Of a stretch of 64,000 bases of DNA, positions 1-64,000 are shown one piece after another. The translations under genes were made by a program, and so were the position numbers. The notes under the pieces were generated by a model. It did no database searches and was not told the DNA's origin. It was given only the letters and a program-made list of their open reading frames with translations. Within the stretch, counting starts at the first letter, position 1. Each line of letters begins with the position of its first letter. The stretch comes from Candidatus Uhrbacteria bacterium (lineage in GTDB: Bacteria; Patescibacteriota; Patescibacteriia; 2-12-FULL-60-25). The stretch is from the NCBI GenBank assembly GCA_016222815.1, contig JACRQE010000006.1, forward strand, positions 62,001 to 126,000, read 5' to 3'.

Positions 1-528
1 CGAAGTGTCGAGCGATGAGAAAAGGTTGTGTGGACCAGCGATGGATTCAGCGATTTTGGCCGAGTAGCCGTCGCGGACCACGATGAGATCGCTGGCTTGC
101 AGGAATTTGCGGCAGGCTTTCTTAACTTCATCATCCTCCAGCGTGCCGAACGAGACGCCGACGGAAGCGGTAAAAGCTTCGGGATGTGCTGCTTTGATGC
201 GGCGGACGACCTCCAGACGCCAGGCGATGCTGTGGTAGGAATGCAGGACCGTGCCGCCGCCGGTGATGGAGCCTGCGAATTTTTTCAGGTAGAGATGGTC
301 GAACAGCCGTTTTTTCCAGCCGGGCGTGTCGAAGGAATAGAGCGATGAGAAGGGGAGGTCGTCTTTGCCTTGATAGCATGGGTATTTACCGAGATGGTAA
401 TAGGTCAGGTTTTCCAAGCCGTTCTGTTTTAGGAATTTGCGGAGCACGAATGCCATGGCCTCGTCGCCGAAGTCACCCTGGCCGACCCAGCCCATGCATA
501 ACACGTTGTTTCGGTTAGTATCAGGCAT
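1..528 (-). CDS. Polysaccharide pyruvyl transferase family protein (partial, runs off window start)
   Basis: Minus-strand reading from ATG at 528: MPDTNRNNVLCMGWVGQGDFGDEAMAFVLRKFLK...GSITGGGTVLHSYHS...ASVGVSFGTL; glycine-rich motifs typical of the family. Confidence 0.75.
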   Translation of the reverse strand, partial: MPDTNRNNVLCMGWVGQGDFGDEAMAFVLRKFLKQNGLENLTYYHLGKYPCYQGKDDLPFSSLYSFDTPGWKKRLFDHLYLKKFAGSITGGGTVLHSYHSIAWRLEVVRRIKAAHPEAFTASVGVSFGTLEDDEVKKACRKFLQASDLIVVRDGYSAKIAESIAGPHNLFSSLDTS

Positions 529-529
529 A

Positions 530-2038
530 TCAGTCGGCAAGGATTTCTTTTTTATATGTTTCCCACAACAAATCCATATCTTCTTTCGAGCCTTGGCCTT
601 CCAGCCAGGCCTGGTAATAGTCGACGTTGAATCCGGTGTCGTAAACCGCGGCGACGAAATTTTCCAAGCGGCGTTCATACTCGTCGGTACGGAGATCGAC
701 GGCCAAGATTTCCTTGATCTTTTCCGACAGTGTTGACATGTCGGTGTGCCTGAAGACGTTGGGCAGCAACAGCGTGGTGCCCAGACTGCCGAACTGGATC
801 GCCGGTTTGTGGTAATAGGCGGCTTCGGACAGGGTGGTGCTGTTGATGCTCATGAGCAGGTCTGCTTTCTTGATGGCAGTTTCGCTCGTGATCCTGTAAT
901 CGATCAGCTTCACGTTCGGCGTGCGCGAGATTTTTTCGTAGAAAGACGGAGTGCGCATGCCTACCATGGCGGGATGCTCCTTCACGATAAGCGTGTAGTC
1001 AGCCGGCAGAGCCATGGCGATGAGGCGGGCCATTTCGAGCTGGTTGCTGAAGAACGGAGCTATCACGTCGATGGAAGCTTCGGGCTGGAACTGGAGTGGG
1101 AAGAAAACACATTTGCCGACTTTGTCCAAAGGATAGTAGTCGAAACGCTGGGCGAACTTGCGGTATTTTTTTTCGGCATAGAAGTCGCGCAAGATGATGC
1201 GCGGAGGGCGATGGTCAGGGGTGATGCCTGTGCTCTTGAGGACATTGCGCCGCGGCTTGGTGTACCAGACCCAAATGTTACGGTACGGAGCAAGTTGGTG
1301 CCGCAATCTCCGATAAAGGGACTCCTTCTTCCCGGAATCGACCGCATAAGACGGTTTTTTGAATTCGCGGCGGAACTCTGCGATGTATGTCTTGGCTTTT
1401 TCTCGGTTGGGGCTGGCGGCGCCTTCGGCCAGCTCTTTGATGCGCTTGAACAGCGGACCTTCGTCATCGCGATAGCTGTAGCTGAACATGAAGTAATCCT
1501 TGACCTTGGTGTCGGTCACGCCGAGCATCCTGATGCCGCGGCTTTTGGCGAACAGGCCGAGCATGATCTGGGGGAGGGCAACGAAATTCGGACCGATGAT
1601 GACGTCAGGCCGGAATTTCTCGAACATGTCGTTGATATAAATGTAGACCGCCTTCACGAAATAGATGATTTCTTCGTCCGAGACGTTTTGCCGGTAAGCG
1701 TAATACCATTTTTCCCGGTAAGACCTGACGTGTTGGCGCAAGCTCATGACGATAGGCCAGACCGAATCGATGCCCAAGTCGTCGCAGACTTTCTTCAGGT
1801 CGACGTCGCGGCCGTCAAGGAATTTTTTCGGATCAGACATCACCTCGTCGTTGTTGAGGATGTATTCGTATTCCACGTCCTTCTGCGCCAGGACGAAATC
1901 ATGCGAGGTCCGCTTGAAAGTGATTGCGCCCAAAGCACAACCTTCGGCCGCAAGTTTTTTCGCCAGGAAGTGGCCGATGTTCATGCCCCAACTCCGTTGC
2001 TGCAGGATCAGGACGCGTTTGCCTTTCAGTTCATGCAT
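530..2038 (-). CDS. Capsule/surface polysaccharide biosynthesis protein (GT-B-like)
   Basis: 502 aa; C-terminal TLIVKEHPAM...LIDYRITSETAIKKADLLMSINSTTLSEAAYYHKPAIQFG resembles capsule synthesis proteins. Confidence 0.6.
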   Translation of the reverse strand: MHELKGKRVLILQQRSWGMNIGHFLAKKLAAEGCALGAITFKRTSHDFVLAQKDVEYEYILNNDEVMSDPKKFLDGRDVDLKKVCDDLGIDSVWPIVMSLRQHVRSYREKWYYAYRQNVSDEEIIYFVKAVYIYINDMFEKFRPDVIIGPNFVALPQIMLGLFAKSRGIRMLGVTDTKVKDYFMFSYSYRDDEGPLFKRIKELAEGAASPNREKAKTYIAEFRREFKKPSYAVDSGKKESLYRRLRHQLAPYRNIWVWYTKPRRNVLKSTGITPDHRPPRIILRDFYAEKKYRKFAQRFDYYPLDKVGKCVFFPLQFQPEASIDVIAPFFSNQLEMARLIAMALPADYTLIVKEHPAMVGMRTPSFYEKISRTPNVKLIDYRITSETAIKKADLLMSINSTTLSEAAYYHKPAIQFGSLGTTLLLPNVFRHTDMSTLSEKIKEILAVDLRTDEYERRLENFVAAVYDTGFNVDYYQAWLEGQGSKEDMDLLWETYKKEILAD

Positions 2039-2135
2039 ATTTGGTTGGTTTTGTATGAATTTAGCAGAGTCCTAGTGAACTTGCAAGATACTTATTGACA
2101 CCTTATGGCACTTAGAATACCATGGTTTTTAAGTT

Positions 2136-2384
2136 ATGGACAAAGAAATCCTACCAAACGCCGTCTATACCACCCAGGAAGCCCAAGACATTATGAAGAT
2201 AAGCAACAGCACCATCAAGAGGCTGTTGAAAAACGGGCTCATCAAAGCGAATAAAGTGGGACGGCAATACCGGATTTTGGGCAAGGAATTGCTCAAGTTG
2301 GTTTCGCCGCAGGCCGAGGAAAAAGCAGTAAAACAGTATCTGAACATCAAGGACAAGGTCGTGAAGGAGATCAATAAATGGTGA
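2136..2384 (+). CDS. Excisionase/MerR-like helix-turn-helix DNA-binding protein
   Basis: 82 aa; YTTQEAQDIMKISNSTIKRLLKNGLIKANKVGRQYRILGKEL. Confidence 0.75.
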   Translation: MDKEILPNAVYTTQEAQDIMKISNSTIKRLLKNGLIKANKVGRQYRILGKELLKLVSPQAEEKAVKQYLNIKDKVVKEINKW

Positions 2385-2388
2385 ATCT

Positions 2389-4179
2389 ATGGCGAATATC
2401 TTCACTGGCATAGTCAGCAAATACAGGATATTCGGTAGGGCTTTCGGGGACTACACGAAAGCAACGGTGGTCTTGATTGCGCTCGGTTTTTTGGGAGGTT
2501 TGTTCGAGGGCATCGGGGCGAATTCCATCATCCCGCTGTTTTCTATCCTGACCAACAAAACGGCGGACGGGCAGCAAGACACGATCACCAGGTTCCTGGC
2601 CCAAGCGTTCGATTTCTTCCATCTTGAATTCAGCCTGGCCAGCTTGCTCGTGCTGATCGTCGGGCTTTTCGTGCTGAGGTCAATCACCTTGGTGGTCAGC
2701 AGCCTGATAAAAATCCAAATCACGACTAAATACGAGAAGGATATCAGGGTGAGGTTGCTCAAAGCGTTCATCAAGGCCGATTGGCCATTCCTGATAGACC
2801 AGAAGCTGGGGCATCTAGAGACGCTGCTTTTGACCAACGTCAGGAACGCCAGCCTGGTGCTAGAGCATTTCTGCATGGTATTCGTCACGGTCGCCAGCCT
2901 GTTGGTCTATTTGGTCGTAGCCTTCAATATCTCAGCCACCATCACCCTGTTGACCATGGGCGTGGGCGCGGTCGTGTTCATTTTCTTTAAGCCGCTCCTG
3001 GGGGGCTCGAAGAAGTTTTCGTACAACATCGAGATCATCAACAAACAGATAGCGCATTTCCTGAACGAAAGCATCTACGGATTGAAGACCATCAAGATCA
3101 TGCATGTCGGCGCGACCATCTCTAAACTCGGCGACAAATATTTCGAGAGTCTGCGGAAGGAGTCGGTCAAGATTGCCATGCTCCGTTCGGTCGGGGACGC
3201 GCTGCTCCAGCCCATCGGCGTGATTTTCATCTGCGTGCTGTTCGCGATCTCATACAAAGCCACGGCGTTCCAGATCGGATCGTTCGCGGCGGTCATCTAT
3301 CTGGTCCAAAGGATTTTCATTTTTTTGCAGCAAGCGTTGGCCAGCATGCGCGCCATCAACGAATACTCGCCGTATTTGACGGCCATCTTGAGGATGGAAG
3401 AAGACGTCGCGAAGTCCAAGGAAGAAGACGGCGGGAAGGACGCTTTCAGTTTCGGACGCAGCCTTGAGTTCAAAAACGTGAGTTTCGGCTACCAAGCGGA
3501 AAAACTGATACTCGACGGCGTCAGTTTCGAGGTGAAGAAAGGCGAAACCGTCGGGTTGATCGGACCGTCGGGAGCGGGCAAGACCACGGTCGTGGATCTG
3601 TGCCTGCGTCTGTTCAAACCAAACGAGGGGGTCGTGGCGATAGACGGAAAGGATGTAAAAACGATCAAGCTGGAAGAATGGCGCGACAACATCGGTTATG
3701 TCTCGCAGGATATTTTCCTGATGAACGATACGATAGAAGCCAACATCAGGTTCTATGACGAGGATGTGACCGAGGCGGACATGGTCGAGGCGGCGAAAAA
3801 GGCGAATATCCACGAGTTCATCGAATCTTTGCCGAACAAATACGCGACAGTCATAGGCGAAAGAGGCGTCCTGCTTTCGGCCGGCCAAAGGCAGAGGATT
3901 ATCATCGCCAGGATCTTGGCGCGTTCACCTCAGATATTGATCCTCGATGAAGCCACGAGCGCCTTGGACAATGAATCGGAAATGCAGATCCAGGAAGTCA
4001 TGGAAAACCTGAAGGGTAAAATCACGGTCCTCATCATAGCCCACCGGCTCACGACCATCATGCATGCCGACAGGTTGATGGTCCTGGAGGGCGGCAAAAT
4101 CATCGAAGAAGGAAGACCGGATGAGCTGTTGGCGAACAAAGACTCATATTTCCATAAGGTGAGCAACATCCGGAAGTGA
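2389..4179 (+). CDS. ABC transporter, fused permease/ATPase (exporter type)
   Basis: TM N-terminus; Walker A GPSGAGKTT, signature LSAGQRQR, Walker B ILILDEATSALD. Confidence 0.93.
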   Translation: MANIFTGIVSKYRIFGRAFGDYTKATVVLIALGFLGGLFEGIGANSIIPLFSILTNKTADGQQDTITRFLAQAFDFFHLEFSLASLLVLIVGLFVLRSITLVVSSLIKIQITTKYEKDIRVRLLKAFIKADWPFLIDQKLGHLETLLLTNVRNASLVLEHFCMVFVTVASLLVYLVVAFNISATITLLTMGVGAVVFIFFKPLLGGSKKFSYNIEIINKQIAHFLNESIYGLKTIKIMHVGATISKLGDKYFESLRKESVKIAMLRSVGDALLQPIGVIFICVLFAISYKATAFQIGSFAAVIYLVQRIFIFLQQALASMRAINEYSPYLTAILRMEEDVAKSKEEDGGKDAFSFGRSLEFKNVSFGYQAEKLILDGVSFEVKKGETVGLIGPSGAGKTTVVDLCLRLFKPNEGVVAIDGKDVKTIKLEEWRDNIGYVSQDIFLMNDTIEANIRFYDEDVTEADMVEAAKKANIHEFIESLPNKYATVIGERGVLLSAGQRQRIIIARILARSPQILILDEATSALDNESEMQIQEVMENLKGKITVLIIAHRLTTIMHADRLMVLEGGKIIEEGRPDELLANKDSYFHKVSNIRK

Positions 4180-4180
4180 T

Positions 4181-5266
4181 ATGGAACAGATTTTGCGCAA
4201 AGCGGATTCGCCGGAACTGTTCTGGGAAGCGTGGGAAAGCTGCCTCGAACAGACACAGGCCGGACCTCGTTACACGCGACTGAACATCGAGTGGGGTTTG
4301 GACATCTCGCAAAGCCGCGGACTTTTGGTGAGCGACGAAAGTTTCGTGTACCTGAACGACGGCAAACCGGCGGCCGCAGTACTCCTCCCGATAGAGAAGA
4401 AAGATGAAATCGTCCAGATAAGCTGGGTCGGAGGATTCGTGTACGCGCCGATTTTTGTCGATCGTTCGTTGATGAAAAAGGTGTATGCCCAGATAGACGA
4501 AATCGCCAAGACGGCCAAGGCAGAGAAGATTTCGTTCAGCATAGACCCTTTTTTCCAGGAGAAGATAAACTATCTCCAGAAATACGATTACATGGATGCA
4601 TCGGCGATAAATTATCTGATCGATTTGAGCCTGCCGGGCGACTTGTTGCAGCATTGCCGCAAAGGCCACCGGTGCGACATGAAGAAGATATTGCATGACC
4701 CTAAGACATCCCTGTTTTGCCTGGAAGCCGCCGATGACGCGCTGAGCCACCACCTGGAATACATGGAGATGCACCACAGATGTTCCGGCAGGGTGACGCG
4801 TCCCAAGTCCACTTTCGACAAACAGTACGAACAGCTCCAAAACGGCGAAGCCTGCCTGTGCGGGCTGAAGATCGACGGCCGCGATGCGGCTTACGCCTAC
4901 TTCCAATATAAACACGATAAGGCGATATATGCCTCGGGCGCGGATGAGCCTGATTTCGCCGGTCTGCCCCTGTACCACGCGCTGATTTACACGGCCATGA
5001 ACCATCTGCGCGATAAGGGCATAAAGACCGTGGATCCGGGCCAGCCGTCAGGTCCAAGCATGCAGTTCGGCTACTATCCGGACGCCAAACAGATGAATAT
5101 CGCGTTGTTCAAGAGGGGATTCGGAGGAGAATACTCATCGAACTTCAGGGGGACGAAATATTTCACGGAAAGGGCCTTCAACGCGGATGCGGAAACGTTC
5201 CGGGAGAATTACGCCAGACATATTCGCGAGAAAGCGGACAAACCTGCTTTGACAAACATTAACTGA
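4181..5266 (+). CDS. FemAB/GNAT-like peptidoglycan-bridge-type acyltransferase
   Basis: 361 aa; C-terminal AAYAYFQYKHDKAIYASGADEPDFAGLPLYHALIYTAMNHLRDKGIKTVDPG pattern. Confidence 0.6.
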   Translation: MEQILRKADSPELFWEAWESCLEQTQAGPRYTRLNIEWGLDISQSRGLLVSDESFVYLNDGKPAAAVLLPIEKKDEIVQISWVGGFVYAPIFVDRSLMKKVYAQIDEIAKTAKAEKISFSIDPFFQEKINYLQKYDYMDASAINYLIDLSLPGDLLQHCRKGHRCDMKKILHDPKTSLFCLEAADDALSHHLEYMEMHHRCSGRVTRPKSTFDKQYEQLQNGEACLCGLKIDGRDAAYAYFQYKHDKAIYASGADEPDFAGLPLYHALIYTAMNHLRDKGIKTVDPGQPSGPSMQFGYYPDAKQMNIALFKRGFGGEYSSNFRGTKYFTERAFNADAETFRENYARHIREKADKPALTNIN

Positions 5267-5280
5267 TTATCGAATATATT
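5249..5280 (+). promoter_or_regulatory. Possible sigma70-like promoter before the dehydratase gene
   Basis: TTGACA (5249) and TATATT/AATATA near 5273-5280, spacing 18-20. Confidence 0.35.
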
Positions 5281-5286
5281 AAACCT

Positions 5287-6276
5287 ATGAACTTAGACTT
5301 TCTGAAAGGAAAAAGCGTGCTTGTGACGGGCGGTACTGGATCTTTCGGCCAGCGTTGCATCCGGACCTTGCTGGAGAATTCTGATGCCCGAAGGGTCATC
5401 GTGTTCAGCCGCGACGAACTCAAGCAGTCGCAGATGTTGACGACGTTCGCGAAGTACGAGGATCGCCTGCGGTTCTTTTTGGGCGATGTGCGTGATTTAG
5501 CGCGGCTCAACCGGGCGTTCAATGGCGTCGATATCGTCATTCATGCAGCGGCGCTCAAGCAGGTCCCACCGCTGGAATACAACCCGTCTGAAGCCATCCA
5601 GACGAACATCATCGGCACCCAGAACGTGGTCGACGCGGCCATAGACCAGGGCGTGGAGAAGGTGATGCTCATTTCGACCGACAAGGCGGCCAACCCGGCT
5701 AACCTGTACGGGGCGACCAAGCTTTGCGCAGAGCGTTCATGTATCAGCAGCAACTTTTACGCCGGTGGCAAGACCAGGCTTAGTGCGGTGCGTTACGGCA
5801 ATGTTTTGGGCAGCCGCGGCAGTCTCCTCAAATTAGTCGAGGAACAGCGCAAGACGGGTGTGGTGCTGTTGACGCACGAAGAAATGACGCGTTTCTGGAT
5901 CACTTTAGACCAGGGAGTGGAGCTTGTGCTCAACGGCTTGGAGCGGATGAAGGGCGGCGAGATATTCATCCCAAAGATACCGAGCATGCGAGTCGGCGAT
6001 CTGCTTAAGGCCTTGGCACCGGAATGCGAACTGAAAGTCATCGGCATCCGGCCGGGTGAGAAGCTGCATGAAGTTTTGGTGACTCCGGAGGAGGCGCGGC
6101 ATACGGTCGAGCTCGAAGATGTGTACGTCATTTTTCCGGAATTCTCTTTCGGCAGGGACTTGGTCAGCCACCTGAACGGAAAATCCCTTGAAGACGGTTT
6201 CGCTTTCACGAGCGACAAGAACACCGATTGGCTGGATGAGGCCGGTCTGAAGAAGCTGCTCGACAGCTTGAAATAA
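5287..6276 (+). CDS. UDP-GlcNAc 4,6-dehydratase-like (PseB/CapD/FlaA1-type SDR)
   Basis: VLVTGGTGSFGQRCI, AALKQVPPLEYNPSEAIQTNIIGTQNV, MLISTDKAANPANLYGATK. Confidence 0.88.
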   Translation: MNLDFLKGKSVLVTGGTGSFGQRCIRTLLENSDARRVIVFSRDELKQSQMLTTFAKYEDRLRFFLGDVRDLARLNRAFNGVDIVIHAAALKQVPPLEYNPSEAIQTNIIGTQNVVDAAIDQGVEKVMLISTDKAANPANLYGATKLCAERSCISSNFYAGGKTRLSAVRYGNVLGSRGSLLKLVEEQRKTGVVLLTHEEMTRFWITLDQGVELVLNGLERMKGGEIFIPKIPSMRVGDLLKALAPECELKVIGIRPGEKLHEVLVTPEEARHTVELEDVYVIFPEFSFGRDLVSHLNGKSLEDGFAFTSDKNTDWLDEAGLKKLLDSLK

Positions 6277-6277
6277 T

Positions 6278-7159
6278 ATGGAATCGGCCACTGCCTCGAA
6301 AGGGAAGAAGATCCTGGTCACAGGCAGTAACGGCCTTTTGGGTTCCACGCTGGTCAGGGTTTTGGAGGAAAAAGGCCATAAGATTTTGGAGTTCCAGGGT
6401 GATATCGCTGATGCGGCCAATGTACAGAAACACGCAGAGGATATCGGTCCGGAAGACTGGATTATCCACACGGCGGCTTTGACCGACGTGAACATGTGCG
6501 AGAAAGACCGCGATCTCTGCCATGGTGTGAACGTTGAAGGGACGCGGAATGTCGTGGATTTGGCGCGATCATGCGTAGCAAAGTTGATATATATTTCGAC
6601 GGTCTCGGTTTTTTCCGGAGAAGAAGGGGATTATAAGGAAGGCGATTTGCCGTACCCCAAGAATTATTACAACCTCTCGAAATACCTAGGCGAAATCGCG
6701 GTGTCCGCTTATCCGAAATCGACGATCCTGCGCATCAACCTCATCGGCTTGCATCCTGACGGTTCGCGCGGACAGAATTTCTTGGAATGGCTGTACGACT
6801 CGATCGAGCAGAACAAAGACACGAACCTGTTCACGGACGTGCGGATCAATCCGTTGTCGAATTGGACGTTGGCCGAAATCATCACCAGAATCATGGATAC
6901 GGACGTCAAAGAACGGGTGTTGCATCTGGGCAGCCGCGACGTGCTATCCAAGGCAGAAGTCGCGCAGTTTCTGCTCACCAGGTTACCGGGATATTCGGGC
7001 AAAGCGACTTTGATGAGCGTGGACGAGGTGTCCAAGGCGGCATTCAGGCCGAAAGAGATTTGGTTGAACGTCGAAAAGGCGCAAAACGTCCTCGGCATGG
7101 AATTCCCGACGCTGGAGCAGGAGATCGAAAAAATATTCAACTCGAAGCCAATCAAATAA
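6278..7159 (+). CDS. dTDP-4-dehydrorhamnose reductase-like SDR (RmlD family)
   Basis: ILVTGSNGLLGSTLVRVLEEKGH, HTAALTDVNMCE, YYNLSKYLGE. Confidence 0.8.
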   Translation: MESATASKGKKILVTGSNGLLGSTLVRVLEEKGHKILEFQGDIADAANVQKHAEDIGPEDWIIHTAALTDVNMCEKDRDLCHGVNVEGTRNVVDLARSCVAKLIYISTVSVFSGEEGDYKEGDLPYPKNYYNLSKYLGEIAVSAYPKSTILRINLIGLHPDGSRGQNFLEWLYDSIEQNKDTNLFTDVRINPLSNWTLAEIITRIMDTDVKERVLHLGSRDVLSKAEVAQFLLTRLPGYSGKATLMSVDEVSKAAFRPKEIWLNVEKAQNVLGMEFPTLEQEIEKIFNSKPIK

Positions 7160-7163
7160 TTTT

Positions 7164-8246
7164 ATGCCAGAAATGAAAATCGGTTCCAAAATGATCGGTC
7201 CCGGCCTGCCGACTTATACCATAGCCGAGGTCGGATCGAATTTCGACCATGACCTCCAGCGCGCCAAAGATTTGGCTAAGCTCGCGAAGGAATGCGGTGC
7301 GGACGCGTACAAAATCCAGAACTTCAAGGCGCCGAAGATCGTGTCGGACGTCGGGTTCAAAGGCTTGCAAGTCGCTTTCCAGGCCAAGTGGGACAAACCG
7401 GTGACCGAGGTCTATCGCGCCGCCGAATTCCCGCGGGATTGGCTGCAGGAGATCTCCGATTACTGCAAAGAGATCGGCATCGACTTCTTCTCCAGCCCGT
7501 ACGACACAGAGGCCGTGGACCAGCTTGAGAAACTCGGAGTGCCGGCACATAAGATTGGATCAGGCGAAATCGACAACCTGGAGTTCCTGCAATACGTGGC
7601 CAAGACCGGAAAACCGGTCATCTTGGGCTGCGGAGCGGCGACCATGGAAGAGATCGAGGCGGCAGTCAAGGCCATGCGCGAAGTCGGCAACAACCAGATT
7701 GTCCTGCTCCAATGCGTGACCAACTATCCGTCACCCATGGCCGACGCCAATATCCGAGCCATGCTGACGCTGAAGGAGAAGTTCGACGTCGAAGTCGGCT
7801 ACTCGGACCATACTATCGGCGTCGAAGGCGGTTCAGACGATCCTCTCGGCGGGTTGACCGTGCCCATCGCCTCGGTGGCGCTCGGGGCGCGCATCATCGA
7901 AAAACATTTCACGGACGACAGGACGCGCAAGGGGCCGGACCATCCGTTCGCCATGGAAGCGCCGATGTTCAAGAAGATGGTCGAAGGGATCCACGCACTG
8001 GAGAAAGCTCTGGGCGACGGCAACAAGAAAGTCGAACCGTCGGAAAAAGATACGGTTGTCATCCAGCGCCGCGGTATCTATGCGATGCGCGACATCAATC
8101 CGGGAGAGAGTATCACGCATGAGATGGTCGAGTTCCTGCGTCCGGCGGTCGGTCTGCGTCCGCCGGCTCTGCCCGGTATCTTGGGAAAGACCGTGAACAA
8201 AACCATCAAAGCAGGGGAGCCGCTCAAACAAGATGACATCGCCTGA
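7164..8246 (+). CDS. N-acetylneuraminate synthase (NeuB) family with SAF domain
   Basis: YTIAEVGSNFDHDLQRAKDLAKLAKECGADAYKIQ, GYSDHTIG, IIEKHFTDDRTRKGPDHPFAMEA; SAF-like C-terminus. Confidence 0.9.
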   Translation: MPEMKIGSKMIGPGLPTYTIAEVGSNFDHDLQRAKDLAKLAKECGADAYKIQNFKAPKIVSDVGFKGLQVAFQAKWDKPVTEVYRAAEFPRDWLQEISDYCKEIGIDFFSSPYDTEAVDQLEKLGVPAHKIGSGEIDNLEFLQYVAKTGKPVILGCGAATMEEIEAAVKAMREVGNNQIVLLQCVTNYPSPMADANIRAMLTLKEKFDVEVGYSDHTIGVEGGSDDPLGGLTVPIASVALGARIIEKHFTDDRTRKGPDHPFAMEAPMFKKMVEGIHALEKALGDGNKKVEPSEKDTVVIQRRGIYAMRDINPGESITHEMVEFLRPAVGLRPPALPGILGKTVNKTIKAGEPLKQDDIA

Positions 8247-8916
8247 CACAAAAGTCGTGGCCGTGATCCCGGCGTATAACGAGGGACGGACCATCGCGAA
8301 AGTGATCCAGGGCGTGCGCCAGGTGGTGGACGAGGTGGTTGTCGTGGATGATTGCTCGAAAGACGATACCGGCGTCCAAGCATCTTCAGCCGGCGCGCAT
8401 GTCATGCGCCACGAAACCAACGGCGGGTACGACAAATCTATCGACGACGGATTCAAGGAAGCGGCGAAACTCGGTGCAGGAATAATCGTAACCTGCGACG
8501 CGGACGGACAGCACCGGCCCGAAGACATCACGAAAGTCCTGGAACCTATCTTGAAGGGCGAAGCAGATGTAGTTGCGGGACAGCGGGATAAGACGACGCG
8601 TCTCGGAGAAAAGATTTTCGCGGTCTATACACGTTATCGTTTCGGGCTGCGTGATCCGCTCTGCGGACTAAAAGCTTACCGGCGCGAGGTGTACGATAAG
8701 GTCGGCCATTTCGATACGCTTGGTTCAATTGGGACCCAGCTCCTGGCTGAAGCTTGGAAGAACGGTTACCGCGTTGCGACGGTGCCGGTGATTATCTTGC
8801 CGCGTCCGGACGAGTCGCGGTTCTATGCCAAGCTGTTCCGGGCGAACGTCAAAATCCTGAAAGCTATGTTTAAAATAATCAGACTCACACTATGGAAAAC
8901 CAAGAAACAGGTTTGA
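8233..8916 (+). CDS. Glycosyltransferase family 2
   Basis: VIPAYNEGRTIAKVIQGV, VVVDDCSKDDT, VTCDADGQHRPED. Confidence 0.9.
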   Translation: MTSPDTKVVAVIPAYNEGRTIAKVIQGVRQVVDEVVVVDDCSKDDTGVQASSAGAHVMRHETNGGYDKSIDDGFKEAAKLGAGIIVTCDADGQHRPEDITKVLEPILKGEADVVAGQRDKTTRLGEKIFAVYTRYRFGLRDPLCGLKAYRREVYDKVGHFDTLGSIGTQLLAEAWKNGYRVATVPVIILPRPDESRFYAKLFRANVKILKAMFKIIRLTLWKTKKQV

Positions 8917-10220
8917 GCAAAAGTTTAGCTTTGTGGAAACGGGCGAAGGAACGGATTCCGGGCGGCAGCCAACTTCTGTCGAAACGTTCGGAGATGTTTT
9001 TGCCTGACCAATGGCCTTCGTTTTACCAAAAGGCGAAGGGCGTCGAGGTGTGGGATTTGGATGGGAAGAAATACATCGACATGTCGCTCATGGGCGTGGG
9101 CAGCTGCATTTTGGGTTATGCGGATGAAGATGTGAACCGCGCAGTGTCTTCAGCCGTCGAGCAAGGTTCGATGTGCACTTTGAATGCGCCGGAAGAAGTC
9201 GAACTGGCGGACGTCTTGTGCGGACTCCATCCGTGGGCGAGCATGGTTCGCTACGCCAGGACTGGCGGCGAATCCATGGCTATTGCGATCCGTATCGCCC
9301 GCGCCTATTCAGGCAAAGACAAGATCGCTTTCTGCGGTTACCACGGCTGGTCGGATTGGTATCTTGCGACCAACATCGGCGGCGAAAGGATGACCGGGCA
9401 CATGCTGACGGGCTTGGAACCCAAGGGCGTGCCGGCGGGGTTGGAGAACACGATGTTCCCGTTTATGTACAACAAAATCGAAGAGCTGGAGAAGATCGTG
9501 GCTGAACATCCGGACCTCGGCGTGATCGTCATGGAGCCGTTCAAGCACAAAGAACCGGAAGCCGGCTTCCTGGAGAAAGTGCGGGCCATCGCGGACAAAA
9601 TCGGCGCGGTACTGGTATTCGACGAAATTTCGATCGGCTGGCGTTTGACGCTTGGCGGTTCGCATCTCCATTATGGCGTGACGCCGGACATCGCGGTTTT
9701 CGCCAAAGCCATGAGCAACGGTTATCCGATGGCGGCCATCATGGGCAAGCGCGATGTCATGCAGGCGGCGCAGGGGACATTCATCAGCAGCACGTACTGG
9801 ACCGAGCGCATCGGCCCGACCGCGGCTTTGGCGTGCATCAAAAAGATGAAAGCCACGGATACGGCGGCGCACCTCAAGAAGATCGGCCGTCTGGTCTGGG
9901 ACGGCTGGAAGGAATTGTCGGTGAAGCACGGCATCAAGCTCAACATCCTCGGACCTGAATCCATGGTCACGTGTAGTTTCGATTACGGCGACAAGAACCT
10001 GCCGATCAAGACATTGTTCACCCAGCTCATGCTGGAGCGCGGCTACCTCGAAGCGTGCGTCGTGTATGTGAGCTTGGCGCACCAGGAACAGCATGTGAAG
10101 GATTACCTGGCGGCCGTGGACGAGGCATACGGAATCTTGGCCAAAGCCATCAGCGAAAACAACGTCGAGAATCTGCTTAAAGGCCCGGTGGCCCACGGAG
10201 GTTTCCTGAGATTGAACTGA
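8892..10220 (+). CDS. Class III aminotransferase, glutamate-1-semialdehyde aminomutase-like
   Basis: RIPGGSQLLSKR, VRYARTGGESMAIAIRIARAYSGKDKIAFCGYHGWSDWY, VFDEISIGWR, FAKAMSNGYPMAAIMG. Confidence 0.85.
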   Translation: MENQETGLSKSLALWKRAKERIPGGSQLLSKRSEMFLPDQWPSFYQKAKGVEVWDLDGKKYIDMSLMGVGSCILGYADEDVNRAVSSAVEQGSMCTLNAPEEVELADVLCGLHPWASMVRYARTGGESMAIAIRIARAYSGKDKIAFCGYHGWSDWYLATNIGGERMTGHMLTGLEPKGVPAGLENTMFPFMYNKIEELEKIVAEHPDLGVIVMEPFKHKEPEAGFLEKVRAIADKIGAVLVFDEISIGWRLTLGGSHLHYGVTPDIAVFAKAMSNGYPMAAIMGKRDVMQAAQGTFISSTYWTERIGPTAALACIKKMKATDTAAHLKKIGRLVWDGWKELSVKHGIKLNILGPESMVTCSFDYGDKNLPIKTLFTQLMLERGYLEACVVYVSLAHQEQHVKDYLAAVDEAYGILAKAISENNVENLLKGPVAHGGFLRLN

Positions 10221-10222
10221 AC

Positions 10223-11518
10223 ATGACTATGGACAAACTCGCTATATTGGAAGGACGGACCGAGCCGTATCGCCGGCAACCATACAACTCGATCGGATCG
10301 GATGAGACGGCTGCGGCGGTGCGCGTCTTGGAATCGCGCAACTTGTCTGGGTTCGTGGGACGCGCCGGCGACGCCTTCCTCGGCGGACCGTGCGTGCGCC
10401 AACTGGAAAAAGAGTTCAGCGATTTTTTCGGCATCAAGCACGCGGTGACGTTCAATTCGGCGACCACGGCTTTGCAGGCCGCGGTGGCGGCTTTGGGGAT
10501 CGGACCCGGCGACGAAGTCATCACTTCGCCTTACACCATGTCGGCCACGGCGAGCGCCATCCTGTTGAACGGCGCGGTGCCGGTGTTCGCGGACATCCAT
10601 CCAGAATCATACTGCGTGGATCCGGAATCGGTCAGGCGCAACATCACGCCGCGGACTAAGGCCATTATCGCGGTCAATATCTTCGGCGGCGCGGCGGATT
10701 ACGACGAACTGCGCAAGATTGCGGACGAACACGGTTTGAAGATCATCGAAGACAACGCCCAGGGACCGGGCGGTACATACCGCGGGAAATATCTGGCAAC
10801 CATTGGGGACATTGGCGTGTTCAGCCTGAACGTACACAAAGTCATCCAGTGCGGCGAAGGCGGAGTGTTGGTCACGAATGACGACAAGTTGGCATATCGC
10901 GCACAGCTGGTGCGCAACCATGGCGAAGTCATCCTTGATGATACGCAAGATTTCGGCGAGCACATCATGGGGAGCAACTACCGGTTGAGCGAAGTGCATG
11001 CGGCCATCGCCAGCGTGCAGTTCAAGAAGCTCGACCAGTTTAACCAAGCACGCATCGACCAAGTCGCGTATCTGAACGAGAAGCTGAAGCAATTCGCCTG
11101 GCTCGTGCCGTGCCGCGTGCCGGAGCACATCAAACACGTCTATTACCTTTATCCTTTCGAGTTCAAATCAGACGTCTTGGGCATCAGCCGCAAGACATTC
11201 GCCAAAGCGGTGAACGCCGAAGGTTTCCGGGTGGCTGAAGGTTATGTCAAACCGATTTACCTGATGCCGGCCTACCAGAACAAGCGGATGTTCCCGCGTT
11301 CGCAGTTCCCGTTCGTTTCGACCGAGTATCCGACCGAGGTCAGTTACGCGAAAGGAATTTGCCCGACGACGGAAAGGCTGTTCGAAAAAGATTTGCTCAC
11401 CACGACCATCCACCAGCCCCCGAACACGCGCGAAGACGTGGATGCGTTTTGCGAAGTCCTGAAACGCATCGAGGAACAAGCCGCGGAGCTGAAAGAGTAT
11501 GAAGGCCAGAAAGCATAA
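10223..11518 (+). CDS. DegT/DnrJ/EryC1 family aminotransferase
   Basis: AVTFNSATTALQAAVAALGIGPGDEVITSPYTMSATA, IIEDNAQGPGGTY, GVFSLNVHKVIQCGEGG. Confidence 0.9.
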   Translation: MTMDKLAILEGRTEPYRRQPYNSIGSDETAAAVRVLESRNLSGFVGRAGDAFLGGPCVRQLEKEFSDFFGIKHAVTFNSATTALQAAVAALGIGPGDEVITSPYTMSATASAILLNGAVPVFADIHPESYCVDPESVRRNITPRTKAIIAVNIFGGAADYDELRKIADEHGLKIIEDNAQGPGGTYRGKYLATIGDIGVFSLNVHKVIQCGEGGVLVTNDDKLAYRAQLVRNHGEVILDDTQDFGEHIMGSNYRLSEVHAAIASVQFKKLDQFNQARIDQVAYLNEKLKQFAWLVPCRVPEHIKHVYYLYPFEFKSDVLGISRKTFAKAVNAEGFRVAEGYVKPIYLMPAYQNKRMFPRSQFPFVSTEYPTEVSYAKGICPTTERLFEKDLLTTTIHQPPNTREDVDAFCEVLKRIEEQAAELKEYEGQKA

Positions 11519-12545
11519 AATATTTTTTGTGGCCCAAGATATGGGCGGATGCAATGCTCTGCTTCCGGTGTATTCGCGACTCAAAAGAAATCGGCACTAC
11601 AAGACTTCGGCATTGTTCGGTCCGGTGTGCAAGCCGTATATCAGGGCCAACGGAGCCCGATTCGTAAAACCGGGTGATGATCCGAAGCGGGCTGTCGAGA
11701 AGCATCTGACATCGTACGAGCCGGATGTGGTCGTGGTGGGGATCAGTATCGGTATGAGTTTGGACAAGCATGCTGTGGCTTGGGCCAGGAAGCACGGGGT
11801 ACCGACGCTCGGAATCGCAGAATCCTGGGGCGACACCGTCATGGGCTTCAGCACTCCGGGAACGAAGGATCTGGCGTTCGAGCCAGACAGGATGTGTGTG
11901 GTCGACGATTTTTTGAAAAAGCGGATGGCGAAGGAGGGTTTCGAACCATCCCGTCTGGCAGTGACTGGTAACCCGTACTTCGATTCTTTAGCCAAAAAGA
12001 AATTGAACCGCCAAGGACGAAAAGCTGTGTACTTTTTTTGCCAGCCGTTTTCCGAGATGCCCGGGCTGAAGACCGGATTGGACGAGGTTCGTGTCTTCGG
12101 AGATCTGGTGCAGGCTTTGGAGGAATTGGAACCGGATTTGCCCGTGGTGATCCGCTTCCATCCAAGGACCAAGAATCGGCATAAGTTCGACAGTATCATC
12201 ACCGATAGCCCGTTACACATCATTATCGACAAATCGAAGAACATGGAGACTGCTTTGGAGCGAGCCGAGCTCGTGACCGGGATGTTCGGGGCGACGCTGT
12301 TCGAAGCGGCGCTTATGGGGAAGAAAGTCTTGAGCTGTCTGCCGACGCTGACCATCCCGGATCCGCTGATGTCCAACCGCTTGCGCCTCTCCGTCCCTGT
12401 TTACCGCAAGCGCGATTTGGTCCCGAAGATGAAGGCTCTGCTCGAAGACAAGAACCACGAAAAAACGTCATCGGCCATACGCAAGAGATATGTGCATGGC
12501 CGCGCGACGGAGAATGTAATTAACCAAATAGAATCACTCGTATGA
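11499..12545 (+). CDS. GT-B-fold sugar protein of uncertain function
   Basis: 348 aa; VTGNPYFDSL, LPVVIRFHPRTK, ELVTGMFGATLFEAALMGKKVLSCLP; overlaps previous gene by 20 bp. Confidence 0.5.
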   Translation: MKARKHKIFFVAQDMGGCNALLPVYSRLKRNRHYKTSALFGPVCKPYIRANGARFVKPGDDPKRAVEKHLTSYEPDVVVVGISIGMSLDKHAVAWARKHGVPTLGIAESWGDTVMGFSTPGTKDLAFEPDRMCVVDDFLKKRMAKEGFEPSRLAVTGNPYFDSLAKKKLNRQGRKAVYFFCQPFSEMPGLKTGLDEVRVFGDLVQALEELEPDLPVVIRFHPRTKNRHKFDSIITDSPLHIIIDKSKNMETALERAELVTGMFGATLFEAALMGKKVLSCLPTLTIPDPLMSNRLRLSVPVYRKRDLVPKMKALLEDKNHEKTSSAIRKRYVHGRATENVINQIESLV

Positions 12546-13291
12546 ATGTCGTCTGCATCATCCAAACACGCATGGGTTCCACAAGATTGCCGGGAAAAGT
12601 CCTGCGCGACCTGCAAGGTAAGCCCATGATCCAACAGGTCATCGATCGCGTGAGCGATGCGAAGACCATCAATAAAATCGTGATCGGCATCACGGCATTG
12701 CCCGAAGACGATGCGATCATCAAGGTCGTGGACGGTTATAAGGGCACGTCGGTTTTCAGGGAGAACCCGGAACGACCACGCGATCTTTTGGATTTGTATT
12801 ATCAGGCCGGAAAGAACGCCGGCGCAGATATCGTGATTCGCGTGACATCGGATTGTCCGCTAATAGACCCTGAAATCATCGACCAAGTCATCCAGCCGTT
12901 GTTGGATGACCCGGCTTTGGAATATTGCTCGAACGTCCTCGGGAAATTGACTTATCCCCGCGGTTTGGATGTCCAGGCGATCAGGATGGCGACGCTCGAG
13001 AAACTCTGGAATATCGCCACGGAGGCTGAAGACCGCGAGCATGTGACGCTCTATCTGCGTAAGCATCCGGAAGGATTTAAGACTAAAGCCATCGTTTGCG
13101 AACCGGACCTGTCCTTCCACCGTTGGACCGTGGACGAAACGGACGATTATAAACTCATAAGCGAAATCTACGATCGGTTATATCCCACGAACCCCAAGTT
13201 CCGCATGAAAGATTGTCTGGAGCTTTTCGCCAAAGATCCGGAGCTCATCAAGATAAACCAACACGTCGAACAAAAATTATCCCAATATTGA
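12542..13291 (+). CDS. SpsF-type cytidylyltransferase (paralog 1)
   Basis: CIIQTRMGSTRLPGKVLRDLQGKPMIQ, IVIRVTSDCPLIDPEIID. Confidence 0.85.
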   Translation: MNVVCIIQTRMGSTRLPGKVLRDLQGKPMIQQVIDRVSDAKTINKIVIGITALPEDDAIIKVVDGYKGTSVFRENPERPRDLLDLYYQAGKNAGADIVIRVTSDCPLIDPEIIDQVIQPLLDDPALEYCSNVLGKLTYPRGLDVQAIRMATLEKLWNIATEAEDREHVTLYLRKHPEGFKTKAIVCEPDLSFHRWTVDETDDYKLISEIYDRLYPTNPKFRMKDCLELFAKDPELIKINQHVEQKLSQY

Positions 13292-13292
13292 T

Positions 13293-14081
13293 ATGTCTGA
13301 AAATACGAAAACCAAGGTAGTGGCTTTGATCCAATGCCGGATGGGATCGACGCGCCTGCCGCAGAAAGTGATGATGGACCTGCAGGGCAAGCCGGTCATC
13401 GGAAAGATCCATGACAGGCTGAAGTACTGCAAGACCGTGGACCAGACCGTGATTTGCACGGCGGACACTCCGCAGAACGAACCGATCGTCAAATATGCGC
13501 AGGAGAACGGGTTGGATTGGCATGCGGGCAGCGAAAACGATTTGGTGGACCGCGTGTACCAGATGGCCAAGCGGTTCGGCGCCGATGTGGTGGTGCGTGT
13601 GACCGCGGATTGCCCGCTCGTGGATCCGCGGCTCGTGGACCAGCTGGTCCAAGCTTATCTCGACGATCCGACGCTCGAGTATGTCACCAACATCCTGCCG
13701 CCGACTTATCCTGATGGTTTGGATTTGGACGTCATCAGTTTCAAGGCATTGGAGAAATTATGGAACCGGAGCAGGGGAGATGCGTTCAAGAGCGAGTGGA
13801 TCAACCATGACCTACGCAATAATCCGGACGTGTACAAGACCAAGAGATTCAACCTCGACCGCGACCTCTCGAGCATGCGCTGGACCGTGGATTATCCGGA
13901 AGACATGGAATTGATCCGCGAAATCTTCAAACGGTTATCGCCCAACGGCGAAGTGTTTTACATGGACGACATCCTCAAGCTTCTGGAAGAAAATCCGGAG
14001 CTGGGGGAACTGAACGCCAAGTATGTGCGCGATGCGGCGTATTACGCGGCTATCGAAGAAGCTAAGCTGAATAAACAATGA
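13293..14081 (+). CDS. SpsF-type cytidylyltransferase (paralog 2)
   Basis: ALIQCRMGSTRLPQKVMMDLQGKPVIG, GSENDLVDRVYQ, VVVRVTADCPLVDP. Confidence 0.87.
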   Translation: MSENTKTKVVALIQCRMGSTRLPQKVMMDLQGKPVIGKIHDRLKYCKTVDQTVICTADTPQNEPIVKYAQENGLDWHAGSENDLVDRVYQMAKRFGADVVVRVTADCPLVDPRLVDQLVQAYLDDPTLEYVTNILPPTYPDGLDLDVISFKALEKLWNRSRGDAFKSEWINHDLRNNPDVYKTKRFNLDRDLSSMRWTVDYPEDMELIREIFKRLSPNGEVFYMDDILKLLEENPELGELNAKYVRDAAYYAAIEEAKLNKQ

Positions 14082-14082
14082 T

Positions 14083-15081
14083 ATGAAATATAAAGCGGCT
14101 TTAATCGGATGCGGGAAGATCGGCGCGGGTGTGGAGCGTTATTCGGCCAAGATCCAGCCTTGGGCGCACGCCAGCGTGTTTTCGCAGAACGAGCGCACCG
14201 AACTAGTAGGCTTGATGGACAACATGGCGGACAAGAAAGAGAAGCTCTCCAAGGATTTCCCTGGCGTGCCGTTCTTTACGGACGTGGACGAGATGATGAA
14301 ACGGGTCCAACCGGAAATCGTCTCGATCGCGACGTTGCCCGAATCGCATGCCGAAATCGTGGAAAAAGTTTTGGCTTATCCGGTGAAAGCGATTTTGTGC
14401 GAGAAGCCGATCGCGCATTCCCTCGAGGCGGCTGAACGGCTCGTCGCGGCGTGCAAAGCCAAGAACGTGCCGCTGTTCATAAACCACATCCGGCGCTTCG
14501 ATCCGGAGATCCGCACCGCGAAGAAACGTCTGTCGGAAATGGGCGAAGTCATGCAGGCGCATTCGTATTACACTCGTGGCATCCACAACAACGGTACGCA
14601 TGTGTTGGATCTGCTCCGGTTTTTTTTAGGCGATATCGTGTCGGTCGTGGGCGTACGCAACCAGAAGACGGAAAACTATTCGGATTTGCCGGGCGAGATG
14701 AATATCGACGGGCTGCTGACGTTCGCATCTGGCGCGCAGGCCGCAATCCAAACAATTAATTCGGACGCGTACAGCATTTTTGATTTCGATTTCCTGGCCA
14801 AGGGCGGGAAGGTCGCGTTGCGGCATTTCGGTTTCCGCGTCGAGGATATGGGGACTAAACCGTGTTCGGCGTTTGTGGGCCACAAGGAACTTGTTGATGA
14901 AGCGCCGCATTCGTCAGGCCAGGTGAGGAGCTTCATGGCGCCGGTCGTGACGCATATCGTGGATTGCCTGGAAGGGCGCGACACGCCGGTCAGCACGGGC
15001 GAGGACGGAATTGCGGCGCTCAAGGCCATCGAAGCCATGATCAAGAGCGTGAATGAGGGCGGGAGAGTGGTGATGATTTAA
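14083..15081 (+). CDS. Gfo/Idh/MocA family oxidoreductase
   Basis: AALIGCGKIGAGVE, AILCEKPIAHSLEAAERLV, GIHNNGTHVLDLLRF. Confidence 0.88.
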   Translation: MKYKAALIGCGKIGAGVERYSAKIQPWAHASVFSQNERTELVGLMDNMADKKEKLSKDFPGVPFFTDVDEMMKRVQPEIVSIATLPESHAEIVEKVLAYPVKAILCEKPIAHSLEAAERLVAACKAKNVPLFINHIRRFDPEIRTAKKRLSEMGEVMQAHSYYTRGIHNNGTHVLDLLRFFLGDIVSVVGVRNQKTENYSDLPGEMNIDGLLTFASGAQAAIQTINSDAYSIFDFDFLAKGGKVALRHFGFRVEDMGTKPCSAFVGHKELVDEAPHSSGQVRSFMAPVVTHIVDCLEGRDTPVSTGEDGIAALKAIEAMIKSVNEGGRVVMI

Positions 15082-15094
15082 GACCCGGCGAGAC

Positions 15095-15123
15095 TTGTCA
15101 AAAACCGAAAAGTTTGTTAGGTT
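15095..15123 (+). promoter_or_regulatory. Predicted promoter of the GNAT gene
   Basis: TTGTCA, 17-nt spacer, TAGGTT; SD GGAGG just upstream of ATG 15168. Confidence 0.45.
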
Positions 15124-15167
15124 CATAAGAACCCGATTTTGGGTTTGTCCATGCCAATGGAGGTCGC

Positions 15168-15758
15168 ATGAGCTCTTTCCTGACAAGCAAGAAGGCCGCG
15201 CTGCGGCCTGTGGAATCCGAGGATTACAAGCTGATCCACAAGTGGCTGAACGATCCCAAGAATACGCGCTACATGTTCTACGGGCAGACGCCCATGAACC
15301 TGGAACAGGTTGCTGCTTTGATCAGTGCCCAGGTCACAGCGCCGCACAACACCGTCTTCATCGTGGAGAACCACGTGAATGTCCCGGCTCCCTGCGGATT
15401 CGCCGGTCTGTACAACATCCACCCGACGGCCCGCGGCGCCGAATTCCGTATTTTCCTCGACAGCGTCGTCTGGGGCAATGGGATCGGCACCGAGGTGACC
15501 GAGCTCCTGACCTTCTACGGTTTCGACCGGCTCAATCTGCACCGCATCTGGCTCGGCGTGACGTCCGAGAACAAGGGCGCGGTCAGGACGTACGAGAAGG
15601 CCGGTTACACTGTCGAAGGCGTGTTGCGCGACGATATCTACCGCAACAGCCGCTACTACGACTCGATCCGCATGGCCATCCTGCGCGACGAGTACTACAC
15701 CAAACTCTTCGAGGCGCACAAGAAGCGTTTCGCTCCCGAGCCCGAAGAAAAGAAGTGA
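15168..15758 (+). CDS. GNAT acetyltransferase (RimJ/RimL-like)
   Basis: 196 aa; EFRIFLDSVVWGNGIGTEVTELLTFYGFDRLNLHRIWLGVTSENKGAVRTYEKAGYTVEG; SD ggaggtcgcATG. Confidence 0.88.
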   Translation: MSSFLTSKKAALRPVESEDYKLIHKWLNDPKNTRYMFYGQTPMNLEQVAALISAQVTAPHNTVFIVENHVNVPAPCGFAGLYNIHPTARGAEFRIFLDSVVWGNGIGTEVTELLTFYGFDRLNLHRIWLGVTSENKGAVRTYEKAGYTVEGVLRDDIYRNSRYYDSIRMAILRDEYYTKLFEAHKKRFAPEPEEKK

Positions 15759-15764
15759 ACCCTC

Positions 15765-15797
15765 AAGCCCGTCTCACCCAGAGGCGGGCTTTCCCTT
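15765..15797 (+). terminator. Intrinsic terminator
   Basis: AGCCCG...CGGGCT hairpin followed by TTTCCCTT. Confidence 0.65.
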
Positions 15798-15839
15798 ATC
15801 CCTTGAAATAACACGAGCATGCTGGCAAGATGGGTAGGT

Positions 15840-16676
15840 ATGCAAAACATCGTCATCATGGGCACGGGAATGGTCGGTGGGGCACTCGACCGCTATTTCA
15901 AGTCGCAGAACATCCAAGCCGGACTCTTCGATCCGCCGAAAGGCCTGGACGACATCGAAGTCCTGCGTGGCGCGGATGTCGTGTTCGTGGCCGTGCCGAC
16001 ACCGTATTATCTGGACGGCTCGGGTTTCGATGATTCGTTCATGCGCGCGGCAATCGAAGCGATCCCTGTCGCAGGAAAAACGATTGTGCTCAAATCCACC
16101 ATTACGCCGGGCACGACCGAGAAGTTCCAGACCATGTATCCGCAGCATCGCATCCTGTTCAATCCGGAGTTCCTGACCGAGACCACGGCCGACCACGACA
16201 TGCAGTATCCCAAGCGGCAGATAGTCGGCTTCACGCCGGAGAGCCGCCGCGACGCGGAGCTGGTCATGGGGCTTTTGCCGCGGGCACCGTTCGAGAAGAT
16301 CGTGTCGGCCAAGGAGGCCGAGATGGTCAAATATTTCGGTAACGCTTTTTATGCGCTCAAGGTCGCGTACGCCAACCAGATGTACGATTTGTGCCAAAAG
16401 ATGGGCGTGGACTATGACATGGTCAAAGATTGCGCCAAGGCCGAACCCATGATCGTGGGCGACCAGCATAATACGCACCTCGAGATTTTCCACAAAGGCT
16501 ATCGCGGTTACGGGGGAAAATGCCTGCCTAAGGATACGCGCAGTTTGATCCAGCTGGCCGAGAAGAACGGGGTCCAAATGACTTTGCTCAAACAGGCGGA
16601 AGAGTACAATAATAAACTGCAGAAAGAGCAGGGGATAGATATTCAATGGAAGGAAGGTTCGCCGGATAAAAAATAA
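15840..16676 (+). CDS. Short UDP-glucose/GDP-mannose dehydrogenase family protein (lacks the usual C-terminal domain)
   Basis: GTGMVGGAL, NPEFLTE, AEMVKYFGNAFYALKVAYANQ, GYRGYGGKCLPKDT; ATG at 15840 preferred over 15819. Confidence 0.75.
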   Translation: MQNIVIMGTGMVGGALDRYFKSQNIQAGLFDPPKGLDDIEVLRGADVVFVAVPTPYYLDGSGFDDSFMRAAIEAIPVAGKTIVLKSTITPGTTEKFQTMYPQHRILFNPEFLTETTADHDMQYPKRQIVGFTPESRRDAELVMGLLPRAPFEKIVSAKEAEMVKYFGNAFYALKVAYANQMYDLCQKMGVDYDMVKDCAKAEPMIVGDQHNTHLEIFHKGYRGYGGKCLPKDTRSLIQLAEKNGVQMTLLKQAEEYNNKLQKEQGIDIQWKEGSPDKK

Positions 16677-16687
16677 ACTTCATATTT

Positions 16688-17605
16688 ATGGCAAAATATC
16701 TTGTCACAGGCGGCGCCGGATTCATCGGTTCCAACCTCGTGGATAAACTCATAGAAGCGGGACATGAAGTCCGGGTGTTGGATATTTTCGTCACAGGCAA
16801 GCGCGAGAACCTGAACCCGAAGGCACAGCTTTTCGAGCTTGACTTCACGGACCTCGAGGCTATCCGTCCGGCGTTCGAAGGAGTGGACGGAGTTTTCCAT
16901 CTGGGAGCCAGGCCGAGCGTACCGTATTCGGTGGAACATCCGGTCGAGTCGACGCAGACCAACATCATGGGGACTTTGAATGTCCTGATGGCGGCGCGCG
17001 ACGCCAAGGTCAAGCGGGTCGTATATTCCGCCTCTTCGTCGGCTTACGGCATCCAGCCGCAGCTGCCCCAGCATCCGGATATGACGCCGAACCCGCAATC
17101 TCCATATGCCATCCAGAAATATGTGGGTGAACTTTATTGCAAACAGTTCGCAAAACTCTACGGACTGGAGACCGTGTGTTTGAGGTATTTCAATATCTAC
17201 GGTCCGCGCATGAATGACGTCGGGGCGTATGTGCCGGTGTTCACCTTCTTTTTGCGGCAGGTCAGGGCCGGTGAACCGCTGACCGTATTCGGCGACGGCG
17301 AACAGTCGCGGGATTTTACGCACGTCTCGGATGCGGTCGCGGCCAACATCGCGGCCATGCAATCCGGGAAAGTCGGGAATGGGGAAACGTTGAATGTGGG
17401 TGCGGGCGGAAACACGACGATAAACGACATCGTGAAGATGTTCGGCAAACCGGCGGTCCATTTGGAACCGCGAGCGGGCGATGTGCCGCGTTCCCAGGCT
17501 GATATCTCGAGAACAAAAGAATTGCTGGATTGGGAGCCTAAAATCCACTTCCGTGACGGACTGGCGGCATGGCTTAGGTCCCAGGGGATAGATCCTGTTT
17601 TGTAG
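16688..17605 (+). CDS. NAD-dependent epimerase/dehydratase (UDP-glucose 4-epimerase-like)
   Basis: YLVTGGAGFIGSNLVDKLIEAGHEV, SSAYG, SPYAIQKYVGE. Confidence 0.9.
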   Translation: MAKYLVTGGAGFIGSNLVDKLIEAGHEVRVLDIFVTGKRENLNPKAQLFELDFTDLEAIRPAFEGVDGVFHLGARPSVPYSVEHPVESTQTNIMGTLNVLMAARDAKVKRVVYSASSSAYGIQPQLPQHPDMTPNPQSPYAIQKYVGELYCKQFAKLYGLETVCLRYFNIYGPRMNDVGAYVPVFTFFLRQVRAGEPLTVFGDGEQSRDFTHVSDAVAANIAAMQSGKVGNGETLNVGAGGNTTINDIVKMFGKPAVHLEPRAGDVPRSQADISRTKELLDWEPKIHFRDGLAAWLRSQGIDPVL

Positions 17606-17606
17606 G

Positions 17607-18980
17607 TCAGGTGCCTTTACGTCGCAAGACGATACCGATCGTCTTCAGCAATATCGCGACATCCAAAAGCGGCGAGCGGTTTTTGATGTAATACAAATCA
17701 AACTGGAGTTTCTTCAAATTCTCTTCGAAGGTCGAGGCGTAGGGGAAGTTGACCTGGGCCCAGCCGGTGAGACCGGGGCGGGTCAAGTGGCGCAGGCTGT
17801 AATACGGCATCTGGCGGGTCAGCTCCTCGACGAATTCGGGGCGTTCGGGGCGGGGGCCGATGAGCGACAGGTCGCCGCGTAATACGTTCCAGATCTGCGG
17901 CAATTCATCCACGCGGGTTGAACGCAGGAATTTTCCTACGACCGTGATTCGCGGATCGTTGCGGGTGGCGAATTGCGGTTGGCCGGATGATTCGGCGTCG
18001 GCCCGCATGGTGCGGAATTTCCAGATGCGGAAAAGCTTGCCGTGTTTACCGACGCGCATCTGCGAGTAGAAGATCGGTCCTTTCGAGGTGGCTTTGATGG
18101 CCAGGGCGACAAAGGGAAAGACGACCACGGTGAACAGGCCGATGGGCAGGGATAGGATAAGGTCGACGAAACGCTTGAAGGCGTCGTACCAGGCTTTTTC
18201 GTTTTCGCGAAGATGCTCGAGGAACCAGGTCTGCGATACGTATTCGAGCGGTACGCGGCCAGTGATGGTCTCTTCCAGCGTAGCGCGGTCGACCAAAGAG
18301 ACGGGTGTGAAGAGCGTTTTGTAGAGCGAGTCGCGCAAGCCGGGGATATCCTCGGGACGATGCCCGAGCACTATGGTGTGGATGCTGCGGTCCTTCAGGA
18401 TTTGGTCGATCAGGTCCACTGATACGTGCCAGCTGACGCGGCCGTCATCAAAGCGTGTGCCAGGCGCAGTCTCGGCCACAGCCACGAGTTCAAAACCCAA
18501 GGCGCTTGCGCCGAGCAGCATGTCCAGACGCTGGGCGTCGTTCGCGGAGCCGACGAACAAAATGCGGTTGCGGAAGAGCGACGGCGCAATGAGTTTATTA
18601 AAAACCAGACGCCAGATATAGCCCAGCAAAAGGATGAGCACGAAGTCCAGGATCAGGTTGGTGCGCGGCGCGATGCCGAAGAACGGGAAGAGGTAGAAAA
18701 AACCAAGGGCTAAGGCCAGGTTGAAGAGCATGCCCTCCAAAAAAGTCCTGAAGAAAGAGAGTGTGTCGCGGGTCAACGACAGGTTATAGAGGCCGACGAT
18801 GTAAAAACAGACAAGCCAGACCACGCCCAGGATAGTGAAAGGGACGATATGGTTCTCGATATTCGCCTGATCCAGGCTGCCGTAGCGCAGCAACAAGGTC
18901 AATAACAAGGCGACCGCGAAGACCGCGAAATCGCCGGCTACGAGCAGAAGTCGTTTTACCTTGATGCCGAATTGGTACAT
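17607..18980 (-). CDS. Polyprenyl-phosphate sugar phosphotransferase (bacterial sugar transferase family)
   Basis: N-terminal TM helices; GKHGKLFRIWKFRTM, VGKFLRSTRVDELPQIWNVLRGDLSLIGPRPERPEF, PGLTGWAQVN. Confidence 0.92.
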   Translation of the reverse strand: MYQFGIKVKRLLLVAGDFAVFAVALLLTLLLRYGSLDQANIENHIVPFTILGVVWLVCFYIVGLYNLSLTRDTLSFFRTFLEGMLFNLALALGFFYLFPFFGIAPRTNLILDFVLILLLGYIWRLVFNKLIAPSLFRNRILFVGSANDAQRLDMLLGASALGFELVAVAETAPGTRFDDGRVSWHVSVDLIDQILKDRSIHTIVLGHRPEDIPGLRDSLYKTLFTPVSLVDRATLEETITGRVPLEYVSQTWFLEHLRENEKAWYDAFKRFVDLILSLPIGLFTVVVFPFVALAIKATSKGPIFYSQMRVGKHGKLFRIWKFRTMRADAESSGQPQFATRNDPRITVVGKFLRSTRVDELPQIWNVLRGDLSLIGPRPERPEFVEELTRQMPYYSLRHLTRPGLTGWAQVNFPYASTFEENLKKLQFDLYYIKNRSPLLDVAILLKTIGIVLRRKGT

Positions 18981-19110
18981 ATCGCCATTTTGGCAGATTA
19001 TGGCTGAATAATACAGAAATCACGGAATTTGTCCATAGTTGAGCCATCCAATGAGGAAAAACAGGGGAATGACAGAAAATCCACCATCGGATATTATTGT
19101 ATAGGCAAAC

Positions 19111-21003
19111 ATGCTTGCGTTTTTTCGTAGTAAAATCATTTTTTTAAGCGTCTGTTCGGTCGCCCTGGTTTCCGTATGGACGGTAAGCCCGGCGTACGCC
19201 GCAACTCCGGTCGTAACGAACGATACCTTCGGTACAAAACAATGGTATCTGGACGCTATCCATGCGCGGGAAGGCTGGGCCATGGCGACAGGCAGCGGCA
19301 GCGTCATCGTGGCCGTGATAGATAGCGGTATGGATCCGGAGCATCCGGACATTAAGTCGAATTTATGGACGAACGCGGGTGAGATACCGGATAACGATAA
19401 AGATGATGACGGAGATGGTTATGTTGACGATGTGCATGGCTGGAATTACGTGAACAACTCGAATGACGTCCGACCCGTGTATGCGGTTGATGGTCTGCGC
19501 GAGGCGTGGTTGCACGGAACCGTGGTGGCGTCGCTCATCGCGGCGGCCGGGAATAATGATGTCGGGATAAGCGGGGTGGCATGGAAAGCGAAAATCATGC
19601 CGTTGGCGGCATTGGGGTCCGACGGTTACGGCAGGGACGATGATATCGTGGAAGCCATACGATACGCGGTTTCCCATGGCGCTGACATCATCAATTTAAG
19701 TTTCGTGGGGGCGGATTTCGATGCGAACCTGGAGCAGGCAGTAAATGAAGCTACGGCGCAGGGTGTGCTGGTGGTCAGCGCGGCCGGCAACAGCGACAAG
19801 AAAGCTGGCGACAATCTGGACTCATCGCCTGGTTATCCGGCGTGCGACAAAGGGGCGGCTGGTCGGGGTACGCTGACGGTTTCGGCGCTGACTCGGGGCG
19901 GCCAACGGGCGCCTTACGCCAATTACGGGAAATGCGTGGATGTCAGCGCGCCGGGCGAAAACTTGTTCGCGGCCCGACCATCTTATGATTCAACGACCAA
20001 CCAGCCGGCAGCCGGTTACGTGGACAACCTGACGGGCACGTCAGTAGCGGCGCCGCTGGTGAGCGGGTTGGCGGTTTTATTGAAATCGAAACATCCGGAA
20101 TGGAAGGCTGACGAACTTGCGCAACGGATTTTGGAGACGACCGATCCTTTAGATTCTTTGCCGGCTGAACTGAAGGGGAAGATGGGGAGCGGGCAGATCA
20201 ACGTGGCTCGCGCTTTGGCGGATGATGCGAAATCGCGGGCGTTAGGCCCCTCCTACCTTGAAGCGGCCGGTCCTGGCCAGGCACCGGAAGTCAGAGTCAT
20301 GGCTCAAGACGGAACGGAGCTCTACAGGTTTGCGGTCGGCGAAACAGGCGACCGACGCGGCGTCCGTGCCTCGTTCGTACGCTGGAGCGGCAGCCGGAAA
20401 CCGGAAATCGCCATATCCACAATTGGCGACCAGACAGGTGCCTGGCGCGTCTATAGGTCAGACGGTGTGTTGGTGGCAGCCGGGAATTTGGGACAGGGTA
20501 TAAAAGGCGGATTGTATTTGGCGGCCCAGGATTTGGATGCAATCGGTGCAGATACGTTGTTTTTGGGTGAAGCGGATGGCCAGCGTGCATGGTTCGTGTC
20601 CGCCAAAGAGCCGAAACCCGTGATGTCCGAGCCGTTCGCATCGAGTGATACCCATGGCATTTCCGCACTATCCGTGGCGCGGCCGATGCTGTCGTTCCTG
20701 GTGACATCGCGGTATGGCGATGGGCAGATGGCGATCGTGGGCAAGAACGGCCAGAAACACGCTTGGGGACAGATCGGGAATAGGAGCGCCCCAAAAAACG
20801 GGTGGCAGAGCCGCCGGGCAATGGACGGACAAGGCGGGCAGGCGTTCGACATCCTGTCCGTGGATGGCAGATTGGTGTTCGTGAATGACGCGGCCGGACT
20901 TAAGCTGACGAAAACCCCGGTCAAATATACGCGATGGGTCCAGATACCTGACGGCGAAGCGCAAGTGAACGGCTGGAGGTATTTCGAGGCTTGGCCGCGG
21001 TGA
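19111..21003 (+). CDS. Secreted S8 subtilisin-like serine protease
   Basis: Signal-like N-terminus; VAVIDSGMDPEHPDI, LHGTVVASLIAA, NLTGTSVAAPLVSGLAVLL. Confidence 0.92.
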   Translation: MLAFFRSKIIFLSVCSVALVSVWTVSPAYAATPVVTNDTFGTKQWYLDAIHAREGWAMATGSGSVIVAVIDSGMDPEHPDIKSNLWTNAGEIPDNDKDDDGDGYVDDVHGWNYVNNSNDVRPVYAVDGLREAWLHGTVVASLIAAAGNNDVGISGVAWKAKIMPLAALGSDGYGRDDDIVEAIRYAVSHGADIINLSFVGADFDANLEQAVNEATAQGVLVVSAAGNSDKKAGDNLDSSPGYPACDKGAAGRGTLTVSALTRGGQRAPYANYGKCVDVSAPGENLFAARPSYDSTTNQPAAGYVDNLTGTSVAAPLVSGLAVLLKSKHPEWKADELAQRILETTDPLDSLPAELKGKMGSGQINVARALADDAKSRALGPSYLEAAGPGQAPEVRVMAQDGTELYRFAVGETGDRRGVRASFVRWSGSRKPEIAISTIGDQTGAWRVYRSDGVLVAAGNLGQGIKGGLYLAAQDLDAIGADTLFLGEADGQRAWFVSAKEPKPVMSEPFASSDTHGISALSVARPMLSFLVTSRYGDGQMAIVGKNGQKHAWGQIGNRSAPKNGWQSRRAMDGQGGQAFDILSVDGRLVFVNDAAGLKLTKTPVKYTRWVQIPDGEAQVNGWRYFEAWPR

Positions 21004-21008
21004 CAAGC

Positions 21009-21032
21009 GGGCGCGATGAGTCACGCCCCTAC
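21009..21032. repeat. Half-element of the TAGGGGC palindromic family
   Basis: GGGCGCGATGAGTCACGCCCCTAC (reverse complement GTAGGGGCGTGACTCATCGCGCCC). Confidence 0.6.
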
Positions 21033-21067
21033 AATGAACTTTGCCCCTGCGCTATAATGCTTTCGCC

Positions 21068-22081
21068 ATGCCACAACAACCAATTTTTGAACGCCGCAAC
21101 GTGCTCGTGACCGGGGGTGCCGGATTCATCGGTTCGCACCTGTGCGAACGCCTGGTCAAAGAAGCGCACGTCATTTGCGTCGACAATTTCATCACGAGTT
21201 CGGTGTCGAACATCGAACACCTGCTCCAGGATCCGAATTTCGAATTCATCAACCACGACATCATCCAGCCGTTGGACCTGGAGAGCCTGCCGGAACTTGA
21301 GCGGTTCAAGTTGCGCTTCCAGGGGATCCAGGAAATCTATCATTTGGCTTGCCCGATCTCCAAGCGGCATTTCGACGATTTCAAGATCGCGACCGTGCTG
21401 ACCAATTCGGTCGGAGTCAAGAACATGCTGGATCTGGCAGTCAAATACCACGCCAAGATCCAATACGCCTCGTCCAGCGTGCTTTACGGACCGCGCCAAC
21501 CGGGCAAGATGCATTATTCCGAGATGGACGAATGCCACATCAACCACATGACCACGCGCGGGGCATATGACGAAGGCAAACGATTTTCCGAGGCCATCCT
21601 GCAGACCTATGCCGACGTCTACGGTTTGGACGTGAAGATCGCGCGCATCTTCCGGACTTACGGCCCAAGGATGAAGATATTCGACGGCAACCTGATCCCG
21701 GACATGGTGCTTTCGGCGCTGGACAATAAAGACATCATCATCGCCGGCGACGAGGAATCGCGGACTTCCATGGCTTTCGTGACCGACATCGTGGACGGCA
21801 TGGTCAGGCTCATGTCCACGCCCGTGGATATCACGCTCCTGAACCTGGGTTCGGACCAGGACGTCCGGCTGGTGGCCATCGCCCAAAAGATACTCCAGCT
21901 CACGGGCTCGGTTTCGCGCGTCCGTTTCGAACCGCCGTTCATGCACCTGACCGAAGTGGGATTGCCGGACATCACCAGAGCGCGCGACATCCTGGGTTGG
22001 TTCCCGCTGGTGCGGCTGGATGACGGATTGCAGCGCATGATCGATTTCTCCAAGTCATATAAGCATCTGATATCGTTTTAA
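21068..22081 (+). CDS. NAD-dependent epimerase/decarboxylase (SDR), tandem copy 1
   Basis: VLVTGGAGFIGSHLCERLVKEAHVICVDNF; start inside the 21041 ORF. Confidence 0.87.
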   Translation: MPQQPIFERRNVLVTGGAGFIGSHLCERLVKEAHVICVDNFITSSVSNIEHLLQDPNFEFINHDIIQPLDLESLPELERFKLRFQGIQEIYHLACPISKRHFDDFKIATVLTNSVGVKNMLDLAVKYHAKIQYASSSVLYGPRQPGKMHYSEMDECHINHMTTRGAYDEGKRFSEAILQTYADVYGLDVKIARIFRTYGPRMKIFDGNLIPDMVLSALDNKDIIIAGDEESRTSMAFVTDIVDGMVRLMSTPVDITLLNLGSDQDVRLVAIAQKILQLTGSVSRVRFEPPFMHLTEVGLPDITRARDILGWFPLVRLDDGLQRMIDFSKSYKHLISF

Positions 22082-22093
22082 TCCCATCCCAAT

Positions 22094-23116
22094 ATGCCAA
22101 ACGGAAGCGAACAGTACGACAAGAAGAATGTTCTCGTGACAGGCGGCGCCGGATTCATCGGTTCGTACCTGTGCGAACATCTGCTTAAGGATTCGCGGGT
22201 CATCTGCGTGGACAACTTCGTGACTTCGCAGGAATCGAATATCGACCACCTGCTCAAGAACCAGGATTTCGAGTTCATCCGGCACGATTTCAACACGCCG
22301 TTCGACCCGGAGATCTTCCCGGAATTGGCGCGGTTCAAGATAAAGTTCCAAGGCATCCAGGAAATCTATCATCTGGCCTGCCCGACCAGCCCCAAGAAAT
22401 TCGACCAATTCAAGATCCAGACGCTTTTGGCCAATTCGCAGGCGGTCAAGAACGCGCTCGATTTGGCCGTGCGTTACCATGCCAAGATCCAGCTCGCGTC
22501 CGCATCCGTGGTCTACGGTCCGAGGAAGCCCGATAACAGCCCGTACAAAGAAGATGATTACGGGATGGTGAATGCGCTTTCGCCGCGCGCCTGCTACGAC
22601 GAAGGCAAGCGCTACGCCGAGACCATGTTCGAGACGTATCGGCAGGTCTATAAACTCGAGACCAAGATAGCGCGCATATTCCGGACATACGGTCCGCGCA
22701 TGCCGCTTTACGACGGACAGATGGTGCCGGATTTCATAACCGACGCTTTGGACAACAAGGACCTGATCATCTACGGCGACGAGACATTCAAGACTTCACT
22801 GACTTACGTCTCGGACATCGTGGATGCCATGGTCAAATTGATGGCCGCGCCGGCGGATATCGGACCCGTGAACCTGGGCAGTGATTTGGACATGCCGCTC
22901 GTGGACGTGGCCCAGCGTGTCATCGAGATGACGGGCTCCACTTCGCGCATCACCTTCGAACCGCCGCTGCTGTTCATGTCGCAATTGGGTTTACCGGATA
23001 TCACGAAAGCCAAAGAAAAATTAGGCTGGCTGCCGCTCGTCCGCCTGGACGAAGGATTGAAGAGGGCAATCGATTATACCGTGGCGCACAAGAGTTTGTT
23101 GGGGTTCAAAATGTAG
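22094..23116 (+). CDS. NAD-dependent epimerase/decarboxylase (SDR), tandem copy 2
   Basis: VLVTGGAGFIGSYLCEHLLKDSRVICVDNF; strongly similar to upstream neighbour. Confidence 0.88.
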   Translation: MPNGSEQYDKKNVLVTGGAGFIGSYLCEHLLKDSRVICVDNFVTSQESNIDHLLKNQDFEFIRHDFNTPFDPEIFPELARFKIKFQGIQEIYHLACPTSPKKFDQFKIQTLLANSQAVKNALDLAVRYHAKIQLASASVVYGPRKPDNSPYKEDDYGMVNALSPRACYDEGKRYAETMFETYRQVYKLETKIARIFRTYGPRMPLYDGQMVPDFITDALDNKDLIIYGDETFKTSLTYVSDIVDAMVKLMAAPADIGPVNLGSDLDMPLVDVAQRVIEMTGSTSRITFEPPLLFMSQLGLPDITKAKEKLGWLPLVRLDEGLKRAIDYTVAHKSLLGFKM

Positions 23117-23120
23117 GGGC

Positions 23121-23208
23121 GGGCTTGGGAATAAATTTTTATCGCTGCGGGTCTCGTTCGGGCATATCTCGAACACATCCTCGCTGATAAAAATTTATTC
23201 CCAAGCCC
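23121..23208. repeat. Long inverted repeat (23-bp perfect arms, 42-bp spacer)
   Basis: GGGCTTGGGAATAAATTTTTATC at 23121-23143; exact reverse complement at 23186-23208. Confidence 0.9.
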
Positions 23209-23240
23209 TTTTGGGAGAGGAAGGAAAAAATATAAAAATT

Positions 23241-23390
23241 GTCGTCCTCCCCGGAGGGGTCGCACGGGACGTGCGAGAGCGTTAGCGAAGGACCTTCAAA
23301 ATAAAACCACCAACGGGATTGGGCTTGTGACGTCTAGCTAGGTGTTCCAACTAGAAGATTCCTCGGCGCTCCAACTTTCCTCGAGATGAC
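23241..23390 (+). repeat. Composite MITE-like repeat, copy 1
   Basis: GTCGTCCTCCCCGGAGGGGTCGCACGGGACGTGCGAGAGCGTTAGCGAAGGACCTTC arm, core, then AAGATTCCTCGGCGCTCC...CCTCGAGATGACA arm. Confidence 0.8.
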
Positions 23391-23401
23391 ATTCTTTAAT
23401 C

Positions 23402-24019
23402 CTATCCGCTTTTGTATTTATACGCCTTCAGCGTCACTCCGCTTATGGTGAGGGGGAAGGAGGAGAATTTGAATTTCTTTGCGCATTCTTTCTGCGCCGC
23501 TTCGGTCAACAGAATCTCGCCGCGTTCGGCTGTGTCTTCGCCGAGTTTGGAGGCGAGGTTCATCTCGTTGCCGTACATATCGTCGCAGGCCAGGAGCGTG
23601 GTGCCGTAGCCGATGCCGATGGAGACGAAGACGTCGCTTTCGTCGGGCGTGGAGAGGTTGGCCACTTCGAGGTCGTGGTTGATTTCGATGGCCGCTGACA
23701 ATGCGTTTTCCGGTTTGGGGAAGACGGCAAAAGCATTGTCGGCTTCGAATTTCACGACCATGCCTTTGTTCTTGGCGATGACTGGCGCGACCACGCGGCG
23801 CATGCGGCGGATCATTGCTAAATAGTGGATGATGCCGTAGCGCTGGACCAGCCGCGAAAAGCCGGACATGTCCAGGATGAGGATGGCGACTTTTTTATCG
23901 AAGGTCTTCTTGATTTTGGCGTCGAGTGTCTTGGCGCGTTCCGGATGCTCCACGCGTTCGTTAAGCAGTTTATCCAGTACAGCGCAGGAAGGGAGGGATG
24001 AAAGCGGATTTTTTGGCAT
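23402..24019 (-). CDS. Class III adenylate/guanylate cyclase-like domain protein
   Basis: AILILDMSGFSRLVQRYG, GMVVKFEADNAFAVFP, GNEMNLASKLGED. Confidence 0.75.
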   Translation of the reverse strand: MPKNPLSSLPSCAVLDKLLNERVEHPERAKTLDAKIKKTFDKKVAILILDMSGFSRLVQRYGIIHYLAMIRRMRRVVAPVIAKNKGMVVKFEADNAFAVFPKPENALSAAIEINHDLEVANLSTPDESDVFVSIGIGYGTTLLACDDMYGNEMNLASKLGEDTAERGEILLTEAAQKECAKKFKFSSFPLTISGVTLKAYKYKSG

Positions 24020-24062
24020 ATGCCAGGAGTTTAGCAGGATTTCTGGATAGCTTGAAATGCGA

Positions 24063-24093
24063 AACCCCCGATGCGAGATTGCATTCGGGGGTT
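24063..24093 (-). terminator. Intrinsic terminator-like hairpin
   Basis: AACCCCCGATGC-GAGATT-GCATTCGGGGGTT. Confidence 0.65.
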
Positions 24094-24113
24094 GAGAGGC
24101 GGTACTCAGCTGC

Positions 24114-24509
24114 TCAGTCTTCGATGACCCAGCTGATATCGACGGATCCTGTACCTTGGGACATGTTCAGCTTGCCGAAGAACCATCTTTTCGAATGGGC
24201 TCTCCAGAACTTTCCGTCAATCCGATGTATTATCGGCTCTTTCATGCAGCCTTCGATTATCCAGTTCTCGTCACGCCTTTGAGTGCTTGGGTCGTCGGGG
24301 TTTTTAGGACCGCCGAGCAACGAGATGGCTGCAGATATCGTGATTTCACCTGCTGGGACGCGAGTATGACGTCGTGCGTCCAGCTTGCCGGTGAGCTGGA
24401 TCCAGGCGCGGTCGTCTTGTCCAAAAGTCGAAAGACTTTCGAGATAGGGCTGAAGGGTACGTGGTGCGTTGCTGAAAGCGAATTGCAGCGTGTAGACCAT
24501 TGTGCTCAT
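24114..24509 (-). CDS. Hypothetical protein (131 aa)
   Basis: Internal start MSTMVYTLQF with strong SD GGAGGTCGCAAATG; longer 24114..25205 ORF overlaps the 24583 GT gene. Confidence 0.65.
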   Translation of the reverse strand: MSTMVYTLQFAFSNAPRTLQPYLESLSTFGQDDRAWIQLTGKLDARRHTRVPAGEITISAAISLLGGPKNPDDPSTQRRDENWIIEGCMKEPIIHRIDGKFWRAHSKRWFFGKLNMSQGTGSVDISWVIED

Positions 24510-24534
24510 TTGCGACCTCCATTGCGGATTGGAG

Positions 24535-24563
24535 TTTATCCCATAAATTGGCAAAAATGTCAA
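24535..24563 (-). promoter_or_regulatory. Predicted promoter for the 24509 minus-strand gene
   Basis: Minus strand TTGACA, 17-nt spacer, GATAAA. Confidence 0.5.
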
Positions 24564-24582
24564 TAGACTGTAAGCTAGTCCC

Positions 24583-25263
24583 ATGCGCGTAATTGCCGTG
24601 ATTCCAGCCTTAAATGAGGCGGCGCGGATAGGGGAAACTGTCCAAAAAGTGAGGTCGTACGTGGACGGCGTGGTTGTGGTTGACGATGGATCGGTAGATG
24701 CCACGGCGGAAGCGGCCAGGGCGGACGGAGTGACAGTGCTTAAACATGTCATCAACCGCGGCCAGGGGGCGGGGCTCAAGACTGGGACAGAGGCGGCGCT
24801 TTTGCTCGGCGCGGATGTCGTCGTGCATATAGACGCTGACGGACAGCATGACCCGTCGTTTATCCCGGCGCTGGTCGAGCCCATCAAAGCGGGTGACGCG
24901 GATGTGGTCATGGGTTCGAGGTTCATGGGGCTGCAGGCGGTGGGGGTGCCTTTCTCGCGCAAGCTCCTGCACCGCGCCATCAGGATCTTCAACTCTTTGG
25001 TCATGGGCATCCCGCGAAAACTCACGGATCCGCAGAGCGGTTTGCGCGCCATGAACGATAAAGCGGCACGCAATCTGGACTTCAAACAGGATCGCATGGC
25101 GCATTGCTCCGAACTCCTGCGTCTCATCACGCGGTCAGATCTGCGTTGGCAGGAGGTGCCGGTGAGGGTCGTATACTCCGAAGACACTCTGGCGAAAGGC
25201 AACAAGAATATGGATGCGGTGAAGATAGCGTGGCAGTTGTTGTTGGGTATGTTTGATAGATAA
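24583..25263 (+). CDS. Glycosyltransferase family 2
   Basis: VIPALNEAARIGETVQKV, VVVDDGSVDATAE, HIDADGQHDPSF. Confidence 0.92.
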   Translation: MRVIAVIPALNEAARIGETVQKVRSYVDGVVVVDDGSVDATAEAARADGVTVLKHVINRGQGAGLKTGTEAALLLGADVVVHIDADGQHDPSFIPALVEPIKAGDADVVMGSRFMGLQAVGVPFSRKLLHRAIRIFNSLVMGIPRKLTDPQSGLRAMNDKAARNLDFKQDRMAHCSELLRLITRSDLRWQEVPVRVVYSEDTLAKGNKNMDAVKIAWQLLLGMFDR

Positions 25264-25265
25264 AT

Positions 25266-25607
25266 ATGCTAATCCAAATCGTTTTGATCGCCATCTTGCT
25301 CGGCGCGCTGTACGTGACGTGGAAGCGTTCGAGGCAGAACGTCATCACGCCGCCCGAAGCCGTGTTGTGGAGCTTGCTGTGGATCGGCGCTGGAGTCGTC
25401 ATCGCGTTGCCGCAGACGGCTACGTTAGCCGCGAACTTCTTTGGCGTAGGCCGCGGGTCGGATTTCGTGATTTACGGTTCCGTGGTGCTGCTCTTCGTGC
25501 TGATATTCAAGATCTTCATCGCCCTCGACCGCGTGGAACGGAAAATCACGGATCTGGTGCGGCGCGATGCGTTGCGGGATTTGCCGAAACATGAACGGAA
25601 AGATTGA
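25266..25607 (+). CDS. DUF2304 family membrane protein
   Basis: Small TM protein beside a GT2 gene; PPEAVLWSLLWIGAG...LFKIFIALDRVERKITDLVRRDAL-type pattern. Confidence 0.75.
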   Translation: MLIQIVLIAILLGALYVTWKRSRQNVITPPEAVLWSLLWIGAGVVIALPQTATLAANFFGVGRGSDFVIYGSVVLLFVLIFKIFIALDRVERKITDLVRRDALRDLPKHERKD

Positions 25608-26676
25608 ACCACGAGTGGACGTCATCGTCCTGCTCTTCAAGAACGCGCAATTCATGCCGGCGTTGTTTTCGGGTTTTGCCGAACTTGATTATCCGCGCGA
25701 AAAAATAACTTTGCATCTGGTGGATAACGGACCGGAAGATGGATCGTTGGTCGAAGCGCGACGGCAAATCTCGGAGCTTTCGGATAAGCTGCCACAGATA
25801 GTCGTCCACGAACCGGGGAAAAATACGGGATTCACGGGCGGGAACAATCTGGTGACGCGCGAACTCCTGGCTTGTCCCGGCGAATATATTTATCTCTTGA
25901 ATGGAGATGCGACATTCGAGCCGACGGCGTTGAAAGAGGCGGTGGAAGCCGCGGAGAACGATTTGAAGATTGGCGCAGTACAATCGCTTTTGGTGCTGCA
26001 GCAGAATCCAGATGAGATAAATTCGGAAGGAAATGCGCTCCATTATCTAGGATTCGGTTATTGCCTTGGGTACCACAAGAGGCGTACGGAAGCGCCGAAG
26101 GACGTCGTGGACATCGCATATCCTTCCGGCGCCGGCGTGCTGTTGCGGAACAGCGTGTTGGAAAAGGTCGGATTATTCGACGAGGCACTGATTGCGTACC
26201 ACGAGGATTTGGATTTGGGCTGGCGTATCCGGTTGGCCGGTTACCGCGTTGTTTTGGCGCCGCGGAGCGTTGTCAGGCATTATTATGAATTCTCCCGTTC
26301 CATCTCCAAGTGGTATTTGATGGAGCGCAACCGGATGATTGTGTTGTTCAAGAATTACAAGATCGCTACGCTCGTTTGGCTTTTGCCGCAGCTCGTCGCG
26401 TCCGAAGCGGCGCTTCTCGTCTTCGCTATCGTGAAAGGCTGGTGGAGTGATAAGCTGCGCGTCTATGGTTATATGCTCAAGCCATCGACCTGGAAATATG
26501 TCGGTGAGGAGCGGCGTAAAGTGAACGGATTGCGGAAAGCCAAAGACAGAAAGATCCTGGAGCTGACCGTACCGACCATTGCTTACCAGGACGTGGAAAG
26601 CTGGCCGGTCAAGGTTTTTCTGAATCCTGTGGGCAAAGTTTTGCATTGGCTGACCAGGGTCGTGGTTTTTTGGTGA
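25591..26676 (+). CDS. Glycosyltransferase family 2 (rhamnosyltransferase-like)
   Basis: VDVIVLLFKNAQFMPALFSG, NTGFTGGNN, GLFDEALIAYHEDLDLGWRIRLAGYR; ATG at 25591 overlaps DUF2304 end. Confidence 0.87.
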   Translation: MNGKIEPRVDVIVLLFKNAQFMPALFSGFAELDYPREKITLHLVDNGPEDGSLVEARRQISELSDKLPQIVVHEPGKNTGFTGGNNLVTRELLACPGEYIYLLNGDATFEPTALKEAVEAAENDLKIGAVQSLLVLQQNPDEINSEGNALHYLGFGYCLGYHKRRTEAPKDVVDIAYPSGAGVLLRNSVLEKVGLFDEALIAYHEDLDLGWRIRLAGYRVVLAPRSVVRHYYEFSRSISKWYLMERNRMIVLFKNYKIATLVWLLPQLVASEAALLVFAIVKGWWSDKLRVYGYMLKPSTWKYVGEERRKVNGLRKAKDRKILELTVPTIAYQDVESWPVKVFLNPVGKVLHWLTRVVVFW

Positions 26677-26677
26677 T

Positions 26678-27817
26678 ATGAAAGTACTCCATCTCTCATG
26701 CGTGGCGCCGCCCCAAATTGGGGGCATCGGCAAAGTCGCAGCCCAAGAGGTTGGGCTTTTACGCGCTCGCGGTGTGGAGGCGGAGTTGGTTTCGGTTGTA
26801 GGGGCGCGGTTTCCGCGCCCAGGGCTGGGAGACCCAGCCCCTACGGAATACATCAAATTCCTGCCAACATTGTGGCAGATCGGTAACGCGTCGATGATCG
26901 CACCATGGAAGCTGTTGCCATATCTCAAGCGGGCTGACGTCGTGCATCTGCATTATCCTTTTTACGGCACTGACCTGGAGATAGACTTCTTCAAATTTTT
27001 AGGCGCCATAAAAAAGTTGGTCGTGACTTTGCATATGGACGCGGATGTCAGCGGCTGGCGCGGTGCGGTTAACCGTGTCCATCGCCACACCCTGCAGGAG
27101 CTCGTACTTCATTCGGCCGATGCGCTGCTGGTCAGTTCGCTCGATTATGCGGAGCACTCGTCGTACAAAAAATTCATCATGTCGCCGAAGATGCATGAAC
27201 TGCCGTTCGGTGTGGATGAGGAGAGGTTCGCACCAGGTGAAAGGAATCCGGCGAAGTTCGGAATACCGTCGGACGCGAAAGTCGTGACTTTCGTCGGGGG
27301 CATGGATAAGCCGCATGCTTTCAAGGGCGTGGACGTTTTGCTTAAAGCATTCAAACAGTTGCCGCAGAATACCTGGATGGTTTTGGGAGGCGAGGGCGAA
27401 TTGCGTCCGGAGTTCGAGAAGCTTGCGAATGAGCTCGGTGTCGCGGATCGCGTAAAGTTTGTGGGTCGAGTAGCGGAAAAGGATTTGCCGGACGTGTATC
27501 GAGTCGGCGATGTGTTCGCGTTCCCGTCCACCTCGGGCGCTGAAGCGTTCGGGTTGGTGGCTTTGGAGGCTCAGGCGTGCGGTGTGCCGGTCGTGGCTTC
27601 GGATTTGCCGGGTGTGCGCACCGTAGTCGAAGACCGGGTAACGGGATTGCTGACGCCGGCGGGGAACGTGGATGAATTGGCGGCGCATCTGCGTTTAATC
27701 TTGGAAAATCATGGGATGAGGGATGAGATGGGAACCGCGGCGCGCAAAAGAGTCTTGGAGAAATTCACTTGGACGAAGCATGTAGAGGGGTTGATGGAAA
27801 TTTATGAAAATATCTGA
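26678..27817 (+). CDS. Glycosyltransferase family 4, with in-frame repeat insertion
   Basis: PPQIGGIGKVAAQEV, VTFVGGMDKPHAFKGVDVLLKA, FAFPSTSGAEAFGLVALEAQACGVPVVAS; loop GARFPRPGLGDPAPT encoded by palindromic element. Confidence 0.92.
   Translation: MKVLHLSCVAPPQIGGIGKVAAQEVGLLRARGVEAELVSVVGARFPRPGLGDPAPTEYIKFLPTLWQIGNASMIAPWKLLPYLKRADVVHLHYPFYGTDLEIDFFKFLGAIKKLVVTLHMDADVSGWRGAVNRVHRHTLQELVLHSADALLVSSLDYAEHSSYKKFIMSPKMHELPFGVDEERFAPGERNPAKFGIPSDAKVVTFVGGMDKPHAFKGVDVLLKAFKQLPQNTWMVLGGEGELRPEFEKLANELGVADRVKFVGRVAEKDLPDVYRVGDVFAFPSTSGAEAFGLVALEAQACGVPVVASDLPGVRTVVEDRVTGLLTPAGNVDELAAHLRLILENHGMRDEMGTAARKRVLEKFTWTKHVEGLMEIYENI
26798..26844. repeat. TAGGGGC palindromic element inside CDS
   Basis: GTAGGGGCGCGGTTTCCGCGCCCAGGGCTGGGAGACCCAGCCCCTAC. 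Confidence 0.88.
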
Positions 27818-27821
27818 TTGT

Positions 27822-27890
27822 AAGATTCCCCGGTTGAACCGTGGAATGACAGAAAAAAATTGTCGTCCCACGGCTTGACCGGGGGACCTT
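27822..27890. repeat. Intergenic inverted-arm repeat of the GGTCC/GACGAC family
   Basis: AAGATTCCCCGGTTGAACCGTGGAATGACA-N-TGTCGTCCCACGGCTTGACCGGGGGACCTT. Confidence 0.75.
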
Positions 27891-27907
27891 ACCTAGTGAA
27901 TGTTTCT

Positions 27908-29083
27908 ATGAAAATCGCTGTCCTGACCAATGCTTATCCTCCGAAAGCCCAGGGCGGGGCTGGGCGGATTGCTTTTGAGTATACGAAGATACTCGAGGGT
28001 CTTGGGCATGAAGTGAAAGTTTGGGGCGCGGATGAAGAATTTTTTGAGTTGGGAAAGAAGTCGGCGTTGGCGCGGTTGTTTTTCCATCTTAAAGATTTAG
28101 GGGCGAAGAAGGATATTGTCGAGGATATGGCTACGTGGGAGCCGGAGGTTCTGTTTACGCATAATTTGACGGGGTGCGGATTTGGGACGGCGAGTTACTT
28201 AAAAAGGTCCTTCGACTCCGGCCCGCCAGACGGGCCTCGTTCAGGACGACGGTTGAAGTGGTTTCATGTTTTGCATGATGTCCAGCTACTCGAACCTTCG
28301 GGGCAGATCGTCTATGGCGAAAGCTTTGGTATTTTTAGGAAAGTTTGGCGGTGGAAATGGGCGTGGTTGAGGAAGATGAGTTTAGGCGAGCCAGATGTCG
28401 TGATTTCTCCGACAAAGTGGCTGATGGAACAGCATGAGAAGTATGGTTTCTTTAAGAGGTCGAAGAAGGTCGTGGTGCCGAATCCGGTTCGTCGTTCCGG
28501 AGATCTCTCGACGGAGTCTATCCCGCACTCAGATGCGGGACTCGAGACGACAAGAGATGAGAAACAGATACTTTTCGTCGGCCGATTGGATAGCGATAAG
28601 GGGATTGATTTATTACTGGAGGCTTGGCCGGAGCTAAAGAAGATCTCCGAGAGCCTGGTCGTCGTCGGCGGTGGGTTGCGGTTGGAGGATTTTAAAAAAC
28701 AATTCCCGGAAGTCGAATTCAAGGGAGAGCTCGCGTCCGAAGAAGTCCTGAAAACCATGGCGCAGAGCGGTGTGCTTGTCGTCCCGTCACTTGTCATGGA
28801 AAACCAGCCTACGGTCATCCTGGAGGGCTTGGCGTGCGGCTGTAAGGTCGTGGCCTCTGACGTCGGAGGGGTCAGAGAGACGTTGGGGGAGGCGGGATGG
28901 ATTTTTAAACCGGGGTCGTCGGACGACCTGGTTAGAGCGGTGAGGGAGGCGATGGTTGGTAGGGGCGACGCATGCGTCGCCCAGGGCAAGGCGTGCCTTG
29001 CCCCTACGCAGACAATTTTGAAACGTCACGATCCCGGAATCGTGGCCGGTGTCCTCGCGGGTTTGCTCAAATCGAATTTGTAG
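27908..29083 (+). CDS. Glycosyltransferase family 4 with three repeat-derived segments
   Basis: MKIAVLTNAYPPKAQGGAGRIAFEY, ILFVGRLDSDKGIDLLLEAWPEL, NQPTVILEGLACGCKVVASDVGG; start moved from TTG 27860 to ATG 27908. Confidence 0.88.
   Translation: MKIAVLTNAYPPKAQGGAGRIAFEYTKILEGLGHEVKVWGADEEFFELGKKSALARLFFHLKDLGAKKDIVEDMATWEPEVLFTHNLTGCGFGTASYLKRSFDSGPPDGPRSGRRLKWFHVLHDVQLLEPSGQIVYGESFGIFRKVWRWKWAWLRKMSLGEPDVVISPTKWLMEQHEKYGFFKRSKKVVVPNPVRRSGDLSTESIPHSDAGLETTRDEKQILFVGRLDSDKGIDLLLEAWPELKKISESLVVVGGGLRLEDFKKQFPEVEFKGELASEEVLKTMAQSGVLVVPSLVMENQPTVILEGLACGCKVVASDVGGVRETLGEAGWIFKPGSSDDLVRAVREAMVGRGDACVAQGKACLAPTQTILKRHDPGIVAGVLAGLLKSNL
28204..28250. repeat. AAGGTCCTTCG...AGGACGAC palindromic repeat inside CDS
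   Basis: AAGGTCCTTCGACTCCGGCCCGCCAGACGGGCCTCGTTCAGGACGAC. Confidence 0.8.
28502..28554. repeat. GATCTCTCGAC...CTCGAGACGACAAG palindromic repeat inside CDS
   Basis: GATCTCTCGACGGAGTCTATCCCGCACTCAGATGCGGGACTCGAGACGACAAG. Confidence 0.7.
28959..29007. repeat. TAGGGGC palindromic element inside CDS
   Basis: GTAGGGGCGACGCATGCGTCGCCCAGGGCAAGGCGTGCCTTGCCCCTAC. Confidence 0.88.
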
Positions 29084-31182
29084 ACTTTAAGGGAGTGGCC
29101 TGGGTTTTTTGTGGTGTCGCCGATGGTCCATTCGCCGTCTGCGATGATCGAGAGAGTCTCGGCCGTGTTTATTGCGTTCCACCAATAATCGTTCAGGACG
29201 ACGTAAACAAGTTTCGTGCCGCCAAGCGCACCGGCGTCCGAGACGGTGTCGCGCGTGGGTTCTTTGTAGGTCATGCGCAGGTACAGGTCGTAGAGCGGAC
29301 CGCTGGTGGGGATGGGATAGTAGAAAATTTGGTCGTGATAACGCTTGAAACCGAATTGGACCACGGCTGCGGCAGATACGCTTTGGTTGGCCAGGACCGT
29401 GTAGGGTTGTCGTTCGGCATCGCGGTCGATGGTGCGCACGGCTTCGAGATCAGCTTGGCCCACGCTCCAACCCCGGCCTGTGACCAAGGCGTCGTTGCGC
29501 GGCAGGGCGTCGTAGGTCAGGGCGGCAGAAGCGGCGAGCAATAACGTCAGCAAGGCTGTGCCCAAGAGCGGCGGACCGCGTCTTACGCGTCCAAGGATTT
29601 TTGATAACGCAGGCAAAGCGGCGGCGGCCAGGAGCATGTTGGCCATGATCCACAAACGGTCAGCGTAGCTCGAGCGTTCGTATTCGATGAGGAAAGCGAA
29701 TTCGCCCGTGGCTTTGAGCACGGTCGAAGCCAGGATGAAAAGGAAAGCCGAAACCATGAGCAGGATGGCGTGGCCGCGTTCGTCATCCTTGGCCGCGAAG
29801 ACCGAGCCCACGGAGGCCAGGAGCAGGATGGCGGAAACGGAATGCGCGATGAGCGATGACCACGACGGCCAGAGCGCGAAGTGGTTGCCGATCCAGGGCA
29901 GGAGATTTTTGCCGAGCTCCAACCACGGCTGGGAGTTGAACAAGGCGTTCAAGTCCCAGTTGATCTGCGTGCCGCCCCTCAATCCCAGGACATAGAACAT
30001 GGCTGGGACGGCGCAGGCCGAACCAACGACTGTGAGCCAGGCTAAGATTTGCCGCGTGCGGAACAAGCGCATGTTCTTCTTGGGCCAGAACGAGAGGGCA
30101 AGCACGACCAGGAAGAACGGGACGCCGGCCAGCGGATGTACGGCTACGCTCCAGGCGGCGAGGATGATGCCAGGGATAGGTGAAACGTAGCCGTCAAAAC
30201 GACCGCGCACCAGGATAACGGCGGCGAGGCCGAGGAGATAGGCGAAGGATTGGGGCGTGGTGGCGATGAAGGGCGCGAGCGGCAAGAGGAGCAGGGTGGC
30301 AGGCAACAGGACGGCGTCGGATTTCCGGCGGCCGAGATAGACGGCCAAGGCCAAAAGAATGGCGGCGCCGAAGGGCACGAGCCAGCGGTCAACCTGGTCC
30401 AGAGGCAGGTCCAAAAGGCGGTGGAGCCAGGTGGTGAATACATATTGGCCCATGTAGTACAGCGGTTTGGGCGAGAGCGTGCCGGTCTCGAGGATGATTT
30501 TTTCTGACGCGATGTGCAAAAATCCGTCAAAGCCGAAACCGATGCGATAGACCAAAGGCACGATGGCCGTGGTGGCGAATATCGCGAGCGCAGTCTGGAT
30601 GGCGGTGAGCGCGCGGCTTTTGACGACCCAGGCCGAAACGATCACGGCCAACCAACCCAGGGCCACGGCTAACAGCGTCCCCGGTGGGAGCAACGGCCAC
30701 GGGGTGCGGATGGAGTCGGATGTCGAGGCTGATGAAGCGCCCTGGAGCACGAAGTACAAGGCAGCGGATGAGCAGGCCAAGAGTAGGATGCCGCGCAAGA
30801 TGCGCTTGGAGTCGAAGATGAGCGGTTCGGGACCTTCGTCATCCTGCGGTTCGGGCATGAAAGCGGCGAGGGTGTGGCAAATGCCCATGGCCGCGATCAT
30901 GGTCCAGATGTCGGTTTCGATGCCGAGCGTGCCGTTCAGGTAGAACCAGGCGGTCTGGACCAAAGCTACGACCGTGGCATAGGTGATTAGGCCAAGGGCC
31001 GTGCCTGACATCCAGCGGGATTTGGGACAAAAGCGCTTGCCCAGGATGTAGGCCGGGAACAAGACGGCAAAGAAGGTCAGGAATTGGGCCAGGATGACGA
31101 CCGGCAAGGGGATTATTTTGGTAATCGTAAAAATACCGGTGATGACCAGGCCGGCCAGCAGGTCCTTGAGTTTTTCGTCCAT
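29026..31182 (-). CDS. Large polytopic membrane protein, likely GT-C-type glycosyltransferase
   Basis: 718 aa with many hydrophobic segments, beside glycosyltransferase genes. Confidence 0.6.
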   Translation of the reverse strand: MDEKLKDLLAGLVITGIFTITKIIPLPVVILAQFLTFFAVLFPAYILGKRFCPKSRWMSGTALGLITYATVVALVQTAWFYLNGTLGIETDIWTMIAAMGICHTLAAFMPEPQDDEGPEPLIFDSKRILRGILLLACSSAALYFVLQGASSASTSDSIRTPWPLLPPGTLLAVALGWLAVIVSAWVVKSRALTAIQTALAIFATTAIVPLVYRIGFGFDGFLHIASEKIILETGTLSPKPLYYMGQYVFTTWLHRLLDLPLDQVDRWLVPFGAAILLALAVYLGRRKSDAVLLPATLLLLPLAPFIATTPQSFAYLLGLAAVILVRGRFDGYVSPIPGIILAAWSVAVHPLAGVPFFLVVLALSFWPKKNMRLFRTRQILAWLTVVGSACAVPAMFYVLGLRGGTQINWDLNALFNSQPWLELGKNLLPWIGNHFALWPSWSSLIAHSVSAILLLASVGSVFAAKDDERGHAILLMVSAFLFILASTVLKATGEFAFLIEYERSSYADRLWIMANMLLAAAALPALSKILGRVRRGPPLLGTALLTLLLAASAALTYDALPRNDALVTGRGWSVGQADLEAVRTIDRDAERQPYTVLANQSVSAAAVVQFGFKRYHDQIFYYPIPTSGPLYDLYLRMTYKEPTRDTVSDAGALGGTKLVYVVLNDYWWNAINTAETLSIIADGEWTIGDTTKNPGHSLKVYKFDLSKPARTPATIPGS

Positions 31183-31205
31183 AAGCGCTCATAATGTAGC
31201 ACATT

Positions 31206-31796
31206 ATGAATTCACTGATGACTAATGAGAACGTGAAGGTTTTTTGGCACGATAAAGTCTTGAGATATACGGTCTTGCGACTTATCCCCAAGGACATCCA
31301 CCCTAACCATCTGACAGTACTAAGGGTCATACTGACGCCTTTCGTCCTGTATTACCTGTGGCTGGAGAAGTGGGAGGTTTGCGTGCCGCTCTTTTTGTTC
31401 GCGGCCCTGACCGATCTGTTGGACGGGTCGCTGGCGCGTACGCGTAAGTTAATAACCATGTGGGGCACGGTGGCGGATCCGATCGCGGACAAGATGCTCA
31501 TCGGGTCGGTCGTGATCCTGTTCGTGGCCAAGGAGGTCAACGTCTACTTCGCCGCGGTCATCGTATTGGTCGAGCTGGCCATCGCAATCACGGCCGTAGT
31601 GCGCAGGTTGCGCCATCAGCCGTTCATCAGCGCGAATTGGTACGGAAAAATCAAGATGCTCCTGCAGGTCATCGGCGTGACGACATTGCTCGTGGCACGC
31701 TGGTCAGGGGTGGATATGATGGTGCCGTTCTCCATCGGCACGCTGTCCATCGCCATCGTGTTCGCGCTGATGTCGCTGTATACATACGGGTTGTAA
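31206..31796 (+). CDS. CDP-alcohol phosphatidyltransferase family protein
   Basis: AALTDLLDGSLARTRKLITMWGTVADPIADKM matches the D-G-x2-A-R-x8-G-x3-D-x3-D type motif. Confidence 0.9.
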   Translation: MNSLMTNENVKVFWHDKVLRYTVLRLIPKDIHPNHLTVLRVILTPFVLYYLWLEKWEVCVPLFLFAALTDLLDGSLARTRKLITMWGTVADPIADKMLIGSVVILFVAKEVNVYFAAVIVLVELAIAITAVVRRLRHQPFISANWYGKIKMLLQVIGVTTLLVARWSGVDMMVPFSIGTLSIAIVFALMSLYTYGL

Positions 31797-31800
31797 ATTT

Positions 31801-31830
31801 TGTCATCCCGAGATCAGACCCGGGATCCAG
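31801..31830. repeat. Short palindromic repeat
   Basis: TGTCATCCCGAGATCAGACCCGGGATCCAG next to the composite repeat. Confidence 0.45.
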
Positions 31831-31845
31831 AAATAAAAGCAAACT

Positions 31846-32006
31846 GTCGTCCTCCCCGGAGGGGTCGCACGGGACGTGCGAGAGCGAAGCGAAGGACCTT
31901 CTGATTAGTACACCTAGCGAGACGCCCGCATCCCGTGGGCGGTTTTAATTTGAAGGTCCTTCGCTTCGCTCTCCCTCCTCCGTCGGGACCCTTGCGGGAG
32001 GACGAC
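31846..32006 (-). repeat. Composite MITE-like repeat, copy 2 (inverted relative to copy 1)
   Basis: GTCGTCC...GGACCTTC arms on both ends in inverted orientation; core reverse complement aligns with copy 1 core. Confidence 0.85.
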
Positions 32007-32069
32007 ATTTTTTATTTCCGGATGGTTGCCGCGGATGTATACTTACGGTCGTTAAAACTAAAACCAATT

Positions 32070-33641
32070 ATGCCAAAGCCTGAAGTGTTCAATCCTTTCA
32101 GTCCGAGAGAGAGTGTGATGGAAAAGTTGAGGCGTCAGAAAAATCTGGTCGTTTTCGGGATTGCGACTGCTTTCGCGGGCGGGCAGATCCCCATGCACCG
32201 CGATATGGTGTTCGAGCACGGTGAAAGGCGTGTCGAGACGCAGGAAGCTCCGCCGCAGTTGGATACCACGCCCACGGTCAAGTCCATCCGAGGGAAATTG
32301 AGGATTGAGATGCCGGCTTCGCCGCTGCTGTCGGACGAGATGTCGGCTGTGCCGCAGGAGTATGCCCGGAATTTCGACCATGCCAAGTCCATGGATCAGT
32401 ATTCTTATGACAACATGGTGGCGCATACGGAGCAGGAGATTCGCAAGGATATGGCCACGCATTTTTACGGCCTCTCGTACCAACAGAATCCGGGGCAGAA
32501 TCCGGCGCCGCTCCATGATGTGAGGATAACAGCCATTCATATCACAGGCATGTCCTCGCCTGAAGCCTATCGTTTCGAATCGCCGACGCATCAGTCGACC
32601 AAGCCCGGGGAAGTCGAGGAAGCCAACGTTGAGCTGGCCGGCGATCGTGGCGAGCAGGTAGCCGAGGACATGAAGCAGGTCGGAGTTATCAAGAAACTCA
32701 ATCAGGCAGGCATGGGAGCGGATGAGAGCGTCCTGGCAGAGGCGGCGCGGACAATAAAAGCCGAAGAAGTCCAGTTCAGCGAGGCTGAAGTGCAACAACT
32801 CAACAAGATCGCGGAGAAATATCCGTTCTACGCCAAAGGCATGGACCAGTATCGCGCCATCGCGCTCTTGGTCGAAGCGTACAACACAGGACATGTCAAA
32901 GATGCCGGAGACCGCAAGGAGCTGGACCAGATAGTCGGCTCGAAGCGCCGCGTGGATATCGTCATCGAGTACGAAGCCCAGGCTCCGGAGAAGATCGAAG
33001 TGCCGGTGCCGCTTTTGGCGATGGACCCGGTACCTCCATTGCCGCCGGACAAGAAAGTCACGGAGACCAAAAAAGTCACGCGTCGCTTGCTCGAGAATTA
33101 CGACCCAAACCAGACTCCGGCGCAAGTGCGGCAAATCGATCCGCCCGAACCGAGCGACCCGAAATACGATTGGATGGTGTGGCAGACGTATGTCAAAGAC
33201 CTGTCGCAGTTTTTCAACAAGGAACAGACCATCCAGCGCGGCTGCGATTACGTCCAGCTGACCCACGACATGTACCGCGATTACGACCGCTTCAAGACCA
33301 ACAAGGACCGCACCGATTACCTGGCCACCAAAATCCTCGAAGCCTGGATGAAACATGACCGCGCCGCCCGGAATGAGGCAGGGGAGTACGATAACAACAA
33401 CGGCCTGGACCACCTCAACGACCCGGAACAGATCCGCTGGGCCAAGATCCACGCCACCGCGCTCCTGGATTTGGTGAACCGCAAGCTCAAGAACGACAAA
33501 GCCTTCGACACCGTTGACCAGGTCCGCTCCCGCGAACGCATCCAATTCAGCTCAAGGGATGGTTTGAGGATGGAATATACGAGGCTTTTGACGGCGAGGA
33601 CGGAAGAGATAAGGAAGAAATATCCGATGGGGGAAGGGTAG
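32070..33641 (+). CDS. Hypothetical protein, possibly OmpA-like domain in centre
   Basis: EEANVELAGDRGEQVAEDM...KRRVDIVIEYEA resembles OmpA-type NxxLAxxRAxxV...RRVxIVI; start moved out of the repeat. Confidence 0.5.
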   Translation: MPKPEVFNPFSPRESVMEKLRRQKNLVVFGIATAFAGGQIPMHRDMVFEHGERRVETQEAPPQLDTTPTVKSIRGKLRIEMPASPLLSDEMSAVPQEYARNFDHAKSMDQYSYDNMVAHTEQEIRKDMATHFYGLSYQQNPGQNPAPLHDVRITAIHITGMSSPEAYRFESPTHQSTKPGEVEEANVELAGDRGEQVAEDMKQVGVIKKLNQAGMGADESVLAEAARTIKAEEVQFSEAEVQQLNKIAEKYPFYAKGMDQYRAIALLVEAYNTGHVKDAGDRKELDQIVGSKRRVDIVIEYEAQAPEKIEVPVPLLAMDPVPPLPPDKKVTETKKVTRRLLENYDPNQTPAQVRQIDPPEPSDPKYDWMVWQTYVKDLSQFFNKEQTIQRGCDYVQLTHDMYRDYDRFKTNKDRTDYLATKILEAWMKHDRAARNEAGEYDNNNGLDHLNDPEQIRWAKIHATALLDLVNRKLKNDKAFDTVDQVRSRERIQFSSRDGLRMEYTRLLTARTEEIRKKYPMGEG

Positions 33642-33763
33642 GGATATTGATGGTTATACCGTCGTGTTTTGATTTTGGCTGTTGATAACTTTTAGTTTAG
33701 ATCTAATTCTAGATCATATTTTGATGTGTTGTTGTATGTTGTGCTAAAAAATACAATATATCA

Positions 33764-34195
33764 ATGCAATCAAATAAAGAGGTTGGTAGAAAGGGAGAGC
33801 TTGGAGTTATCCACTTGGTGACTTGTCCGAACTGTAACAAGAAACTAAATACGCTACCTCCGAATTACCCACTATTCGATGTTCAATGCTCTGGGTGTTC
33901 GTTTCGAGCGCAGATTAAAACAAATCAATGCAAACCAAAATCCGAAGTTTTTGGAGCAGGTTGGGAAATAATGGAAAAGGTTTTAAAGTCTGGATACCTA
34001 GCTCCACCGTTAATTGTAAATTTTATTTGGGAGTCTGAGGGTAAAGGCAGACAGGAGATCCGTTTTTATCCTTTTGTACCAAGAACGCATTTTAGGAAGC
34101 GTCAGTTGTCAAAAGAAGCACGGAGAGCGAATTATAAAATGTTTAATTATTTTGGATTAGATAAAGTACCGCATTTTGTTTTGTATCAGAAGTAG
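33764..34195 (+). CDS. DpnI-like PD-(D/E)XK nuclease domain protein with Cys4 zinc site
   Basis: 143 aa; CPNCNKKL...FDVQCSGCSFRAQIKTN; LSKEARRANYKMFNYFGLDKVP resembles DpnI APTARRAGWIGCNIDLSQVP (from memory). Confidence 0.6.
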   Translation: MQSNKEVGRKGELGVIHLVTCPNCNKKLNTLPPNYPLFDVQCSGCSFRAQIKTNQCKPKSEVFGAGWEIMEKVLKSGYLAPPLIVNFIWESEGKGRQEIRFYPFVPRTHFRKRQLSKEARRANYKMFNYFGLDKVPHFVLYQK

Positions 34196-34208
34196 CAATT
34201 AATTTCAT

Positions 34209-34949
34209 TTATTTTTGCGTGAACTGTCCTAAAAAAGTCGTAATATTTTTTATTTCTGCTTGACTTAAGCAGTTACCTTTTTGACCAAGCAGCGCACAGT
34301 TTACATATTCGCAACCAACGGCAAGTGTTTTTTCACCGGATTGGCACATCTGGAATTTATTGTAGTTACGATTATTACCCGCATAAACTAATAAAGTATT
34401 TACATAATTGTGCGAGAATTTGTATTTTAATTTATTGTTAATCAATCCTGCCCCATGTCGCACCTGACATCCGTCATTTTTTTTATTGAGTATCAACGTA
34501 CCCAATTTTGTATAATTTTTTACCTCAATTGCCGTAATTCCGTTGTGACCAATAACAACAAAATCAATATTTTCTGTTTCTGCCTTTTGCGTTGGTGCAT
34601 TAGACTCTTTTTCGAATACAATATTTTTTAGTATTTTAAATTCTGGTTCAAGTTTCCTTATTTGTTTATATACTTCGTCTTCGCCCCGCTCTCCTTGGAT
34701 GTAGTTTGTTTTAATTTGTAATATTTCAAGCAGATCTTTATTGCCACCTGTTAAAAGCCACAGAGCAGGGAGAATTGAAATAAATAGACCAAATCCTTGA
34801 AACCATAAATTATTTTTTAATAATGGTTGGTAACTCCACAATTGGTGCTGCATTAAAGCGATGAGACCAACTGTGATCAATAACGCTAAGTACGTGCCCC
34901 CAAGAACATATTGGATTGTTCTGATTTTTTGTTTTGTATAACGCTTCAT
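34209..34949 (-). CDS. Membrane-anchored NERD domain protein
   Basis: Two N-terminal TM segments; GERGEDEVYKQI, ENIDFVVIGHNGITAIEVKNY. Confidence 0.8.
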   Translation of the reverse strand: MKRYTKQKIRTIQYVLGGTYLALLITVGLIALMQHQLWSYQPLLKNNLWFQGFGLFISILPALWLLTGGNKDLLEILQIKTNYIQGERGEDEVYKQIRKLEPEFKILKNIVFEKESNAPTQKAETENIDFVVIGHNGITAIEVKNYTKLGTLILNKKNDGCQVRHGAGLINNKLKYKFSHNYVNTLLVYAGNNRNYNKFQMCQSGEKTLAVGCEYVNCALLGQKGNCLSQAEIKNITTFLGQFTQK

Positions 34950-35030
34950 TAATTCTAATTATTACACTTAATGTTTGACTTGAGCCCTTTGCTAACCGCG
35001 AGTATCATATGGGCATATATTCATAACCAT

Positions 35031-36185
35031 ATGAGAAAAATCTTTTCTGGTCTGCTCATGGCGGTCGGTTTGTTGGGGTTTGCGGTTCCGTCTTATGCGG
35101 CGACGTTCGTCACGGGCGAGGAAGTCACTCTGCCCAAGAATGAGGTCGTGGTTGACGACGTTTATGCTTTTGGCCCTAGTCCGGTCATTGCCAGCGATAT
35201 CCAGGGTGATCTGATCACGGCTGGCGGGAACGTGATGATCACGGGAAATGTGTCGCAGGACGTGGACGCGGCGGGCGGTACGATCAATATCCTGGGGTCT
35301 GTGGGCGATGACCTGCGGGTCGCGGGCGGTAACGTGACGATTCACGGCATTGTCAACGGCGATTTGCTGGTGGCGGGCGGGATGGTCCAGCTATTGCCGG
35401 GCGCGGTGATTAAAGGTTCGGTATATGGCGCAGGCGGCATGGTGACGCTCGACGGTGACGTGGAAGGCGGCATCAAACTTTTCGCCGGCACAGCCAACCT
35501 GAACGGCAGCGTGCTCGGGCCTGTGGACGTGACGGCTGACGAAAAAGTGAATTTCGGCAAGATGGCCAAGTTCGCCCAGGGCGTGACGTATGCTTCGCCG
35601 AGCGTGAGCGATGAACAAACCGGAGCGTCTTTCGCGGCCGGGGTCCAACACAAACAGATCGAAAGCCGGGAAGCGGCGCGCGAGGCCATGAAGCCGGATT
35701 GGGGCAGGATGTTTGCCGCTGGGTTCATGTGGTTCCTGGTGCGTACAGGCGCAATGCTCCTGGCCGCGCTCTTGGCGCTCAAATTCATGCGCCGCGGCCT
35801 GGAGGATCTGACCATCAAGACCAGCGAGAACTTCGGCAGCCGTCTGCTCTGGGGTTTTGCTGTCCTGATCGCGGCGCCGATCGCGGGTATCGTGCTCTTT
35901 GTGAGCGTGTTCGGTTCACTTTTGGGAGCGTTGCTCTTCGCGGTCTACTCGCTGCTCATCGTGGTAGCCAAAATCGCGGCTGGTCCGTTGGTCGCGGTGT
36001 TGCTCATGAAACTTTTCAAAGGACAAAAGAAACCGGCACTGGATTGGGTCTGGGTGCTGCTGGGCGTGGTTGTCTATCAACTCTTGTGGGCCATCCCGGT
36101 CATCGGCTGGTTCGCGGCGGCACTCGTCTTCCTGGCCATATTCGGCTCAATCGTGATGGAAGCAAAGGAGAGGGTGAAGATTTAA
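35031..36185 (+). CDS. Bactofilin-like polymer-forming domain plus C-terminal TM helices
   Basis: Signal peptide; repeated DLITAGGNVMITGNVSQDVDAAGGTINILGSVGDDLRVAGGNVTIHG; hydrophobic C-terminal half. Confidence 0.75.
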   Translation: MRKIFSGLLMAVGLLGFAVPSYAATFVTGEEVTLPKNEVVVDDVYAFGPSPVIASDIQGDLITAGGNVMITGNVSQDVDAAGGTINILGSVGDDLRVAGGNVTIHGIVNGDLLVAGGMVQLLPGAVIKGSVYGAGGMVTLDGDVEGGIKLFAGTANLNGSVLGPVDVTADEKVNFGKMAKFAQGVTYASPSVSDEQTGASFAAGVQHKQIESREAAREAMKPDWGRMFAAGFMWFLVRTGAMLLAALLALKFMRRGLEDLTIKTSENFGSRLLWGFAVLIAAPIAGIVLFVSVFGSLLGALLFAVYSLLIVVAKIAAGPLVAVLLMKLFKGQKKPALDWVWVLLGVVVYQLLWAIPVIGWFAAALVFLAIFGSIVMEAKERVKI

Positions 36186-36186
36186 G

Positions 36187-36213
36187 AGACCTCTCGACTG
36201 CGCTCGAGATGAC
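36187..36213. repeat. Short CTCTCGAC...CTCGAGATGACA repeat
   Basis: GACCTCTCGACTGCGCTCGAGATGACA. Confidence 0.55.
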
Positions 36214-36249
36214 AAAGAGGCTGCCCGAATCGGGCAGTCTCTTTACTTT
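36214..36249 (+). terminator. Intrinsic terminator
   Basis: AAAGAGGCTGCCCGAATCGGGCAGTCTCTTTACTTT. Confidence 0.7.
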
Positions 36250-36284
36250 ACTCCATCCTTCATCTCCATTAAGCTGTTTTCATT

Positions 36285-37130
36285 ATGCAGATTGAAGTCG
36301 CGGAGCAGAAAATACTGCTTCTCAAGGATAAGCTGACGGCTGAGGAAGCCAAGGAAAAAGCCTGGGCCAAGAAAGTCAGCGCGTTCGACGCCATCAGCAA
36401 GGTCGCGAGTTTTTTGTCCAAGCCGAAAGATGATGATTTTGAAGTGACGTACAGCGAACATCGGTACGAGCCGTTTTGGCATGTGGCGGCCAAGGCGCGA
36501 TATGTGTACACGCGGAGCGCGATTTACCAGGTTCCGGTGGCCAAGAAGGAAGTGCGGACCGTGACCATCCATGAGACCAAATACGACGTGGCTGACGGGC
36601 AGATCAAGCTGCCGGTCATTGAGCATTGCCTGCAGGAAGAGAAGGAAGAGAACCTGACCAACGGGGTGAGCGGAAAGATAGATGCGGGACTCAAACAATA
36701 TCTTGAGATGACGCCGTACGAAGTGGCGGGCGAGCTCAAGGACGAAGTCGCAGCGGATTCGATTTTAGTCCCGCCGCAAGCGCGCGTGTCGGCCATCATG
36801 CGGGACGCGCTGGCCAAGATGATAAAAGGCATCCAGGCCGACACCATCCTGGAGGAACAGGTGGAGGTCACGCATGTGGACCTGTATTATCGCCCGGTGT
36901 ACGCCTATAAATTTTTGTGGAAATCGAAACAGAAAGAGGCGATATTGGAAGTCGACGGGCTGACAGGGGAGTGTACGGCAGGCAGCCGCATCTTCAAGGA
37001 ATATTTCGGCAAAGTCCTGGAGCGCGACTTCCTGTTCGACGTGGGCGCTGACGCAGTCGGCATGTTCGTGCCGGGCGGCAGCATCGCGGTCAAGGCGGCC
37101 AAGAAGATGATGGATGCGAGGAAAAATTGA
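36285..37130 (+). CDS. Hypothetical protein
   Basis: 281 aa intact ORF, intergenic position and terminator upstream; no family recognised. Confidence 0.7.
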   Translation: MQIEVAEQKILLLKDKLTAEEAKEKAWAKKVSAFDAISKVASFLSKPKDDDFEVTYSEHRYEPFWHVAAKARYVYTRSAIYQVPVAKKEVRTVTIHETKYDVADGQIKLPVIEHCLQEEKEENLTNGVSGKIDAGLKQYLEMTPYEVAGELKDEVAADSILVPPQARVSAIMRDALAKMIKGIQADTILEEQVEVTHVDLYYRPVYAYKFLWKSKQKEAILEVDGLTGECTAGSRIFKEYFGKVLERDFLFDVGADAVGMFVPGGSIAVKAAKKMMDARKN

Positions 37131-37131
37131 A

Positions 37132-39099
37132 CTAGATAGAGGAAAACGGCTGTTCGGGTGGTAGACCGCCGATTTTTTCCTGTCCGGCTGCTTTGCGGAT
37201 CGCCAGCCATTCTTTTTCTTCGGCAACGGTCTCGTCGATGGCCGTTTGCAGTTGATGGCTCAATCCTAGCGTGTAGAAGAGGGTCCAATCCAATTTTTCG
37301 CGCCATTCCTCGATGAGCCTGACGGACATGTTCTGGCGCAGGTCCTGGCCGAGGAAATTGATATCGAAGTATGATCTCACGGCCATGATCCATGAGGCTT
37401 GTTCCGCCGCGGTCAGCTCCGGGAAGATTTGGGTCAATGGCTTGAAATTCTCGTAGATGCTGTTTTGGGCGAGATTGTAGAAAAATTTGTAGGGTATCCG
37501 ATTCTTGATATCCGTTGTTTCAGGCGTGCGGCCTATCAGCTTCTCGATTTCGGTAAACCGTTTGAGGATCAAACGCATCTCGGAGATTTCGACCTCTCCG
37601 TCATCCCCAACCAGCATATTGGCAATCTCGTAGGGTGCCAGGCTGCGGATGCATCGGCCGACTGTCTGCTGGTCTTGGGGGAAAAGTTTTTTCGGTATAT
37701 CGGCCGCCGTGAGACCCTTTTTGATGTCTTTGCCGACCAGTCTGGCGAAACGAACCGATTCCTCCGCTTCCTGGCAGTCTTTTTTGTCGAACATCTCCTG
37801 CAAGAGTTTGGGCAAGTGTGTGTATTGGCTCGGCCTCAGCATCAGGCAGAGGTTGATCAGGGCGTCGTGGGCACGCACGCTCTCGGGGAGCCTCTGGGCG
37901 ACGGCGAATGCCGTGTTCAGGTTTTCGGCGATCTCCAGGAACCTGGTTTGGAGGCGAACGGAAAAAGAGTCGAGGAAGTCGCGGACGTCAGGATCCAATT
38001 CATCTAGGGCGATCTGTTCGGCCTTGGCCACGAAGTCGCGGACGGTTTGGCCGGCAGTGGCAAAACTTTCAGCTGCGACAAAGCCTTGTTCGGCCGGGTT
38101 GAGACTGATTTCCTGTTCAGGCATCAGCCCAAAATCAGATTTTTCCGCGATCTCGAGTTCGGCCAAGATCTCTTCTTTGAGGTTATCGAGGCAATCGGTG
38201 GGGGAAAGCTTGAAGAGCCGCCTTTTTTCATGCTCGTGGTACGGTTCATGCCCGGGTTGTTGGCTGCGTTCGTAATAGGAAAGCGCGTTGAGCATGTAGT
38301 CCTCCAGACCGAAAAACCTTCCGTCCAAAAGATTGTGGACGCTCTCGTGCTGTTTGGTCGCCTTGGGATCGGGGCCAGAAGCATCGACCAGACTGAACGG
38401 CGATCGCTTGTAGTGGACGCCTTGGGAGGAATTGCCCCGCAGCTTGTTGTAGCGTTCGAATGCCTCACCTGACAGGATGAACGTGATTTCGAAGGGACCA
38501 TATTCGACCGATGAGATGTCGCTTCGTTTGAACGTCGGTTCGTAGCCGGCGGGTTCAGTTTGGGGATCTATCCGGTCATTCAAAGCCCGGAGGGCTTTTT
38601 TTGGGCTGCGCTTGAGTCGTGCGACCAGCGGGGCTTTGGCGCGAAGGTTTTCCAGGATCGAGTGGATGTTATCCAGCAGGATGATGTCTGGTTTCTTGAG
38701 TAACGGGTCAAGCTCCGATTCCAGGGCGAACAAACGCTCCTCGATATCGCTTAACCGATCGGTCAATTCAAGATACTGGGCATTGTCCGCGGTGTCTGCG
38801 AGCTGTTCTTGAAGCACGGCATTTTGTCTGATCAGAAAGTCGGTTTCCGAGCTAAGGTCCTCGGATGTTTCCCATTCGGCGAACGATTCGGGACTTACGT
38901 TGTTTTTGACCTGGAGCCAGATGTCATCCAATTCGGCGTTGATTCTGGCCAGGTTGGCGTTATTGGGGATGCTCTCGATTCTTTTACGGACATCTTGCAA
39001 CACGGTTTCGTGCCGCTTGATGGTTTCGATCATCGAGAATCTGCGCTCCTTAAGGCTGCGGCCATGTTCCGGCTGATCGAATAGGAGGTTCCGTTCCAT
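37132..39099 (-). CDS. Hypothetical protein with HExxH motif (possible zinc metallopeptidase)
   Basis: KATKQHESVHNLLDGRFFGLEDYML; start MERNLLFDQ at 39099. Confidence 0.6.
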   Translation of the reverse strand: MERNLLFDQPEHGRSLKERRFSMIETIKRHETVLQDVRKRIESIPNNANLARINAELDDIWLQVKNNVSPESFAEWETSEDLSSETDFLIRQNAVLQEQLADTADNAQYLELTDRLSDIEERLFALESELDPLLKKPDIILLDNIHSILENLRAKAPLVARLKRSPKKALRALNDRIDPQTEPAGYEPTFKRSDISSVEYGPFEITFILSGEAFERYNKLRGNSSQGVHYKRSPFSLVDASGPDPKATKQHESVHNLLDGRFFGLEDYMLNALSYYERSQQPGHEPYHEHEKRRLFKLSPTDCLDNLKEEILAELEIAEKSDFGLMPEQEISLNPAEQGFVAAESFATAGQTVRDFVAKAEQIALDELDPDVRDFLDSFSVRLQTRFLEIAENLNTAFAVAQRLPESVRAHDALINLCLMLRPSQYTHLPKLLQEMFDKKDCQEAEESVRFARLVGKDIKKGLTAADIPKKLFPQDQQTVGRCIRSLAPYEIANMLVGDDGEVEISEMRLILKRFTEIEKLIGRTPETTDIKNRIPYKFFYNLAQNSIYENFKPLTQIFPELTAAEQASWIMAVRSYFDINFLGQDLRQNMSVRLIEEWREKLDWTLFYTLGLSHQLQTAIDETVAEEKEWLAIRKAAGQEKIGGLPPEQPFSSI

Positions 39100-39180
39100 G
39101 GACGCAGTGTAGTTTATGGGCGGGTCTCGGGCAATGCTCGAGAGTTGTCTTCGGCGCTCCGTTACGCTACCATCTTCGCC

Positions 39181-39876
39181 ATGTTCCACATCGAAGACGT
39201 GCTCCAGCTTAAGGACCGGGAAGACGTGAGGCACATCACCCGCAGGCATGTATTGACCATGTTCCCGGGGTTGGTCTTGGCGTTGATCCTGATAGTCATT
39301 CCGTTTTTCCTGATGTTCCCGCTGTTCACCTGGGGCATCCCGGGCGTCATCCTGTTTTTTTCGGCCGTGCTCATCGGAATCGTGGTCGCGATCAGGACAT
39401 TACTCCTGTGGGACGCGGATATCCTCATCGTCACGACATTCAGGCTGGTGGATGTGGACCAGCGCGGCATCTTCACGCGTATAGTGTCAGAGGCTCCGCT
39501 CGAGGCGGTCCAGGACGTTTCGTGGAGCAGGTCCGGGATCCTCCAGACCCTGTTCCGCATGGGCAGCCTCAAAGTCCAGACGGCGGGGGCCACGGCCAAC
39601 ATCGAGGCCAAATCCATCCCGCATCCGGACGCGGTGCATGAATTGATAAACGACTTGAGACACTTGTCGCCGGGCAAGAAAGCGGAGAGTGCGGCCGCTC
39701 CGGTCGTGCCGTCAGCCGCGACTCCGGCCGTGAAAGGCGAGAAGCTCAAGACCATCTGCGCCATGCTCGAAAAATATTCGGAAGAGGAATTGGAGCGCAT
39801 CGAGACCATCCTCAAAGCGCGCGAGAGATCGTCTATCGCAGACGCTTTCCTGAAAGACGAGGACGCGGAAAAGTGA
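39181..39876 (+). CDS. Bacterial PH domain (YdbT-like) membrane protein
   Basis: TM hairpin, LIVTTFRLVDVDQRGIFTRIVSEAPLEAVQDVSWSRSGILQTLFRMGSLKVQTAG. Confidence 0.8.
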   Translation: MFHIEDVLQLKDREDVRHITRRHVLTMFPGLVLALILIVIPFFLMFPLFTWGIPGVILFFSAVLIGIVVAIRTLLLWDADILIVTTFRLVDVDQRGIFTRIVSEAPLEAVQDVSWSRSGILQTLFRMGSLKVQTAGATANIEAKSIPHPDAVHELINDLRHLSPGKKAESAAAPVVPSAATPAVKGEKLKTICAMLEKYSEEELERIETILKARERSSIADAFLKDEDAEK

Positions 39877-39888
39877 TAAGCTCGAAAT

Positions 39889-40305
39889 ATGAGGAGGACG
39901 ACTGGCGAGGATAATCCATTCTGGAAAAAGCTGATCCGCTGGCCGGCTTTTTTGGTGGCAAACCTGGCGCTCTTCCTGCTCATCGGAGTATCCACGGTGC
40001 GCGAGACTTACCGAGGCTACACGGTGGATCGTGAGATAAAAGCGTTGGAAGCGCAGGCTGAAGCGTTAGAGGGCCAAAAGATGAAGCTGACCCAGTTGAC
40101 CCAAGCCGCGGCTTCACCGGAGAAGACCGAGTTGGAAGCGCGTTCCAGGCTGGGTTGGAAAAAGGATGGGGAAAAAGTTTTTGTCTTGACCGGCTACCAA
40201 CCGGCTGATAAACCTGCGGAAGCTTCGGTCTTCGCGGCGCCGCAAGTCCTGCCGCCGTCGAACCCTGAACTGTGGTTTGCATACTTCTTTAAGCCTGAAA
40301 AATAA
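39889..40305 (+). CDS. Septum formation initiator family (FtsB/DivIC-like)
   Basis: Single TM then coiled coil and AASPEKTELEARSRLGWKKDGEKVFVL. Confidence 0.75.
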   Translation: MRRTTGEDNPFWKKLIRWPAFLVANLALFLLIGVSTVRETYRGYTVDREIKALEAQAEALEGQKMKLTQLTQAAASPEKTELEARSRLGWKKDGEKVFVLTGYQPADKPAEASVFAAPQVLPPSNPELWFAYFFKPEK

Positions 40306-40326
40306 AGTCTTCTTCCACCGATATCT

Positions 40327-40953
40327 ATGATGAACAAGAACGAACAGAACAAGCCTAAGTTGGTCCTGGCGGGACTGGGGGTGTTAATAGTCTTGGAGCT
40401 TTTGGCGGCCTGGATGGTCGTGGCTGTGTACGTCAGGCGCGACGACGGTTTGCTCGTGAGGCGGACGGCGGGATTCTTGCCCGTGGCCAGGGTCGGGTCA
40501 TATTCGGTCAATTATAACCAGTTCGTCTTTACCCGCGACGCCATTAAACATTTCTTGAACTCACCCACGGTCAAATCGGCAGGCCAGGCACAGCCCATGA
40601 CCCCGCTCATCGAAAAGAGCGCTTACGAGCGCCTGTTGCGCGAAGCTGCAGTCAAGGAACTGGCGGTGGAACGCAAAGTCCAGGTCACGGATGGGGACGT
40701 GGACAAGGCGTATGGCGAATTCCTGGTCCAGGCGAGTTCGAGCGTGCCGGATGTCTCGAAGTACATCAGGGAAACCTTCGATTGGGATGAGAAGGAGTAC
40801 CGGGCTAACGTGGTCAGGCCGCAGCTCATGGAAGAGAAGCTGGTGGCAACTTACGCCACGGATACGGACCCGACAGCCCAGTTCGAGACATATCTGGCAG
40901 AGCGGCTGCAGAAGCCGGACGTGAAGCGCTATCTCAAGTTCCCCACGAATTGA
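40327..40953 (+). CDS. Membrane-anchored SurA-N-like protein
   Basis: TM anchor; LLREAAVKELAVERKVQVTDGDVDKAYGEF; no PPIase domain seen. Confidence 0.55.
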   Translation: MMNKNEQNKPKLVLAGLGVLIVLELLAAWMVVAVYVRRDDGLLVRRTAGFLPVARVGSYSVNYNQFVFTRDAIKHFLNSPTVKSAGQAQPMTPLIEKSAYERLLREAAVKELAVERKVQVTDGDVDKAYGEFLVQASSSVPDVSKYIRETFDWDEKEYRANVVRPQLMEEKLVATYATDTDPTAQFETYLAERLQKPDVKRYLKFPTN

Positions 40954-40967
40954 TTTTCGAAAGCCAT

Positions 40968-41003
40968 AAAAACTCCGCGTTGCTACAACTGCGGGGTTTT
41001 TTG
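40968..41003 (+). terminator. Intrinsic terminator
   Basis: ACTCCGC...GCGGGGTTTTTTG. Confidence 0.8.
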
Positions 41004-41055
41004 CATCAAGCGTGATATCATGTGACCGAGGCTGTGCATACAGTCCGAGGATAAG

Positions 41056-43338
41056 ATGAAATTGAAGCCAAAACTGGTGATGTTCTTCATCGCCGTAGCC
41101 GTCATACCGACCGCACTGTATTCGGTCCTGGTCTTCGGATTCACCCGGATCTACATGGTCAGGGCCCAGTTTAATTCGTTGGTGAACATATCGGAGATTA
41201 AAGCCCAGGCCATCGGCAGATATTTCGATAACCTCAAACAGATCGCTGTCTTTGCCCAGGATTTTTACAACGTCAAGATCAACCTTCCGATCATGGACGA
41301 AATATCATCCACACCGGATGATCCTAGATATCAGGCTGCGAAAAAAATGCTGGATGGGCAGCTGATCCCGATGGTCAAGGCCATAAACCTTTATGAGATC
41401 CAGTTGTTGAGTCCAGATGGAGATGTGTTATACAGCACTTCCAATAAACCTGAGACGATAAAAACGGATGAATCGGATATGACGGCGTTCGAAATCGGCA
41501 AACATCAGGTTTTCGTGGGCGATATTCATGAAAATCTGAACGATATTAACCGTAAAGACCTGATGGTCACAGCGCCTGTCCGTGATTTTGATAATAAGTT
41601 CGTGGGGGTGTTGGCCATGCATGTCGATCTTAAATCTCTGTACGCGCTGATTTCGGATTATAGGGGATTGGGCAAAACAGGTGAGACTTTGATAGCTAGG
41701 CGTACCGAAACAGGAGATGCGGCGCTCTTTTTGAATCCTTTGAGGCACGATCCTGACGCAGCCTTGAAAAGGGAGACAATGATCGGCGATCCTAATGGGC
41801 TGCCGGTCCAAAAAGCGGTATCGGGACAGAGCGGGGCAGGCAATTCCACCGATTATAGGGGAGAACCGGTCCTTGCGGTCTGGAAGTATCTGCCGTCCTT
41901 GAGATGGGGGCTGGTGACTAAGATCGACCTGAAAGAGGTCTATGCCGATATCAATGATCTAGCCTGGCTGTTCCTGTTGGGCGGTATCCTGACGGCCATG
42001 GCGATCGTCCTGACGGCGTTCATGGTCTCGAACTACATCATCAATCCGATCAGGACCCTTCAGGAAGTCACGCTCAGGATCGCTAAAGGCGACCTGAAAT
42101 ACCGCGTGCCAGTCCAGGGTAAAGATGAAATCGGGACTTTGGCCGAAAATTTCAATACCATGACTTCCAAGCTGGCGGAATCGTACGCCGGATTGGAGGA
42201 GAAGGTCCGCATCAGGACCGAAGATTTGGCGCGCGCAAAAGCACAGGACGAGGCGATCTTGGCTGCCATCGGCGACGGCGTCATGGCATGTAACCGCAAG
42301 GGCGTGGTCATACTTTTCAATCGGATTGCTGAAAGCCTATCCGGTTACCAGGCAAAAGAAGTGATCGGCAAACAGCATGCGCAATTCTTCAGGTTGGTCA
42401 AAGAAGAAGGCCATAAACCGGTCGAGGATTTCATCGATAAAGCGATGCGTACCGGTAAAGCCATAAAAATCACCAAAGGATTATTGCTTGTAAGGAGGGA
42501 TGGGGATGAGATACCGGTCGCGGACAGCGTCTCGCCGGTCATAAACGAGCAAGGCGAGAGGATAGGTTGCGTGGTCGTGTTCAGGGACATCCGGAGCGAA
42601 CGCGAAATAGACCGCATGAAGACCGAGTTCGTCTCGGTGGCCGCACATCAGCTGAAAGCGCCGCTGACCGCCATCAGCTGGCTTTTGGAGGCGTTTGAAG
42701 GCGACAAGACGGGTAAGCTCTCGGCGAGCCAGAAAAAGTATTTGGCGGACCTGAACGAGTCGGATAAGAAGATGGTCGTGCTGGTCAATGATTTGCTCAA
42801 TGTCTCGCGGTTGGAAGCCGGAAAGCTTTCGAGCGCGCCGCAGGAAATCAGGCTCGAAGAACTGATTGACGAGATCTTGCGCGAGCAGGGTCCGCTCATC
42901 GCCGAAAAGAAATGCCAGGTCACCTTCGATCGGCCTATCAGGCCTTTGCCGCCAATCAAACTGGATGCCATGTTGGTCAAACAAGCGGTCAATAACCTTG
43001 TGAATAACGCGGTCAGATATTCCAAAGCAGGCGAAGGCAAGGTCCAGTTGACGCTCCAGCAACCGCCGGGCACCGAAGACTACATGTTGACCGTTTCGGA
43101 TAACGGCATCGGTATACCCAAGGACCAACAGAGCCGCATATTCGAAAGGTTCTTCAGGGCAGAGAATGCGCAACGGGCTGAATCGGGCGGGTCAGGATTG
43201 GGCTTATATATCACGAAGATGATCGTCGAGAGTGCGGGCGGCAAAGTATGGTTCGAGTCGCAGGAGGGCGTAGGTACGGATTTCCATATCACGCTCCCGT
43301 CCAGACCGGCTCCGGCCAAGTCTGAAGAAGAGGTATAG
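41056..43338 (+). CDS. Sensor histidine kinase (extracellular sensor, HAMP, PAS, HisKA, HATPase)
   Basis: FVSVAAHQLKAPLTAISWLLEAF, VNNLVNNAVRYS, VSDNGIGIPKDQQSRIFERFFRAENA, GSGLGLYI. Confidence 0.95.
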   Translation: MKLKPKLVMFFIAVAVIPTALYSVLVFGFTRIYMVRAQFNSLVNISEIKAQAIGRYFDNLKQIAVFAQDFYNVKINLPIMDEISSTPDDPRYQAAKKMLDGQLIPMVKAINLYEIQLLSPDGDVLYSTSNKPETIKTDESDMTAFEIGKHQVFVGDIHENLNDINRKDLMVTAPVRDFDNKFVGVLAMHVDLKSLYALISDYRGLGKTGETLIARRTETGDAALFLNPLRHDPDAALKRETMIGDPNGLPVQKAVSGQSGAGNSTDYRGEPVLAVWKYLPSLRWGLVTKIDLKEVYADINDLAWLFLLGGILTAMAIVLTAFMVSNYIINPIRTLQEVTLRIAKGDLKYRVPVQGKDEIGTLAENFNTMTSKLAESYAGLEEKVRIRTEDLARAKAQDEAILAAIGDGVMACNRKGVVILFNRIAESLSGYQAKEVIGKQHAQFFRLVKEEGHKPVEDFIDKAMRTGKAIKITKGLLLVRRDGDEIPVADSVSPVINEQGERIGCVVVFRDIRSEREIDRMKTEFVSVAAHQLKAPLTAISWLLEAFEGDKTGKLSASQKKYLADLNESDKKMVVLVNDLLNVSRLEAGKLSSAPQEIRLEELIDEILREQGPLIAEKKCQVTFDRPIRPLPPIKLDAMLVKQAVNNLVNNAVRYSKAGEGKVQLTLQQPPGTEDYMLTVSDNGIGIPKDQQSRIFERFFRAENAQRAESGGSGLGLYITKMIVESAGGKVWFESQEGVGTDFHITLPSRPAPAKSEEEV

Positions 43339-43353
43339 GTGTCAGATTCCCAC

Positions 43354-43387
43354 AAAGCAAAAGACGCCTGCTGGCGTCTTTTGCTTT
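43354..43387. terminator. Strong bidirectional terminator hairpin
   Basis: AAAGCAAAAGACGCC-TGCT-GGCGTCTTTTGCTTT, 15-bp perfect stem. Confidence 0.85.
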
Positions 43388-43407
43388 GGAGCGGGTAACG
43401 GGAATCG
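43387..43407. repeat. Partial duplicate of tRNA-Gly 3' end
   Basis: TGGAGCGGGTAACGGGAATCG identical to 43527-43547. Confidence 0.9.
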
Positions 43408-43496
43408 CCGCTCGCTCCGACTCGCGGTCCGGGGTGGCTGCGCACCAAGCCTGCGCCAGCTCGGCTTTCTCGCCACCCGTTCGATTCCCTTAGCAC

Positions 43497-43520
43497 AAAA
43501 CCCGGTTTGTTCCGGGCTTT
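43497..43520 (-). terminator. Terminator downstream of tRNA-Gly
   Basis: Minus strand AAGCCCGGAACAAACCGGGTTTT. Confidence 0.65.
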
Positions 43521-43526
43521 GTTGCA

Positions 43527-43601
43527 TGGAGCGGGTAACGGGAATCGAACCCGTCTCTGGTGCTTGGGAAGCACCCATAATAACCACTATACGATACCCG
43601 C
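43527..43601 (-). tRNA. tRNA-Gly(CCC)
   Basis: GCGGGTA...GGTGC-TTCCCAA-GCACC...ACGGG-TTCGATT-CCCGT-TACCCGC-T-CCA; CCA encoded. Confidence 0.92.
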
Positions 43602-43721
43602 AAGGCTATTTGTCGCTGCATACGCTAGCAATAAAACCCCGGTCTTGCAATAATCTGTCGGAGACGAAACCCTAGACGGCAAGACCTTGTGCTGGCCATA
43701 GAGGGAGAGTAAATTTCTACC

Positions 43722-43931
43722 ATGACTAAGACAAAGAACCTGAACCAGCTGTTGGCCGACATGGATGATGCATCCAGGGAAAAGATTTTCGATTTGGCGG
43801 TCGATTTCCCCGAGATATTACCGGCGTTGGATGATCAGGCTAAAGCCAAATCGGCCGTAGCGAAGGGCGTGCGGGCAGAAGACCTGCTGGAGATGGAAAA
43901 GGAACAGCTGGAGAGACTTACTGCGGACTGA
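43722..43931 (+). CDS. Small hypothetical protein (69 aa)
   Basis: Purine-rich leader, tight coupling to next gene. Confidence 0.55.
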   Translation: MTKTKNLNQLLADMDDASREKIFDLAVDFPEILPALDDQAKAKSAVAKGVRAEDLLEMEKEQLERLTAD

Positions 43932-43932
43932 T

Positions 43933-45582
43933 ATGGAAAGAATTCCCGAAAGAAAAGAAGGTGATCCGATGGTGGAGGTCCGGAAGCGCGAGCGGGCAGC
44001 ACTCGCCAGGCAAGAAACCCGTGCCGCCAAATTGCTGCGCGAGACGGGCAGGCTGGGCCGGCGTTTCCTGTTGGGGTTGGCCTTGTTGCGGGGAGCGACC
44101 ATGCTTTCGGATGTCACGACCGAAAAGCCCGTCGTCCACCACCGCGCAGAAAAGGATTTCGATGAGCAGGCAGAGGGGATGTTCGACGAGGAGTCCAAGG
44201 AATTCCTGCTCGCCCATGAAGGTCGGGTCAGTTTCGTCTGGAACACCGAACGCGGGAACACTGAAGAGCGGAAGCTCGGACGCGAAGAGATATCCAAGGC
44301 GAGACGCATGCGGTTCCGCGAGACCTCCATGCCGAACAGCATCAGCGTGACCTGGCAGGAACAACAGAGTATGGACACCGGACTGCAGACCGTCATCTTC
44401 GAAGATAGCCATGGCAACCTAGTCAGGGCTATCCGCAACGCCACGCCCCAAGGGACGTGGATAACGGCCCAGGTAGGCGTGCTGTCCGAGTTCAACGACG
44501 TCGAACCGAATTACTCCTTATCCGTTGATTTGCGACGGCTGGGAGGCCCGGAGATGCATAACCTGGCCGAAGGGGAGTCTATCCCAAGCATTGGCCGCTT
44601 CGGAGCGGATAACGCGTACAGCGCCCATTCGCGTTCACGGGACCTGCCTTCGGCCGCGATGGATTTCGAACGTTCGAGCCAGGGCCTGGGACGGTCCTTG
44701 GGACAAGTCGAATCCTTATTCGGGTTGCGTCCGGGCCAAGCCATCCAACGCGTTTGGCTGGTTGATTCCGACCAATACAATGCCTGGGCGGTCAACGACC
44801 AGAACCAGCGCAGAGGGACGATCATGATGTCGCGCGAGATGCTCCAATCGGAAAAGCCGGATTCGGGTATTTTGTACAACGATGAAGTCAGCCTTGAGAC
44901 GCGCGAGTCCGTGATTCGCCACGAAGCTTTCCATGTGGTCGACCTCAAATACGGAGTCACCCAACGACTGCCGACGATCCATCGGGCGTTCCGCCAGTAT
45001 TTCATGTTCCGCATGAATGAAACGGAATTTTTGGGCCAACCTTTCGGCGGCCATGCCAACGATAACGAAAGGGAGTTCTTCGCCAGCCTCATGGCCGACC
45101 TGTCCCATCCAGGTTTCAGCCGGGCGCTCGACAAACTTCCGCCGCAGGAGACTCAGGAGATGTATGAAGCTATCCGCATCGTCATGGGGACCATCGAGAG
45201 CTATCCGGAATTCAAGGATGCACCGGTCCTCGAGTTGATGCGTTCCAGGCTGGATGAATTAAGCGCCCGTGGTGCCAATCCAGTGACTTTAGAAGTGGCG
45301 CAAGCCGCGCACAGCAAGGATCTTATCGTGGAAAACGCCAGGCCGGCAATCGAAGCCCCTGATTTCGCGGTGTTCAAGGAAAAAATGAAAGGCCTGACTT
45401 ACAGGGAATCACTGGAGGTCTATCGGAATTTCCAGGGCAGGCTAAAAATCCTGGACGAACGGTCTGCGGTGCGGTCCGAGGGATCGGCGCAGGAGTACCA
45501 GAGCTTGACCGAAAAGATCGGCTATCTCGAAAAAAATTATATTTTCCCCAAGGATTGGGTCCGCGCGGAAGCTCCCAAGTGA
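43933..45582 (+). CDS. Putative zinc metallopeptidase-like protein
   Basis: 549 aa; SVIRHEAFHVVDLKYGVTQRLPTIHRAF contains HExxH. Confidence 0.55.
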   Translation: MERIPERKEGDPMVEVRKRERAALARQETRAAKLLRETGRLGRRFLLGLALLRGATMLSDVTTEKPVVHHRAEKDFDEQAEGMFDEESKEFLLAHEGRVSFVWNTERGNTEERKLGREEISKARRMRFRETSMPNSISVTWQEQQSMDTGLQTVIFEDSHGNLVRAIRNATPQGTWITAQVGVLSEFNDVEPNYSLSVDLRRLGGPEMHNLAEGESIPSIGRFGADNAYSAHSRSRDLPSAAMDFERSSQGLGRSLGQVESLFGLRPGQAIQRVWLVDSDQYNAWAVNDQNQRRGTIMMSREMLQSEKPDSGILYNDEVSLETRESVIRHEAFHVVDLKYGVTQRLPTIHRAFRQYFMFRMNETEFLGQPFGGHANDNEREFFASLMADLSHPGFSRALDKLPPQETQEMYEAIRIVMGTIESYPEFKDAPVLELMRSRLDELSARGANPVTLEVAQAAHSKDLIVENARPAIEAPDFAVFKEKMKGLTYRESLEVYRNFQGRLKILDERSAVRSEGSAQEYQSLTEKIGYLEKNYIFPKDWVRAEAPK

Positions 45583-45653
45583 GACCGGGATTGAGGATTG
45601 CGCCCCGGCCCTTGCAGAGAACGGGTGCATTTGGTAGTTTATCCGTCGCATCC

Positions 45654-45728
45654 GCCAGTTTAGCTCAGTGGTAGAGCAATGCTTTCGTAAAGCAGAGGTC
45701 CCGGGTTCGAATCCCGGAACTGGCTCCA
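45654..45728 (+). tRNA. tRNA-Thr(CGT)
   Basis: GCCAGTT...loop TTCGTAA...CCGGG-TTCGAAT-CCCGG-AACTGGC-T-CCA. Confidence 0.92.
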
Positions 45729-45730
45729 GC

Positions 45731-45760
45731 AAAACGCCCCGGTGATACTGGGGCGTTTTG
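45731..45760 (+). terminator. Terminator after tRNA-Thr
   Basis: AAAACGCCCC-GGTGATACT-GGGGCGTTTT. Confidence 0.8.
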
Positions 45761-45830
45761 GTTGGGTGGGGATATCATCGTGGATTCCACTCTGGAGCAA
45801 CATGGACGCATCTGGTAATATCCAAAACGG

Positions 45831-46601
45831 ATGTCAAGGCCGCAAAAATTCTTGTTTTTGACCGGGATTGCTTTCCTCGTTTTTTTGGCTGTTCCGACCG
45901 CCTCTAATGCGGCTGCACCCGAGTCCCAAGTCCTGCATATAGATCCGGGTTTCATAGGGCACCCGGTGAGTCTCGATGTCCTGGAAAATAATGTCCGGAT
46001 TGCCTGGCAGAAGGATGATTTGTTGTATGAGTCGGATATTTACATCGACGTCACGAGCTCGACGGCCGCGACATCTTCGGAGTTGAGCGTCGTATGGTCA
46101 AGTTCATACGCTTTGGGTGATCAGGGCGTGGAGTTGGGGATAAAACCGGAATTCGGACCGGTGACGACCACGAGCGCTTGGGAAGATATCGTGGTGGAAA
46201 CCAAAGAACCTTTCGGCGATTGGAAGAGGCCAGCCATGAAAATCAAGGATGGTTATCTGACTGTCCGTGTCGGTCCCGAAATACAAGCCCGTCTTGTCGT
46301 CGTACCGCGCGGCATGCGCAGCGGAGAAGCGACATGGTACAAGTATAAGGCGGGGATGTTCGCGGCTTCGCCGGATTTCCCCAAAGGCACGAAATTGAGG
46401 GTCGCGGTCAAGGGTAAGCCTGAAAATTCGATTATTATCACAGTAAATGATTACGGACCTGATCGCAGGCTGTTCCCGAGCCGCGTGATCGACCTCGATT
46501 CGGTCGCATTCAAGAAACTTTCTCCCTTATCGGCCGGGAAACTCCAGGTCACTGTCGAACCTCTGGATAAACCGAAAATCCAGGACCTGGCTTTGAAATG
46601 A
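45831..46601 (+). CDS. RlpA-like double-psi beta-barrel secreted protein
   Basis: GEATWYKYKAGMFAASPDFPKGTKLRVAV...IIITVNDYGPDRRLFPSRVIDLDSVAFKKLSPLSAGKLQVTVE. Confidence 0.8.
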   Translation: MSRPQKFLFLTGIAFLVFLAVPTASNAAAPESQVLHIDPGFIGHPVSLDVLENNVRIAWQKDDLLYESDIYIDVTSSTAATSSELSVVWSSSYALGDQGVELGIKPEFGPVTTTSAWEDIVVETKEPFGDWKRPAMKIKDGYLTVRVGPEIQARLVVVPRGMRSGEATWYKYKAGMFAASPDFPKGTKLRVAVKGKPENSIIITVNDYGPDRRLFPSRVIDLDSVAFKKLSPLSAGKLQVTVEPLDKPKIQDLALK

Positions 46602-46617
46602 CTTATCCGCCACAAGC

Positions 46618-47304
46618 ATGATTACCCTCGAGAACGTATCCAAAATCTATTATCCGAACGTCCACGGCCTGACGAACATCAACCTGACCATCCAGCCCGG
46701 CGAATTCGTTTCGGTCGTAGGCCAGAGCGGAGCGGGGAAGACGACCTTAGCCAAACTGCTGATAGCCGAGGAACGGCCGACGCGCGGCAAGATAATGATC
46801 GGCGGCTGGGACATCACCAAGATACCGGCGCGCGACGTTCCGTTCCTGCGCAGACAGATTGGGGTAATCTTCCAGGATTTCAAGCTGCTGCCGCAGAAGA
46901 CGGTGTACGAGAACGTGGCGTTTGCGCTGGAAGTGGCGGGTATCCCGTCGCGGCGCATACGCGAAGTCGTACCTCAAGTGTTGAAGATCGTGGGACTGGA
47001 CGAGAAAGCGGCGCGTTTCCCGAGACAGCTCTCCGGCGGCGAACAGCAGCGCGTGGTCATCGCCCGGTCGCTGGTCCATCGGCCAAGGGTCTTGCTGGCG
47101 GATGAACCGACCGGAAACCTGGATACCATCAACACCCGCGAGATCATCGAACTGCTCCAAAAAATAAACGCATTCGGCACGACCGTGGTGCTCGTGACGC
47201 ATAACCGCGAAGTGGTGAATTCCCTGCGGCGCCGGGTCATCACCTTGAGCTGCGGCCAGGTCGCGGCTGACCACGCCGAGGGCAAGTATCTCCTTCCATC
47301 ATAA
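46618..47304 (+). CDS. ftsE: Cell division ATP-binding protein FtsE
   Basis: GQSGAGKTTLAKLL, IGVIFQDFKLLPQKTVYENVAFALEV, LSGGEQQRVVIARSLVHRPRVLLADEPTGNLD. Confidence 0.93.
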   Translation: MITLENVSKIYYPNVHGLTNINLTIQPGEFVSVVGQSGAGKTTLAKLLIAEERPTRGKIMIGGWDITKIPARDVPFLRRQIGVIFQDFKLLPQKTVYENVAFALEVAGIPSRRIREVVPQVLKIVGLDEKAARFPRQLSGGEQQRVVIARSLVHRPRVLLADEPTGNLDTINTREIIELLQKINAFGTTVVLVTHNREVVNSLRRRVITLSCGQVAADHAEGKYLLPS

Positions 47305-47308
47305 ACCC

Positions 47309-48229
47309 ATGTCACTCTTCGTAAATTCATGGCGCATCATCGCCGCGGCCTGGAAGCACTTCTCGCGCAATTTGTGGCTGGCTTTGACCACGGTCTTCGT
47401 CTTGGTGCTGTCGCTCTTGTCCGTGAACGTGTTGTTGGGCGTGAATGTGCTGTTGAGCAATGCGGTACGGCAATTGGAAGATAAAATAGACGTTTCCGTG
47501 TATTTCAAATCCGAAACGCCCGTGGCCGTGGTCGAGCAGGCGAAATTTTTCATGACTTCATTGCCGCAAGTCAAAGACGCGACAGTGGTCACGGCCGAGA
47601 AGGCATTGGAAGATTTCAAGAAGCTCCATGCCGATGACCCAAAAATCATGTCAGCCTTGGCTGAACTGGACCAGAATCCGCTTGGCGCAGTGCTTATCAT
47701 AAAAGCCAGGCAGACGACGGATTATCCGTTTTTGCTCGAAGCCCTCAATAACCCACAGTTCGATTTCGCCATCGAGTCCAAGAATTACGACGACCATAGC
47801 GACACCATCAACCGGGTGCGGGATATCAGCCGTTCGGTCCAGGTGTTCGGGGCTGTGCTCATCGCGGTCTTCGCACTGTTCTCGATCCTGATAGTCTTCA
47901 ACACCATCCGCGTGGCCATCTACACCCAGCGCGAGGAGATCGGAATCATGCGGCTAGTAGGAGCCTCGAATGCCTTCGTGCGCTCGCCGTTCGTACTTGA
48001 GGGGGTTTTCTTGGCCCTGTTCGCCCTGGGAGTGACGAGCGTGGCCGTCTATTCCGCCGCGGTGTATGTGGATCCGCGGCTGGGAGGGATGTTCGACGGA
48101 GCAAATGCCGGCTTAGTCGCCTATTTCACGGCTGAAGGCTGGAGGCTGGCGTTGATCGAGGGTGGAGTGTTGGCCGGTTTGGTGGCTTTATCCTCTTGGG
48201 CGGCGGTGGGGAAGTATCTCAAGAAATAA
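47309..48229 (+). CDS. ftsX: Cell division permease FtsX
   Basis: Follows ftsE; VSVYFKSETPVAVVEQAKFFMTSLPQVKD, REEIGIMRLVGASNAFVRSPFVLEG. Confidence 0.92.
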   Translation: MSLFVNSWRIIAAAWKHFSRNLWLALTTVFVLVLSLLSVNVLLGVNVLLSNAVRQLEDKIDVSVYFKSETPVAVVEQAKFFMTSLPQVKDATVVTAEKALEDFKKLHADDPKIMSALAELDQNPLGAVLIIKARQTTDYPFLLEALNNPQFDFAIESKNYDDHSDTINRVRDISRSVQVFGAVLIAVFALFSILIVFNTIRVAIYTQREEIGIMRLVGASNAFVRSPFVLEGVFLALFALGVTSVAVYSAAVYVDPRLGGMFDGANAGLVAYFTAEGWRLALIEGGVLAGLVALSSWAAVGKYLKK

Positions 48230-48230
48230 T

Positions 48231-48887
48231 ATGGCCAAGACAAACGGTAAAGCCAAGAAGAAGACGACAGGCCGCAAACAGAAAGCTGGACTGCGGGTTG
48301 CGGTTAAGGCCGTTAAGCCGAAAGAAAAGGTCTCCGATTCAGTATTGGGACAAAAAGGCAGGATCCAGCCATGCGACTTGGCCTTCAAGAGAGTGGCTGA
48401 AGCATTGAGTCCGGAGGCTAGGACGAAGCTCGCTCACGAGCTGGCTCTGCTGCAAGAGGCGGTCCGGGATTGTCCGGGTGAGTGCGGATGCGGGAAGTGC
48501 GAAAAATTTTGCATAATTTTTACGAATGAGGCTGACTTTTTGGGCGAGCTGACGACGCGTGAAGGCAGGTTCATCAACTTAAGATTGTCGATATTGGGCG
48601 AGAATACGTTGGGTGACGCGGTCCGGTCTTGGCAGATCATGGGATTGCGACCGGTTGGGGCTGAAAGCGAACCGACGATGTTGCGCGACGGTAAGTTCCT
48701 GGAATCTTTCTTGTCATGGTGCCACCATAAAGATTTCAAGACGGTGGAGTTACTTGAACCCCAAATCAGCATTTGGACATCGCTCCAATGCCTGCCCATG
48801 CATGATTGCGAACGTTATGCGGCTATCGAAGAATTGGCGTGTTTGCCCCTGCATGAAGCTGAAGGGAAGCTGACTGATTTATGCTGA
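48231..48887 (+). CDS. Hypothetical protein, basic N-terminus and Cys cluster
   Basis: ATG 48231; DCPGECGCGKCEKFC. Confidence 0.65.
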   Translation: MAKTNGKAKKKTTGRKQKAGLRVAVKAVKPKEKVSDSVLGQKGRIQPCDLAFKRVAEALSPEARTKLAHELALLQEAVRDCPGECGCGKCEKFCIIFTNEADFLGELTTREGRFINLRLSILGENTLGDAVRSWQIMGLRPVGAESEPTMLRDGKFLESFLSWCHHKDFKTVELLEPQISIWTSLQCLPMHDCERYAAIEELACLPLHEAEGKLTDLC

Positions 48888-49654
48888 AGAATATGCCTAA
48901 ACGTGTCGGCATTGCTCTGCAGATTTGCGCGATGGCCGTGGTGTCCTTGGCGGCAGCGCCGGTCGCTAGGGCGGATGAGCAGGCGGCGCCGGTCTTGCCG
49001 ACGGTAGTGGATGTCAAGATGCATTTCCGGCCGATCTTGCACGCGCACGGAGTCGAGTTCCGCTGGTTCAGGTATGCGGTGCCTAAAGTATTCAAGAGTT
49101 ACGAAATCATCAGGTCTTCGGACAAAGGAAAAGGCAATATCTTGGATGGTGCTGTCGCAGGAGAGACAGCTAATCGGTATTCGACGAATTTCGAGGAAAC
49201 ATTGGATGCCGGGACTTATCATTACCAGCTATGTTCGGTGACCAAGACAAAGCGTATCTGTTCCAAACCGGTAGCGGTCATCGTCAAGAATAAATTGCCG
49301 GAATCCATGAAGACGGTTGCGTTGGCGGTGGAGAAACCGGCGGTAGAGCCTAAAGCGGCTCCGGCGGGACAGCTTGAGCTTACGGTGACGCGGGACGGCG
49401 AGGGGAATGCCGTGCTGTCCTGGACGCCGCTCCAAGATGCCGGAGCAGGTTTCAAGTGGTATAAGCCGGTCAGATCGCAAACTGTCGGGGACCCGTACTA
49501 TCCGCGCGACGGATATCTGGCGCATCTGAAGAACATCAGCCAGGATTCATATTTGGACGACCGAAGCCCGTCAGGTACGAGCAATTATCGGATTTGCGCC
49601 GTGGATGGACAAAACGGGCTGTTTTGTGGGAATGTGGTGACATCAGCCAAATAA
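48881..49654 (+). CDS. Secreted hypothetical protein with two FN3-like repeats
   Basis: Signal peptide; GVEFRWFRY...YHYQLCSV and VLSWTPLQDAGAGFKWYK...SNYRICAVDG. Confidence 0.6.
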   Translation: MLKNMPKRVGIALQICAMAVVSLAAAPVARADEQAAPVLPTVVDVKMHFRPILHAHGVEFRWFRYAVPKVFKSYEIIRSSDKGKGNILDGAVAGETANRYSTNFEETLDAGTYHYQLCSVTKTKRICSKPVAVIVKNKLPESMKTVALAVEKPAVEPKAAPAGQLELTVTRDGEGNAVLSWTPLQDAGAGFKWYKPVRSQTVGDPYYPRDGYLAHLKNISQDSYLDDRSPSGTSNYRICAVDGQNGLFCGNVVTSAK

Positions 49655-49658
49655 ATAT

Positions 49659-50225
49659 ATGGAAACCAAGAACATCATCAAGTTTATTTTTGAGTTAGGC
49701 CAGCAGCGGCGCGTGAGCCACGAGGGATGGAAGCTGTTGGGTATCCGGCATCCGGATAACGTGGCCGAACATTCGCTTCGGGCGGCCCAAATCGGATTCG
49801 CGCTGGCGGTCATGGAGGGTTACGAAAAACCGGAAGAAGTCTGCGCCATGCTTGTGTTCCACGACATGGCAGAATGCCGCGTGGGCGATCTGCACAAGGT
49901 CGCGGCGCGTTATGTCAAGGCAGATGAGCTCAGGGCGGCGCAGGATCAGACGAGCGAGCTCGGGGAATTCGGCGAGAAAATCCTGGATTTGTGGAAGCAG
50001 GTGGAAGAGAAGAGTACTCTGGCCGGAAGGATCGCTAAAGATGCGGATTATTTGGAGACGGCTGTGTCCGGCAAGGAGTATCTGGAACAAGGCCACACCT
50101 TCGCCCAGGATTGGATAACCAATGTTTCGAATGCGCTCAAGACAGATTCGGCCAAGAGACTCATCGCAGAGCTCCAGCAGGCGGATTCCAACGAATGGTG
50201 GCAGGGGCTGAAGAAACTTTCTTAA
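49659..50225 (+). CDS. HD domain hydrolase (YfbR-like)
   Basis: RHPDNVAEHSLRAAQIGFAL, VFHDMAECRVGDLHKVAARY. Confidence 0.87.
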   Translation: METKNIIKFIFELGQQRRVSHEGWKLLGIRHPDNVAEHSLRAAQIGFALAVMEGYEKPEEVCAMLVFHDMAECRVGDLHKVAARYVKADELRAAQDQTSELGEFGEKILDLWKQVEEKSTLAGRIAKDADYLETAVSGKEYLEQGHTFAQDWITNVSNALKTDSAKRLIAELQQADSNEWWQGLKKLS

Positions 50226-50226
50226 A

Positions 50227-50254
50227 AAGGTCCTTCGCTCCGCTCGAGGACGAC
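50227..50254. repeat. Short AAGGTCCTTCG...CGAGGACGAC repeat
   Basis: AAGGTCCTTCGCTCCGCTCGAGGACGAC. Confidence 0.75.
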
Positions 50255-50267
50255 GATAAACAATCAC

Positions 50268-51464
50268 ATGAACTATCAGACCGTAACGCTCAAACCAGGA
50301 CGGGATGTGCCGATTCGCGCCGGACATCCGTGGGTTTTTTCTGAGGCAATCGGCAGAGACGTCCGAGGCGAGGCCGGAATGCTCGTGGCGGTCGAATCGG
50401 CCCAGGGCGAGCCTTTAGGTATCGGAACCTGGAACGGCAACACCTCGATCCGCGTCAGGATGCTGTCGAGGGATGCTGAGGCAAGGGTGGATGCGGATTT
50501 TTTCGCGGACAGGTTCAAGAGTTTGAACAAATGGAAGCTTGGGAAGATGCCGAGCAAAACTGACGGATATCGCGTGGCCCATGCCGAAGCGGATAATTTG
50601 CCCGGGCTTATCGTCGACCGTTACGGCGACGTCGTGGTTTTCCAACTGCATACGGCTGGAATGGAGATGTTGCGCGAGGAGATCGTCGCGGCGCTGAAGA
50701 AAGTCTTCAAACCGAAAGCCATCGTCGAACGTTCGGATTTGGATGTGAGGAAAATCGAAGGTTTGCGCGATCAGCCGAGCGGGGTCATCTATGGCGAAGT
50801 CGAACATGCGGTCGAATTCAGCGAAGCGGGCATAAAGTTCGCGGCGGACGTGCTCCGTGGGCAAAAAACCGGTTTCTTTTTGGATCAGCGCGAAGCCCGT
50901 CTCGCTGTCGGAAAACTTGCGAAAGGCCGGAGCATGCTGAACCTGTTCGGCTACACCGGGGCATTCAGCGTGCATGCGGCTTTGGGCGGCGCGGAATTCG
51001 TCAACACGGTGGATGTGTCGCACGCTGCTTTGGAATTGGCGCAGAAGAATTTTTCGTTGAACGGTTTGGATCCGGAAGATGAAGGGAAATTCCAGTTCGT
51101 CGAAGCCGACGTTTTCGACCTGCTGGACGATCCGAAACTGCAGGAAGATGGTTATGATTTGATCATCTGCGATCCGCCGGCGCTGGCCAAGAGCCAAAAA
51201 AATCTGCCGCAAGCCATCCGGGCCTATACTGAACTGAATACCAAGTGCTTGGCGGCTTTGGAGCCCGGAGGCATCCTTGTGACCAGCTCATGTTCGGGTA
51301 GGGTCACGCCGGAGGACTTCCGCTCGCTTTTACGCATCGCAGCCGGTCGTGCCGGAAAAGACGTCCGCGTGTTGGATTGGATAACCCAACCTGCGGACCA
51401 TGCCGAGAGGCTGGCATTCCCGGAAGGCAGATACCTCAAGACCGCGGTTTTGGAGGTGGTTTAG
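50268..51464 (+). CDS. rlmI: Class I rRNA methyltransferase RlmI-like
   Basis: PUA-like N-terminus; RGQKTGFFLDQREARLAVG, MLNLFGYTGAFSVHAALGGA, IICDPPALAKSQK. Confidence 0.87.
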   Translation: MNYQTVTLKPGRDVPIRAGHPWVFSEAIGRDVRGEAGMLVAVESAQGEPLGIGTWNGNTSIRVRMLSRDAEARVDADFFADRFKSLNKWKLGKMPSKTDGYRVAHAEADNLPGLIVDRYGDVVVFQLHTAGMEMLREEIVAALKKVFKPKAIVERSDLDVRKIEGLRDQPSGVIYGEVEHAVEFSEAGIKFAADVLRGQKTGFFLDQREARLAVGKLAKGRSMLNLFGYTGAFSVHAALGGAEFVNTVDVSHAALELAQKNFSLNGLDPEDEGKFQFVEADVFDLLDDPKLQEDGYDLIICDPPALAKSQKNLPQAIRAYTELNTKCLAALEPGGILVTSSCSGRVTPEDFRSLLRIAAGRAGKDVRVLDWITQPADHAERLAFPEGRYLKTAVLEVV

Positions 51465-51470
51465 TCTCCG

Positions 51471-51977
51471 TTACAACGCCTTGAATTTGGCCATCACGAT
51501 GGCGTCTTTCGAATCTTTGACCGGGGCGTCGGTTTTGGCGTCGAATTTCTTGTCGCCGTTGTCGGCGTGGAGCATGGCCCAATATGTCTTACCGGTTTGC
51601 GTCTTGACTTTGACGAAGGTTTCGCGCATTTCGCCGGCGTTAAGCAGTTCGCTGGAACCGATGATAGCGCCGGGCATGCCGTCCTTATCCTCGTGGATGA
51701 CGACGAAGCCTTGTTTCTGGAGCAAGACATAATCCAGCTTTACCTCGATCCCGGCAGGCTGGTCTTTAACCTCGATATAGCTGTTTTGGTTGGACATGAC
51801 CTCGGGCGCTCCGGGGACTTCGGGTTGGGCTACGGTCGGCAAACCGGGTACGGCCGCGGAGGGCTGTTCTTGGCCCGGGACCTGCAGACTAGGCTCGGGA
51901 GCCTGCGTCTTAGGGCTGAACCAGCAACCGGCACCGATCAAGGGGAGTATCGCGAGAGACAAAAATAGTTTGTTCAT
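51471..51977 (-). CDS. Predicted lipoprotein, DUF7282-like
   Basis: Lipobox LIGAGC; start MNKLFLSLA at 51977. Confidence 0.65.
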   Translation of the reverse strand: MNKLFLSLAILPLIGAGCWFSPKTQAPEPSLQVPGQEQPSAAVPGLPTVAQPEVPGAPEVMSNQNSYIEVKDQPAGIEVKLDYVLLQKQGFVVIHEDKDGMPGAIIGSSELLNAGEMRETFVKVKTQTGKTYWAMLHADNGDKKFDAKTDAPVKDSKDAIVMAKFKAL

Positions 51978-51987
51978 AAGATTATGA

Positions 51988-53106
51988 TTAATTATCAATC
52001 CCAACAGCTTCAGAGATATTCCTGAAGCCGTCTTTTTCCAATAGTTTGACCAGGCCCTGATTGATGGCGCCGATGGCCTGCGGGCCTTCGAAGATCATGC
52101 CGGTGATGAGCTGGATGAGGGACGAGCCAAGGCGGATTTTGCGGTAAGCGTCAGCGGCCGTGAATACGCCGCCGCAGCCGATGACGATGTGCGTGCCTTT
52201 AACCTTGGAGTAGACATATCGGATGACCTCGTCTGACGAGGCGTCCACGACTTTGCCGCTCATGCCGCCTTTGTCCGTGACCATCTTATCCAGGATTTTC
52301 GGGTTGTCGCGTTTCTTGGTCAAATTCGTGCACACGAAACCGTGGACGCGATGGCGTTTGGCGACTTCGAGGATGGCATCGATTTGGGCGTGATCCAGGT
52401 CTGCGGCGAGTTTGAGGAAGACCGGTTTGTCCGTCGTGATTTGGTCGAGGCGCGCCAAGAGTTTCTCGAGCTTCACGGGGTCGGTGAACGGTTCGCCGCC
52501 GAAAGCATTGGGGCAGCTTATATTGACCGTGATGTAACTGCCGATGCCTTCCATGGTCTCGAAAGCCTTGGCGTAATCCGCGATACCGGCATCGACATCG
52601 GCGCAAGCCTGGTTGTTGGTCTTGGCCACACTGATGCCCACGGGAATGCGGAAGTGTTTTCCGGTCAGGCGCTTGGCGATCGCTTCGCAGCCGTCGTTCT
52701 TCAGGCCGTAGTAGACGATAAGTGATTTTGATTTGGGCAAACGCCACAGACGTTTCTTCGGATTGCCCGGACAGGGCTCTCCGGTGATGGAACCGACTTC
52801 GGCGAAACCAAAACCTACGTCCGGTAAGATGTCGAGGATTTCCGCGTTCTTGTCAAAACCCGCGGCCAGGCCGATTGGGTTGGAGAACTTGATGCCTAAG
52901 ACGGTCTGTTCCAATTTCGGATTCCTGTAGTTGAAGCAGAGACGAATTTTCCAGCGGGTGAGGCGGAAGCGGCCCAGGAACTTACCCACACCGAGCATAC
53001 GGTCGTGGACGAATTCTGGATCCATTAGGAAATACGCCGGTTTAAGCAGTTTGGTGTAACTAAAATGGAAAAAGGCGTTACGGGCGGAAATCCAGGTTTC
53101 GTACAT
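51988..53106 (-). CDS. pyrD: Dihydroorotate dehydrogenase (class 2)
   Basis: NPIGLAAGFDKNAE, FAEVGSITGEPCPGNPKKRLWRLP, ITVNISCPNAFG, VIGCGGVFTAADAYRKIRLGSSLIQLITGMIFEGP. Confidence 0.93.
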   Translation of the reverse strand: MYETWISARNAFFHFSYTKLLKPAYFLMDPEFVHDRMLGVGKFLGRFRLTRWKIRLCFNYRNPKLEQTVLGIKFSNPIGLAAGFDKNAEILDILPDVGFGFAEVGSITGEPCPGNPKKRLWRLPKSKSLIVYYGLKNDGCEAIAKRLTGKHFRIPVGISVAKTNNQACADVDAGIADYAKAFETMEGIGSYITVNISCPNAFGGEPFTDPVKLEKLLARLDQITTDKPVFLKLAADLDHAQIDAILEVAKRHRVHGFVCTNLTKKRDNPKILDKMVTDKGGMSGKVVDASSDEVIRYVYSKVKGTHIVIGCGGVFTAADAYRKIRLGSSLIQLITGMIFEGPQAIGAINQGLVKLLEKDGFRNISEAVGIDN

Positions 53107-53126
53107 ATCCTTTGGAGTTTAGCTAG

Positions 53127-53155
53127 TTGCTCCGCAATTAGCAAACGTGTAACAT
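53127..53155 (+). promoter_or_regulatory. Possible promoter of the Cys-rich ORF
   Basis: TTGCTC, 17 nt, TAACAT. Confidence 0.4.
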
Positions 53156-53192
53156 AGTCGCGTACTAACCCTTAAGAAAGGAGGTAAATTTT

Positions 53193-53342
53193 ATGGAATG
53201 CAAGTGTAAAGAGTGCGGTGGCGAGTGCGTGGATTGCAAGTGCGCACAATGCGGAGCGCCGGTGGCTCCAGATGCGGAAAAATGCGAACATTGCGGGAAC
53301 ACGGAGATGGCGTGCAAGTGCGAAGGTTGCAAGGAGGCCTAG
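53193..53342 (+). CDS. 49-aa Cys-rich metallothionein-like or zinc-ribbon protein (not in ORF track)
   Basis: MECKCKECGGECVDCKCAQCGAPVAPDAEKCEHCGNTEMACKCEGCKEA; SD AAAGGAGG upstream; terminator downstream. Confidence 0.8.
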   Translation: MECKCKECGGECVDCKCAQCGAPVAPDAEKCEHCGNTEMACKCEGCKEA

Positions 53343-53350
53343 CATCCAGG

Positions 53351-53386
53351 AGACAGTTCCGATGGAAATCGGAGCTGTTTTTTTAA
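53351..53386 (+). terminator. Intrinsic terminator
   Basis: ACAGTTCCGAT-GGAA-ATCGGAGCTGT-TTTTTT. Confidence 0.85.
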
Positions 53387-53400
53387 TTTTTTCTAATAAA

Positions 53401-53425
53401 GATCCTTCGACAAGCTCAGGATGAC
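53401..53425. repeat. Short GATCCTTCGACAAGCTCAGGATGAC repeat
   Basis: Same arm logic as other GGTCCTTCG repeats. Confidence 0.65.
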
Positions 53426-53433
53426 GGTTGGGG

Positions 53434-54768
53434 TCAGAGGGAAAACTTTTCGAAGTGGATGCAGCTGCGGGGTACTCCGCAAGATTCGAGCGTTTGCCTG
53501 ACGGCGGCCATCATGGGCGTCGGTCCGCAGAGGTAAGTGTCACGTTCCAAGACATCAGGCACGAGACGTGTGATTTTGTCTTGGTCCACGAAACCTTTTT
53601 CGCCTCTCCAGGCAGGGTCATTACTCATTATGTAGTGGACGCGCATGGAATATTTTGCGGCCAAATCGTCCAGTTCGGTCTTGAAAGCGGCCGTCGCAGA
53701 GTCGCGGCAGGCGTAGAGAAGCGTTATGTCTTTCCCCAGCGGAGCTAAAGAGGCGATGAGCGACATGATCGGGGTTACGCCGATACCGCCGGCGACGAAC
53801 AAGAACTTTTCATGGCAAGATCGTTCGGCGATGAACACACCGTGCGGACCGTCGAGCATGGCTTTGGTCCCAGGCTTGAGTCGGCCGAGAGAGGACGTGT
53901 AGTCGCCGGATTTTTTTATGCTGAGGCGCAGGCGTTCGCTGCCCGGCGCATTGGAGAGGCTGAAGGGATGGGCTTGCGGCCAGAAGCCTTTGGCCAGGAA
54001 CCGGACGATGAGGAACTGCCCGGCTTTGAACCTGAAGCCCCGCAAGTCCCGTCCGCGGATGAAGATGGAGATGACATCCGGCGTTTCGTTTTCGATAGCG
54101 TCCACCGTGAAACCGTGTTTTGCGAAAGCGAGCGAGGGCTTGAGGAAGCGGAAGTACGCGAAGTTCAGCAGGACGAATGCGTATAAAGCGTACCAATATC
54201 CGGCAAATACCGGATCCATCAGGTCACGGCCGACGGACAGCTGATGGCTGAAAGCCAGGAGGATGGCCAGATAGACCGCTAGATGGATGTAGTACCAAGA
54301 TTCGTATTTCATCTTGCGGAGGACGATGACGACCGAGATGAGGATGACGAAAACGAACAAACCGAATGCGCTGGTCGCCAGCAAAACGTTTTCCCAGCTT
54401 TGGAAATCCAGGAATTGCTGGAAAAAACCGGAGCCTGTGCGCATGCCGTACCCGAGGGAAAGGAGTGTCGGATGGGCTAGAAGCAGAGTCAATAGAGCGA
54501 ATCCGATCCAGTGGTGCAGACGCGAAAGTTTGTCCAAGCCGAAGACGTGTTCGATCCAGGCAATGCGGCCGATGAGCATGAGTTGGCAAAGGACGAAGAG
54601 TACCAGGAGCAAGCCGCTGATCCGACCGAAAGCGATGAGCAGTTTTCCTGGATCAAGCGACGTCACGTAAGCACCGGAACCGGACCACCAGAACCAGCCG
54701 ATGACAGCCAGGTTGGCGAGCAGGAACAACCCGAGCAGGGCGGATTTCAGACGGATTGAATCTCGCAT
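53434..54768 (-). CDS. Ferric-reductase-like TM protein fused to FAD/NAD(P) oxidoreductase
   Basis: HHWIGFALLTLLLAHPTLLSLGYG; GQFLIVRFLAKGFWPQAHPFSLSNAPG; FVAGGIGVTPIMSLI; YLCGPTPMM. Confidence 0.88.
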   Translation of the reverse strand: MRDSIRLKSALLGLFLLANLAVIGWFWWSGSGAYVTSLDPGKLLIAFGRISGLLLVLFVLCQLMLIGRIAWIEHVFGLDKLSRLHHWIGFALLTLLLAHPTLLSLGYGMRTGSGFFQQFLDFQSWENVLLATSAFGLFVFVILISVVIVLRKMKYESWYYIHLAVYLAILLAFSHQLSVGRDLMDPVFAGYWYALYAFVLLNFAYFRFLKPSLAFAKHGFTVDAIENETPDVISIFIRGRDLRGFRFKAGQFLIVRFLAKGFWPQAHPFSLSNAPGSERLRLSIKKSGDYTSSLGRLKPGTKAMLDGPHGVFIAERSCHEKFLFVAGGIGVTPIMSLIASLAPLGKDITLLYACRDSATAAFKTELDDLAAKYSMRVHYIMSNDPAWRGEKGFVDQDKITRLVPDVLERDTYLCGPTPMMAAVRQTLESCGVPRSCIHFEKFSL

Positions 54769-54820
54769 AATAGGTTGGCGCCAGTGTATCGCAGTCCGCT
54801 ACGTTAGGGCAAACGAAATA

Positions 54821-54849
54821 TTGACCGAAACATCATATGTGGGTTTATT
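54821..54849 (+). promoter_or_regulatory. Possible promoter of the hairpin pair
   Basis: TTGACC, 17 nt, TTTATT. Confidence 0.35.
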
Positions 54850-54895
54850 TCGTGAGTTTGCTTGTCTAGTCTGGTTATGGTATTTTCTCCGTATT

Positions 54896-55210
54896 ATGGA
54901 TAGCTTATATTACGTACTGATCATCGTCGCAGCCGTATCCATCGTTATTTTCCTGGCGGCTTATGCCAAGTGGCGCAAGGCGCCTGGGCAACCCGGTGAT
55001 CCGTTGGAACGAATCCATGAACTTATAAAGCAGGGCATTATCTACGAAGAGGAGTTTGTGGAAGTCTATTTCAAGGTCGTGAGGGATGAGGGTTTCATGG
55101 CTAATTTCGGTACCCATCAAGAAGAGGCAAAGACGCTGTTGACCACCATGATCGATGAAAGCAAAGGACATAAGACGCTTCTGGAGAGCGTCATGAACGG
55201 TTTAAAATAA
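54896..55210 (+). CDS. Membrane-anchored helical-hairpin protein, possible ferritin-like half domain
   Basis: N-terminal TM then IIYEEEFVEVYFKVVRDE...MIDESKGHKTLLESVM. Confidence 0.55.
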   Translation: MDSLYYVLIIVAAVSIVIFLAAYAKWRKAPGQPGDPLERIHELIKQGIIYEEEFVEVYFKVVRDEGFMANFGTHQEEAKTLLTTMIDESKGHKTLLESVMNGLK

Positions 55211-55211
55211 T

Positions 55212-55400
55212 ATGGAAAACAAAGAAGGGCTGAAATTAATCCTGGAAGAGGCGTTGAAAATGGAAGAGAAGGCGGAGGACAACTGCGAGCTTATCCTGCA
55301 TGAAGCCAGGATAAACGGTTTCCATAATGCCATCGAGCACATCGAGAACGACGAAAAGAGGCATCAGGAGATGGTCAAGAAGCTGTTGAGCTTCCTTTGA
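55212..55400 (+). CDS. 62-aa ferritin/rubrerythrin-like helical hairpin
   Basis: ILEEALKMEEKAEDNCELILHEA...AIEHIENDEKRHQEMVKKLL (ExxH). Confidence 0.65.
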   Translation: MENKEGLKLILEEALKMEEKAEDNCELILHEARINGFHNAIEHIENDEKRHQEMVKKLLSFL

Positions 55401-55403
55401 CGG

Positions 55404-56264
55404 TCACCGTCCACCGTCTTTTTCCAGGTCAACGATGACGACTGTGGTGTTGTCATCGGGCATTATCTTATCAAGCAGAGATTTTACCCGTCGGCTGGCC
55501 TCCTGGGCATCTTGGGATTCCGCAAGGATGCGCTCCACGGCTTTACGGCGGCCGCGTTTGTCGATGGACTGCCAAAACCCGTCTGTCGCGACGACCAGAA
55601 AACGTTCATCCGGGGTGGCGACTACGGTTTTGAGCTCCGGTTCGTGTAAGACAAAGGGTTCGGTCTCCGGATCTCCCAGGGCCCGGCTGACTTCGATGTG
55701 GCCGCCGCCCGGTATGCCGATGTGGCCGCGTTTTTTCGGTCTGGCGTAAGGGTGCCGCGGATCCACGATAATGGCGTGCTGTCCCATCAGCCTGTCCGTT
55801 TCCCCGGGATGGGCGCCGTATTCGTGGGGTAAGGTCAAGGTGTGGAACGAAGAATCATCGGCCGAAAAAACCCGGGCCTGGCTATTGCCGGCCCAGGCGA
55901 TGGTGATCAATCCTTGCTCGAGGATGACGGCGGTCAAGGTAGTCCCGCCGAATACATTTTGCTCGGTGATTGAATCATGGATTTCCGCAAAGGTATGCTC
56001 CAGCGCTTCGAGAGACGTGCCATTTTCTTTTATCCGTCCCAAGACGGTGGTGACGGCATGGCGCGCCGCATAACCACCGATTGTCCCGTGACCATCTGCC
56101 ACGGCGACAGCCAGGCATGGTTTTCCGTCTTTTTCGAAAACTACATGGCCATTGAAGTCCTGTTGCGATGAGCGTTTGCCGAGGAGTTCGAATGCCGCGA
56201 CCGGAAAAACAGGTCGTCGTTCACGCGACTCGAACGGGGGACGGTCGAAATTGCCGAAATCCAT
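55404..56264 (-). CDS. PP2C-family protein phosphatase
   Basis: KRSSQQDFNGH, AVADGHGTIGGYAARHAV, LVVATDGFWQSID, PDDNTTVVIVDL; start MDFGNFDRP at 56264 so it does not overlap the tRNA. Confidence 0.87.
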   Translation of the reverse strand: MDFGNFDRPPFESRERRPVFPVAAFELLGKRSSQQDFNGHVVFEKDGKPCLAVAVADGHGTIGGYAARHAVTTVLGRIKENGTSLEALEHTFAEIHDSITEQNVFGGTTLTAVILEQGLITIAWAGNSQARVFSADDSSFHTLTLPHEYGAHPGETDRLMGQHAIIVDPRHPYARPKKRGHIGIPGGGHIEVSRALGDPETEPFVLHEPELKTVVATPDERFLVVATDGFWQSIDKRGRRKAVERILAESQDAQEASRRVKSLLDKIMPDDNTTVVIVDLEKDGGR

Positions 56265-56360
56265 GGAAACATAGACAGGGTAACATAAACGAAGACAGTG
56301 GGCTAAGGCCTTTTTCACGATTGACGGCCATGATTTTTCGGCATATATTGTCCGGCGTAT

Positions 56361-56434
56361 TCGGGGATCGTCTAATGGTAGGACAACAGCCTTTGAAGCT
56401 GTGTATCTAGGTTCGAGCCCTAGTCCCCGAGCCA
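56361..56434 (+). tRNA. tRNA-Gln(TTG)
   Basis: TCGGGGA...ACAGC-CTTTGAA-GCTGT...CTAGG-TTCGAGC-CCTAG-TCCCCGA-G-CCA. Confidence 0.93.
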
Positions 56435-56438
56435 AAAA

Positions 56439-56468
56439 AAATATCTCCCGCAGGGGAGGTATTTTTTG
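56439..56468. terminator. Terminator after tRNA-Gln / end of 56476 gene
   Basis: ATATCTCCC-GCA-GGGGAGGTAT-TTTTT. Confidence 0.75.
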
Positions 56469-56475
56469 TCGGAGC

Positions 56476-56982
56476 TTATGCCGCTTCAGCCATAGCAGAA
56501 GCAGTGCGTCGTTTTTGCGGCCTGAATATTTTCGTGAACTGGTACATCGGCCGTTTGCCTTCAGACTCGGGTTCATGGACCTTGATGGCGTCCCATTTGA
56601 AAATCCCGCTGCCTTTTCCAAGGGCCCAATCCTTGAGCTTCGTGTTTTCGGTGATTAAGTTGTAGCGTGTTTCTTCCTTCAGCTTGTTCGTCAAAGTCGC
56701 CATTAATCTGTGTCCTGCGGCATATATGAGAGAAGTCTCGTCCGGTAGCCGCCTGGCTTTATCGTCAGTGGATATTATACCGACGAAATCGTTGGTGTCG
56801 GGATGGAAGAAGATCTCCAGGATTTTGGAGCCGTAATATAACAGATATTTGATCCTGTCGCGATTTGTTGAATCAGGGGTGATGACGGCCTCGCGCAAGA
56901 TGGCGCTGACGGTAGGCTCGAATTTTTCGTGCCCGCGACGGGTGTCCGGAACCGCCGCAAAAGGGTTTGCCTCCATAGTCAT
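56476..56982 (-). CDS. Hypothetical protein
   Basis: Intact ORF; start chosen at MTMEANPF. Confidence 0.6.
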   Translation of the reverse strand: MTMEANPFAAVPDTRRGHEKFEPTVSAILREAVITPDSTNRDRIKYLLYYGSKILEIFFHPDTNDFVGIISTDDKARRLPDETSLIYAAGHRLMATLTNKLKEETRYNLITENTKLKDWALGKGSGIFKWDAIKVHEPESEGKRPMYQFTKIFRPQKRRTASAMAEAA

Positions 56983-57033
56983 CCATATTATCCGCCGACG
57001 GGGGCGGTATGGCAACGGTTTGGATTATGAATA

Positions 57034-57057
57034 ATCCCGGAGGTCGTCCTCCGGGAT
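57034..57057 (-). terminator. Hairpin at the 3' end of the 57062 gene
   Basis: ATCCCGGAGG-TCGT-CCTCCGGGAT. Confidence 0.55.
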
Positions 57058-57061
57058 AGCG

Positions 57062-57532
57062 TCAGTATTCGTAGTGACTGCGCTCGCGAGGTTCCTCGAA
57101 GCCGTAGAGCTTGAGGAGTTCGCGGTTGCGCGGCGAGTGGGTGAAAGGTTCGAACGTGGACCAAACCAGGCCCCTGTCGTTATTTGCGCTAGGGAATAGA
57201 GCAGCTGGGAGTTGTGCTCCGGTAACGCAGATGAGGGCATCCGGTTTGACGCCCGGTGAAGCAGAGTGGCCGCAGACGGTCAGGCTGAAGCCGAAGCCGA
57301 AAGTTCCGCTGCCCGGCAGGCAGGGGAGCTCGTGGGTGCGGATGAGCCTCTCGAGCCGTTTGAATTCCTGTCTGGTGAGAGGACGTTTTTCGGTGCGATA
57401 CTTTTGGCGCCAGGTGTGGCCGCTCAGGTTGGCGCGCATCTCGGACTCGTGTTCCTCCCAGATTTCAGCCGAGAGTTTCTCGAGCCAGGCGAGGTCTTTG
57501 GGTGAAAGTTCGAATTTGACGGGCTTGGCCAT
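57062..57532 (-). CDS. Hypothetical protein (156 aa)
   Basis: SD GGAGGAGCACATG. Confidence 0.65.
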   Translation of the reverse strand: MAKPVKFELSPKDLAWLEKLSAEIWEEHESEMRANLSGHTWRQKYRTEKRPLTRQEFKRLERLIRTHELPCLPGSGTFGFGFSLTVCGHSASPGVKPDALICVTGAQLPAALFPSANNDRGLVWSTFEPFTHSPRNRELLKLYGFEEPRERSHYEY

Positions 57533-57618
57533 GTGCTCCTCCGAAATGATTTTAAGCGTACAGCGGCAAATCGGTCAATTTTGTCCAGTACGCGAAAAGG
57601 GCAGTATACTCTCGACAT

Positions 57619-58275
57619 ATGGTCTTCGAAGACAGGCAGGACGCGGGAAAAAAGCTCGCGGTTGCGTTGGCAGGATACAAGGGCAAGCCGGATATTTTAC
57701 TCTACGCCTTGCCGCGCGGTGGAGCGGTGTTGGGCGCGGAAATCGCGAAAGCCCTGGACTTGCCGTTTGATGTCGTGGTGACGCGCAAAGTCGGGGCGCC
57801 GTTCAATCCGGAATATGCAATCGGGGCTTTGGCCGAGACCGGCGAGGTCGTTTGGAATGAAGCCGAGAGGGAGGCGACGGATAAGAAGGCCTTGGAGAAA
57901 ATCGTAAAGGCTGAAAAGGCGGAGGCGGTGCGTCGGGTCAAGAAATACCGAAAGGGCAGGGAGCTGCCGGACATGGAGGGCAAAACCGTGATTTTGATAG
58001 ACGATGGCGTGGCTACGGGCCTGACCATCCGAGCAGGCGTCGCGGCGTTAAAGAACAGACATCCGGGCAAGATCGTCGTAGCAGTGCCTCACGGAGCCAA
58101 GGAATCGATGGATGCGTTGCGCGAGGGGGTTGACGAGGTCGTAGTTCTGCATGAGCCGGAGTGGTATGGGGCGGTGGGGGAGTTCTATAAGGATTTTCCG
58201 CAGACGAGCGATGAAGAAGTTTTGAAGCTCTTGGATTCTCAAAGGACTTTCGATGAGCTCAAGACGACAGACTAA
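57619..58275 (+). CDS. Phosphoribosyltransferase family protein
   Basis: LLYALPRGGAVLGAEIAKAL, TVILIDDGVATGLTIRAGVAAL. Confidence 0.88.
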   Translation: MVFEDRQDAGKKLAVALAGYKGKPDILLYALPRGGAVLGAEIAKALDLPFDVVVTRKVGAPFNPEYAIGALAETGEVVWNEAEREATDKKALEKIVKAEKAEAVRRVKKYRKGRELPDMEGKTVILIDDGVATGLTIRAGVAALKNRHPGKIVVAVPHGAKESMDALREGVDEVVVLHEPEWYGAVGEFYKDFPQTSDEEVLKLLDSQRTFDELKTTD

Positions 58276-58277
58276 AT

Positions 58278-59153
58278 ATGAAAAAAATCACAGTCGTAGG
58301 TTTCAAGGATGAGGCCAAGCTCGTAAAAGATGTCGCACGCCTCGTCGGAGGCGATGTATATTTGGCCGAGACCACCCGATATCGGTCAGGTGAATTGAAG
58401 GTGACGGGTTTGGCCAAACCGACGCAGCATACTGTTGTGGCCGCGAATATTTGGGAAGATCCGGACGTCCTTTTCCGCACCCTTCTCTTGTCCCACGAAT
58501 TACGTTCTGCCGGGACATCAAGATTGGACCTTATTGCGCCTTGGATAGCATACGGACGCCAAGACCATGCGACACAGCCTGGCGAGGAAGCGGCCGGCAT
58601 CATGGTCGGCAGGATGCTTTCGGCGATGTTCGACAGGATCGTGACGTTGGATGCGCACAGCCAGAAGTTCATCGATGGTTTCAAGGGGAAGATGAGGAAC
58701 GTCGTGCCGTGGGCAGAGTTGAAGCTTGCAGGAAAGTTCGATTTGGTCGCGGCGCCTGATGAAGGTGCGACTTCGCGGGCCAGTTACGCGGCCGAATCCT
58801 TGGGCCTGCCTTTCATCGTCATCGAAAAAAAGCGGATCCACGCGGGAACGAAAAACGGCCTCCCGATACAGAAAATCATCTCCATACTGCCAGCCGGCGT
58901 CAAAGTCAAAGGCGCGCGCATCCTCTTGGTCGACGACATGGCAGACACCGGCGAGACCCTGAAAGCGGCGGCTGTGGAGCTTAAGAAAGCAGGCGCGAAA
59001 AATGTCACAGCTTCCGTATCGCACGCTTTCGATTTAGGGAAACTCAAAAAGGGTTTAGCGCCGCAGATCGCTTCGGTAACTGCATTTTTCGATCATGCCG
59101 GAAGGAAAATCGATGAGAAAACGCTTGGGGCGCTAACGGATAAGGTGATGTGA
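58278..59153 (+). CDS. prs: Ribose-phosphate pyrophosphokinase
   Basis: IAPWIAYGRQDH, VAAPDEGATSRASYAAE, ILLVDDMADTGETL. Confidence 0.87.
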   Translation: MKKITVVGFKDEAKLVKDVARLVGGDVYLAETTRYRSGELKVTGLAKPTQHTVVAANIWEDPDVLFRTLLLSHELRSAGTSRLDLIAPWIAYGRQDHATQPGEEAAGIMVGRMLSAMFDRIVTLDAHSQKFIDGFKGKMRNVVPWAELKLAGKFDLVAAPDEGATSRASYAAESLGLPFIVIEKKRIHAGTKNGLPIQKIISILPAGVKVKGARILLVDDMADTGETLKAAAVELKKAGAKNVTASVSHAFDLGKLKKGLAPQIASVTAFFDHAGRKIDEKTLGALTDKVM

Positions 59154-59510
59154 TTATTTTATACGATGCAACGCTGCGTAGGTGACGGCGTTTTGCTGTC
59201 CGGACCTGTGCTGGGCGCCACGATATGCCGCGACAAGATCCAGCTCTTTTTGCCTGGCCAGCCATTTGTCGATGGCGGCGCGCAATTTTTGTTCACCGTG
59301 GCCGTGGATGATGCGGATGACTTCGCTGCCGCGCATGAGTTCCTGGTGCAGGAACCTGTCGACCTCGGACAGGGCTTCGTCCACAGACATGCCGTGCAGG
59401 TTGATTTCAGGAGCTTCGCCAAGCTCGGCGGCGAAGAAAGCAGGTTCATACGGGTCGGTGTTTTCCGAGGGCTCGTTCGAGGACGGCATTTCGACGATTC
59501 TTCTGGGCAT
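59154..59510 (-). CDS. Smr domain protein
   Basis: EINLHGMSVDEALSEVDRFLHQ, VIRIIHGHGEQKLRAAIDKWL. Confidence 0.87.
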   Translation of the reverse strand: MPRRIVEMPSSNEPSENTDPYEPAFFAAELGEAPEINLHGMSVDEALSEVDRFLHQELMRGSEVIRIIHGHGEQKLRAAIDKWLARQKELDLVAAYRGAQHRSGQQNAVTYAALHRIK

Positions 59511-59565
59511 AATTCATGGTCGGATTTGCCCTAAGCATAGTTAAGCGGATAAACTAAAGCAAATT

Positions 59566-60192
59566 ATGCAAAAACGCCTGTGGATGTTCCTGGCCGTATT
59601 GTTGTGTATCGGAGCAGGGGACTTGGTTATCGGATATGCCAGCGGCGGTTTCAGCTTGCCTTCTTCAAAAAAATCAGTGGTCGTGTCTACGGCTCCTGCA
59701 CAAGCGGCGAAGTCGGTTGAGGTGAAATCTGAAGATGCCACATCGACCCCTGTTGTCGAAGCGAATTCTACGGTCGTTAAAGTCGTGGACGGCGATACCA
59801 TCGAGGCTGAATTGGATAGCGACAAGAAGGTCTATAAGATAAGGTTCTTGGGCATAAATACGCCGGAGACCGTGGATCCGCGGAAGGCGGTTGAATGTTT
59901 CGGCAAGGAAGCGTCCGACAAGATGAAAGAGCTGGTTTCAGGCAAGCGTATAAGGCTTGAAGCGGATCTGCAGGCGGATGAGCGGGATAAGTACGGTCGT
60001 CTGTTGCGGAATGCGTATCTCGAAGATGGAACGGATTTGAATGCCTTCATGGTACGGGAAGGCTACGCCTATGCATATCTTTCGTTCCCGCTTGACGCAA
60101 GACGCAAGGCGGAGTTGAAGAAACTCGAACAAGATGCCAAGATGGCCGGACGTGGGTTGTGGAGTCCCGACGCCTGCGGCGGGCGAAAGTGA
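59566..60192 (+). CDS. Thermonuclease (SNase-like) family protein
   Basis: VVKVVDGDTIEAELDSDKKVYKIRFLGINTPETVDP, DKYGRLLRNAYLEDG. Confidence 0.9.
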   Translation: MQKRLWMFLAVLLCIGAGDLVIGYASGGFSLPSSKKSVVVSTAPAQAAKSVEVKSEDATSTPVVEANSTVVKVVDGDTIEAELDSDKKVYKIRFLGINTPETVDPRKAVECFGKEASDKMKELVSGKRIRLEADLQADERDKYGRLLRNAYLEDGTDLNAFMVREGYAYAYLSFPLDARRKAELKKLEQDAKMAGRGLWSPDACGGRK

Positions 60193-60205
60193 AGTGAGCT
60201 CCCCC

Positions 60206-60246
60206 GGTCATCCCCGCCTCCGCGAGGACAGGCGCCGTGGGACGAC
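60206..60246. repeat. GGTCATCCCCGC...GGGACGAC repeat
   Basis: GGTCATCCCCGCCTCCGCGAGGACAGGCGCCGTGGGACGAC. Confidence 0.6.
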
Positions 60247-60252
60247 AATATT

Positions 60253-61368
60253 ATGAAATACCTGAAAAAAATATCGATCGCGAAGATGGTCTGGGTGCAT
60301 CGGGCCATGCTGTGGACGGCTTTGGTCGGTTTGTTTTCTTCAGCCTACCTTTGCATCACGTACCTGACCGGCGCACCGATTGTCTGCGGGATCGTCAGCG
60401 GATGCGAGGTCGTGCGGGCTTCGGCCTGGGCTACGACTTTCGGGATACCGCGGCCGCTTTTGGGTCTGGCGTTCTACGGAGCGATTATTTTGGCTTTGAT
60501 AATCAGGACGTACGCGCCGCATCACCGACCGGAATTCTGGAAGAACGTCACGCTTTTAGCGACGTTTTTCGGTTTCGTGGAGTCCGGCTTCCTGACACTC
60601 GTCCAGACGTATGAGATTAAGGCGTATTGCCTGTGGTGCCTTTTGTCCGCCGCTTGTGCGACCGGCCTTTTTATTCTGTCATTTTTCGAAAGCGAGGAAA
60701 TACTACCTGAAAAGATGGTGACGCATGAGCTCAAAAAGATTTTTTGGGCTTTTGCTGTGTTCATCGTGGTCGGAGCTTTGGCCATGTGGATCCTGTTGGC
60801 CAAACGCGGCGGTGGTGAGCAACCGGTCATCTCGGCGGCTGGAGGCGGCAGGCCGGTTTTGGTGCCGGAGGGTACGCCGACCGAAGGTCCGGTTTCATCG
60901 ACAGTCACGGTCGTGGAATTCCTCGATTTGGAGTGTCCAGGATGCCGCGACTATTATCCAATCATGAAAAAAATCCGCGAGGATTACGCCGGTCGGATTC
61001 GATATGTAGTGCGAATATTTCCCCTGATCGAGCTGCATGCGCATGCCAAACAGGCGGCGATAGCGGCAGAGTGCGCCAAACAACAAGGCAAATGGTTCGA
61101 ATACGTCGATGCCGCGTTGATAAACCAGAATGCGTTAGAGCGCGATGACCTGGTGCGGTATGCCGATGCCCTGCATTTGGACACGAAGGCATTCAGCGCA
61201 TGTTTGGACGACCAGAAAGTCGCGGATGCGGTGATGGCGGAGCGTAAAGCGGGCGAAGCGATCGGCATAAACAAGACGCCGATGATTTTCGTCAACGATG
61301 GAGTCTTGGAGCAGCTCCCGACCTACCAACAATTCAAATATTTGCTCGACGAAGAACTGAAGAAGTAA
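60253..61368 (+). CDS. VKOR-DsbA fusion (disulfide bond formation)
   Basis: GSGCEVV-like CGIVSGCEVV, AYCLWCLLSA; C-terminal thioredoxin-like LECPGCRDYYP and NKTPMIFVN. Confidence 0.9.
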   Translation: MKYLKKISIAKMVWVHRAMLWTALVGLFSSAYLCITYLTGAPIVCGIVSGCEVVRASAWATTFGIPRPLLGLAFYGAIILALIIRTYAPHHRPEFWKNVTLLATFFGFVESGFLTLVQTYEIKAYCLWCLLSAACATGLFILSFFESEEILPEKMVTHELKKIFWAFAVFIVVGALAMWILLAKRGGGEQPVISAAGGGRPVLVPEGTPTEGPVSSTVTVVEFLDLECPGCRDYYPIMKKIREDYAGRIRYVVRIFPLIELHAHAKQAAIAAECAKQQGKWFEYVDAALINQNALERDDLVRYADALHLDTKAFSACLDDQKVADAVMAERKAGEAIGINKTPMIFVNDGVLEQLPTYQQFKYLLDEELKK

Positions 61369-61391
61369 GGGCGAACAACGACTACCATCCC

Positions 61392-61421
61392 TTGACAGAG
61401 CAGGGTTTTTCGGTTTAGCTT
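61392..61421 (+). promoter_or_regulatory. Predicted promoter of HAD gene
   Basis: TTGACA, 17-18 nt, TTAGCTT. Confidence 0.5.
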
Positions 61422-61452
61422 GCTGCGTACTTTCGGCACAAAGGAGTGTGAC

Positions 61453-62265
61453 ATGGGCGGAGAAGGAAAAGACCCTATTGAAGGATTGACCCCGGCGGTT
61501 TTCTTCGACTTGGACGGGACGTGGCTGCGGTGGCAGTTGTTCGACGAGTGGATCAAGGAGATGATCCGGCTGGATCTTTTCCCGGAGGTCGTATATGCAC
61601 TGACCCGCGAGTCGCGGCAAGCGTATCTGAACCGCGAAGGGAAGTTCAGCGACTGGGTTTGGAAGCAGGTCGAAGCCTACACGCCTTTCATGAGAGGCGT
61701 GCGCGTCAGCGATGCCAAGTTCGCGGCCCACGAAGTCATCCGCGAGAAGGGGCGACGCGTGCACGTGTTCGTGCGTTGCCTTTCCCAGGCGGCCAAGGAA
61801 ACGGGCATGCGGCGGGCCATTATCTCGGGTTCGCCGAGCGTGGCCGTCGAGGCGTTCGCCGAAGCTAACGGCATCAATATCTTCCTGGGCACGGAGCATG
61901 AAGACCGCGAGGGCGTCTATACCGGATCCACCACGAAAGAGTGGGCGCGGGACAAGAGCGAGGCTGTGAGTCGTCTGGCGGGCAGATACGGCATCAACCT
62001 GGACTGTTCAGTCGCGGTAGGCGACAGCTACAGCGATCGGCTCATGCTCGAACTGGTCCGTTATCCGATCTGTTTCAACCCGGAGAAGAAGCTTCGCGAC
62101 TTGGCTCTCGAGCGCGGCTGGCTCATCGTGGTGGAGAAGAAGGACTGTTTCCACATCTATCGCCTTTGCGGCGACGGGCAAATCCGCTTCGTCCACCTGG
62201 GTGATTACCTTCCGTGGGAGCTGGCGCGAGTCCTAGAAGCCAAGCTGGCAGGCACGGATTTCTGA
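61453..62265 (+). CDS. HAD family hydrolase (SerB-like)
   Basis: AVFFDLDGTWLRW, AIISGSPSVAVEAFAEA, AVGDSYSDRLMLEL; SD AAAGGAG before ATG 61453. Confidence 0.85.
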   Translation: MGGEGKDPIEGLTPAVFFDLDGTWLRWQLFDEWIKEMIRLDLFPEVVYALTRESRQAYLNREGKFSDWVWKQVEAYTPFMRGVRVSDAKFAAHEVIREKGRRVHVFVRCLSQAAKETGMRRAIISGSPSVAVEAFAEANGINIFLGTEHEDREGVYTGSTTKEWARDKSEAVSRLAGRYGINLDCSVAVGDSYSDRLMLELVRYPICFNPEKKLRDLALERGWLIVVEKKDCFHIYRLCGDGQIRFVHLGDYLPWELARVLEAKLAGTDF

Positions 62266-62269
62266 ACAC

Positions 62270-62304
62270 AGCCCCGGATGCAGTTGCGTCCGGGGCTTTT
62301 CTTG
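62270..62304 (+). terminator. Intrinsic terminator
   Basis: AGCCCCGGATGCAGTTGCGTCCGGGGCTTTTCTTG. Confidence 0.85.
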
Positions 62305-62321
62305 TCTAAGGTATTACCAAT

Positions 62322-63830
62322 ATGAAAACCGAATTACTGCAGAAGGATATCCTGGATATCGCGTGCGACCTGTTGGTCGTGAATTTGTTCCAGGGCGTAA
62401 CCAAGCCGGGCGGTGCAACTGGAGCGGTGGATAAAGCTTTAGGCGGCGCCATTTCGCAGCTCATCGAACAAGACCATTTCGAAGGCAAGCTGGGGCAGAC
62501 CATGGTTTTCCCGACGTTCGGAAAAATCAAAGCCAAACGCGTTGTGGTCATCGGGTTAGGCGACAAGAAGCGTTTTGACGCTGATGCGGTCCGGAAGGTC
62601 GGCGGCTATATCGTAAAAATCGGCGTGAACGCAAAGGCAGAGAAAGTCGTCACGACCCTGCATGGAGCGGGCATCGGCGGGCTCGATCCACGGACCGCGG
62701 CACAAGCGTTGGCCGAAGGTTTGCATCTTTCCGCATATCGCTTCCACGTCTACCATGGCACGTTGCGCAAGAAAGGAGAACCTCCGCATGAAGTCAAAAG
62801 CGTCATCATATGCGAGACGGAGAACAAGAATTTTAAACTCGGACAAGAAGGTTTGATGCGCGGTGCGATTCTCGCCGAAGCCACGAACCTGGCGCGCGAT
62901 TTGGTCAACACGCCGTCGGAACATATGGGGCCTGCGGATTTGGCGGAAGCGGCGAAGAAGCTTGTGGGCAAAGGCGTGACCGTCAAGGTATTCGATAAAC
63001 AAGGGATGGAGAAACTCGGCATGACGGCAGCGTTGGCTGTCGCGCGCGGCTCGCTCAATCCGCCGCTCGGCGTGCATCTGGCGTATAAGCCGAAGGGGGC
63101 GAAGAAAAAGATCGTGGTCGTGGGCAAAGCCGTGACGTTCGACTCGGGCGGGCTCAACATCAAACCGGGTGACTCCATGACCACCATGAAGATCGACATG
63201 GCCGGCGCCGCCGCGGTCATTGGTTTGTTCAAGGCACTACCGCAACTTGATTTGGACCTGGAGGTGCACGGGATATTTTTGGCGGTCGAGAACATGCCGA
63301 GCGGAAACGCATATCGACCAGGCGATGTGGTCAAAGCCATGGACGGTACGACCATCGAGATCCTGAACACGGACGCCGAAGGGCGGGTGACTTTGGCTGA
63401 CGCTTTATGTTATGCCAGGAATCTTGAACCGGACATGATCATGGACTTGGCGACTTTGACCGGCGCTTGCGTCGTGGCGTTGGGCGAAGAGATCGCCGCA
63501 TTGTTGACCACGAGCAGCAAGCTGGCGCAAAAGATCGTCGATGCGTCACGAGAAACTGGAGAGCCGGTATGGGAGTTGCCGCTTTTCGAGCCGTACAACG
63601 ACCACGTCAAATCGAAGATCGCGGACCTGAAGAACGTGGGAGCGCGCGGCCAGGCCGGGACCATCTCGGCGGCTTTGTTCCTCAAACCGTTCGTCGGCAA
63701 TACGCCGTGGGCACATTTGGATATCGCGGGTCCGGCGTATACAGAGAAGGAATCTCGGCCAGACCAGCCGTATGGAGCCTCGGGCTTCGGAGTCAGGTTG
63801 TTGGCGAGGTTGCTGCAGAAGATCTCTTGA
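62322..63830 (+). CDS. pepA: Leucyl aminopeptidase (M17)
   Basis: VVGKAVTFDSGGLNIKPGDSMTTMKIDMAGAA, NTDAEGRVTLADAL. Confidence 0.95.
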   Translation: MKTELLQKDILDIACDLLVVNLFQGVTKPGGATGAVDKALGGAISQLIEQDHFEGKLGQTMVFPTFGKIKAKRVVVIGLGDKKRFDADAVRKVGGYIVKIGVNAKAEKVVTTLHGAGIGGLDPRTAAQALAEGLHLSAYRFHVYHGTLRKKGEPPHEVKSVIICETENKNFKLGQEGLMRGAILAEATNLARDLVNTPSEHMGPADLAEAAKKLVGKGVTVKVFDKQGMEKLGMTAALAVARGSLNPPLGVHLAYKPKGAKKKIVVVGKAVTFDSGGLNIKPGDSMTTMKIDMAGAAAVIGLFKALPQLDLDLEVHGIFLAVENMPSGNAYRPGDVVKAMDGTTIEILNTDAEGRVTLADALCYARNLEPDMIMDLATLTGACVVALGEEIAALLTTSSKLAQKIVDASRETGEPVWELPLFEPYNDHVKSKIADLKNVGARGQAGTISAALFLKPFVGNTPWAHLDIAGPAYTEKESRPDQPYGASGFGVRLLARLLQKIS

Positions 63831-63897
63831 AGTTTGAAACTTGAAACGTGAAGTTTGAAATGTTATTCACCACGAGTTTCAAGATTTAAGTTTCAAG
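63827..63897. repeat. Iterated TTTCAAGTTTCAA-type repeat cluster
   Basis: TTGAAGTTTGAAACTTGAAACGTGAAGTTTGAAATG ... GTTTCAAGATTTAAGTTTCAAG. Confidence 0.75.
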
Positions 63898-63960
63898 AAA
63901 AGGCCTGTGGATAAATCCACGAGGGTCATCTGTGTTATACTAAAACACAGAATTTTCCAT

Positions 63961-64000
63961 ATGACTGTCAAAGTATACTCCACACCGACCTGTCCCTACT
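63961..64000 (+). CDS. Glutaredoxin/NrdH-like protein (partial, truncated by window end)
   Basis: MTVKVYSTPTCPY start. Confidence 0.6.
   Translation, partial: MTVKVYSTPTCPY

Follow-up and report, generated by a model that had tools for sequence, protein, structure and literature searches.

How does a single glycosyltransferase gene come to carry three palindromic repeats inside its reading frame? The gene lies in the window, the 64,000-nt stretch of Candidatus Uhrbacteria DNA analysed here (contig C2, positions 62001-126000; genome of 1.30 Mb in 8 contigs, 98% complete). An earlier note on this DNA had taken three segments of the gene for repeat-derived peptide insertions at surface loops. 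We find that they are very probably short non-autonomous palindromes of the REP kind, transposed into coding sequence, of which those in frame and in permissive loops survived. The features are listed in Table 1.

Table 1. Features at the glycosyltransferase locus and related elements; positions are those of the window unless a contig is named, and G000 is the genome of the window
Feature	Position	Strand	Evidence
Upstream GT4 glycosyltransferase gene, also interrupted	26678..27817	+	Pfam; homologues without insert
In-frame GTAG double-foot REP dimer in upstream GT4, peptide VGARFPRPGLGDPAPT	26798..26844	.	hairpins z -7.0
Inverted pair of CGTC/TGTC-tagged-like palindromes, intergenic between the two glycosyltransferase genes	27822..27893	.	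fold z -3.7
GT4-type (GT-B fold) glycosyltransferase gene with three inserts	27908..29083	+	ORF, Pfam, AlphaFold, Foldseek
Site 1: CGTC-tagged-like palindrome TTAAAAAGGTCCTTCGACTCC..TTCAGGACGACGG, peptide (LK)RSFDSGPPDGPRSGRR	28199..28252	+	genome copies, loop length
Site 2: palindrome GAGATCTCTCGAC..CTCGAGACGACAAGAG, interdomain linker, peptide GDLSTESIPHSDAGLETTR	28500..28556	+	ends match 36185-36219
Site 3: GTAG double-foot REP dimer (REPIN-like), peptide GRGDACVAQGKACLAPT	28959..29007	.	exact dimer pattern, fold
Short intergenic palindrome with both site-2 ends	36185..36219	.	sequence match to ends
REP-associated tyrosine transposase (RAYT) ORF	C6:170944-171369 (locus L120, G000 C6:170944-171452)		NF047646

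The gene had been called correctly, both in its type and in its coordinates. Its frame opens with ATG at 27908 and encodes 391 aa, and the product matches the Pfam profiles Glyco_trans_1_4 (E 1.2e-27) and Glyco_transf_4 (E 8.6e-10). The GT4 enzymes of the GT-B fold have two Rossmann-like domains, the Glycos_transf_1 and Glyco_transf_4 profiles and an E-x7-E motif. Here the motif is E298 and E306, invariant across the GT4 alignment, and the AlphaFold model of the 391-aa protein (mean pLDDT 90.8) has glycogen synthase, PimA and BshA as its top Foldseek matches in the PDB (E ~1e-16). The profiles, the fold search and the motif all assign the protein to this family.

The frame stays open with conserved motifs on both sides of the inserts, as had been noted, and the alignment with homologues bears this out. 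All 36 residues that are invariant in a 35-sequence alignment are retained. Compared with the closest homologue (57-59% identical, genome G002), dN is 0.31 and dS about 2.2, the latter near saturation; by this codon comparison, the gene is under purifying selection. The named relatives in which this protein was found belong to Candidatus Uhrbacteria or to other Patescibacteria.

The closest homologue is without all three inserts. All the relatives are too distant for an exact empty site, with the ends of the element, its target and any duplication, to be read from the DNA. We compared the loop lengths in 30 sequences from the genus, the family and the class, most of which have short loops at the insert positions. 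The site-1 loop is 22 aa in the window protein and 9 aa in 25 of the 30 homologues, and the site-2 loop is 27 aa against a median of 17 aa. The site-3 loop is 27 aa against a median of 19.5, an excess of only about 7 aa, so part of the original loop has been replaced or lost.

The earlier placement of the inserts in loops agrees with the AlphaFold model, in which all three are predicted to be so located. Site 1 would lie in a loop bounded by helix 94-103 and strand 117-121, site 2 in the interdomain linker and site 3 in a C-terminal loop. Only residues 201-212 of site 2 and 354-357 of site 3 have pLDDT below 50 in the whole model.

Site 3 reads GTAGGGGCGACGCATGCGTCGCCC-A-GGGCAAGGCGTGCCTTGCCCCTAC and folds into an inverted pair of 8-bp hairpins whose GTAG/CTAC feet stay unpaired (z -4.5). 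It and the 26798-26844 element in the upstream gene both have the terminal GTAG unpaired and 8-bp stems, within the 5-13 bp of the GTAG-tagged REPs, with 3-4 nt loops in a head-to-head arrangement. The copies are multiple, dispersed and mainly intergenic, and are mostly 46-50 nt long. By sequence and predicted fold, both elements are classical GTAG-tagged REP dimers.

The pattern GTAGGGGC-N16..46-GCCCCTAC finds 20 exact dimers in the genome including site 3, while the reversed control pattern finds none. They are spread over 6 contigs, and 6 are intragenic by our reading. A BLAST search with the site-3 type gave 13 other near-full-length matches, at places partly shared with the exact dimers. 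Only 4 of the 20 dimers are a multiple of three nucleotides long, and 17 of the 20 are open in 4 of the 6 frames. Hence, many insertions are readable once the frame is kept.

At least 5 of the 20 exact dimers provide the TAG that terminates an adjacent gene. At contig positions C8:74947, C1:151404, C6:101976 and C8:2255 (loci L098, L093, L039 and L041, respectively), the TAG of the dimer is the stop of the upstream frame, and one of the frames so stopped is a class II aminoacyl-tRNA-synthetase-like gene. Elsewhere, three dimers with near-identical flanks lie within 2.5 kb (C6:110144, 110859 and 112540; L035), and these look as if units containing the dimer had been duplicated.

Site 1 has 6 other near-full-length copies in the genome (BLAST, E<=4e-6), and a relaxed pattern gives 29 matches genome-wide and none with the control. 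It was rightly taken for a repeat, although the extent given earlier, 28204-28250, was slightly too narrow. Two 46-nt CGTC-like palindrome copies, 98% identical to each other, lie at 23236-23281 and 31841-31886 of the window, one intergenic and the other close to where a 578-aa open frame begins.

Full-length site 2 has no other genomic copy by BLAST at E<=1. Its ends GAGATCTCTCGAC and CTCGAGACGACAAGAG are matched in the short palindrome at 36185-36219 and in a third short copy, with none in the control. The core of about 28 nt between the ends is unique in the genome, so the repeat membership rests on the ends. Judged from their copies, sites 1 and 3 are solid repeats and site 2 is a probable one. 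Thus, the earlier claim that the segments recur between genes holds for sites 1 and 3 and, at site 2, for the ends and not for the whole element.

The minus strands of site 1, CCGTCGTCCTGAACG, and of site 2, TTGTCGTCTCGAG, carry the CGTC/TGTC foot. They share GTCGTC near one end with the CGTC-tagged REPs, a group to which RPE-4 and RPE-6 of R. conorii belong (Di Nocera, De Gregorio and Rocco 2013, PMC3733652). The described CGTC families have a stem of 8-9 bp from AT, a loop of 4-5 nt and a CCA-like tail (PMC3733652), whereas sites 1 and 2 are longer composite hairpins of 54-57 nt. We therefore call both CGTC-like and keep them out of the CGTC-tagged family. The intergenic pair at 27822-27893 is of a similar kind, and none of 200 shuffles folded equally well.

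The Rfam search matched no family across 26600-29300 at E<=1. A window-wide repeat finder mostly picked up coding paralogues and did not detect the diverged palindromes.

The genome has a candidate mover of the GTAG dimers. The RAYT ORF matches NCBIfam NF047646 with E 8.7e-15 and 58 bits, below the curated cut-off of 80, and contains the motifs MPNHFH and WQRNYHERI. One GTAG dimer lies in frame between the two motifs and a second supplies the TAG stop, so this RAYT both contains and is flanked by the same REP. The earlier note had framed the inserts after the Rickettsia palindromic elements; site 3 belongs instead to the GTAG-tagged REP dimers, for which the genome has its own RAYT. The Rickettsia elements are alike in being palindromic repeats in frame within protein genes; they are of another phylum, and no relation in sequence is evident.

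Within the genus, the window genome and G003 have both a RAYT and GTAG dimers, and G001 and G002 have neither. A GTAG dimer lies inside a RAYT match in G003 and G008 and within 100 bp of one in G006. Over 38 genomes, the co-occurrence of the RAYT and the GTAG dimers is 7/9 versus 12/29 (one-sided Fisher p 0.06) and is only suggestive. The present ORF and L121 of G003 bear their own GTAG dimer in frame. In many relatives, the RAYT matches are split at the same profile position, about 63-72, which suggests that a RAYT bearing its own in-frame REP dimer is a habit across Patescibacteria.

Another source considered was the IS200-type fragments at contig ends, the only PF01797 matches in the same genome. 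We rejected it, since the hairpin at their ends is IS200-like and the GTAG palindrome is missing. These Y1 transposase fragments occupy the first 150 bases at four contig ends (L031-L034 on C7, C1, C8 and C3), and two of them have near-identical 3′ ends, so that the assembly breaks there are probably due to a multicopy IS200-like element.

The gene is not an isolated case. Three inserts from two families in one gene had been noted; at least 10 other genes of the genome carry such elements. The dimer at 26798-26844 was absent from the earlier list of repeat insertions, and homologues of the upstream GT4 (49-62.5% identical) are without it. GTAG dimers also lie inside SMC (GRGEVASPQGGDTPPLQ), the guanylate kinase Gmk (VGARFPRPGGVTPPLR), a third GT4 and the RAYT, so that three GT4 genes of the genome carry them. 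The Gmk insert falls in a gap when aligned to a solved kinase.

Degenerate GTAG dimers lie inside LeuRS and DnaG, the latter after the DnaB-binding domain. An NTP transferase gene has one single REP, and CGTC-like elements are inside EpmA, Elp3 and an HI0933-like flavoprotein. The count is a minimum, drawn from the stretches around genome matches. If about 14 intragenic elements were distributed uniformly across about 1200 genes, the probability that any gene holds three would be, by a rough estimate, some 2.5 in 10,000. Tolerance thus clearly differs between genes.

The same loops are occupied in relatives. In the site-1 loop, the element of G001 is of the window's family, and the sequences of G003, G025, G006 and L084 are different ones. 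The site-2 loop is occupied in G001 and G003 by long inserts that contain an ATTCCCG..CGGGAATGAC palindrome (peptide DSRLHGND) and in G008 and G020 by short versions. This repeat fits the CGTC layout with a GTCATTCCCG stem on the minus strand (PMC3733652). On a tree of 34 sequences built without the loop columns, the state with or without an insert switches at least 5 times for site 1 and 6-8 times for site 2.

The ATTCCCG..CGGGAATGAC repeat has 10, 14, 8 and 9 genomic copies in G001, G003, G008 and G020, respectively, and no match to the pattern in the genomes of G000, G002, G010 and G013. The carriage in the loop tracks the presence in the genome, 4/4 versus 0/4 tested, so the local repeat pool predicts what the loop contains. 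In addition, L084, L061 and L069 have direct repeats or other palindromes in the site-1 and other GT4 loops (KSKVKSQKFVIPTEAEGSLRN, two CSPLRGEH copies and VRPSSRAHVEGSS). The long loops of L061 and L084 hold direct or AT-rich repeats; hence not every long loop is a REP and other repeat kinds expand loops too.

Repeated filling of the loops, and dimers in three GT4 genes, would also be expected if the peptides were kept for a function such as membrane attachment, partner binding or acceptor choice. However, the sequences in one loop are unrelated between lineages, two of the inserts are predicted to be disordered at low confidence and the same elements occur in unrelated enzymes. A selected function therefore seems improbable to us.

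The repeated hits at identical positions could instead reflect a target hot spot in the DNA, rather than the tolerance of the protein loop, and the REP-type transposases are indeed sequence-specific on single-stranded DNA (PMC6006769). Against this, different element families occupy the same loops and the flanking DNA has diverged between species. We regard a hot spot at the DNA level as unlikely.

Could these be ordinary hypervariable loops with other indels, resembling the intergenic repeats by chance or by GC-rich low complexity? Site 2 is without a full-length partner, and some homologues, e.g. L067, have long loops without a clear REP. This explanation is nevertheless already contradicted for site 1 by its six near-full-length copies and for site 3 by its being one of 20 copies of the same form with an empty reversed control, and the ATTCCCG repeat in the loops follows the genomes. 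Overall, we give it very little probability.

A decaying or dispensable pseudogene gathering repeats without counter-selection, as three inserts in a single gene and the inserts in the neighbouring and third GT4 genes might suggest, is scarcely credible and was rejected, because the frame is open throughout, the invariant residues are kept, dN is far below dS, the modelled GT-B fold is intact and the normally essential guanylate kinase, LeuRS, DnaG and SMC also bear inserts.

The reading that repeats supplied in-frame peptides, already made in the earlier note, is upheld by the homologues with empty sites, the recurrence of the DNA in the genome and the AlphaFold model. The survivors of REP transposition would be those copies that left the frame open and landed where loops tolerate extra residues. 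The RAYT of the same genome most likely moved the GTAG dimer to site 3. For the CGTC-like sequences at sites 1 and 2, the mover would be an agent other than the RAYT; for CGTC REPs, Di Nocera et al. found no transposase either (PMC3733652).

The two loops that hold sites 1 and 2 (helix 94-103 to strand 117-121, and the interdomain linker) are probably permissive hot spots, taking up whatever repeat is active in each lineage. The insert peptides are presumably translated and mostly neutral.

Intragenic REPs are already known in other phyla and in RAYT genes. GTAG REPs have in-frame copies in unrelated genes including replication genes, two REPs per gene were reported in R. conorii uvrB and in O. 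terrae and Thioalkalivibrio uvrA, two Xanthomonas recB genes have different REPs at nearly the same position, and GTAG as a source of TAG stop codons has been published (PMC3733652). Those GTAG REPs and the present dimers have in common the unpaired GTAG foot, the short GC-rich stems, the head-to-head arrangement and the TAG stops. Unlike those cases, here three inserts of at least two families are in one gene and the loops are reused family-wide by different repeats; the phyla listed in that study do not include Patescibacteria.

The TnpA_REP/RAYT subclass 2.4 has REPs whose opposite ends are GTAG and CTAC and which often sit in frame within the transposase gene (Quentin et al. 2018, PMC6006769). 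The present RAYT with an in-frame GTAG/CTAC double-foot REP has this arrangement; it scores below the NCBIfam cut-off and is likened to the subclass by its arrangement. The REPINs (Bertels and Rainey 2011, PMC3116915) are alike in the unit of an inverted REP doublet, the single-strand hairpins and the associated RAYT, but they were analysed extragenically and have hundreds of copies, in contrast to about 20 dimers here.

In the mostly open-access literature searched, we found no report of REPs in Patescibacteria or in the Candidate Phyla Radiation. The recurrent reuse of the same loops in Patescibacteria, depending on the repeat pool, appears unreported. The present case extends in-frame REP insertion to this phylum, in small genomes and in core genes such as those of guanylate kinase, LeuRS, DnaG and SMC. 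Such repeat-coded peptides are to be expected in Patescibacteria proteins, both in annotation and in structure modelling.

The pattern of the same loop with different repeats offers a natural test of which loops can accommodate random peptides, and of whether repeats give rise to new protein sequence. We tentatively raise the further possibility, itself rather doubtful, that loops of Candidatus Uhrbacteria enzymes are standing landing pads, where the palindrome pool of each lineage repeatedly writes in-frame peptides. If so, mobile palindromes would be a continuing source of loop diversity in the glycosyltransferases and the core enzymes of bacteria with reduced genomes.
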